This document shows, one piece after another, positions 1 to 40,515 of a DNA stretch of 40,515 nt (position 1 is the stretch's first letter; every line of letters begins with the position of its first letter). Made by a program: the position numbers and the translations under genes. Source of the DNA: a gamma proteobacterium HTCC2207 (GTDB taxonomy: Bacteria > Pseudomonadota > Gammaproteobacteria > Pseudomonadales > Porticoccaceae); NCBI GenBank assembly GCA_905181925.1, contig CAJIZU010000089.1, positions 1 to 40,515 of the forward strand, read 5' to 3'. The notes beneath the pieces were generated by a model. It worked only from the letters and a program-made list of their open reading frames with translations, made no database searches and was not told the DNA's origin.

Positions 1-150
1 TCTCGGTTTTTAGAAGATAAAACCGTCGCTATTGTTGACGACGTTGTGACTACAGGCGCAACTTCGAGCGCTCTAGCGACCGTATTAATTAATGCTGGCG
101 CAAAAAATGTGGATGTTTGGGCCCTGGCAAGAACAGGCTGGCATATTTGA
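1..150 (+). CDS. comF: ComF family phosphoribosyltransferase, C-terminal fragment (5' truncated by window)
   Basis: Frame 1 reads SRFLEDKTVAIVDDVVTTGATSSALATVLINAGAKNVDVWALARTGWHI*, with the PRPP-binding motif VAIVDDVVTTGAT typical of ComF. Confidence 0.8.
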   Translation, partial: SRFLEDKTVAIVDDVVTTGATSSALATVLINAGAKNVDVWALARTGWHI

Positions 151-173
151 GCCCGCTAAAGGAAAATAGTGTA

Positions 174-971
174 ATGAACTCCAAAACTGTATTGTCAGCC
201 GAAGAAATCTGGCACCATATAACTAATGAAGCGAAGGCAGGGGCCGCAGCGGAGCCCAACTTTGCTGACTACTTTGCCAAGACTATTTTGGACTATGAGG
301 ACTTGGGTGCGGCGCTGAGCAATCATCTCGCAAAAAAACTAGCCAGCGCTGCCGCAACCGCTCCAATGTTAAAGGAAATTATGCAAGGGATTTTTGCAGA
401 TAAAGCAATTATTGCCAAGGTCTCCAGAGATATACAGGCTACCGTCGCCAGAGACTCGGCATGCGACCTCTACAGCTCTCCTTTTTTATATTTTAAAGGG
501 TTTCTATCGCTACAAGCATATCGTGCTGCACACGAATTATGGCTTCAAGGAAGAACATCACTCGCATTGCTTCTTCAACACAGGATCTCTATTTCTTTTG
601 CTGTGGACATCCATCCTGCCGCTATTATTGGTAGCGGGGTAATGATTGACCATGCTACCGGATTAGTTATTGGTGAAACGGCGGTCGTTGAAGACTCTGT
701 ATCTATTATGCAATCAGTTACTCTAGGGGGCACAGGGAGAGACAGCGGCGATCGCCACCCAAAAATCCGTAAAGGTGTATTGATTGGACCTGGCGCAACA
801 ATTCTTGGCAATATTGATATTGGAGAAGGCGCTATGGTCGCTGCAGCAAGTGTGGTTCTAAAGAGCGTAGCCCCCCACAAAGTTGTTGCCGGAGTGCCTG
901 CAGTTGAAGTTGGCGACCTTGCAGAGGACAGCCCGGCGAGAGGGATGAATCACTATTTTGTTGCCAAGTAA
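174..971 (+). CDS. cysE: serine O-acetyltransferase (copy 1)
   Basis: SATase N-terminal domain plus left-handed beta-helix hexapeptide repeats (DHATGLVIGETAVV, SVTLGGTGRDSGDRHPKI). Internal ATG at 174 (MNSKTVLSAEEIW) fits better than the ORF start at 117, which overlaps comF. Confidence 0.9.
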   Translation: MNSKTVLSAEEIWHHITNEAKAGAAAEPNFADYFAKTILDYEDLGAALSNHLAKKLASAAATAPMLKEIMQGIFADKAIIAKVSRDIQATVARDSACDLYSSPFLYFKGFLSLQAYRAAHELWLQGRTSLALLLQHRISISFAVDIHPAAIIGSGVMIDHATGLVIGETAVVEDSVSIMQSVTLGGTGRDSGDRHPKIRKGVLIGPGATILGNIDIGEGAMVAAASVVLKSVAPHKVVAGVPAVEVGDLAEDSPARGMNHYFVAK

Positions 972-984
972 CTTCATTAATTTG

Positions 985-1947
985 TTAGCAGCGCAACCAA
1001 GAAAAAGCCAACACCTCATCAATGGAATTAACGCCTAAAGCGCCCATCAAAAGGCGGTCTAAACCAATGGCAACCCCAGCACAAGCTGGCAAACCGCTGC
1101 TGAGTGCCGCTAAGAATTTTTGGTCCATGGTTACAGCTGGCCTCTTAAGAAGCTCTCTGGCCTTACTGTCACGCTTAAAACGCACCCCCTGCTCCGATGC
1201 ATCAGTTAATTCCAGATAACCATTGGCTATTTCAACACCATTAACAAATGCTTCAAATCTTTTACTAACGTTTTGCCCGACATTATTTGAGCTAATTTGT
1301 GCTAGTGCCGCTTGGCATTCTGGGTAATCATAAATAATCGTGATTCCACGAGGAAGGTGTGGCTCTACCTGAGAACTAAAAATAAGGTCTAAGCAATTAG
1401 CACGCGTTTCATCTATCCAGCTCTGCGAGGATAACTTAGCAGCCAATAACTGCAAAGTGCTTAATTCGGCGCTGTGAGGGTCCAAACCAAGATTATCGAA
1501 AAAACAGTCTGAGTAACTTATTTTAGTTACATCCCAGGAAAACCCACCCTCTTCTGCCAAAAGTAGACTAATTAATTCAGCCACCTCAGACATTAGTTGG
1601 TGGTCGTCCCATCCACAGCGATACCACTCTAGCATTGTAAATTCAGGGTTATGTCTTAAACCAACTTCACCATCTCGAAAGGCCTTACCCATAAAATAGA
1701 TATCGCCAGTACCGGATGCCAGTAATCGTTTCATGAAATATTCGGGGGACGTTTGGAGATAGCCCTGCTCACCAACAACAGATGTGGTGATACTATCGAT
1801 ATTTAAATCTGTAACTGTGGCTTTACCCATCACCGGGACATCAACTTCAAGCACTGACCGTTGCTTGAAAAATTCACGAACCGAAGAAAGCATGGCGGCC
1901 CTACGGCGCAGGGTATTCAAACTTGCTCCCGGCTGCCATTTATCCAT
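985..1947 (-). CDS. epmA: elongation factor P--(R)-beta-lysine ligase (class II LysRS-like, no anticodon-binding domain)
   Basis: Class II aaRS motifs (FRDGEVGLRHNPEFTMLEWYR, GVAIGLDRLLMGALG), about 320 aa, adjacent to efp. Confidence 0.92.
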   Translation of the reverse strand: MDKWQPGASLNTLRRRAAMLSSVREFFKQRSVLEVDVPVMGKATVTDLNIDSITTSVVGEQGYLQTSPEYFMKRLLASGTGDIYFMGKAFRDGEVGLRHNPEFTMLEWYRCGWDDHQLMSEVAELISLLLAEEGGFSWDVTKISYSDCFFDNLGLDPHSAELSTLQLLAAKLSSQSWIDETRANCLDLIFSSQVEPHLPRGITIIYDYPECQAALAQISSNNVGQNVSKRFEAFVNGVEIANGYLELTDASEQGVRFKRDSKARELLKRPAVTMDQKFLAALSSGLPACAGVAIGLDRLLMGALGVNSIDEVLAFSWLRC

Positions 1948-1997
1948 GATGAAACGCCTTCACTGATTACCCACCCAACAAATAAAATAACTGTCGG

Positions 1998-2564
1998 CTA
2001 TTTAACTCGGCCTTGATATTCGCCTGTTCGTGTATCCACCTTAATTACATCCCCTTGATCAAGGAATAATGGCACTTTAACCACCGCGCCAGTCACTAAC
2101 TTAGCCGGTTTGCTGCCACCCTGCGCCGTGTCACCACGCAACCCAGGATCTGTTTCAATAATTTCAATTTCAACATGATTAGGTGGCATTACAGACAGAG
2201 GCGATCCGTTATACAGTGTGACCATACATACGTCTTGTTCGCTTAACCAAGGCAAAGCGTCGCCAACTGCACTCTCGGTAGCCTGATGCTGTTCAAAGGT
2301 ATCGGGTTCCATAAAATACCAAAAATCGCCATCGGTATATAAGTACTGCATATCCTGGTCCATCACATCGGCGCCTTCCAATGATTCTCCCGATTTAAAG
2401 GTTTTTTCCAGCACTCGAGATGTCTTTAAATTACGCAATTTCACTCGACTAAACGCTTGGCCCTTACCTGGCTTGACGAATTCATTTTCCAGTATTGAGC
2501 AAGGGTCACCATCAAGCATGACTTTAAGCCCGGAGCGAAATTCATTAGTAGAGTAATTGGCCAT
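1998..2564 (-). CDS. efp: elongation factor P
   Basis: [45 protein letters not shown]...; PGKGQ loop with the modifiable lysine. Start at MANYS rather than the ORF-track start at 2579. Confidence 0.95.
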
Positions 2565-2649
2565 TGTTGTTATTTCCAAAAATGTGTGTGGTTTGCATGA
2601 TAACTGAAGTTTAGCGGTGTTTTTTAAGTTTTACGCCTAATCTCCGATT

Positions 2650-3885
2650 TTATCCAACGCTATTTTTGTGTAAGTTGACAATATCCTTGTCACTGTAACC
2701 CAGCAAGTAGAGTATTCCATCCAGACCAACATTTGAAATTGCCTGTTTGGCAGACGCTTTTACTAGTGGCTTAGCCCTAAAAGCGATTCCTAGACCAGCA
2801 ATATTTAACATTGCTAAATCATTGGCACCATCACCTACAGCTATCACTTGCTCAAGACTCAGACCCAATTTATTCGCGATCTCAACTAGGATCTCAGCTT
2901 TACGCTGACCGTCAATAATTTCCCCTACCACGTTACCAGTAACAACTCCCTTAACGACATCAAGTTCATTAGCGTAGACATAATCAACACCCAATTGTTT
3001 TTGTAAATGGCGTGCAAAAAACGTAAAGCCTCCGGAAACAATTGCTGTCTTAAATCCAAGCTGATTTAAACTTTTAAGCAAGTACTCAGCGCCATCATTG
3101 AGACGTAAACGTTTTGCGACTGTCTGCAAAACGCCTTCACTTAGCCCCTCAAGTAATGCCACTCGCTGCACAAAACTTTGTTTGAAATCTACTTCACCGC
3201 GCATTGCTGCTTCAGTGATAGCAGCAACCTGTTCTCCCACACCCGCTTCAACCGCAAGCTCATCGATTACTTCAGCATCGATTAAGGTCGAGTCCATATC
3301 AAAAACCACTAACTGACGGCTGCGGCGGAAGATATTGTCTTCTTGATATGCAATATCAATATTTTGTTCCCCTGCTAGTTTGAGTAGTGATTGACGTAGT
3401 TCATCCGCACTATTCGGCTCACCGCGCGCAGAAAACTCTATACAAGCCTGCCCATTGATATCGGCATTACCCAAAATGATACGCCCTGACAACCGAACTA
3501 TTTTATCAATATTAAGACCTTGCTGCGCAGTCACCTCAGTTACTGCCGCCAAATGAGATGCTTCTAAGTTACGTGCTAACAGAGTCACTATGTGCCGAGA
3601 CTTCCCTTGCAGACCTACCCAGTTCTCGTAACGCTCATTGGAAATAGGCAAGAAAAGACCCTGCATATTTAACCTATCGAGCGTTTGTAATACTTCGGAA
3701 GTAACATCATCAACATTTGTGTTTTCGGGTACTGACACCAAAATACCCATATTCAGTTGGTCATGGATAACAGCTTGGCCAATATCTAGCAGCGTTACTC
3801 CAAACTCAGCCAAAGCTTCGGTCACCGCATTGGTTACCCCTGGTTGGTCTTCTCCAGACACGCTAATCAGTAAAACATTCGACAC
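2650..3885 (-). CDS. serB: phosphoserine phosphatase SerB with N-terminal ACT domains
   Basis: HAD motif VVFDMDSTLIDAEVIDELA, IVSGGFTFFA, AVGDGANDLAML; N-terminal ACT-like region. Confidence 0.95.
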   Translation of the reverse strand: MSNVLLISVSGEDQPGVTNAVTEALAEFGVTLLDIGQAVIHDQLNMGILVSVPENTNVDDVTSEVLQTLDRLNMQGLFLPISNERYENWVGLQGKSRHIVTLLARNLEASHLAAVTEVTAQQGLNIDKIVRLSGRIILGNADINGQACIEFSARGEPNSADELRQSLLKLAGEQNIDIAYQEDNIFRRSRQLVVFDMDSTLIDAEVIDELAVEAGVGEQVAAITEAAMRGEVDFKQSFVQRVALLEGLSEGVLQTVAKRLRLNDGAEYLLKSLNQLGFKTAIVSGGFTFFARHLQKQLGVDYVYANELDVVKGVVTGNVVGEIIDGQRKAEILVEIANKLGLSLEQVIAVGDGANDLAMLNIAGLGIAFRAKPLVKASAKQAISNVGLDGILYLLGYSDKDIVNLHKNSVG

Positions 3886-3962
3886 AGTGGTTTATCCCGT
3901 TGATTTTCAGATTCCCATTATATAAAAGTTGAGCGAATAGGATAGAATAGAAAGAAAATAAA

Positions 3963-5183
3963 TTGCTTAAAGGCCCAAGAATGCAGCGTCAATATGCCAC
4001 TAATGTGAAACTGCCAACTATTATTGCCTTAGGACTCTTATTATTCGGCTTACTGAGTTGGGTAATCATAGAAGTTCAGACCTCAAAGCTCTCTAACCAG
4101 AGGATTACCGAAAAAAGTCACGCGACCCTTAGTCAATTATCAGAACTTATTAGAACCCCTTTATTCAGCAGCGATATCGTTGCCGTTCAATTCACTCTGC
4201 GCAACGCAACCAAAGATAAAGCTGTCTATAGCGCGAGTCTATATGACGTCGAAAACACACTAATAGCCCAAAGTTCTCAGGCCCAAACCGCTCCTGCTAA
4301 TCTGGAAACATTTAAGCGCAACATTCTCCTTGAAGACTCTCTCGCAGGCACCCTGGTGATTGCTATTAATAGTCAACCGATATACGCGGCATACTCAAAC
4401 GTATTCTTTTTTTGGGGATTGTTATGGCTGCTATTCTCAGTAGTATGTATTTATGCATGTTATCGACTCACAGACAGAGTCTCTCGCCGGTTGCGTTCGC
4501 TAACGAATCGTTTGCCAGGAAGTAGTGATCCCATGGTCGATGAAATACTTGCATTAGAAACAAGGCTTCAACCACTATTATCAAGCTCTAGAGAATCAGA
4601 CGGCCTGCCCAATGGTGGCTATTACTGCTCAGTGGTTACTGCAACTATCAAAAATAGACTCAGTTTAGGTCAGCAACTAAATCATGAAAATCTTGAATTA
4701 CTCTTCGAACATATCGATCTTTGTGTTGAGCGAACAATCGAGCTTTACGGAGGCCAGCGGCTAGAGGGTACGCAGGGTGGAGTATGTTTTTATATTCGTT
4801 CGACTCAATGCTCAAAACAACATATTTTAGTTTGCCTGATGGCGATGTACTCTCTTCAACAGCTACTTGAAAGGTTGTCGGTTAAGCTTGGAATTGAACT
4901 AGCTATCAACTGGACTCTATGCAGTGACAATATTTCAGCACTGCCTACTTTTAAATATCACGAAAGTATCTCCACATTAAAAGAAACGTCATTGTCGCTA
5001 TCTAATCGAATAGACAAAGGCATTATCGCTTTATCAATAGCCGAGTATGATATTGACCAATTGAGCTCCATCGCTCGTTTTAGCAAATTGGAGGAACACT
5101 GCTTTGAATTCCAAGGTTTCCCTGAACAACGCCAGCTTTTACTTGAAAAACAAATCTCCCACCTGGCCTCGATCTGTCTATAG
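3963..5183 (+). CDS. AhpA/YtjB-like membrane protein, divergent from serB
   Basis: Two predicted TM helices (TIIALGLLLFGLLSWVIIEV; VFFFWGLLWLLFSVVCIYACY) bracketing a periplasmic region. The position divergent from serB matches ytjB in E. coli. Start may be 3963 or 3981. Confidence 0.65.
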   Translation: MLKGPRMQRQYATNVKLPTIIALGLLLFGLLSWVIIEVQTSKLSNQRITEKSHATLSQLSELIRTPLFSSDIVAVQFTLRNATKDKAVYSASLYDVENTLIAQSSQAQTAPANLETFKRNILLEDSLAGTLVIAINSQPIYAAYSNVFFFWGLLWLLFSVVCIYACYRLTDRVSRRLRSLTNRLPGSSDPMVDEILALETRLQPLLSSSRESDGLPNGGYYCSVVTATIKNRLSLGQQLNHENLELLFEHIDLCVERTIELYGGQRLEGTQGGVCFYIRSTQCSKQHILVCLMAMYSLQQLLERLSVKLGIELAINWTLCSDNISALPTFKYHESISTLKETSLSLSNRIDKGIIALSIAEYDIDQLSSIARFSKLEEHCFEFQGFPEQRQLLLEKQISHLASICL

Positions 5184-5360
5184 CGACTACGCCACTAACC
5201 AAAACGCTATGGGTATCAGCACAAGACATGCAACCGCTTCGCATCGAAAAGCTTCCTGAGTTTTAAATACGGCTACAAGGCCATTGAGTGAAGGTGCTGT
5301 GGTCCTCACAATACGCGGATGAAGAAGTCCTAAAATGCCTTTTTCAGCCATTTTGTAACT

Positions 5361-6143
5361 CTAGACATCCAAGTTTTGATTCATATTTAGCGCAGGAATC
5401 TCATCAAGCGGAACTCCAATCACGGATGCAGGAACACCCACCACAGTTGCATGGGCTGGCATCGATTTGAGCACCAAACTACCCGCTCCAATTTTACTAC
5501 CCTCGCCGATGCTAACATTACCAATAATTTTTGCACCCGCTGAAATCATCACTCCATCACCAATAGTAGGATGTCGCTTACCCTTTTTATTGCCATTTCC
5601 ACCGAGCGTTACAGAATGTAACACAGAGACATTATTTCCAATCACCGAAGTCTCACCAATAACCAAACCCGTCGCATGATCAAGCATAATACCTGAACCG
5701 ATTTTCGCCCCCGGATGAATATCGACATGAAATACTTCAGTCATCCTACTTTGCAAAAAAAATGCTACTTCATTTCGGCCATTTTTCCAGAACCAATTCG
5801 CCACTCGTTGCAACTGCAGCGCCTGAAAACCTTTATAATATAGAAGCGGCGTAAGATATTTGTCACAGGCTGCGTCACGCTCAAAACTGGCTGACAAATC
5901 TAGGCACGCGTTCATTATAATTTGGCTATCTGACTCAAGCGCTTCCCTAATAATATTATTTAGACTAGCGCTGGTCCATTGAGAATCAATAAGCTGATCA
6001 GCGAGACAATGACCTAAAGCTTCCAATAAACTTGAATGATCAAGGATAGATCTTTGCAGAAATTCGGACATCAAAGGTTCGGATTTGACTAGCCAATCAG
6101 CCTCGTCCTTAATTAGCTGCCAAACAAATTCTTCTCTAACCAT
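5361..6143 (-). CDS. cysE: serine O-acetyltransferase (copy 2)
   Basis: SATase N-terminal domain plus hexapeptide repeats: DHATGLVIGETSVIGNNVSVLHSVTLGGNGNKKGKRHPTIGDGVMISAGAKIIGNV. Confidence 0.9.
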   Translation of the reverse strand: MVREEFVWQLIKDEADWLVKSEPLMSEFLQRSILDHSSLLEALGHCLADQLIDSQWTSASLNNIIREALESDSQIIMNACLDLSASFERDAACDKYLTPLLYYKGFQALQLQRVANWFWKNGRNEVAFFLQSRMTEVFHVDIHPGAKIGSGIMLDHATGLVIGETSVIGNNVSVLHSVTLGGNGNKKGKRHPTIGDGVMISAGAKIIGNVSIGEGSKIGAGSLVLKSMPAHATVVGVPASVIGVPLDEIPALNMNQNLDV

Positions 6144-6169
6144 TGGTAAAAATACCTTAAAACATTGAA

Positions 6170-6889
6170 TTACAGCGTAACAAAGCGCTCGATGATTTCA
6201 TCGATATGCTCCAGTACGATATCAAGATACATTAATTGTCCATCATTCACTAACTGCTGAGTAATAAGCGGAATGCTAAATTGCTCAGCATAGCTATTAG
6301 CAATCGGTCGGTAACTTAAATGCCATAACTCAGGCGCCACACCTCCACGATCAACCGCATAAGGCCTATAGAAATCTTTTTGGGTGTTGACGAGTGCGCC
6401 ATTTAACCATTCGTGCATCGGCGCAAAAATACCTGTACCTTGACACTCCTCTGGGACTAGCCGAATTTGATAACCATCGACCATTGCGGCGGCATCATAG
6501 ACATCAAAGTCAGTTCCCCAATGATGGCGCGAAGTCCCGGGTAATGCCGACCAACGCAATACGGCTTCAATTTTCTGCCAATCACTTAACTGATTCAAAT
6601 CTATAGGATTACTAAACTGGTCTAATACCGACCTTAGCCCTGATAACTTGTCATTCCAAATCACCCTCTGACGATCAAACGATCGATAGGCACTGCAAAT
6701 ACAAAGGTCAAAGCCCTCCTCAGCAGCAGCAGTCTTCAGCGCCATGAAGGGCCCTAAAGCTTCTTTGTGGACCAACATATTTGACGGGGTCATATGACCG
6801 CCTTTCGATTTGTTTGGACCCAAACCAACCAAATGCCGGTCTGTTGTACCGGTCAAAATATCTGTATCAATAGATTTCTCTACCATCAT
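6170..6889 (-). CDS. M15 family (VanY/LdcB-like) D-alanyl-D-alanine carboxypeptidase-type metallopeptidase
   Basis: ICSAYRSFDRQ, GTSRHHWGTDFDVYD (SxHxxGxxxD) and ELWHLSYRP motifs. Confidence 0.85.
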   Translation of the reverse strand: MMVEKSIDTDILTGTTDRHLVGLGPNKSKGGHMTPSNMLVHKEALGPFMALKTAAAEEGFDLCICSAYRSFDRQRVIWNDKLSGLRSVLDQFSNPIDLNQLSDWQKIEAVLRWSALPGTSRHHWGTDFDVYDAAAMVDGYQIRLVPEECQGTGIFAPMHEWLNGALVNTQKDFYRPYAVDRGGVAPELWHLSYRPIANSYAEQFSIPLITQQLVNDGQLMYLDIVLEHIDEIIERFVTL

Positions 6890-7041
6890 CGTGTTATCAG
6901 GCCTCTAGATGTACATACCAATTTTCGAGTGTATACCGCGATGACAAAAAAAGTAAATAATCGTTTAAAATCAGCTTTCTAATAGACAATTAAGTCTATC
7001 ATTTAGGATCGGTAATTAGTTCAGATCACCCATTCAAATGC

Positions 7042-7761
7042 CTAGCAACCGCCAAGATAGCTGATAGGCTCATGTAAACTAATACCGTCACTATTTATCT
7101 TGGTTCGCCATGCTATTACCTCCACGCCTTTAGAGAGTGCCAATGCAATAGTTTTAGCATATATGGGATCAATATCGGTAGCGACTTCAACACGGTCAGC
7201 GTTGTTCAATTGTACGCAAAACAATAATACTGCGCGATATCCAAGATCGGCCATTTCTATTAACTCGCGCAGATGCTTAGTGCCGCGAGTGGTTACAGAA
7301 TCTGGAAACATAGCAAGGCCATCACCCATATCAAGAGTTACATTTTTCACCTCAACATAGCAGTCTGGCAAATGCCCGGCTGTAGCTTGAAGTAGAAAAT
7401 CAATTCGGCTTTTTTCAGATCCATAGGCCACCTCTGGTCTCACTAAATCATATCCACTTAATTCTGGAATTTGATTTATAGCCAAAGCGGCGGCGACCAA
7501 TCGATTGGTCCTAATAGTATTGATTCCAGCCAACTGACCATGACTGGTTGTAATGATTTCTAACGTTCCTGACAACTTGCGTTTAGGATTGTCCGACAAC
7601 GAATACCAACAATTAGATCCTTCAATCAGACAATTTTTCATTGACCCTGTGTTTGGGCAATGAATTGTCATTAAATTACCCTGAGCATCCATAACATCCG
7701 CAAAAAAGCGCTTATAACGCCTCACAAATACCGCTGGATATAGTTGGGGGAAATCTAACAT
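7042..7761 (-). CDS. sfsA: DNA/RNA nuclease SfsA
   Basis: MLDFPQLYPAVFVRRYKRFFADV...IHCPNTGSMKNCLIEG...SRIDFLL...CYVEVKNVTL...FPDSVTTRGTKHLREL. Confidence 0.95.
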   Translation of the reverse strand: MLDFPQLYPAVFVRRYKRFFADVMDAQGNLMTIHCPNTGSMKNCLIEGSNCWYSLSDNPKRKLSGTLEIITTSHGQLAGINTIRTNRLVAAALAINQIPELSGYDLVRPEVAYGSEKSRIDFLLQATAGHLPDCYVEVKNVTLDMGDGLAMFPDSVTTRGTKHLRELIEMADLGYRAVLLFCVQLNNADRVEVATDIDPIYAKTIALALSKGVEVIAWRTKINSDGISLHEPISYLGGC

Positions 7762-7913
7762 CAGACATAAAACCCTAAAATTACAAGTGCTTTAACTCGG
7801 CTGCGCTAATAAAAATTAATACTACCGAGAAACAGTGTAACAATGGTCTACTATTATCACAGCTCTAACGACTACTCTTTTTCACATAAATTTGCAGAAT
7901 TCGTAAATTTTAC

Positions 7914-7942
7914 TTGATAAATAGTGAAAATATCTCTATAAA
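7914..7942 (+). promoter_or_regulatory. putative sigma70 promoter for dksA
   Basis: TTGATA (7914-7919), 17-nt spacer, TATAAA (7937-7942), 44 nt upstream of the dksA ATG. Confidence 0.55.
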
Positions 7943-7986
7943 CCATCGTCGTTTTTTTGGCTAACCACAAACAGCGGAATATATTC

Positions 7987-8487
7987 ATGACCACAGTAAA
8001 AGAATCTGCAAAACCGGCCCCTAAGGTCGCTAAGGCTGCAAAGAAAGCGAAAGTAGCCTCTAAAAGCTCAGTGACTATTCATGGGTTAAGCCCCTATGTG
8101 GAAAAAAAGAATGAAGAGTACATGAATGAAAATCAGCGAGAGCATTTTAAGCAGATTTTAAAAGCATGGCGGCATGAGTTAATGGAAGAGGTTGACCGGA
8201 CCGTGACTCATATGAAAGATGAAGCTGCTAACTTTCCTGATCCCGCGGATCGTGCTACCCAAGAGGAAGAGTTTAGTCTTGAGCTGCGAACGCGTGATCG
8301 TGAACGCAAACTCATCAAAAAAATAGACAAAACTCTAATTCGCGTCGAAGATGATGACTATGGATTTTGCGACCAGTGCGGAATTGAGATAGGTATACGC
8401 AGATTAGAAGCTCGTCCGACCGCCGATCTTTGCGTAGACTGCAAGACACTAGATGAAATTAAGGAAAAACAGCTCACTGGGGGCTAA
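7987..8487 (+). CDS. dksA: RNA polymerase-binding transcription factor DksA
   Basis: DPADRATQEEEF coiled-coil tip and four-Cys zinc finger CDQCGIEIGIRRLEARPTADLCVDC. ATG at 7987 preferred to the ORF-track TTG at 7957. Confidence 0.95.
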   Translation: MTTVKESAKPAPKVAKAAKKAKVASKSSVTIHGLSPYVEKKNEEYMNENQREHFKQILKAWRHELMEEVDRTVTHMKDEAANFPDPADRATQEEEFSLELRTRDRERKLIKKIDKTLIRVEDDDYGFCDQCGIEIGIRRLEARPTADLCVDCKTLDEIKEKQLTGG

Positions 8488-8543
8488 TAGAAGATTAGGT
8501 CTAAGCTAGTTTCAGTCCTAGTTTGACGTTTATGGCTTAAGAC

Positions 8544-9437
8544 ATGGTACAAGAAAAAATCATTGGCCGGTTTGCGCCTTCTCCATCGGGGCCTCTCCAT
8601 TTTGGTTCATTAGCATGCGCTCTTGCCAGCTATCTAGATGCAAAAGTGCGCGGAGGGCAATGGCTCGTTCGAATGGAGGATCTCGACCCTCCTCGTGAAA
8701 TCAAAGGCGCTAGCCAACATATCCTTAATCAACTTGAAGCGCATAGTCTATGCTGGGATGGACAGGTTCTCTTCCAAAGTCAGCGCCTTGACGCCTACGC
8801 TGAAGTCATTTCATCTCTGAAGGAGGTGCAGTTGGCTTATCACTGCCAATGCAATCGTAAACGAATAACTGAGTTAAGTGGCCTCTATGACAATCATTGT
8901 CGTACGCTCGATCTGGATGGGCAAAACAATGCCACGAGGCTAGCGCTGCTTCATCAGATTGATATTATCAGTTTTGATGACGAATTTATCGGTCACGTTA
9001 GTCAAAGCTTGCGCTCGACAGTGGGCGATTTTATTATTAAACGGCGTGATGGCTTATTTTCATACCAACTTGCGGTCACAGTAGATGATGCGTTTCAAGC
9101 GGTAACTCGGGTGGTCCGAGGTTCAGACTTACTCAATTCGACGCCTCGTCAAATCTATCTGCAGCAGTGCCTTGGCTACAAACAACCGTCCTATGCTCAT
9201 GTTCCAATAGCCGTAACAAGTGATGGACAAAAACTGAGTAAGCAAAATTTGGCAACAGGCTTACCTGCAGGACATGAGTCTTCAAACCTGTGCGTCGCGC
9301 TTGATTGGTTACAACAGTCTCCACCACATAAGTTAAGTTCCCTTCCCACCGCAGAAATAATATCTTGGGCAATCCAAAACTGGGATCAAAATAAACTGCC
9401 AACTAACTTAACAGTACCAGCACCCAAAGGTTTTTAA
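8544..9437 (+). CDS. gluQRS: glutamyl-Q tRNA(Asp) synthetase
   Basis: GRFAPSPSGPLHFGSLACALASYLDA, class I aaRS HIGH/KMSKS-like motifs, no anticodon domain; dksA-gluQRS synteny. Confidence 0.93.
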   Translation: MVQEKIIGRFAPSPSGPLHFGSLACALASYLDAKVRGGQWLVRMEDLDPPREIKGASQHILNQLEAHSLCWDGQVLFQSQRLDAYAEVISSLKEVQLAYHCQCNRKRITELSGLYDNHCRTLDLDGQNNATRLALLHQIDIISFDDEFIGHVSQSLRSTVGDFIIKRRDGLFSYQLAVTVDDAFQAVTRVVRGSDLLNSTPRQIYLQQCLGYKQPSYAHVPIAVTSDGQKLSKQNLATGLPAGHESSNLCVALDWLQQSPPHKLSSLPTAEIISWAIQNWDQNKLPTNLTVPAPKGF

Positions 9438-9532
9438 AGAGGCAAAAATAGTTTTGTTAGGTTTGCTTTGCAGAGCAACCTTGAATACCATCAAAGATCG
9501 TACTGATATAACTATCTAAAAAAACGGCGCCT

Positions 9533-9703
9533 ATGTTTAATTATCGATTAGTTGCAACACTACTACTGCTAAGTATTGTCGTTTTTCCTCTTGCTATCCA
9601 ATGGGCATTAGAGCCCTCTGGACATTGGTTCAGGGTTTTTTTAGTCTGGGGATTGTTAGTTTTTTTCACGTTTACATTACAGCGTGAGCGAAGCAAAGAA
9701 TGA
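9533..9703 (+). CDS. cbrX: CbrX-like small membrane protein (56 aa)
   Basis: ORF below the supplied track's length cutoff: MFNYRLVATLLLLSIVVFPLAIQWALEPSGHWFRVFLVWGLLVFFTFTLQRERSKE*. The stop TGA (9701-9703) overlaps the cbrA ATG (9700) as ATGA. Same position as cbrX upstream of cbrA in Pseudomonas. Confidence 0.75.
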   Translation: MFNYRLVATLLLLSIVVFPLAIQWALEPSGHWFRVFLVWGLLVFFTFTLQRERSKE

Positions 9704-12570
9704 GCATCCAGATTGTCTTTTTTACAACACTAATTATTTTTATCGCTTGCTCCGTCACACGGACAATCAATGCAAGGAATGACTCCAAAAGTCAGAATCT
9801 TATTTTATCGCTAGCTCTTTTTGCAAGTACCGGCGTGCTTCTCGCAACGAGTTCGATTGAGATGGCAGGCCGCTACGGTTACACCATGATCTTAGCTTTG
9901 TTCGGTTTCTCTCTGGTTTTTGTTATCGCACCTCTAGTGCTATTTCCCATTCGCCGCCTCAGTAGCATAGTCAGATTAGCAACCTCAGTAGATTTTTTAA
10001 CGTTTCGATACCGAGGGAAAAACGTCGCCATTGTTAGTTGTTTAGCAACCACACTGTCTATTATCCCACTCGTTGTTGCCCAAATACTGGCGACAGATTC
10101 CTTGGTCGATAATATTTTTAATTCTAGCATGAAGCCAATTACCTGCTTGCTCTTGCTTATAGCGGTAAGCGTAACTGTCAGACAATCGCTTAAAGTCGGT
10201 ATTGCCCAACAACTTAGATGGATTATGGCGGCAGCAGGACTCTTACTTATAATCGCAGTAAGTCTGTCAACATGGATTGCAGTCACCGCAGAATTTGGCA
10301 GTATTTCTCAAATGAACGCATGGGTGGTCGATAGCGGCCAACAAACAATTGTTAAACGTTTCGATTCGTCATATAGCATATTTATAATTTTTCTGGCCGC
10401 AGGCATATCCTTTCCAGCTAACTTCAATATGCTTGTTTCTGATGCTATATCCGACCGTCAAGCTAGCACTATGTCCTGGGCATACCCATTGCTGATGCTT
10501 TTAGCCTGCATCCCTATTTTTCCATTATTATGGAGTGGGCTATCATTACAATCTAACTCCACATTTCAAGAATATCTTTTTGCATTGCCACTGGCACTCG
10601 AGCAACCACTAATTGCCAGTCTCGGTGCCGCCAGCATCATTCTTTTAGCGCTAGCTCTCTGCTGCAGTTTAATCATGTTCTCCACAAGAATGATTCTTAA
10701 TAGTTTCGTATTACCCGGCAAGAAACTGTCTGAGCCAAAAAATTTAACGCAATGGATTGATCGACGCTATTTTACGATTTCACTCGGGTTAATGTTGTTT
10801 TGTATCCTGCTAAGCTTCGTGGCCAAAACTCGCAGTATTACTGATCTATATCTAGTCGGTTTTGCTGGATTAGCGCAATTAATGCCCGGAATGATAGCTG
10901 CTATCTACTTACCGAAAGCGAGTAGAAAAGGATTTATCGCTGGGCTCTCAGCAGGTATGTTTGTGTGGCTAGTGACTCTGGCATTACCCTTAATATTTGG
11001 TGATTGGTACTGGCAAGTACCATTGATTGAAAAGCCATTACTATTTGGAATGCAGGCTTGGGAAGCCTGGTCTATTGAGGCCTTGATGCTCAACATTACT
11101 CTTTGTACCTTATTTTCTATTTTCAGCAAAATGGATGAGCAACAAAAGAATTTCGCCACCATCTGTATGGCCGATAATGTTTACATACCGATACGCGTAG
11201 AGCTAAAACAAAAAAGTATTGCTGAAATGAAGCAACAGCTATTTCTGGTACTCGGTCAAGAAGCTGACACTGAAATTCAATCCGCTTTAAGTAGCCTTAA
11301 GTTTGATACTAATGAATTACGGCCAGGAGCATTACGAAAGATTAGGGATACCATTAATGCCTCGTTAAATATGCGTTTTGGCGTGCTTGCTGCAGATAGT
11401 ATAATGAGCCAAGCACTCCCTCTTCCTTCGTCCTCTGGCACCCAGCAAGAAGATATATTCCTGCTTGAATCCGTGCTGGCAGTTCAAGGCGATCAATTAA
11501 CTGGTATTGCCAGCGAGCTGAATAAACTTCGCGTACACCACCGTGAAATATTGGATAAATTGCCCATCGGCGTTATTGCACTGGCCCAAAATGGAGAAAT
11601 TCTGAAGTGGAATGCAGCTATCTCAAACTATACCCAAATAGACCCCAGTAGCGCGTCAGGAAGTTTGGTCAGAGATCTACCTGACCCCTGGAAATCAGAG
11701 ATTACTTCATTTTTAGTCAGTGATGAGGCTAGCAGAGATAACGTTCGCTTAGACATAAATGGCAGTATTCGTTGGTTCAGTTTTCAAAAATCGACACAAA
11801 TATCGATGGAAGAAATCAATGACAATATTATTCTGCTGGTCGAGGAAAAAACTCAATCCGTGATGTTAATTCAAAAATCAATCGACAATGAGCGTCTTGC
11901 ATCGATGGGTCGACTGGCGGCAGGCGTAGCACATGAGATAGGTAATCCAGTCACCGGAATAGCTTGTATTGCCCAAAACCTAGAACACGAGATGGAACCA
12001 GAACAAATTAGCGAATCCGCGCAACATATTCTCTCCCAAACTGATCGTATTAAACGGATCGTTGATTCACTGATTAATTTTTCACGCGGAGAAACGCCTA
12101 AAGGGCGTCATTTCAAGAGAGTCAATCTTAAGGAAGCATGTGAAGAAGCCATACAACTCATAACGCTTGCCGATCATGCGTCAACACTCTCCTTTAGCTG
12201 CCTCATAGCGCCAAACTTAAATATATTGGGCGACTATCATCAACTTATCCAAGTCTTTCTAAATCTACTCAGTAATAGCCGAGACGCTTCACCACCCAAC
12301 AGTGCGATCACAATATTGGCAAATTCTCTAGATGAAAAAATACGGGTTACTATAAATGACTCGGGCACAGGTATCGCAGAAAATCTTCAATCACAATTGT
12401 TCGAGCCCTTCGTTACATCCAAAGACCCTGGAAAAGGAACCGGACTAGGTCTGTGGGTTGTATTTAATCTAGTTAAGGGCCTCGGCGCTGAAATTACTAT
12501 TTCAAGTCCCGCGCAAAATAGTAGCTGCGGTACCACCGTTGCGCTAACCTTTAATAAATTGGAAGAGTAA
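9700..12570 (+). CDS. cbrA: CbrA-like sensor histidine kinase with N-terminal Na+/solute symporter (SLC5) domain
   Basis: Multi-TM N-terminus, PAS-like region, H-box RLASMGRLAAGVAHEIGNPVTG, N/G boxes NLLSNSRDA, DSGTGIA, GKGTGLGLWVV; gluQRS-cbrX-cbrA-cbrB-pcnB synteny. Confidence 0.9.
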   Translation: MSIQIVFFTTLIIFIACSVTRTINARNDSKSQNLILSLALFASTGVLLATSSIEMAGRYGYTMILALFGFSLVFVIAPLVLFPIRRLSSIVRLATSVDFLTFRYRGKNVAIVSCLATTLSIIPLVVAQILATDSLVDNIFNSSMKPITCLLLLIAVSVTVRQSLKVGIAQQLRWIMAAAGLLLIIAVSLSTWIAVTAEFGSISQMNAWVVDSGQQTIVKRFDSSYSIFIIFLAAGISFPANFNMLVSDAISDRQASTMSWAYPLLMLLACIPIFPLLWSGLSLQSNSTFQEYLFALPLALEQPLIASLGAASIILLALALCCSLIMFSTRMILNSFVLPGKKLSEPKNLTQWIDRRYFTISLGLMLFCILLSFVAKTRSITDLYLVGFAGLAQLMPGMIAAIYLPKASRKGFIAGLSAGMFVWLVTLALPLIFGDWYWQVPLIEKPLLFGMQAWEAWSIEALMLNITLCTLFSIFSKMDEQQKNFATICMADNVYIPIRVELKQKSIAEMKQQLFLVLGQEADTEIQSALSSLKFDTNELRPGALRKIRDTINASLNMRFGVLAADSIMSQALPLPSSSGTQQEDIFLLESVLAVQGDQLTGIASELNKLRVHHREILDKLPIGVIALAQNGEILKWNAAISNYTQIDPSSASGSLVRDLPDPWKSEITSFLVSDEASRDNVRLDINGSIRWFSFQKSTQISMEEINDNIILLVEEKTQSVMLIQKSIDNERLASMGRLAAGVAHEIGNPVTGIACIAQNLEHEMEPEQISESAQHILSQTDRIKRIVDSLINFSRGETPKGRHFKRVNLKEACEEAIQLITLADHASTLSFSCLIAPNLNILGDYHQLIQVFLNLLSNSRDASPPNSAITILANSLDEKIRVTINDSGTGIAENLQSQLFEPFVTSKDPGKGTGLGLWVVFNLVKGLGAEITISSPAQNSSCGTTVALTFNKLEE

Positions 12571-12638
12571 GATGTGTTCAACGGGCAGTAAACTGCTTTA
12601 AGCATACATAAAACTAAATTATTTGAGCTCATTCAGAC

Positions 12639-13907
12639 GTGAACCCACCAAGTAAAAGAATTTTAGTCGTAGAGGATGAAGAGATAATTCGTATTTCTTT
12701 AGTCAAGCTCCTCGAACGACACCACTATAAGGCATCACAGGCAGTGAGTGTCAAAGCGGCTTTAAATAACTTCAACCTTAACGAGTTTGATTTAATCATC
12801 AGTGACCTGCGACTCCCAGGAGGCTCCGGAGCAGAACTCATTGGCGCTACAGGTAGTGTGCCAGTTCTAATTATGACTAGTTTTGCAAGTTTAAGATCAG
12901 CCGTAGATATTATGCGAAAGGGTGCTGCAGATTACATATCTAAACCATTCGATCATGAAGAATTGATGGGCTCGGTGAAACGAATCATAGATCATGAGAC
13001 CCATAAAAAGGCATCACTCAACGCAACACAAGATCCTCTAGTAGGGAATAGTGAAGCAACAATCGGCATTTTAAATACTATTAGTAAGGTCGCACCTACC
13101 AAGGCCCCAGTTCTAATTTCAGGGGAAGTTGGCAGCGGCAAGTTCGCTATTGCCCGAACGATCCACCATGCCAGCGCTCTTTGTAATGGATTTTTATCGG
13201 TAATCAATTGTGCGACTGTGACTGCAGAGGAAATTAATCAATATCTTGATCTTGCGGGAGACGGGAATGAACCCACCACTATTTTTTTAAGGGACATATG
13301 CCACCTTCCGGTCACTTTAAGTGCCCATGTATTAAGATTGACCAAAAGTACGTCGATACGCTGCCTAGCATCTACGACTAAAAACCTACGTGAACTGTGC
13401 AACTCAGGTCAATTTTGTCCCAATCTATTACTCTCAATTGATGCTGTTAATATCCAAGTTCCTCCATTGAGAGAGCGACCATCAGATATCATTCAATTGA
13501 CAGATGCTTTTTTAGCGCATTTCAGTAATGAGCTAAACTTCGACGTTACGATATCTAAAGACAGCAGGCATCTACTAAGTCAAAATAATTGGCCTGGCAA
13601 TATTAGAGAACTCAAGAACACTCTTTATCAGGCTGCCATTCTGCTGGAGAAAGGCCAGTCGATCTCTCCCTCAACCTTAAAAATAAATGGTCAATCGCCA
13701 AGCTCTATCCAAAAACGGCAGCTGACGCTATCAACTATGGCGGAGAGTGGAGAGGATGCCGCATCTTTAACAAATTATTTTACCCAGTTCGTGTTAGACA
13801 ATCAGTCCACTATGAGCGAAACAGTACTAGCGGAGAAATTGGGTATTAGCCGTAAAAGCCTCTGGCAGCGACGCAATAAACTTGGGATTAGCCGTAAAAC
13901 CGATTAA
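12639..13907 (+). CDS. cbrB: CbrB-like response regulator (REC, divergent AAA+, Fis-type HTH) lacking the GAFTGA region
   Basis: REC domain ILVVEDEE...IISDLRLP...ISKPFD; Walker A GEVGSGK; PPLRERPSDI; NWPGNIRELKN; C-terminal HTH AEKLGISRKSLWQRRNKLGI. GTG start at 12639. Confidence 0.88.
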   Translation: MNPPSKRILVVEDEEIIRISLVKLLERHHYKASQAVSVKAALNNFNLNEFDLIISDLRLPGGSGAELIGATGSVPVLIMTSFASLRSAVDIMRKGAADYISKPFDHEELMGSVKRIIDHETHKKASLNATQDPLVGNSEATIGILNTISKVAPTKAPVLISGEVGSGKFAIARTIHHASALCNGFLSVINCATVTAEEINQYLDLAGDGNEPTTIFLRDICHLPVTLSAHVLRLTKSTSIRCLASTTKNLRELCNSGQFCPNLLLSIDAVNIQVPPLRERPSDIIQLTDAFLAHFSNELNFDVTISKDSRHLLSQNNWPGNIRELKNTLYQAAILLEKGQSISPSTLKINGQSPSSIQKRQLTLSTMAESGEDAASLTNYFTQFVLDNQSTMSETVLAEKLGISRKSLWQRRNKLGISRKTD

Positions 13908-13965
13908 TCGATTCTACTTAGAGACTAAACCCCCAATGAATTATCATAAAAAACGCACTAAATGC

Positions 13966-13994
13966 TTGAACTGGATAGATTTATAACTGAGAAT
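13966..13994 (+). promoter_or_regulatory. possible weak sigma70-like promoter for the candidate sRNA
   Basis: TTGAAC (13966-13971), 17-nt spacer, GAGAAT (13989-13994); the implied +1 falls near 14001, at the start of the first hairpin. Each box matches consensus at 4 of 6 positions. Confidence 0.3.
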
Positions 13995-14020
13995 AGGATT
14001 TCCACACGATTAGTGTGGGT

Positions 14021-14047
14021 AATAATAATAAATAATAATAATAATAA
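14021..14047 (+). repeat. AAT trinucleotide tract (ARN repeats)
   Basis: AATAATAATAAATAATAATAATAATAA read directly. Confidence 0.95.
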
Positions 14048-14095
14048 CGTTGGATTGCGATAGGGTTTGGTAGGCTTAGGCCTCAAAGCTCATTT

Positions 14096-14124
14096 AAAGG
14101 GGCTGTCTTTGGACAGCCCCTTTT
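14096..14124 (+). terminator. intrinsic (rho-independent) terminator
   Basis: AAAGGGGCTGTC-TTTG-GACAGCCCCTTTT: 12-bp perfect stem, 4-nt loop, T tract. Confidence 0.9.
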
Positions 14125-14248
14125 GCTTTGAAATAGGTAAGGCAGCAAATCTTTAGTTCTGCAATAATCATCAAAACTAATAAGTCACACTGAAAGCCAG
14201 ATCCTCTGTTAAACTGGCGGTCAAATAAACGCTATCGGTCAGCAATCA

Positions 14249-15604
14249 ATGCTTAAGCGCATCATCAACTTTTTTGACGATAAAACGAAATCATCAAGTC
14301 CATCAGTCACAGATGGTGCCACCTACTCTCTAGCCGCTAACATGATTAGCAGAGATGCTAGAAAAGTCGTGGAAACTCTCCAAAACGCTGGATTCGACGC
14401 CTATATTGTCGGCGGAGCAGTGCGAGATTTACTACTTGGCATCAAACCTAAAGATTTTGATGTGGCCACTAACGCAGAACCTGCAGAAGTGAAATCTTTG
14501 TTCAGACGTTCAAGAATCATTGGGCGCAGATTCCAAATTGTTCACGTACAGTTCAGCCGCGAACTCATTGAAGTAACCACTTTCCGATCAAACGACCAAG
14601 CGGGCCAAGATGCGGGAAAGAAAAATATTGGGCTGAGACAGCAAAGTAAGACTGGAATGCTGACTCGGGATAATGTTTTCGGATCAATGCATGAAGATGC
14701 GAGCCGACGGGATCTCACGGTTAATGCGCTCTACTACAACCCAAGTGACAATAGCATCCATGACTTCACTAGTGGATTGGATGATATCAACAACCGAACT
14801 ATTCGAATTATTGGAGACCCGTCGACTCGCTATCGAGAGGATCCAGTGCGACTTCTTCGTGTAGTGCGTTTTGCGGCTAAGCTAGGGTTTGATATCGACT
14901 CACGCACAGCAAAACCGATGAGTAAATTATCTGCTGATTTGGCCCAGGTATCGCCACCTCGATTATTTGATGAAACACTAAAATTATTTATGAGCGGAAA
15001 AGGCGCGGCAATCTTCATCCTGCTGCGAGATTATAACCTCTTCGATTATTTAGTTCCCCAAGCTAGTCGTTTAGCGAATGATGGTAGTAATAATGCCAAT
15101 AATTTATTTGAGCAGGCATTTATCAATACTGATCGTCGTATTAGTTCAAATCAGAGAGTTACTCCAGCCTTTATTTATGCCGCGTTACTCTGGCCCTCGG
15201 TAGAAAAATTAGCCGCACAGCTAAGTGACAAAGGAAATTCAGCCAGCTATGCACTGAGCAAAGCATCCAGTGAAGTAATTTCTCAGCAGGTTCATATAAC
15301 CGCTATTCCAAAACGCTTTACAATTCCGATGCGTGAAATTTGGGATTTACAATTGCAGTTGCCTAGACGCGGTGGGCAGCGTGCGAAACGCCTATCAGAG
15401 AACACTCGTTTTCGAGCTGGATACGACTTTATTTTACTGCGTGAACAAGCCGGGGAAAATCTTGATGGCTTAGGCCAGTGGTGGACAACATACCAGGAGG
15501 TTAATCCTGAAGAACAGCAACAGATGGCTGATGACGCAGGTAAAGCGGTAAAGAAAAGGCGTCGTAGCCGGGGCCCCAGAAAGAAAAAAGTCTCTGAAGA
15601 CTAA
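14249..15604 (+). CDS. pcnB: poly(A) polymerase I
   Basis: AYIVGGAVRDLLLGIKPKDFDVATNAEPAEVKSLFRRSRIIGRRFQIVHV; basic C-terminus KKRRRSRGPRKKK. Confidence 0.94.
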   Translation: MLKRIINFFDDKTKSSSPSVTDGATYSLAANMISRDARKVVETLQNAGFDAYIVGGAVRDLLLGIKPKDFDVATNAEPAEVKSLFRRSRIIGRRFQIVHVQFSRELIEVTTFRSNDQAGQDAGKKNIGLRQQSKTGMLTRDNVFGSMHEDASRRDLTVNALYYNPSDNSIHDFTSGLDDINNRTIRIIGDPSTRYREDPVRLLRVVRFAAKLGFDIDSRTAKPMSKLSADLAQVSPPRLFDETLKLFMSGKGAAIFILLRDYNLFDYLVPQASRLANDGSNNANNLFEQAFINTDRRISSNQRVTPAFIYAALLWPSVEKLAAQLSDKGNSASYALSKASSEVISQQVHITAIPKRFTIPMREIWDLQLQLPRRGGQRAKRLSENTRFRAGYDFILLREQAGENLDGLGQWWTTYQEVNPEEQQQMADDAGKAVKKRRRSRGPRKKKVSED

Positions 15605-16092
15605 TGACCACATCCTATATTGGTCTTGGCAGTAATCTCTCTGGATCTATGGTTGATCCCCTTCATCAATTAAATAGAGCAGTCCAAAGATTATCAGATC
15701 ACCCCCATATATATGAGATTACTCTGTCCTCGTTTTACAGCACCAGTCCTATAGGCCCCCAAGATCAGCCAGACTACATTAACGCAGTAGCACGCTTAAA
15801 CACTGAATTACTCCCTCTTCAACTACTGGACTATCTACAGGAAATTGAAAGTGAACATGACCGTAAGCGTCAGCAACGCTGGGGAGCTAGAACGCTTGAT
15901 CTAGACATATTAACTTATGCAAATTTTGAAATAGCCAGCCATCGATTGACTATCCCACATCCTCGAATGGAAGAGCGTGCATTCGTTCTGGTGCCATTAT
16001 TAGAGTTAGATGCCGAATTTTTTAGCGCACAAGGTAAAAGCACGGCTGACTTGTTGGCAAACTGTGCCGATCAGGGTATCGTAAAGCTTTAA
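15604..16092 (+). CDS. folK: 2-amino-4-hydroxy-6-hydroxymethyldihydropteridine pyrophosphokinase
   Basis: YIGLGSNLS...FYSTSPIGPQDQPDYINAVARL...RWGARTLDLDIL...IPHPRMEERAFVLVPL; overlaps the pcnB stop (TAATG). Confidence 0.94.
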   Translation: MTTSYIGLGSNLSGSMVDPLHQLNRAVQRLSDHPHIYEITLSSFYSTSPIGPQDQPDYINAVARLNTELLPLQLLDYLQEIESEHDRKRQQRWGARTLDLDILTYANFEIASHRLTIPHPRMEERAFVLVPLLELDAEFFSAQGKSTADLLANCADQGIVKL

Positions 16093-16173
16093 TGGTGATA
16101 AAGAATAATCTTGAGGTCATCCGTGGACGATAGTCTATTAGTGAATTTTAATTTAGAACGTTCGGCTGTATCT

Positions 16174-16845
16174 ATGCCTGGTTATATTGCCGTTGAGGGC
16201 CCTATCGGTGTCGGTAAAACAACGTTAGCGAAACGCCTTGCCGCCACGTTCAACTATGATATTTTACTAGAAGAACCCGAGACCAATCCATTTCTTGAGC
16301 GTTTCTATAGAGACAGACGAACTCATGCCTTACCCGTTCAATTACATTTTTTATTTCAGCGGATGCAAAAACTACAGGCATTGCGGCAGGGTGATATTTT
16401 CCAGCAGGTACGCGTTTCAGACTTCTTGATCGATAAGGATCCATTATTCGCGAGAGTAACATTAGAGGATGATGAATATCGGCTCTACCAAACAGTTTAT
16501 GACAATATTATTACTGATCTTCCAAAGCCTGACTTAGTCATCTATTTACAAGCCCCAACAGCTACTTTATATGAGAGACTGCAACGTCGAGGTAATGCTA
16601 TTGAGAAACCGATCGAAGAATCATATTTACAGCAGCTTAACGATGCATATACGCAGTTTTTTTACCATTATGATGATACGCCACTACTGATCGTAAACAC
16701 CTCAGAAATAAATCTGGCCAATCAAGAGAACGAAAGCGATTATCAAAACTTAGTCCGTTACATACTGCAAACTCGCTCAGGTCGGCACTACTACAATCCG
16801 TACCCAATGGAGGAGATCTCCAACGCGTCCTCCATGTCATACTAA
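16174..16845 (+). CDS. deoxynucleoside kinase family protein
   Basis: YIAVEGPIGVGKTTLAKRLAATFNYDILLEEPETNPFLERFYRD...VRVSDFLIDKDPLFA. Start uncertain: ATG 16174, or upstream GTG 16123 / TTG 16111. Confidence 0.85.
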   Translation: MPGYIAVEGPIGVGKTTLAKRLAATFNYDILLEEPETNPFLERFYRDRRTHALPVQLHFLFQRMQKLQALRQGDIFQQVRVSDFLIDKDPLFARVTLEDDEYRLYQTVYDNIITDLPKPDLVIYLQAPTATLYERLQRRGNAIEKPIEESYLQQLNDAYTQFFYHYDDTPLLIVNTSEINLANQENESDYQNLVRYILQTRSGRHYYNPYPMEEISNASSMSY

Positions 16846-16896
16846 AAAATTTAGTAGTCTGGGTCATTAAGTCAAGCTAGAGGTCATATCGATACC

Positions 16897-17688
16897 ATGA
16901 AAACAATTTCTATAAGCACATTAAACTCGATGAAAGAGAAAGGCGAAAAGTTCGCAGCAATTACTGCGTATGACTACACATTTTCGCGCTTAATTGAACA
17001 GTCTAGTATCGAAGTTTCTTTGGTTGGCGACTCACTGGGCAATGTCATCCAGGGTCGTGATAGTACTATTCCCGTCACTGTTGATGAAATGGCATATCAC
17101 ACAGCTGCCGTTAAACGGGGTAATAATCGCTCTCTTTTGGTGAGTGATATGCCGTTTATGTCTTATTCAACCGACGTCAAAGCACTTGATAATGCCGCTT
17201 TAATCATGCAGGCAGGGGCACAAATGGTGAAGCTAGAAGGTGGCGAATGGCTCGCAGATACAGTCTTTTTGCTCAGTGAGCGGGGAATCCCTGTATGCGG
17301 GCATGTAGGGCTTACTCCTCAGTCAGTACATAAGCTGGGAGGATACAAAGTTCAAGGTAAAGACGAGGCAGAAGCCGACCAAATCATCAAAGAAGCGCTA
17401 ATTCTGGAAGAGGCAGGCGCTGAGCTGATAGTGGTTGAGTGTGTCCCTAACTCTCTTGGAGCATCTTTAAGCCACGCACTGAATATTCCTGTTATTGGCA
17501 TTGGTGCCGGCGCAGACACTGACGGGCAGGTATTGGTCTTGCATGATATGTTAGGTATTTCGCAGCGGTTACCCAAATTCACCAAAAATTTTCTGACCGG
17601 TAAAGATAGTATTCAAGATGCTATTACTGCTTACGGTGACGATGTTAGAAGTGGTAATTTCCCAGCATCAGAACATTGCTTTAAATAA
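16897..17688 (+). CDS. panB: 3-methyl-2-oxobutanoate hydroxymethyltransferase
   Basis: ITAYDYTFSRLIEQ...VSLVGDSLGNVIQGRDSTIPVTVDEMAYHTAAV...VKLEGG...VCGHVGLTPQSVHKLGGYKVQG. Confidence 0.95.
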   Translation: MKTISISTLNSMKEKGEKFAAITAYDYTFSRLIEQSSIEVSLVGDSLGNVIQGRDSTIPVTVDEMAYHTAAVKRGNNRSLLVSDMPFMSYSTDVKALDNAALIMQAGAQMVKLEGGEWLADTVFLLSERGIPVCGHVGLTPQSVHKLGGYKVQGKDEAEADQIIKEALILEEAGAELIVVECVPNSLGASLSHALNIPVIGIGAGADTDGQVLVLHDMLGISQRLPKFTKNFLTGKDSIQDAITAYGDDVRSGNFPASEHCFK

Positions 17689-17720
17689 CCCAATCAATTT
17701 CATCGAGAAGGATAGTAACT

Positions 17721-18206
17721 GTGACAAGTTCTACAACAATTTATGATTTCACTGTACCGACTAGTAATAACCAAGAAAAACCCTTGGCTGACTACAAAGG
17801 CAATGTTGTACTTATAGTAAACACTGCAAGTCAATGTGGCTTTACCCCACAATACGAAGGTTTACAGGCACTGCATAACAGTTATAGTGATCGTGGACTT
17901 GTCGTAGTAGCAATGCCCTGTAATCAATTCGGTGCTCAGGAGCCAGGTAACAACGGTTCTATTCAAGAATTTTGCCAACTCAACTATGGACTAAGCTTTC
18001 CAGTGATGGGGAAAATTGATGTCAATGGGGCTGCGCAACACCCGCTTTATAGCTACCTTACAAAACAAGCGAAGGGGCTTATAACAGATAGTATTAAATG
18101 GAACTTTACTAAGTTTTTAATCAATCGTGAGGGTCAGGTAACAGAGAGGTTTGCACCGGTAACCAAACCTGATGCAATTGCCAAGCATATTGAAAAATTA
18201 CTGTAA
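17721..18206 (+). CDS. glutathione peroxidase family protein
   Basis: VNTASQCGFTPQYEGLQ, MPCNQFGAQEPG, IKWNFTKFLINREG; cysteine-type active site. GTG start. Confidence 0.92.
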   Translation: MTSSTTIYDFTVPTSNNQEKPLADYKGNVVLIVNTASQCGFTPQYEGLQALHNSYSDRGLVVVAMPCNQFGAQEPGNNGSIQEFCQLNYGLSFPVMGKIDVNGAAQHPLYSYLTKQAKGLITDSIKWNFTKFLINREGQVTERFAPVTKPDAIAKHIEKLL

Positions 18207-19589
18207 CTAATCTTTGTTGCGTAATCCTGAAAAATAGATGTTTGCCGCCTGGTTTACCTTGGGCGATAGATATAATGCCGAAATCATCGTCGGTATGGCC
18301 ATCGTTGCATAGGTGGCCAGAATTAGTCCGTTAACAATGTCCATTGAAACCACAGCGCCACCCAAGAGCAATGCTAAGTAGATCGGCGTGTAGTAATGCT
18401 GGCGATGAGATCCTAGTAGAAAGCCGGTACATTTAGCACCGTAGAACCACATGGTGACCATGGTGCTAAAGCTCAATAATCCCACCATGATGAGTAATAA
18501 GTAGATACCCGTAGTAGGAAACACTTGCTGGATCGCTCGAGCGGTCATAGTCACACCCTCCACGCCCTCCGCACTTTGCCATACGCCGGTCAGCAAGATA
18601 ATTAGGGCAGTACACGTACATACAATCAAAGTGTCTACCACTGGCCCGACCATGGCTACAATACCTTCCCTAATCGGCTCTTGTGTTTTAGCGGCACCGT
18701 GCGCCATTGACTCAGTACCAATCCCAGCTTCATTAGAGAAAGCTCCCCGTCGTACTCCGATTAAAATCACAGCACCCACAGAGCCCCCCGCCACCGCTTC
18801 TCCTGTAAAAGCATCGGTAACGATAAGCAGGAGAGTGGCAGGAATATCCGCAGCAAAGGTATAGAGAACTGTACCTGCCATGTAAAGATACAAGAGCACC
18901 ATCGAAGGAACTAACTTAACGGTGATTCGCCCAATGCGCTCAATACGCCCAGCTACCACTAGCCACACCAAAATGGCCACCACTGAACTAGACACCAGAT
19001 CAAAAGCAAAATGATTTTCAGCTGTGGCTATTCCAGCAGGAATTGCAACTACGTCACGGAGTAATTGAATAAATTGGTTAGCTTGAAAAAGGGGTAAAGC
19101 ACCGATAGTACACGCTAAAGCGAACACTACCGCTAGAGGATACCAGCGTTTACCCATCCCCTCTGTAATAACATACATGGGCCCACCCTGCACAGTGCCA
19201 TCCGCATCCTTTCCACGGTACATAACTGCCAGCGACGCCGTATAAAATTTGGTCGAAACACCAACAATAGCTGTAACCCACATCCAAAATACCGCTCCGG
19301 GTCCACCCATGCTTATTGCAATCGCAACACCGGCAATATTACCCAAACCAAGGGTACCTGAGAGCGCCGTTGCTAATGCTTGAGAATGTGGGATGTGCCC
19401 AGGATCATTAGGGTCACTGTACTTACCGCGGAGTAAAGCAATCGCGTGACCAAAATATCGATATGGCCGGAAGCGTGAATACACCATAAAAAACATACCG
19501 CCGCCAACCAGCAAAATAACTAGCGGTGTACTCCACATTAGATCTGCCCATGCATTGAGAAAATCTTCTATTTGCTGCAAGGTTGGCAT
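18207..19589 (-). CDS. alanine/glycine:cation symporter (AGCS) family
   Basis: HSQALATALSGTLGLGNIAGVAIAISMGGPGAVFWMW...GAFSNEAGIGTESMAHGAAKT; multi-TM. Confidence 0.92.
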   Translation of the reverse strand: MPTLQQIEDFLNAWADLMWSTPLVILLVGGGMFFMVYSRFRPYRYFGHAIALLRGKYSDPNDPGHIPHSQALATALSGTLGLGNIAGVAIAISMGGPGAVFWMWVTAIVGVSTKFYTASLAVMYRGKDADGTVQGGPMYVITEGMGKRWYPLAVVFALACTIGALPLFQANQFIQLLRDVVAIPAGIATAENHFAFDLVSSSVVAILVWLVVAGRIERIGRITVKLVPSMVLLYLYMAGTVLYTFAADIPATLLLIVTDAFTGEAVAGGSVGAVILIGVRRGAFSNEAGIGTESMAHGAAKTQEPIREGIVAMVGPVVDTLIVCTCTALIILLTGVWQSAEGVEGVTMTARAIQQVFPTTGIYLLLIMVGLLSFSTMVTMWFYGAKCTGFLLGSHRQHYYTPIYLALLLGGAVVSMDIVNGLILATYATMAIPTMISALYLSPKVNQAANIYFSGLRNKD

Positions 19590-19641
19590 AGGGTTAAATT
19601 TAATTCCCTTTAAAGAATATGTCTCAGTTTATCTTGAGTTG

Positions 19642-20046
19642 TTAGATTGGTTTTACGTATAACACCAAACTATGACCAACAACCTTGTAACCATTGTCTT
19701 TGGCGATTTTCGCTTGGATCTTTTGAATTTCAGCATCTTGGAACTCAACTACCTTCCCTGTTTCAGTGCACACCATATGATCATGCCCATCACCACGGTC
19801 TAATTCGTAGACGGCAGGGCCGCTATCAAAACTATGTCTCGTAATAAGTCCGGCTGCTTCGAACTGAGTAAGAACTCGATAGACAGTCGCTATACCAACA
19901 TCCTCTTGAGCATCACGAAGAGCTTGATAGATGTCTTCGGCAGTCATATGCCAATCGGGAGTACTCTCAAGAATTTGTAGTATCTTGATCCGCGGTAAGG
20001 TGACCTTGAGACCGGCCTTTTTTAGCTCCTGATCTTTACGATTCAT
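19642..20046 (-). CDS. fur: ferric uptake regulator Fur
   Basis: KKAGLKVTLPRIKILQILE...HMTAEDIYQAL...VGIATVYRVLTQFEAAGLI; GDGHDHMVCTETGKVVEF. Start at MNRKDQELK preferred to 20088. Confidence 0.94.
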   Translation of the reverse strand: MNRKDQELKKAGLKVTLPRIKILQILESTPDWHMTAEDIYQALRDAQEDVGIATVYRVLTQFEAAGLITRHSFDSGPAVYELDRGDGHDHMVCTETGKVVEFQDAEIQKIQAKIAKDNGYKVVGHSLVLYVKPI

Positions 20047-20115
20047 GGTTTGCTCTTCTTTATTTTTGAATATGCGGTTATTATCCATCTTCTTTGCGCT
20101 AACTGGAACCCCACC

Positions 20116-20463
20116 ATGCGATTAATTCTTTTGAGCCTTGCTTTTTTCTCGCTCCTGTCTTCCGGCTGCAGCTGGATTAAGTTCCCAGGCGTCCACAAAA
20201 TTGATATTCAACAGGGTAATATTCTCGATCAAGAGATGGTCGATAAGTTGAAGATAGGCATGACCAAAGCACAGGTAAAATTTGTTCTGGGGACCCCTCT
20301 TGTTGCCGATACGTTTAACCAGAACCGATGGGATTACCCATTTCGACGTCTCTCAGCGACAGGTATCGAAACAAAGGAAGATGTCATCGTGTATTTCGAC
20401 GATCAAGGGTTATTAAAAGAAATGGCCGGTAATTATACTCTTACCGAAGCAGAGAAAAATTAA
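20116..20463 (+). CDS. bamE: outer membrane protein assembly factor BamE (OmlA/SmpA lipoprotein)
   Basis: Lipobox LLSSGC; QGNILDQEMVDKLKIGMTKAQVKFVLGTPLVADTFNQNRWDY; divergent from fur. Confidence 0.93.
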   Translation: MRLILLSLAFFSLLSSGCSWIKFPGVHKIDIQQGNILDQEMVDKLKIGMTKAQVKFVLGTPLVADTFNQNRWDYPFRRLSATGIETKEDVIVYFDDQGLLKEMAGNYTLTEAEKN

Positions 20464-20532
20464 CCGATACACTGAGATTGAAGATTAGCAACTGGGATTC
20501 GTTAATCGATAAAAATCGCTTAAATGATTAGC

Positions 20533-20862
20533 CTAGAGATCTACCCTTCGCTTCTTTTTGGCTTCCTCCGCTCGGCGGCGGCGAATTTCTTTTGGATCCA
20601 AGGTTAATGGTCGATAGATTTCTACTCGATCACCTTGCTGTAACTCATAAACATCCGCATCGGCAAGACCTTTACTACCCAACACCTGAGAGAAGATACC
20701 CACTTTACTGATATCCAGTTCAGGAAGCTTTTGTCGCAAATCAGATCTATCAATGGCCTGTAAAGCGGTCGTGCCGTAAGGCACTTTAAGTGAAATCAGA
20801 AATTGCCTGTCAGGCAACGCATAGGCCACCTCTACATTAATCATGGCGGCAGTCTCAGGCAC
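20533..20862 (-). CDS. rnfH: RnfH family ubiquitin-like protein
   Basis: INVEVAYALPDRQFLISLKVPYGTTALQAIDRS...VGIFSQVL...DRVEIYRPLTLDPKEIRRRRAEEAKK. Confidence 0.9.
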   Translation of the reverse strand: MPETAAMINVEVAYALPDRQFLISLKVPYGTTALQAIDRSDLRQKLPELDISKVGIFSQVLGSKGLADADVYELQQGDRVEIYRPLTLDPKEIRRRRAEEAKKKRRVDL

Positions 20863-21298
20863 TATTCTTTCCGTAGACTTTGTCCGCTCGGAGGCACAGA
20901 GAATCTACCAAATTATTGGCCACGCCAGCAAATAGATTAGAGGCCGCAAAACTTAAACTTCTACTACTGAAATCAAATTCCATATCTAACTCAACCTTAC
21001 AGGCTTTTTCAGTTAACGCCGTAAATACCCAGTCACCACGGAAGGTCTTAAAAGGCCCATCTTCCAATGTCATCTTTATCGCCGAAGGAGCCTTTAAGTG
21101 ATTGCGGGTCATCAAACTCAGACTTACTCCGGCCTTTTTTAAATCTAAGCGTGCAAGCATTGTCAGGTCAGTGTGTTCAAACACTTCTACCCCGTAACAC
21201 CCCTCCATAAAGGACGGGTAATTAGATACGTCATTGACCAAATCATACATTGCCTGAGCAGAATGCATAACCAGTGCAGAACGCTTTATTTCACTCAA
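20855..21298 (-). CDS. ratA: RatA/Coq10-like START-domain protein
   Basis: IKRSALVMHSAQAMYDLVNDVSNYPSFMEGCYGVEV...; overlaps rnfH start. Confidence 0.9.
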   Translation of the reverse strand: MSEIKRSALVMHSAQAMYDLVNDVSNYPSFMEGCYGVEVFEHTDLTMLARLDLKKAGVSLSLMTRNHLKAPSAIKMTLEDGPFKTFRGDWVFTALTEKACKVELDMEFDFSSRSLSFAASNLFAGVANNLVDSLCLRADKVYGKNSA

Positions 21299-21311
21299 AA
21301 TTCATTACCTT

Positions 21312-22685
21312 TTATGCAAAAAATTTGTCGTACACGCCCATTATAAATACCAGACCAATCGCAAAAGGCGCAATGTATTTAATGGTCAATTGCCATAACT
21401 GCATGACTCGCTCAGAGGTACCCAGCATCTCAAAATCAATCACTTCACGCTTGATCACGAAGCCAACAAACAGCGTAATCAGCAATCCACTGATCGGAAG
21501 CATAATGTTGGCGGTAAGAAAATCAAGGAAATCAAAGAATGTGAACCCAGCGATCTTATACTCAGCCCAAATGTTAAACGAAAACACACTCCCTAAACCA
21601 AGAACCCAAGCAGTTCCAGCAATGACAAAATTCGCTTTGGTACGACCAATATGTTTTGCCTCCATCAACCAAGCAACGCAGGGTTCAAGTAACGAAATTG
21701 CTGAACTCCATGCGGCAATAGAAACCAATACAAAGAATACTGCGCCTATCAGCAGCCCTCCTGGCATACTACCAAAAGCGACCGGCAGGCTAATAAACAT
21801 GAGTCCAGGCCCCGCGCTGGGCTCAATACCCGGGGTCGCAAACACAATAGAAAAGATGATTAATCCAGAAATAATCGCTACTGAACTATCAAAAAACGCC
21901 ACTATAAGAATGGTTTTACCTATATTCGCATTCTGCGGCATATAAGCACCGTACGCCATGATCGCACCCATACCAATACTTAGCGTGAAAAATGCCTGAC
22001 CCATGGCCTCAAGCACACCACGCCATGTTAGAGCCTCTAGATTAAAACTAAACAGAAAGTTGACGGCGGCCGAAAAGTTGCCTTCAATTACCGCAAACCC
22101 TAACAGCATCAATAGCATAATAAACAAAATAGGCATCAGTGTTTCTACGGCAATTCCAAGACCTTTCTTAACACCTCCCACAACGACGGCGACACAAAGA
22201 CCCATAAAAATAGTTTGCCAAAAGATAAGTCGGCTCGGATCAGATAACAGGCTATTGAATGCAGCAGCCGCAGACTCACCATTGACACCCTGAAGCTCAC
22301 CCGAGGAAATCAAAAATATGTAATCCATTGCCCAGCCAGCAATAACCGCATAAAAAGATAGAATCAGTAATCCTGCAAGAACCCCAAGCCATCCCACACA
22401 ACGCCAAAGTGAATTGGCATTGCTATCTGCAACAGCTTCGTTCATAGAGTTGATTGGGCTTTGACGACCGTTCCGGCCAATTAATACTTCAGACATCATA
22501 ACCGGCACGCCAATCAGCAATATACAACCAAGGTAAATCAAAACAAAGGCACCACCGCCATTACTACCTGCAACATAAGGAAATTTCCACATATTGCCCA
22601 ACCCAACGGCTGAGCCTGTCGCTGCCATAATAAATGTCCACCGACTAGTCCAAGTGCCATGCATTCCTTTTTGTTGCAGTGCCAT
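21312..22685 (-). CDS. sodium-dependent transporter, NSS/SNF family
   Basis: WTSRWTFIMAATGSAVGLGNMWKFPYVAGSNGGGAFVLIYL signature; multi-TM. Confidence 0.92.
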   Translation of the reverse strand: MALQQKGMHGTWTSRWTFIMAATGSAVGLGNMWKFPYVAGSNGGGAFVLIYLGCILLIGVPVMMSEVLIGRNGRQSPINSMNEAVADSNANSLWRCVGWLGVLAGLLILSFYAVIAGWAMDYIFLISSGELQGVNGESAAAAFNSLLSDPSRLIFWQTIFMGLCVAVVVGGVKKGLGIAVETLMPILFIMLLMLLGFAVIEGNFSAAVNFLFSFNLEALTWRGVLEAMGQAFFTLSIGMGAIMAYGAYMPQNANIGKTILIVAFFDSSVAIISGLIIFSIVFATPGIEPSAGPGLMFISLPVAFGSMPGGLLIGAVFFVLVSIAAWSSAISLLEPCVAWLMEAKHIGRTKANFVIAGTAWVLGLGSVFSFNIWAEYKIAGFTFFDFLDFLTANIMLPISGLLITLFVGFVIKREVIDFEMLGTSERVMQLWQLTIKYIAPFAIGLVFIMGVYDKFFA

Positions 22686-22822
22686 ACGCTTCTCTCCAGT
22701 AATTCAGGTCAAATTGTACTCATTCAAAGACTAAGTACCTAATAAATGGCCAATGTATTTAGTTTGTAAAAGCAATTAGCAATAATTGATGAAAAAGACC
22801 CCGCGCCACGTATAATCAAGCT

Positions 22823-23296
22823 ATGACTAAAAAGAAACCAAAGCAGCCCTCAAGTACAATTGCGCTGAACAAAAAAGTTAAACATGACTACTTCATCGAA
22901 GAGAAATTCGAGGCGGGTTTAGTGCTGCTCGGCTGGGAAGTTAAAAGTCTAAGGGAAAGCAAAGTTAACCTCACCGACACTTATGTGTTCGTGAGGGATG
23001 GTGAAGCTTGGTTAATCGGCACTAACATCACACCGCTGTTATCCGCCTCAACTCACTTCGTGACCGATGCCAAGCGAACACGTAAATTGCTGCTCAATCA
23101 TCGTGAGTTACAGAAGCTTGAAGAAGGCGTTAACCAAAAAGGTCACACCGCTGTCTGCACGGCCTTGTACTGGAAAAATCATCTGATTAAATGTGAGATC
23201 GCACTGGCTAAAGGAAAAGCTAGCTATGACAAACGCATGGACGACAAAGAACGTGACTGGAATCGCCAAAAGCAGCGTCTTATGCGGCATTCCTGA
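22823..23296 (+). CDS. smpB: SsrA-binding protein SmpB
   Basis: [54 protein letters not shown]...[22 protein letters not shown]. Confidence 0.96.
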
Positions 23297-23433
23297 CCTC
23301 TAATGGGTACAGCACTTGCTACTTAGAGAGAACTGCAAAGTAAAGCGATACAAATAACCTTTGGCGTACAAAGGACATTACCATTAATAAACAACCAACC
23401 ATAATAAATGTAGTAACCAACGGGCCCTCGCTG

Positions 23434-24150
23434 ATGCTTGAGGGATTACAAATACTTTGGCGGCGGGATATTCGTTGGTTGGTTGTCATCCCGCTACTTA
23501 TCAATATCTTCCTATTTGCTTCGGCGACAGGTTTTGCTGCTAATTGGCTTCAGAACTGGATTACCACCATCACCACGTCAGTACCCGATTGGTTGCAATG
23601 GCTCGCATGGATAATTTGGTTTTTGTTTGCGATATTGGCGTTAGCTATTTATGCCTTCACTTTCACTATTTTAGCTAACCTTATTGGGTCGCCGTTTTAT
23701 GGGGTGATTGCCCAAAGGGTGATTGCCTCAGAAGTCGGCGATGACCAAAGTTATGTGTTGGCTGAGAGTGGTTTACTTAGCGGAGCGTGGGATAGTCTGA
23801 TTCGAGAACTTCAGTTAATTGGCTATTTTTTGCCACGAACAGTGGTGGTTGGAATAGTAACTTTACTGCTAAGTGTTATTCCAGTACTAAACTTGTTGGC
23901 ACCTATTCTGGCTGCCAGCTGGGCAGCGTGGTGTTTGTGTCTTCAATATTTAGATTACGCCGCGGATAGTGAACATATTACCTTTGCAGATTTACGCAAC
24001 AAGGTCACCGCGAGCCGTTTAAGCTCAATGAGTTTTGGATTTACAGCAATGATTGCTTCTGCCGTCCCACTATTAAATCTACTTATGTTACCGGCGTCGG
24101 TGGTTGCCGGCAGCCTTCTATGGTGCCGACAACATCGGAACATTGACTAG
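23434..24150 (+). CDS. cysZ: CysZ/EI24-family sulfate transporter-like membrane protein
   Basis: MLEGLQILWRRDIRWLVVIPLLINIFLF...GSPFYGVIAQRV...; TM pattern. True start may be an upstream ATT (see findings). Confidence 0.82.
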   Translation: MLEGLQILWRRDIRWLVVIPLLINIFLFASATGFAANWLQNWITTITTSVPDWLQWLAWIIWFLFAILALAIYAFTFTILANLIGSPFYGVIAQRVIASEVGDDQSYVLAESGLLSGAWDSLIRELQLIGYFLPRTVVVGIVTLLLSVIPVLNLLAPILAASWAAWCLCLQYLDYAADSEHITFADLRNKVTASRLSSMSFGFTAMIASAVPLLNLLMLPASVVAGSLLWCRQHRNID

Positions 24151-25550
24151 GGCGCGGTTTCTTCCGGCGCTTCTGTTTTCGGCACTTCTACTTTGGACAC
24201 GCTGACCGGCTTTTTCTTAGCGGGTGGCTTGGGCACTGCCACCGGTTGAATGAGATGCTCTTCTGGCATAAGGCACGGCAGTTTCATATCTAATAGCTTT
24301 TCTATGGGCTCTAAAAGAAAAGCATCGTCTTCGCAGGCAAAACTAATTGATATTCCCGTCTTGCCAGCACGGCCTGTACGGCCAATACGATGCACGTAAT
24401 CTTCAGGTTCTTCTGGCAAGGTATAGTTAATAACGTGACTAACGCCGTCAACATGGATACCACGCCCTGCAACATCCGTCGCAACCATAACTTTCAAGGC
24501 ACCTGACTTAAACGATTCCAGAGCTCTCATACGACGGTTCTGAGGTATCTCGCCAGACAATATTCCTACTTTAAAGCCCTGCTTTTTAAGTTTTTCATGA
24601 AGGGTGCGGCAAATATCTCTGCGATTGGCAAAGATCATGACGCTTTCAACGTTGTCGCCCAAAAGTATATTGTTTAAGACCGTAAACTTCTCTTTGGCAG
24701 TAGTAATCAATATTTGCTGATCAACGGTATCCGTAGCAACGCGCTCGGCACCCACTTCTACGGTGACTGGCCTGTCTGTCCAAGTTTCAGACAAACGCAG
24801 TACTTCAGGGGTAAAGGTGGCTGAGAACAAGAGTGACTGGCGATCTTCGCGCTTTGGTGTTAAATTTACTAAACGTCGGACCTGAGGAATAAACCCCATA
24901 TCTAACATCCGATCAGCCTCATCTATTACTAGCACTTCTACACGATCAAGATAGATGTCTCGATTGTTTGCAAAGTCCAATAATCTACCCGGCGTGCCAA
25001 CCAAAATATCGCAGTCATACTTTTTCATTTTCTGCAATTGCTTGCCATAGTCCATACCGCCTACCAGCGTATGCGCTGTTAGATTAGTATGTTTCAATAG
25101 TTGCGTAGCGTCATCACCGATCTGAATAGCAAGCTCACGAGTTGGCGCTAGAATGAGAGTTCGGGCTTCACCCACAAAACGCTCGTCATCTACCGGATGA
25201 TTAATTAAGTCAGTAATCATGTTGATTAAAAATGCTGCAGTTTTCCCGGTACCCGTTTGCGCCTTACCTACAATGTCGTGCCCGTTAAGGGTATGCGGTA
25301 ATGAGGCCGCTTGGATAGGTGTACAAAATTCAAAACCGGCATCTTGTATACCGCGCATCAGTTGCGGAGGCAAATCAAAGTCGTGAAATCTAGCCTTGCC
25401 TTCTTGAGGCTCAACCTTAAAGTGGGATATGTCCCAAGGTTTCGTATTGTGTCCGTTACGCTTGGCGGCCGGTTTCTTTTTCGGCACATCAACAGCTACA
25501 GAATTAGTGTCAGCAGATGGAGCAGTAGTTTCTTCAGTCAATTTAATCAC
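24147..25550 (-). CDS. rhlB: DEAD-box ATP-dependent RNA helicase, RhlB-like
   Basis: AQTGTGKTAAF, PTRELAIQI, VIDEADRMLDMGF, SATF, HRIGRTGRAG; low-complexity N- and C-termini. Confidence 0.85.
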   Translation of the reverse strand: MIKLTEETTAPSADTNSVAVDVPKKKPAAKRNGHNTKPWDISHFKVEPQEGKARFHDFDLPPQLMRGIQDAGFEFCTPIQAASLPHTLNGHDIVGKAQTGTGKTAAFLINMITDLINHPVDDERFVGEARTLILAPTRELAIQIGDDATQLLKHTNLTAHTLVGGMDYGKQLQKMKKYDCDILVGTPGRLLDFANNRDIYLDRVEVLVIDEADRMLDMGFIPQVRRLVNLTPKREDRQSLLFSATFTPEVLRLSETWTDRPVTVEVGAERVATDTVDQQILITTAKEKFTVLNNILLGDNVESVMIFANRRDICRTLHEKLKKQGFKVGILSGEIPQNRRMRALESFKSGALKVMVATDVAGRGIHVDGVSHVINYTLPEEPEDYVHRIGRTGRAGKTGISISFACEDDAFLLEPIEKLLDMKLPCLMPEEHLIQPVAVPKPPAKKKPVSVSKVEVPKTEAPEETAP

Positions 25551-25746
25551 GCAGTTTGGTTATCAATATTTTAAGGAGCAGCAGATCTAATATTCAACGC
25601 CCTTCTCGGGCGCGGAGTGTAGCAGAATTGTACCTTGCTCGCTGAGAATAATAGATGCGGATTGGAACACTCAAGCACAGTAAATTTTTCTTTCTTTGGT
25701 CGCCCTATTCAAGGACACTAGAAACTCATTATTTAAAGACAGTTTT

Positions 25747-27171
25747 ATGTCCTTAGCACCCATCTCAAATCAGCCTTTGGCTGGAGCAAAAAGGCCAAGT
25801 TTCGCCGACAATGCGCGGTCTCTCATGCGTCTTGCCACCCCCTTGATTATGGGCCAGGTAGCTGTGGTCGGTATGACAGTGACAGATATTTATATCGCCG
25901 GACAGGTAGATGCCGATACGCTAGCTGCACTCCAATTAGGTGGCAGTGTCTGGTCGCTCATCAATCTCATGGTTATTGGCATTATGATTGCCAACAGTCC
26001 TATTATCGGTACTTTTTGGGGTGCCAGACAGTTTGACCGAGTACGGTTCCAATTTCAGCAAGCATTGTGGCTGGCTTTGCCAATAGGGTTGGTAGTTATT
26101 GGTGCGGTGCTGGCGGGTATATATGCACTAAGTTATCTCGATGTTTCAGACCGTGTTTATCACATTGCTAAAGGCTATCTATATCCCTTTTTGATTACTG
26201 GCTTCATGTTCCCTGCCTTCTTTGCTTTTCGTACTACTTTTGAGGGTATGGGCGATACTCGGCCGGTGCTTGTGTTTAATAGTGCGGCATTTATTCTCAA
26301 CGGCATTCTTGATTATGCCTTCGTATTTGGTCATTTTGGTTTGCCTCGGCTCGGCGGCGTTGGGGCGGCATGGGCAACGGTAGTCGTAATGATTTTCTTG
26401 CTATGTTGTATGGCAATTTATGGTCGACGCTCTCAAACGATGAGAACAGTCAACCTTTACCAAAACTTCGCCCTACCTAATCTCACCAGTCTTGCCGAAA
26501 CCCTTCGCCTAGGCATTCCCATTGCTCTAAATATTGCTGCCGAGTTTAGTTTTTTTGCGGTCATTCCATTTATGATTGCCCACCTTGGTGCTGAAGTTGT
26601 TGGTGCTCACGCTATCGCTATTAATATCGATTCTCTGGCTTTCATGGTGCCGCTGGGACTTGCTCAGGCACTCACTATTAAAGTTGCCCACGCACAGGGC
26701 AGTGGAAACCCTGGGGAGGCTAGAGCATTCTGCCTTGCTGGTTTCAAGCTGGTATTAATGCTTGGCTTGATGATGAGTGTGGCAAAAATAGTTTTCCGCC
26801 ATGATATTGCTATGCTGTTTAGCTCGAATATTAACGTGCAGTTAATTACCGCTAATTTGTTCTTTTTTGCCGCAGCCTTGGGGGCTGTCGATTGTTTGCA
26901 AATGACTTGCAGTGGTGCACTTAGAGGCTATAAGGATACAAAAGTGCCATTAGTGATTCAGGTGATCGCGTTTTGGGTAATCGCCTTCCCAATTGCCTAC
27001 AGCCTCGCATTAACTGATTTCTGGGGACCACCACTGGGTGTTTACGGATTCTGGATAGGAACGGTTATTGCCGCCAGCATAGCTGCCATATGCTTAATGG
27101 TACGTTGGAATTTAGTTTCAAAAACCGAAATTAGGTTGGCTAGCCAGCTTCAGGCAAGCAGCCCAAAGTAA
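25747..27171 (+). CDS. MATE family efflux transporter
   Basis: MRLATPLIMGQVAVVGMTVTDIYIAGQVDADTLAAL...; 12-TM MATE pattern. Start at ATG 25747 preferred to 25696. Confidence 0.9.
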   Translation: MSLAPISNQPLAGAKRPSFADNARSLMRLATPLIMGQVAVVGMTVTDIYIAGQVDADTLAALQLGGSVWSLINLMVIGIMIANSPIIGTFWGARQFDRVRFQFQQALWLALPIGLVVIGAVLAGIYALSYLDVSDRVYHIAKGYLYPFLITGFMFPAFFAFRTTFEGMGDTRPVLVFNSAAFILNGILDYAFVFGHFGLPRLGGVGAAWATVVVMIFLLCCMAIYGRRSQTMRTVNLYQNFALPNLTSLAETLRLGIPIALNIAAEFSFFAVIPFMIAHLGAEVVGAHAIAINIDSLAFMVPLGLAQALTIKVAHAQGSGNPGEARAFCLAGFKLVLMLGLMMSVAKIVFRHDIAMLFSSNINVQLITANLFFFAAALGAVDCLQMTCSGALRGYKDTKVPLVIQVIAFWVIAFPIAYSLALTDFWGPPLGVYGFWIGTVIAASIAAICLMVRWNLVSKTEIRLASQLQASSPK

Positions 27172-28051
27172 TACGCTCTAGTTCGTTAAAATCAGTCTTG
27201 GTTTCAATATTGATAAAACCCGCCGCTTTGAATAATTCTCTGACGGCACTGCCCTGTCGATAGCCATGCTCAACTAGCAACCAGCCGAGTGGATCTAAAT
27301 ATTTAATACTGTTACTAATCACTTCTCTTAAATCGTCTAACCCATCAAGACCGGACACGAGCGCTGAAGCTGGCTCAAAGCGCACATCGCCTTGGGTGAG
27401 ATGTGGGTCATCAATTTCAATATACGGTGGATTACTAACAATCAAATGATAATTAGACAATCGTCCCAGCAGAGGCACCTGACTGAACCAATCACTTTGA
27501 TAAACCATTACATTATCAATTTGGCAGTAGTGACTATTTAATTCTGCGAGTTTAACCGCCGCCGGCTCCGAATCTACTGCAGTTACCTGCCAGTTAGGCC
27601 GCTCCTTGGCAAGTGCTAGCGCAATTGCGCCAGTACCAGTACCAAGATCAAGGGTCCTACAATCTGCCGGCAACTTTAAGTATAGCGCTGTCTCGACCAG
27701 CAATTCAGTTTCGGGCCGTGGGATCAATGTTTGAGGGGTAACTTTTAAATCGAGGCTCCAGAACCCTTGGCTACCAATAATAAAGGCAATAGGCTCACCG
27801 GTTAGGCGTCGCGCAAATAATTCTTCAAACCCCTTTAACTGCTCAGATAAGACCTCGTGCTCGGGCCAAGTCTTCAACCATGCTCGATCAACATCAAGGG
27901 CGTGACTCAACAGCAGTTCAATGTCTAAAACTGCCGTGTCGCTAATCTCTTTTAACTGATCAGCGCGCTTCAATAAGGTAATAACCGAATTAATGTTTAT
28001 TTCCTTAAGGCTATTGGGATAGCTGAGCGAGCTGCTCGGCCTGAAACTCAT
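27140..28051 (-). CDS. prmC: peptide chain release factor N5-glutamine methyltransferase
   Basis: [20 protein letters not shown]...[16 protein letters not shown]; downstream of prfA. The true start may be near 27994. Confidence 0.93.
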
Positions 28052-29093
28052 TCACAAGCGGCTCAACAATTTCACTCAGCGAGCCTTCCATAATTTCACC
28101 CAGTTTATAGAGTGTCAGGTTAATTCTGTGGTCAGTGACCCGACCCTGCGGAAAATTATAGGTGCGAATACGCTCGGAGCGGTCACCACTGCCGACCAAG
28201 CTTTTACGCTGATCAGACTGCTCTTTCGCGACAGCTTCGTCTTGAGCTGAGGTTAATCTGGCTTGCAGCACTGACATGGCCTTAGCGCGGTTTTTATGCT
28301 GCGATCGCTCATCCTGACACTCAACCACCAAACCGGTAGGTAAATGCGTTAGGCGAATTGCTGAATCTGTTTTATTGACGTGCTGACCGCCAGATCCTGA
28401 CGCCCGAAAGGTATCTACACGAAGATCACCTTTATTAATTTCGATGGCATCTTTTTCGTCAGCCTCCGCCATAATAGCGACTGTACACGCAGATGTGTGG
28501 ATCCTACCCTGAGACTCGGTATCGGGGACCCTCTGAACCCTATGGGCACCCGATTCAAATTTAAGCTTAGAATAAACGCCCTGACCGACTATCCTGACAA
28601 TAATTTCTTTGTAACCACCATGGTCGCCTTGATTCTCGCTAATCACTTCCACTTTCCAGCGATTTGACTCGGCAAACTTACTATACATACGAAACAAATC
28701 ACCCGAAAAGATAGCGGCTTCGTCACCACCCGTTCCAGCCCGAATTTCTAAAAATACATTTTTTCCATCATTGGGATCTTTGGGTAACAGCAATCGCTGT
28801 AAGTCCACTTCCAGAGACTCTAATTGCGCCTGACCATCGCGAACTTCTTCATTCGCCATAGCCCGCATATCAGGATCAGAATCTTTGAGTAATAACTTTG
28901 CCTCATCAATATCGGATAATACCTCGAGAAAACTTTGGTAAGTTTTTACCACAGGTTCAAGCTCGGCATACTCTTTAGAAAGCTCGCGGTACTTATTTTG
29001 ATCACTGATTATTTCAGCATCACTCAAAAGCGCACCGACTTCCTCATAGCGCTCTGCGAGCAGATCTAACTTACTCAAAATTGATGCTTTCAT
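28011..29093 (-). CDS. prfA: peptide chain release factor 1
   Basis: [18 protein letters not shown]...[27 protein letters not shown]. Confidence 0.97.
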
Positions 29094-29145
29094 GCAGTTT
29101 TAAAGCCTAGGTTATTTTCGTGAATGAAGTATTAGCAGAAACTAG

Positions 29146-30405
29146 CTAATGCTTTTTGTTGGTCAGATCAAACAACTCATTAGCGACATTAATAGCATCA
29201 TCTCGACCTTCTTCACCGGCCTTTTTAAGCTGAGCGGTCGGCTTGTGCAGCAGTTTATTGGTTAGATTGCGTGCTAATGTAGTAATCACATCAGCTGAAT
29301 CTTTACCCTGTTGCAAAGATGCCATAGCTTTGTCTATCTCCGCATCGCGGATCAATTCAACACTATTGCGGAACGCTCTAATAGTATCAACAGCCGCCAA
29401 GGCACGATGCTGTTTTACCCAACTTTTAACTTCTTGGTTTATTATTTCAAGCGCCAGATCAGCAGCGCTACTTCGAGCTTTCATGTTGTCTTGCACGACC
29501 TCTTCAAGATCATCAACGGTATATAAATAGACATCTGGAAGCTCTTCTACCTCAGCCTCAATATCTCTTGGGACTGCAATATCAACCATGAAGAAGGGTT
29601 TGAATTTACGTTTTTTTAATGCCGACTCAACCGCACCTTTACCTAGAATTGGCAGCTGGCTGGCCGTGGAAGAAATAATGATATCTGCCTGGGGTAAAAA
29701 GTCAGGAATGTCTGCCAGTAAAATAGCATCTGCCGAATAAACTTCGGCGAGCTCTTGGGCGCGACTTAATGTTCTATTAGCCACCGTTATTTTACCGACG
29801 TTTTGATCCCGCAAATGCTTGGCAACCAAATCAATAGTCTCTCCAGCACCAATCAACAGAGCGTGGGCATCTTTTAAATTAGTAAAAATCTGCGCGGCCA
29901 AATTGACCGAGGCATAGGCAACCGAGACCGGGTTTTTACCAATCGCTGTTTCAGAGCGAACGCGCTTTGCCGCTGAAAAGGCCTGCTGAAACGCCTGATT
30001 GAGAAACGTCGATACAGTACCTGCTTCACGGCCCACAGAATAAGCCGACTTTATCTGTCCAAATATTTGTGGCTCACCTAATATGAGAGAATCAAGACCA
30101 CCGGCAACACGCATCATGTGGGCTATCGCCTGCTCATCGCGATGACAATAATAACAACTCTGCAACTGGCTAATTTCAACACCCTTGATCATAGACAACC
30201 ACGTCAACAATTGGATGTCTGAGGCATCACCAAACAAATAGACTTCGGTGCGATTACAGGTCGACAAAAGTGCTATTTCTTGCACATGAAGAATGGAGCG
30301 AGCGTCCTGTAAGACCTGGACTACTATTTCGGGCGCGAACGCGATTCGTCCGCGCAGATCCACAGAAGCCGATTTATGATTGATGCCAAAAGCTAATATT
30401 CCCAT
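29146..30405 (-). CDS. hemA: glutamyl-tRNA reductase
   Basis: MGILAFGINHKSASVDLRGRIAF...LSTCNRTEVYLF...LGEPQIFGQIKSAY. Confidence 0.96.
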   Translation of the reverse strand: MGILAFGINHKSASVDLRGRIAFAPEIVVQVLQDARSILHVQEIALLSTCNRTEVYLFGDASDIQLLTWLSMIKGVEISQLQSCYYCHRDEQAIAHMMRVAGGLDSLILGEPQIFGQIKSAYSVGREAGTVSTFLNQAFQQAFSAAKRVRSETAIGKNPVSVAYASVNLAAQIFTNLKDAHALLIGAGETIDLVAKHLRDQNVGKITVANRTLSRAQELAEVYSADAILLADIPDFLPQADIIISSTASQLPILGKGAVESALKKRKFKPFFMVDIAVPRDIEAEVEELPDVYLYTVDDLEEVVQDNMKARSSAADLALEIINQEVKSWVKQHRALAAVDTIRAFRNSVELIRDAEIDKAMASLQQGKDSADVITTLARNLTNKLLHKPTAQLKKAGEEGRDDAINVANELFDLTNKKH

Positions 30406-30605
30406 CGCTTTTAGAGAATAACCCTACTTTTCAAATCCTACCTACCCAACTATTTTTATCAAAATTCTATTATCGACCTCAATTTTACACAAGTATCCCT
30501 CTGTAATGCAGTTTTAACACAAAACATTTGATAAGAATGGCCTAAAAAGCACAGACTTATGAGATAGCAATTGTCTTACGACCAGATATCTATGAAAATA
30601 AACGA

Positions 30606-32348
30606 ATGAAATCAAACTCAAAATTTATTATCGTCTTGCTCATTAGCTTTCTGGCTAGCTGCGTCAGTCAACTGCCCTTGAGCGACAATGATTCATTAGT
30701 GCGAGAGGCTATCGAATCCAGCGCAGCGCTCGAAAAAGCAGATCTTCCACTTTCAAAGATCCCCAGTGAAACCCTTTATGATCTTCTGGTCGGCGATGTT
30801 GCACTGAGCCGGAGTCAATTTGATACAGCGTTGATTAAATATGCGCGTCAAGCGAGGGTGACCGAGGATAAAGAAGTCATTCAGTTAGCGTTACGTATTG
30901 CCGAGCACCTCAAAGATCAAACCATTCGTTTGGAAATGAGCTTGCTTTGGCTGGACATGGCGCCGGATGATCCTCAAGCGCGTCGCGCTGCTCTGGATAC
31001 CTTAATGGATAGCGACAATGCTTTGGAAGCCCTAAGCCACGCTAGTTGGCTGTACCAACATCGCGATGATTTAGATGCTCTAATTTTTGTTTCTACGGCA
31101 CCTCTCGAGTCCCCACAATCATTCGCTTTAATTATGGACCGCTTAACAACGTTGTCGTTAAGTGAAGACAAGACCGCAACTATTAAGTTTATCCAAGCGC
31201 TCTTTTACCAAAAGCATAGTCAAACCATTAAAGCTGAAATCAAGGTGCGAGAATTTTTAGTGCACAAACGCCAAGACCAACGTGGTCTGTTGCTGCTGGC
31301 GCAGCTGTTACATCAACAGAAGAAAAAGAATGAAGCCATAGAAGTCTTAGAAGAGGCTTTAAAAGATGATCCTTCAGCTCATAAGCTGCGCCTGCAATAC
31401 GCGCGCTTTTTGGCCGTCGAATCTGTAGAAGAGGCCATCGTTCAATTTAACCTATTGCAGGCATCAGATCCCCAAGATCAAGAGGTTAACTTTTTACTGG
31501 GTCTGCTGCGACTGAGTCAAAACAAGCTTGATCTAGCCATTCCACTATTTCAACAAGCGTCAACAACACCCAATCTAAGGGCAAATGCACAGTACCATTT
31601 AGGCACCATTGCCGAACGGCAAAAGAGAGTTGTCGATGCGATAAATCACTACACTCAAGTTCGATTTGGGCGTAATTACATCGTTGCCGCATCAAGAGTA
31701 AGCATGCTTATAGCAGCACATCGAAATATCGACGAAGCTCGACAATATTTACAGCGACTTCGTTTTAGACAGCCGCAACAGGCTGTCAGCCTTTTACAAG
31801 TAGAGTCAAACCTTCTTATCAGTATTGAACAGCCAGCCCAGGCCTTGCAGATACTTTCAGTCGGGCTAGACACTTTCCCAAATGATCCCGAGTTACTATA
31901 TGCCCGATCAATGGTCGCAGAAAAACAAAATAATTTCGCCCTTGCTGAAAGTGATCTCAGAGCGCTGTTAGCGCTGGATGAAAATAATGCCACTATTCTA
32001 AATGCGCTGGGCTATACCATGGCATTGCACACTGATCGACAACAAGAAGCTTATGACCTTATTATTCGTGCGCACACTCTTAGTCCCGACAGTCCCTCTA
32101 TTATCGATAGTTTAGGATGGGTTCTCTTTAAACTAGGTCGCAGTCAAGAGGCATTAAATTATCTCAATCAAGCCTATTCCATGGTACCTGATCCAGAAAT
32201 AGCGGCGCATCTTGGCGAAGTATATTGGGTGTTGGGCAATAACATTCGAGCAATGGAAGTATGGTCTAAAACACTGGAGCAACGACCTAATCATAGCGCC
32301 GTCGTAAAGACTATGGTGCGCTTAGGTGCTTCTGTGGCGGTCCCATGA
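30606..32348 (+). CDS. tetratricopeptide-repeat lipoprotein
   Basis: Lipobox LISFLASC; multiple TPR-like repeats; sits upstream of lolB as in Pseudomonas. Confidence 0.85.
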   Translation: MKSNSKFIIVLLISFLASCVSQLPLSDNDSLVREAIESSAALEKADLPLSKIPSETLYDLLVGDVALSRSQFDTALIKYARQARVTEDKEVIQLALRIAEHLKDQTIRLEMSLLWLDMAPDDPQARRAALDTLMDSDNALEALSHASWLYQHRDDLDALIFVSTAPLESPQSFALIMDRLTTLSLSEDKTATIKFIQALFYQKHSQTIKAEIKVREFLVHKRQDQRGLLLLAQLLHQQKKKNEAIEVLEEALKDDPSAHKLRLQYARFLAVESVEEAIVQFNLLQASDPQDQEVNFLLGLLRLSQNKLDLAIPLFQQASTTPNLRANAQYHLGTIAERQKRVVDAINHYTQVRFGRNYIVAASRVSMLIAAHRNIDEARQYLQRLRFRQPQQAVSLLQVESNLLISIEQPAQALQILSVGLDTFPNDPELLYARSMVAEKQNNFALAESDLRALLALDENNATILNALGYTMALHTDRQQEAYDLIIRAHTLSPDSPSIIDSLGWVLFKLGRSQEALNYLNQAYSMVPDPEIAAHLGEVYWVLGNNIRAMEVWSKTLEQRPNHSAVVKTMVRLGASVAVP

Positions 32349-32950
32349 GAGACCTATTAATGGGATACTTTAAATGTTTCTTTGTCGTGATTTTTGTCAG
32401 TGGATGTACTTCACTGCCTATTAAAGTGACTCAACAAGATCTTGGAAAATACGATAGAGTCGATATCAGCCGAATCAATCACTGGGAAATCAGAGGTAAA
32501 CTTGGCTTTAAATCAACCACTCAGGGTGGCAGCGCGTCTATCAGGTGGCTTCAACATAATACCAATTACAAAATAACACTGAGTGGTCCGTTTGCTTCGG
32601 GAAGAACTGTCATTACTGGTGATCATCAAATCGCCGAGATGAACAGCGGTGGTCAAACTTTTAGACACACCCCACAACAACTAGCACTGCAAGTCACTGG
32701 CTTGAAATTACCGGTAGACTTACTAAGTTACTGGGTCAAAGGGCTTCCCTCCCCAAATACTAAAATCCCAAATAACTTATTGACCAATGCAAACGGCAGT
32801 GCCGCAAGCTTTCAACAAAATAATTGGCAATTATCATTTTCTAATTATCGCTTGACTGATAAAGGATATTTACCCCAAAAAATAATTGGTCGCCAGGGCG
32901 AACAAACCTTTAAACTAGTGGTAGCCCAATGGATTTTTTTAGACTCTTAA
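32345..32950 (+). CDS. lolB: outer membrane lipoprotein localisation protein LolB
   Basis: Lipobox FVSGCTS; WEIRGKLGFKSTTQGGSASIRWLQHNTNYKITLSGPF; ATGA overlap with upstream gene. Confidence 0.9.
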   Translation: MRDLLMGYFKCFFVVIFVSGCTSLPIKVTQQDLGKYDRVDISRINHWEIRGKLGFKSTTQGGSASIRWLQHNTNYKITLSGPFASGRTVITGDHQIAEMNSGGQTFRHTPQQLALQVTGLKLPVDLLSYWVKGLPSPNTKIPNNLLTNANGSAASFQQNNWQLSFSNYRLTDKGYLPQKIIGRQGEQTFKLVVAQWIFLDS

Positions 32951-32951
32951 A

Positions 32952-33839
32952 ATGACTGTATCTACAGAACCTATGCCAAGTCTTAGCTTGCCCTCACCGG
33001 CCAAAATTAATCTATTTCTACACATCACCGGTCAGCGCGACAACGGTTATCACGATCTACAAACTATTTTTCAGTTGCTTGATTTTGGCGACAATCTCAC
33101 TTTTTATCCCAATGAGTCCGGAAAAATACATTTAAACGGTAATATCGATGGCGTTGATGAAAAAAATAATTTAATTGTTCGTGCTGCAAAATTACTTCAG
33201 AGTTCAACAGGATGCTCTAAAGGTTGTACTATTGAACTGGACAAAAAACTACCTTTGGGAGCTGGATTAGGCGGTGGAAGCAGCAATGCGGCGACTTCGC
33301 TTGTAGCTCTAAATGCCCTTTGGGAATGCGGTCTAGCGACGGATGTTCTTGCTGAACTAGGGGAAAAACTCGGTGCAGATGTACCGGTTTTCATTTATGG
33401 TCAGAGTGCATTCGCAGAAGGAATCGGGGAAATATTGACGCCCATGGAACTACCAAAAAAGTGGTTTTTGGTGGTAACACCTGATTGCCAAGTGTCGACT
33501 GAGGAAATTTTTTCACATCCTCAATTGACAAGGAACTCTTCACCGATCAAAATACGCGCCCTCTCAGAGGGACAGTACAGAAACGACTGTCAAAAGGTAG
33601 TAGTCAGTCTCTACCCAGCGGTTGAAAAAGCGCTGAAATGGGCAGAAAATTTTGCAGCCCCTCTGATGACAGGAACAGGTGCAAGCGTATTTTGTAGCTT
33701 TGACAACCAAGCAGAGGCCAACAGGGCTCTTGCCGAACTGCCAGAGAAATGGAGTGGGTTTGTGGCGAAGAGTGTGAATAGCTCCTCGCTACACCTAAAA
33801 TTGAGTGAGTTTTTTACTGGGGCGTGGCCAAGCGGTTAA
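32952..33839 (+). CDS. ispE: 4-(cytidine 5'-diphospho)-2-C-methyl-D-erythritol kinase
   Basis: [33 protein letters not shown]...[18 protein letters not shown]...MTGTGASVF. Confidence 0.96.
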
Positions 33840-33892
33840 GGCAACGGGTTTTGATCCCGTCATCGGAGGTTCGATCCCTCCCGCCCCAGCCA
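33818..33892 (+). tRNA. tRNA-Gln (anticodon TTG), CCA encoded
   Basis: Cloverleaf by eye: acceptor TGGGGCG/CGCCCCA, anticodon stem ACGGG/CCCGT with loop TTTTGAT, T-arm GGAGG-TTCGATC-CCTCC, discriminator G plus CCA. Confidence 0.96.
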
Positions 33893-33925
33893 TTTCAAAC
33901 TATCACGAGCATTGGGAAACATGAC

Positions 33926-34867
33926 GTGGCTAGATTAATGATCTTTACCGGAAACGCAAATCCAGACTTGGGCAATGAAATTGCCCGTTCACTGGGTGTT
34001 AGTCCCAGTAATGCACATGTTGGGCTGTTCTCAGATGGAGAGATAAACGTTGAGATTCGCGACAATGTTCGCGGTCATGACATTTTTATTGTCCAACCTA
34101 TCTGCGCACCAACCAACCGAAACCTAATGGAATTGGTTCTGATGATTGACGCGTTACGTCGCGCATCAGCCGGCCGAATTACCGCAGTTGTTCCGTACTT
34201 CGGTTATGCGCGCCAAGATAGAAGAGTCAGATCCGTACGTGTACCCATCAGCGCCAAAGTGGTAGCAGATATGCTGTCTAATGCGGGTGTTGACCACGTA
34301 TTAACTGTTGATTTGCACGCTGAACAAATTCAAGGTTTCTTTAACTGTACTGTAGACAACGTCTACGGCGCACCTGTTTTGCTAGGTGATATTGAGCGCA
34401 GAAACTACTCTGATCTTTTGGTTGTCTCTCCCGATATTGGTGGCGTAGTGAGAGCCAGAGCCGTCGCTAAACAATTGGGCTGTGACTTGGCCATTATTGA
34501 TAAACGTCGTCCATCAGCGAACGAAAGCGAAGTTATGAATCTCATCGGTGAAGTTAGTGGCCGCACCTGCGTACTTGTCGATGACATGGTCGATACTGCA
34601 GGCACTTTGTGTAAGGCCGCTCAGGCACTTAAAGAAAAAGGGGCTATTAAAGTTGTCGCTTATGCAACACACGCTGTTTTGTCCGGCGCGGCGATAGAAA
34701 ACATTACCCATTCAGAACTTGATGAATTGGTCGTCACTAACAGTATTCCACTGCGAGATGACGCTAAGAAATGCAAAAAGATTCGCGTTCTTCCGATAGG
34801 CCCGCTGTTGGCCGAATCAATACGCCGTATCAGTAATAAAGAATCTATCAGCGCCATGTTTTTATAA
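33926..34867 (+). CDS. prs: ribose-phosphate pyrophosphokinase
   Basis: [20 protein letters not shown]...[23 protein letters not shown]...[10 protein letters not shown]...[13 protein letters not shown]. Start GTG 33926 or ATG 33938; the ORF-track start lies in the tRNA. Confidence 0.95.
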
Positions 34868-34957
34868 CGGGGCTTGATGTAACTGCCTCATAAGAGGCTT
34901 ATAAACTCCATTTCAGGTCTGGTCGCGGTCTGTTATGGCACTACTTTGGAGACTACT

Positions 34958-35614
34958 ATGTCTACTGATTTTACTTTACATGCGAAAGGTCGCGAAGATA
35001 CAGGGAAAGGTGCGAGCCGCCGCCTGCGTCGTCTGGCCGGAGAAATACCTGCAATTGTCTATGGCGGAAAGAAAGATCCAGCCATGCTAACTCTTCTTCA
35101 CAAAGACGTGGTTAAAGCGCTTGAAAATGAAGCGTTCTATTCACACATCGTATCGTTAGATATAGATGGTAAATCTGAAGATGTTATTCTTAAAGATGTG
35201 CAACGTCATCCTGCAAAGCAGGTTGTTTTGCACCTAGACTTTTTGCGGGTTAACAAATCTACTAAGCTACAAACCAGAGTGCCATTGCACTTTACTAACG
35301 AAGATATTTGCGAAGGCGTTAAGATTGGTGGCGGTATAATTGCTCATACCATGACTGATCTGGAAATTTTCTGCCTACCAAAAGATCTTCCTGAGTACAT
35401 CGAAGTTGACATGACTGACCTTGAACTTGGACAGAACATCCACATTTCAGATATTAAACTGCCAAAGGGTGTTGAGAGTGTTGCCTTAAGTCATGGTCCT
35501 GACCACGACTTATCTGTAGTCACGATTAACAAGCCGAAAGCCATAGTTATTGAAGATACTGCACCTGAAGCACCTGTAAGTGCAGATGACTCAGAGGACG
35601 CAGGCGAAGAGTAA
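34958..35614 (+). CDS. rplY: 50S ribosomal protein L25/CTC family
   Basis: FTLHAKGREDTGKGASRRLRRLAGEIPAIVYGGKKDPAML; acidic C-terminus. Start at MSTDF. Confidence 0.94.
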   Translation: MSTDFTLHAKGREDTGKGASRRLRRLAGEIPAIVYGGKKDPAMLTLLHKDVVKALENEAFYSHIVSLDIDGKSEDVILKDVQRHPAKQVVLHLDFLRVNKSTKLQTRVPLHFTNEDICEGVKIGGGIIAHTMTDLEIFCLPKDLPEYIEVDMTDLELGQNIHISDIKLPKGVESVALSHGPDHDLSVVTINKPKAIVIEDTAPEAPVSADDSEDAGEE

Positions 35615-35644
35615 TCTTCCCCTGCTGACGAAAAGGCCCTGACA

Positions 35645-36229
35645 TTGGACGCGCCCGTAGAGTTAATTGTAGGGCTGGGAAATCCCGGCTCTACCTACCA
35701 ACGAACGCGCCACAATGCTGGGGCCGATTTCGTGTTGGCCCTCGCAAATTCATACAATGTCATCATTAAGCAAGAAGCCAAATTTTTTGGTGGTACGGCG
35801 TTACTGCAACTTGAAGGGCAAACGTTAAGGCTGTTAATTCCGAGTACTTTCATGAATCTAAGCGGAAAGTCTGTCGCAGCCATAGCCGGTTTTTATAAAA
35901 TACCTACCAATAAAATCCTTGTCGCTCATGATGAGCTTGATCTGTTACCGGGTACTGCACGTTTTAAAAAGGGTGGTGGCCATGGTGGCCACAATGGTCT
36001 TAGAGATACGGTGCAGTGTTTAGGCAACAATAAAGATTTTGCTCGACTTAGAATTGGCATAGGTCATCCAGGCAATGCCAAGCAAGTGGCAGACTATGTC
36101 CTCAAGAAAGCTCCTATCAAGGAGCAAGAACTGATTAACCATAGCATTGATGATGCTCTACGATATCTGCCGTTAGCAGTATCAGGTCAATGGGAAAGAG
36201 CCATGACCGCGCTTCATAGCGCAGAATAA
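35645..36229 (+). CDS. pth: peptidyl-tRNA hydrolase
   Basis: ELIVGLGNPGSTYQRTRHNAGADFV...PSTFMNLSGKSVAA...VAHDELDLLPG...GGGHGGHNGLRD; TTG start. Confidence 0.96.
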   Translation: MDAPVELIVGLGNPGSTYQRTRHNAGADFVLALANSYNVIIKQEAKFFGGTALLQLEGQTLRLLIPSTFMNLSGKSVAAIAGFYKIPTNKILVAHDELDLLPGTARFKKGGGHGGHNGLRDTVQCLGNNKDFARLRIGIGHPGNAKQVADYVLKKAPIKEQELINHSIDDALRYLPLAVSGQWERAMTALHSAE

Positions 36230-36279
36230 ACTTATAGCTGGCAATTCCAGCCGTCACTACTAGTCACAAGGATTTCATT

Positions 36280-37371
36280 ATGGGTTTTAATTGCGGTATT
36301 GTCGGCCTCCCCAACGTTGGCAAATCAACCCTGTTTAATGCACTCACCAAAGCCGGTATTAGTGCTGAAAACTTCCCTTTTTGCACGATCGAACCGAACA
36401 CCGGTGTGGTACCCATTCCAGACCCGCGCCAAGATAAAATTTCCGCGATTGTTAGTCCAGAAAAGATTATTCCGACCAGTATGGAGTTTGTTGATATTGC
36501 AGGATTGGTAGCCGGGGCCTCAAAAGGCGAAGGTTTGGGGAACCAGTTTTTGGCGAATATTCGTGAAACTGACGCACTTGCTCATGTTGTCCGCTGTTTT
36601 GATGATGAAAATGTTATTCATGTAGAAGGCAAGATAAGTCCTGCTGATGATATTGACGTTATCAACACTGAATTGGCATTGGCTGACCTTGAAAGTGTTG
36701 AAAAAGCACTGCTGCGCGTTGCTAAATCAGCCAAAGGTAAAGATAAGGACTCCATTGCCCTGCAGGCAGTCTTGGAAAAAATTCTCCCTCATCTCAATGA
36801 GGCAAAACCATTGCGTTCATTTGGACTCAATGACGATGAATTAAAGCTACTTAAACCTCTGAGCCCATTGACGCTAAAACCCACCATGTATATTGCCAAT
36901 GTCGACGAGGAGGGTTTTGAGAACAATCCTTATCTTGATTCAGTTATCGCTATAGCCGAGAGTGAAGGCGCAGTGGTAGTGCCTATTTGCAACAAACTAG
37001 AAGCCGAAATCGGCGAGCTTGAAGATGATGAGCGCGATGAGTTTTTGCAAGAACTTGGTATGGAAGAGCCAGGACTGAATCGAGTTATTCGTGCTGGATA
37101 TACGCTTCTGGGCCTTCAGACTTACTTTACTGCAGGTGTTAAAGAAGTACGTGCATGGACCATTCCTGTGGGTGCGACTGCACCTCAGGCGGCGGGTAAG
37201 ATTCACACTGATTTTGAAAAAGGTTTTATTCGCGCTGAAATCGTCGGTTATGACGACTACATTGCTGGCAATGGAGAGCAAGGCGCCAAAGATGTTGGCA
37301 AATGGCGATTAGAAGGCAAAGACTATATTGTTAAAGACGGCGATGTTATTCACTTCCGCTTCAATGTTTAG
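36280..37371 (+). CDS. ychF: redox-regulated ATPase YchF
   Basis: [39 protein letters not shown]...C-terminal TGS domain. Confidence 0.97.
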
Positions 37372-37377
37372 CCCGTT

Positions 37378-38292
37378 ATGAATCCCCTGTCTGGGCGCTG
37401 GAGGTTTGGTTTATTTTTAGCCGCCTGCACCGCCTTTATGTGGGGAGTACTGCCGATTGCTTTAAAAGGAGTGCTCACAACGCTGGATCCCATGACCACA
37501 ACATTTTTTCGGTATTTTATTGCGGCAGTACTTATTACACCGTTTCTTTTAGTGCGTAAAAAACTGGTTAATCGTCACAATTTTAGATCCATTAAATTAA
37601 ATCTGCAGCTGCTAGTCGCCGGTTTATTGCTCGTGTGTAATTATGCCCTCTATATTTTCGGCCTTGAACGCACCACCCCAGAAGCAGCCCAGTTAATGAT
37701 GCAGTTGGCACCCGTTATGCTGCTTCTAGCCGGTGTAGTGGTCTTCAAAGAACGCTTTTCAATTCTGCAGTGGTTGGGTTTTGGCACCTTTTTGAGCGGT
37801 TTATTAATGTTCTTTAGCCCTCGGTTTGCAGATATTTTTGTGTCTCTCAGTGATTATGGCGTTGGCCTACTCATGCTGGCTACTGCCGCAACCACCTGGG
37901 TCGGTTATGCCATCATACAAAAATTTCTAATCAAGGAATTTAACCCAGAGGAGACTATGCTAGTGTTTTACTGGATTGGCGCGCTAGCCTTTTTACCTTT
38001 TTCTAGTTTCGACACTTTATCTGAACTCACTAACATGCAATGGTCTTTGTTGGCGTTCTGCGGCCTTAATACCCTGGTAGCCTACGGATGTTTCTCAGAG
38101 GCTCTGGCCCATATTGAAGCGTCTAGAGTGAGTGCAGTCATCGCTATGACGCCGTTAGTTACCCTGTTGTCGGTGCAGTTAATACCAATGGAAGGTATAG
38201 TCCCGGAATCCCTGCAGACTATCACCATCCTCGGGGCAATGTTTGTCGTTATTGGGTCTATTATGACCGCTACCTTAAAAAGCAGAGGGTAA
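37378..38292 (+). CDS. DMT superfamily EamA-type transporter
   Basis: About 10 TM helices, two EamA-like halves: CTAFMWGVLPIALKGVLTTLDPMTTTFFRYFIAAVLI. Confidence 0.88.
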   Translation: MNPLSGRWRFGLFLAACTAFMWGVLPIALKGVLTTLDPMTTTFFRYFIAAVLITPFLLVRKKLVNRHNFRSIKLNLQLLVAGLLLVCNYALYIFGLERTTPEAAQLMMQLAPVMLLLAGVVVFKERFSILQWLGFGTFLSGLLMFFSPRFADIFVSLSDYGVGLLMLATAATTWVGYAIIQKFLIKEFNPEETMLVFYWIGALAFLPFSSFDTLSELTNMQWSLLAFCGLNTLVAYGCFSEALAHIEASRVSAVIAMTPLVTLLSVQLIPMEGIVPESLQTITILGAMFVVIGSIMTATLKSRG

Positions 38293-38309
38293 GACACTCT
38301 GAGCTTTAG

Positions 38310-39209
38310 CTAGCCAGGAGAGATAGTCGAGCTCTGCGGTACCATGCTCAGAAACGCTGCAATAATGGGATCCTGTAATTTCTTTTTAAAACAACAGAGT
38401 CCCAAATCAAAAGGTGCTATAGCCGTGTCTGGCATTATTTCAATGTGCTCTTTAACGGGACTATTATCAGCTACCACAATAGGTGATAAGCCTATTCCGA
38501 AGCCTAAAGCAACCATACTCACTAGTGCCTCCTGACCAGATACCTGCGCATAGACATTTGGACGACCGCCACCTTTTTTACGAAACCATTGTTCAAAGCG
38601 TTTTCTAGCGACTCCATGCTCGGGTAAGATAATCGGCACATTTGCCCAATCAATGCTATCTGCCTGAAGAGCCTTTTTCACGGCACAATTTATTCTGGGG
38701 GTAGCAATCCCTAAGGCGACAGATGCTATATGTTTAAAATGAATACTGCTAGATAGGTCATCAGGCTTCGCAGCAATGGCTAGATCGACGCGCTGGCTTT
38801 TAATTTGATCAATACCATCAGCGGCATCACCGGTATCAAGATAAATATCGACATTCGGGTGCGCTTGCCTAAACTTCTCCAATAGAGGTGGCAAATAGGC
38901 ATAGGACGCAGTCACTGAACAGTAAATATTCAAAGATCCAGACAATTGTTGTTGCGACTCATTAAGTGATAGCTTCAGTGACTCATATTGCTCAATCTGA
39001 TGGTCGGCGTAGGACAATAGTTTTTTGCCTTCCACCGTCAGAATCACAGAGCGGTTATCACGTATCAACAACTGACTCCCCAAGTGTTCCTCCAGCCGTT
39101 GAATGGCACGACTCAACGTTGATGGACTAACGTAGCAAGCCGCAGCCGTCTTGCCAAAGTGCAAAGTGTTGGCAAGGTGCTGAAAAAGTGTCAATGATCG
39201 AATATCCAT
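38310..39209 (-). CDS. ilvY: LysR-family regulator IlvY-like
   Basis: MDIRSLTLFQHLANTLHFGKTAAACYVSPSTLSRAIQRLEEHLGSQLLIRDNR; divergent from ilvC. Start at 39209 preferred to 39287. Confidence 0.9.
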   Translation of the reverse strand: MDIRSLTLFQHLANTLHFGKTAAACYVSPSTLSRAIQRLEEHLGSQLLIRDNRSVILTVEGKKLLSYADHQIEQYESLKLSLNESQQQLSGSLNIYCSVTASYAYLPPLLEKFRQAHPNVDIYLDTGDAADGIDQIKSQRVDLAIAAKPDDLSSSIHFKHIASVALGIATPRINCAVKKALQADSIDWANVPIILPEHGVARKRFEQWFRKKGGGRPNVYAQVSGQEALVSMVALGFGIGLSPIVVADNSPVKEHIEIMPDTAIAPFDLGLCCFKKKLQDPIIAAFLSMVPQSSTISPG

Positions 39210-39238
39210 GGCCAGAGGGTACTCAATATTCCTTTTTA

Positions 39239-39253
39239 TTGCAATATATGCAA
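39239..39253. promoter_or_regulatory. candidate IlvY (LysR-type) operator
   Basis: TTGCAATATATGCAA: inverted TTGCA/TGCAA arms containing T-N11-A, in the ilvY-ilvC divergent intergenic region. Confidence 0.5.
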
Positions 39254-39379
39254 CGTGACATTGAATACATATCGTTTTAAGCAACAACAGTACTTGGGTA
39301 CACTGCGCACCCGCATCGTTTAAAAAAAGATGTCACCCTCTTTAAAAACTATCCGCACGGCGGTTACTGGAGAACAACA

Positions 39380-40515
39380 ATGGCAAATTACTTTAACACT
39401 CTCAGCCTCAGCAACAAATTGAGCCAGCTGGGTAAATGTCGTTTTATGGACCGTAGTGAGTTTACTGACGGTTGTAATCTTATTAAGGGCTGGAACATTG
39501 TGATCATTGGCTGTGGTGCTCAAGGGCTCAACCAAGGCCTTAATATGCGCGATTCTGGTCTGAACATATCTTACGCCCTGCGTGAGCAGGCGATTACTGA
39601 GAAACGCCAGTCCTATCAGTGGGCCTCTGGAAATGGCTTTACCGTTGGCACTGCTGAAGAACTCGTTCCTACTGCTGACTTGGTACTCAACTTAACTCCT
39701 GACAAGCAACACACTGCTGCAGTAACGGCTGTAATGCCTTTAATGAAACAAGACTCTACTCTTGCCTATTCTCACGGCTTTAATATTGTCGAAGAAGGCA
39801 TGCAAATTCGTCCTGATCTCACCGTCATTATGGTTGCCCCTAAGTGTCCTGGTACTGAAGTGCGCGAAGAGTACAAGCGCGGCTTTGGTGTGCCAACCCT
39901 GATTGCTGTGCACCCGGAAAATGACCCTAGAGGCAATGGTCACGCTATTGCTAAGGCGTATGCCTCAGCCACCGGTGGAGATCGTGCGGGGGTATTAGAG
40001 TCATCCTTCATTGCTGAAGTAAAATCAGACTTAATGGGCGAACAAACTATTCTTTGTGGCATGCTGCAAACTGGCGCTGTTTTGGGTCACCAGCAGTTGC
40101 TAAATCTAGGTATTGAAGCAGCCTATGCGCGCAAATTAATTCAGTATGGCTGGGAAACAGTCACTGAGGGCCTCAAGCACGGCGGTATTACTAACATGAT
40201 GGACCGTTTAAGTAATCCTGCCAAAATCAAAGCATTCGACATGGCAGAAGAGCTAAAAGTCATCTTAGCACCGCTTTTCCAAAAGCATATGGACGACATT
40301 ATTGAAGGTGAGTTTTCTCGTACCATGATGGTTGATTGGGCTAACGATGATGCCAACCTATTAAAGTGGCGTGCCCAAACCGCAGATACCAGCTTTGAGC
40401 AAGCCGCAGACTGCGACACTGAGATCACCGAGCAAGAGTTCTACGATAAGGGCATTTATTTAGTCGCCATGATCAAAGCCGGCGTCGAACTAGCATTTGA
40501 CACCATGGTTGCCTC
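39380..40515 (+). CDS. ilvC: ketol-acid reductoisomerase, class II-like (3' truncated by window)
   Basis: [28 protein letters not shown]...[23 protein letters not shown]...; absent from the supplied ORF track because no stop is in the window. Confidence 0.95.

Follow-up and report, generated by a model that had tools for sequence, protein, structure and literature searches.

A predicted small RNA between cbrB and pcnB in the marine SAR92 clade, a probable shortened descendant of CrcZ-type RNAs

CbrB of Pseudomonas is an NtrC-type activator of sigma-54, and the GAFTGA loop is the contact with sigma-54. The combination of CbrAB with the small RNA CrcZ has been called unique to Pseudomonas and Azotobacter in a review (PMC8871633). 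In P. aeruginosa CrcZ sequesters Hfq, whose distal face takes ARN triplets, with an 18-nt segment of six ARN triplets filling one hexamer (PMC9890229). The subsites described for CbrB are TGTTAC and GTAACA (PMC6296734). A second point of comparison is provided by the class II Hfq sRNAs of enterobacteria, among them ChiX and MgrR. ChiX is laid out as a 5′ hairpin, an A-rich tract, an unpaired block and a terminator. MgrR is named as a class II Hfq sRNA in PMC6239178.

The window, a stretch of 40,515 nt from a genome of the SAR92/HTCC2207 clade of the Porticoccaceae (hereafter the genus), carries homologues of dksA, gluQ, cbrA, cbrB, pcnB and folK in that order. The gap between cbrB and pcnB is 341 bp long and holds a putative promoter, a 5′ hairpin, an AAT tract, a conserved block and a terminator. 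The features are as follows.

9700..12570, + strand: cbrA homologue, an ORF for a sensor kinase of 956 aa with PAS, HisKA and HATPase_c domains
12639..13907, + strand: cbrB homologue, 422 aa, with a receiver, a degenerate AAA+ domain without the GAFTGA loop and a conserved C-terminal HTH
13966..13994, + strand: sigma-70-like promoter predicted from sequence and congener conservation; TTGAAC (13966-13971), 17-nt spacer, GAGAAT (13989-13994)
14001..14124, + strand: predicted small RNA of about 124 nt, from conservation, covariation and covariance-model matches in congeners
14002..14018, + strand: 5′ hairpin, CCACAC (14002-14007) with GTGTGG (14013-14018); two-sided changes in 4/5 modelled pairs across congeners
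14020..14048, + strand: ARN (AAT) tract TAATAATAATAAATAATAATAATAATAAC, 29 nt, nine triplets (4 + 5 with a one-base slip between), predicted Hfq distal-face site; A columns invariant in 19 congeners
14049..14062, + strand: block GTTGGATTGCGATA, conserved and largely unpaired, reading GGATGGATTGCGAAAG in the majority of congeners; from alignments and sister-genus RNAs
14063..14091, + strand: middle hairpin, inner stem AGGC/GCCT, from the fold; two-sided changes in 3/4 inner pairs
14096..14124, + strand: intrinsic terminator with a short T-run, from the fold and a conserved helix; 12-bp stem AAAGGGGCTGTC (14096-14107) with GACAGCCCCTTT (14112-14123)
14249..15604, + strand: pcnB homologue, the constant downstream neighbour of the RNA by synteny

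The initial annotation had placed the promoter, the CCACAC/GTGTGG hairpin, the AAT tract and the 12-bp-stem terminator in this gap, and their coordinates were confirmed; the tract carries multiple ARN motifs as described, although it measures 29 nt and not 27 nt. All of the parts it listed are present, but the GGATGGATTGC block and the persistence of the RNA after loss of cbrAB had escaped it. Its view that the gap holds no credible ORF also stands, as the short ORFs in the element show no in-frame conservation among congeners. The T-run past the terminator is short in the window (TTTTGC) and reads TTTTT(T) in many relatives. The sole tRNA gene found in the window, a tRNA-Gln (TTG), lies at 33818-33892 on the + strand.

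Several lines of comparison indicate that a small-RNA gene conserved in the SAR92 clade lies in the gap, its transcript being predicted. The fold of the 159-nt stretch from promoter to terminator is more stable than that of shuffles by about 4 sd (z = −3.98), and the AAT tract occurs once in the 40-kb window, with 0 occurrences expected. The element is present in 20 of the 23 congener cbrB-pcnB gaps extracted, the remaining three gaps being 89 bp long. In an alignment of 19 predicted transcripts the A positions are invariant throughout the tract, the block TTGGATGGATTGCGAAAG that follows is largely unpaired, and there are three helices; two-sided changes are found in 11/20 helix pairs and 96.8 % of helix cells pair, a level that none of 500 shuffles reaches. 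The hairpin and the A-rich tract are conserved in relatives. Identity of the RNA to the three closest congeners is 93–94 %, against 58–70 % for the spacer before it and 64–84 % for the spacer after it. A covariance-model search of related genomes, suggested at the outset, gave matches at E ≤ 1e-10 in 37 of the 50 genomes of the genus, a count that includes the training sequences, with 18 or so genomes lying outside the training set. Within a 392-genome sample of the order, matches at E ≤ 1e-6 were confined to the Porticoccaceae. At every locus read with pcnB on the contig, the RNA lies directly upstream of pcnB. Weak covariance-model matches elsewhere (about 20–38 bits) were considered as second copies and rejected; nearly all of those read are terminators of other genes without an A-rich tract.

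The promoter, proposed initially as a weak TTGAAC-N17-GAGAAT match, gains weight from its conservation: the −35 TTG is nearly invariant in congeners, the distance from promoter to tract is fixed across them, and relatives carry a closer match than the weak one of the window. In several gaps of genomes without cbrAB or without cbrA, a promoter scan returned weak matches only.

The protein partners of a CrcZ circuit are altered in the genus. The named relatives of the window CbrB, at 56–78 % identity, come from MAGs labelled ‘Porticoccaceae bacterium’, ‘gamma proteobacterium HTCC2207’ and ‘uncultured Cellvibrionales bacterium’, and on this basis the genus is equated with the SAR92/HTCC2207 clade. 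By sequence the window CbrB is without the sigma-54-contact loop; the GAFTGA loop is absent from 23/23 aligned genus CbrBs, which also show a second deletion and an altered Walker B motif with a strongly kept HTH. The loop is kept in 7 aligned outgroups of the order and at 8 further outgroup loci (one genome being in both sets). Pfam Sigma54_activat covers positions 1–66 of 168 in the window CbrB, as against 1–167 in the protein of sister genus g24. The CbrB homologues at loci L074, L076, L077, L082, L083, L100 and L116, of about 190–210 aa, lack the AAA+ domain entirely and consist of a receiver joined to a Fis-type HTH. This is the layout of PrrA/ActR-type regulators. Loss of RpoN was considered as the cause and rejected: RpoN is kept in 47/50 congeners, and what is seen is therefore not sigma-54 loss. 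Hfq is present in 47/48 genus genomes, and the three proteins read carry G29, I30, K31 and F25. The 48 genus genomes (30 of them at least 90 % complete, some being incomplete MAGs) yielded no Crc; the query, its identity confirmed through a PDB search, returned just ExoIII-like matches of 25–29 % identity and E no better than 8.9e-15. As a control, the same query gave a clear Crc in 17/21 outgroups of the order, with two borderline (E 1e-31 to 1e-35). It detected Crc in sister genera g23 and g24, and found none in sister genera g25 and g26.

Across the order, cbrB-pcnB gaps are often CrcZ-like, with TGTTAC/GTAACA sites, a TGGCA-N8-GC sigma-54 element, ARN clusters and a terminator. In one such gap (genome G054, locus L181) the Rfam CrcZ model scores 306.8 bits, and the Crc of that genome shares 86 % identity with the P. 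aeruginosa query. With this gap as positive control, RF01675 gave no match on the window element at either the gathering or a permissive threshold, and the whole of Rfam, at the same two thresholds, gave nothing meaningful; the RF01675 model is narrow, in that other CrcZ-like gaps of the order are missed or fall below its cut-off. Sister genera of the Porticoccaceae supply the intermediates. In g23 and g24 the RNA is short, the sigma-54 element is still there and GGATGGATTGC already follows the A-rich part. The gaps of g25, g26 and the SAR92 genus no longer have the sigma-54 element, and their tract is preceded by a sigma-70-like promoter; TGGCA-N8-GC is missing from 35/36 gaps of the SAR92 genus, the remaining match being chance-like. 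A PcnB tree joins g25, g26 and SAR92 in one clade (support 0.97–0.99), in which GAFTGA, Crc and the sigma-54 element are all absent. On this tree the receiver-HTH form of CbrB appears in about four separate places and loss of cbrAB in two, counts that are approximate because the tree is of one protein, partly incomplete and with some weak nodes. The losses are not strictly coupled, since in one g24 genome (G157, locus L116) CbrB consists of receiver and HTH, yet Crc and the sigma-54 element are present. The gaps at L187 (G037) and L184 (G042) hold other short sigma-54-driven RNAs, so that CrcZ-like RNAs have become shorter outside SAR92 as well.

Synteny, sister-genus intermediates and the PcnB tree together support the RNA as a shortened descendant of CrcZ-type RNAs; direct alignment to Pseudomonas CrcZ is impossible. 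CrcZ (RF01675; also CrcY and CrcX; Pseudomonas and Azotobacter) shares with it the cbrB-pcnB position, ARN-rich Hfq-type sites and an intrinsic terminator, and is linked to it via those intermediates. The differences are considerable: the SAR92 RNA would be about 124 nt long as against about 400 nt, and has a sigma-70-like rather than a CbrB-activated sigma-54 promoter. Its one consolidated tract of nine triplets (counted as two adjoining runs) compares with 5 clusters and 21 triplets in the Rfam-called CrcZ gap, in keeping with the initial description of one long tract in place of dispersed motifs. CrcZ counteracts Hfq together with Crc, whereas the SAR92 RNA sits in genomes without Crc; the conserved block and 5′ hairpin are its own. 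The suggestion of a minimal CrcZ relative therefore holds as to descent but not as to circuit, with Crc, the sigma-54 element and GAFTGA all absent. The RNA is a relative of CrcZ by descent and is not a member of the family by Rfam, promoter or Crc partnership.

The gene contexts vary. The commonest is cbrA, cbrB without GAFTGA, the RNA and pcnB. Five genomes have cbrA, a CbrB of about 190 aa (receiver and HTH only), the RNA and pcnB; five small genomes have dksA and gluQ followed, with no cbrAB, by the RNA and pcnB; and two have gluQ, a divergent CbrB with no cbrA, the RNA and pcnB. In a subclade of about eight genomes CbrB is present, the gap is short and the RNA has been lost. These five contexts show that the RNA persists without CbrAB and that CbrB persists without the RNA. 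The loci lacking the RNA include L088-L094 (G056, G065, G023, G070, G057, G001 and G062), with a gap of 89 bp in most, and form a natural control group for RNA loss; a relocated copy of the RNA was looked for in this 89-bp-gap subclade and none was found. Some gaps of the genus, among them those of the two genomes with divergent CbrB and no cbrA, have palindromes of the form GTTTC-N5-GTAAC or GTTAC-N5-GTAAC ahead of the promoter; the window has none. These palindromes may be compared with the CbrB subsites TGTTAC and GTAACA (PMC6296734). SAR92 and Pseudomonas CbrB share a receiver and a C-terminal HTH, but in SAR92 the GAFTGA loop is deleted or the entire AAA+ domain is excised, leaving a receiver and a Fis-type HTH.

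The best reading of these observations, and one we consider probable though not strongly so, is that the RNA acts as a sigma-70-driven decoy for the distal face of Hfq, working without Crc and descended from CrcZ. An RNA of about 124 nt, going back to the CrcZ-type RNAs that CbrB and sigma-54 drive in the order, would be transcribed from the sigma-70 promoter; its ARN tract would sit on the distal face of the Hfq hexamer, while the 5′ hairpin and the terminator would shield the RNA ends. By competing for Hfq with the A-rich leaders of mRNAs, it would lift the repression that Hfq exerts on translation of uptake genes, without Crc. The supply of RNA may be either constitutive or tuned by CbrB as an ordinary receiver-HTH regulator.

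A scan of leaders in 427 ortholog pairs of two congeners (G026 and G019), requiring at least 4 AAN triplets in a run between −50 and +20 of the start, found conserved AAN runs in 5 pairs as against 0.1 in shuffles that ignore shared ancestry, while none of the other 15 XYN patterns gave any; the choice of these leader tests followed inspection of the data. As judged by eye from N-termini, the genes whose A-rich leaders are conserved include a proteorhodopsin, a Na+:neurotransmitter-symporter-type protein and MFS-type transporters. In the leader of the proteorhodopsin-like gene (pair a444/b443; G026 contig C1, G019 contig C2) the sequences AATAATAAAAA/AATAAAAATAAA form a possible Hfq distal-face site. 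Genes with AAN leaders are enriched for polytopic membrane proteins (Fisher P 0.004 and 0.015), an enrichment that is suggestive only because an unphased A-rich control is likewise enriched (P 0.03 and 0.015). Conserved AAN runs before transporter and proteorhodopsin genes weakly support a decoy. A wider scheme, which we put forward tentatively and hold to be rather doubtful, is Crc-free catabolite control: Hfq alone would repress mRNAs with AAN leaders (proteorhodopsin, sugar and amino-acid transporters) and the sigma-70 CrcZ descendant would relieve the repression. Once its RNA target had passed to a sigma-70 promoter, CbrB may have lost the sigma-54 engine, and streamlined genomes would keep the RNA without CbrAB input.

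Some observations speak against a decoy. One tract is left, where most CrcZ-like RNAs have several ARN clusters, and the titration capacity per molecule would therefore be small; the RNA has been lost from the subclade of about eight genomes; and a pure decoy does not explain the conserved block. The main rival, possible but on balance unlikely, is a class II Hfq-dependent base-pairing sRNA resembling ChiX and MgrR, in which the tract docks on Hfq and the block UUGGAUGGAUUGCGAAAG serves as seed for target mRNAs. The architecture is ChiX-like, with a 5′ hairpin, an A-rich distal-face site, a mostly unpaired conserved block and a terminator; the class II features of an A-rich distal-face motif and a Rho-independent terminator on a short RNA are seen here in sequence and fold only. 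Docking fits a single tract better than titration does, and the block is nearly identical family-wide while the remaining RNA diverges. However, the block differs between subclades, a partial scan of 13 genomes turned up no antisense site to the 18-nt block shared by orthologues, and in a partial comparative duplex scan of the 427 ortholog pairs the real seed did not outperform 12 permuted seeds. The resemblance to ChiX and MgrR is one of layout, the partial target scans being empty and Rfam giving no match. The decoy reading is favoured over base pairing.

It is improbable that the element is a mere conserved read-through terminator region, a processed cbrB 3′ end or a pcnB leader element and not an independent regulatory RNA. 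The position directly between cbrB and pcnB would allow it, and transcription reading through from the cbrB promoter adds to CrcZ levels in P. putida (PMC8871633), but the RNA has its own conserved promoter, is retained where cbrAB is missing and gluQ adjoins upstream, and its conservation ends at the terminator, more than 120 bp short of pcnB. An ordinary CrcZ in the known CbrAB/sigma-54/Crc/Hfq circuit has the gene gap and the A-rich Hfq-type motif in common with this RNA, but Crc in 0/48 genus genomes, the missing sigma-54 element, a CbrB without GAFTGA and the absent RF01675 match make it very improbable indeed.

Many families of the order are found here to have the CrcZ-type layout, which in one marine clade is seen dismantled and rewired: Crc gone, the activator without its sigma-54 loop or without the entire AAA+ domain, the promoter switched and the RNA shortened but kept. 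Because the predicted Hfq-binding tract is kept although Crc, the sigma-54 promoter and sometimes the regulator are gone, a well-known nutrient-preference switch appears to be undergoing rewiring. The clade offers a natural test of how a CrcZ-type RNA may act in the absence of Crc, and of why such an RNA is kept when its regulator is lost. An Hfq decoy would further suggest a link between Hfq and the translation of proteorhodopsin and transporters in SAR92. SAR92 is a common and abundant clade of the ocean; if the proposal is true, Crc-free catabolite control would operate there.
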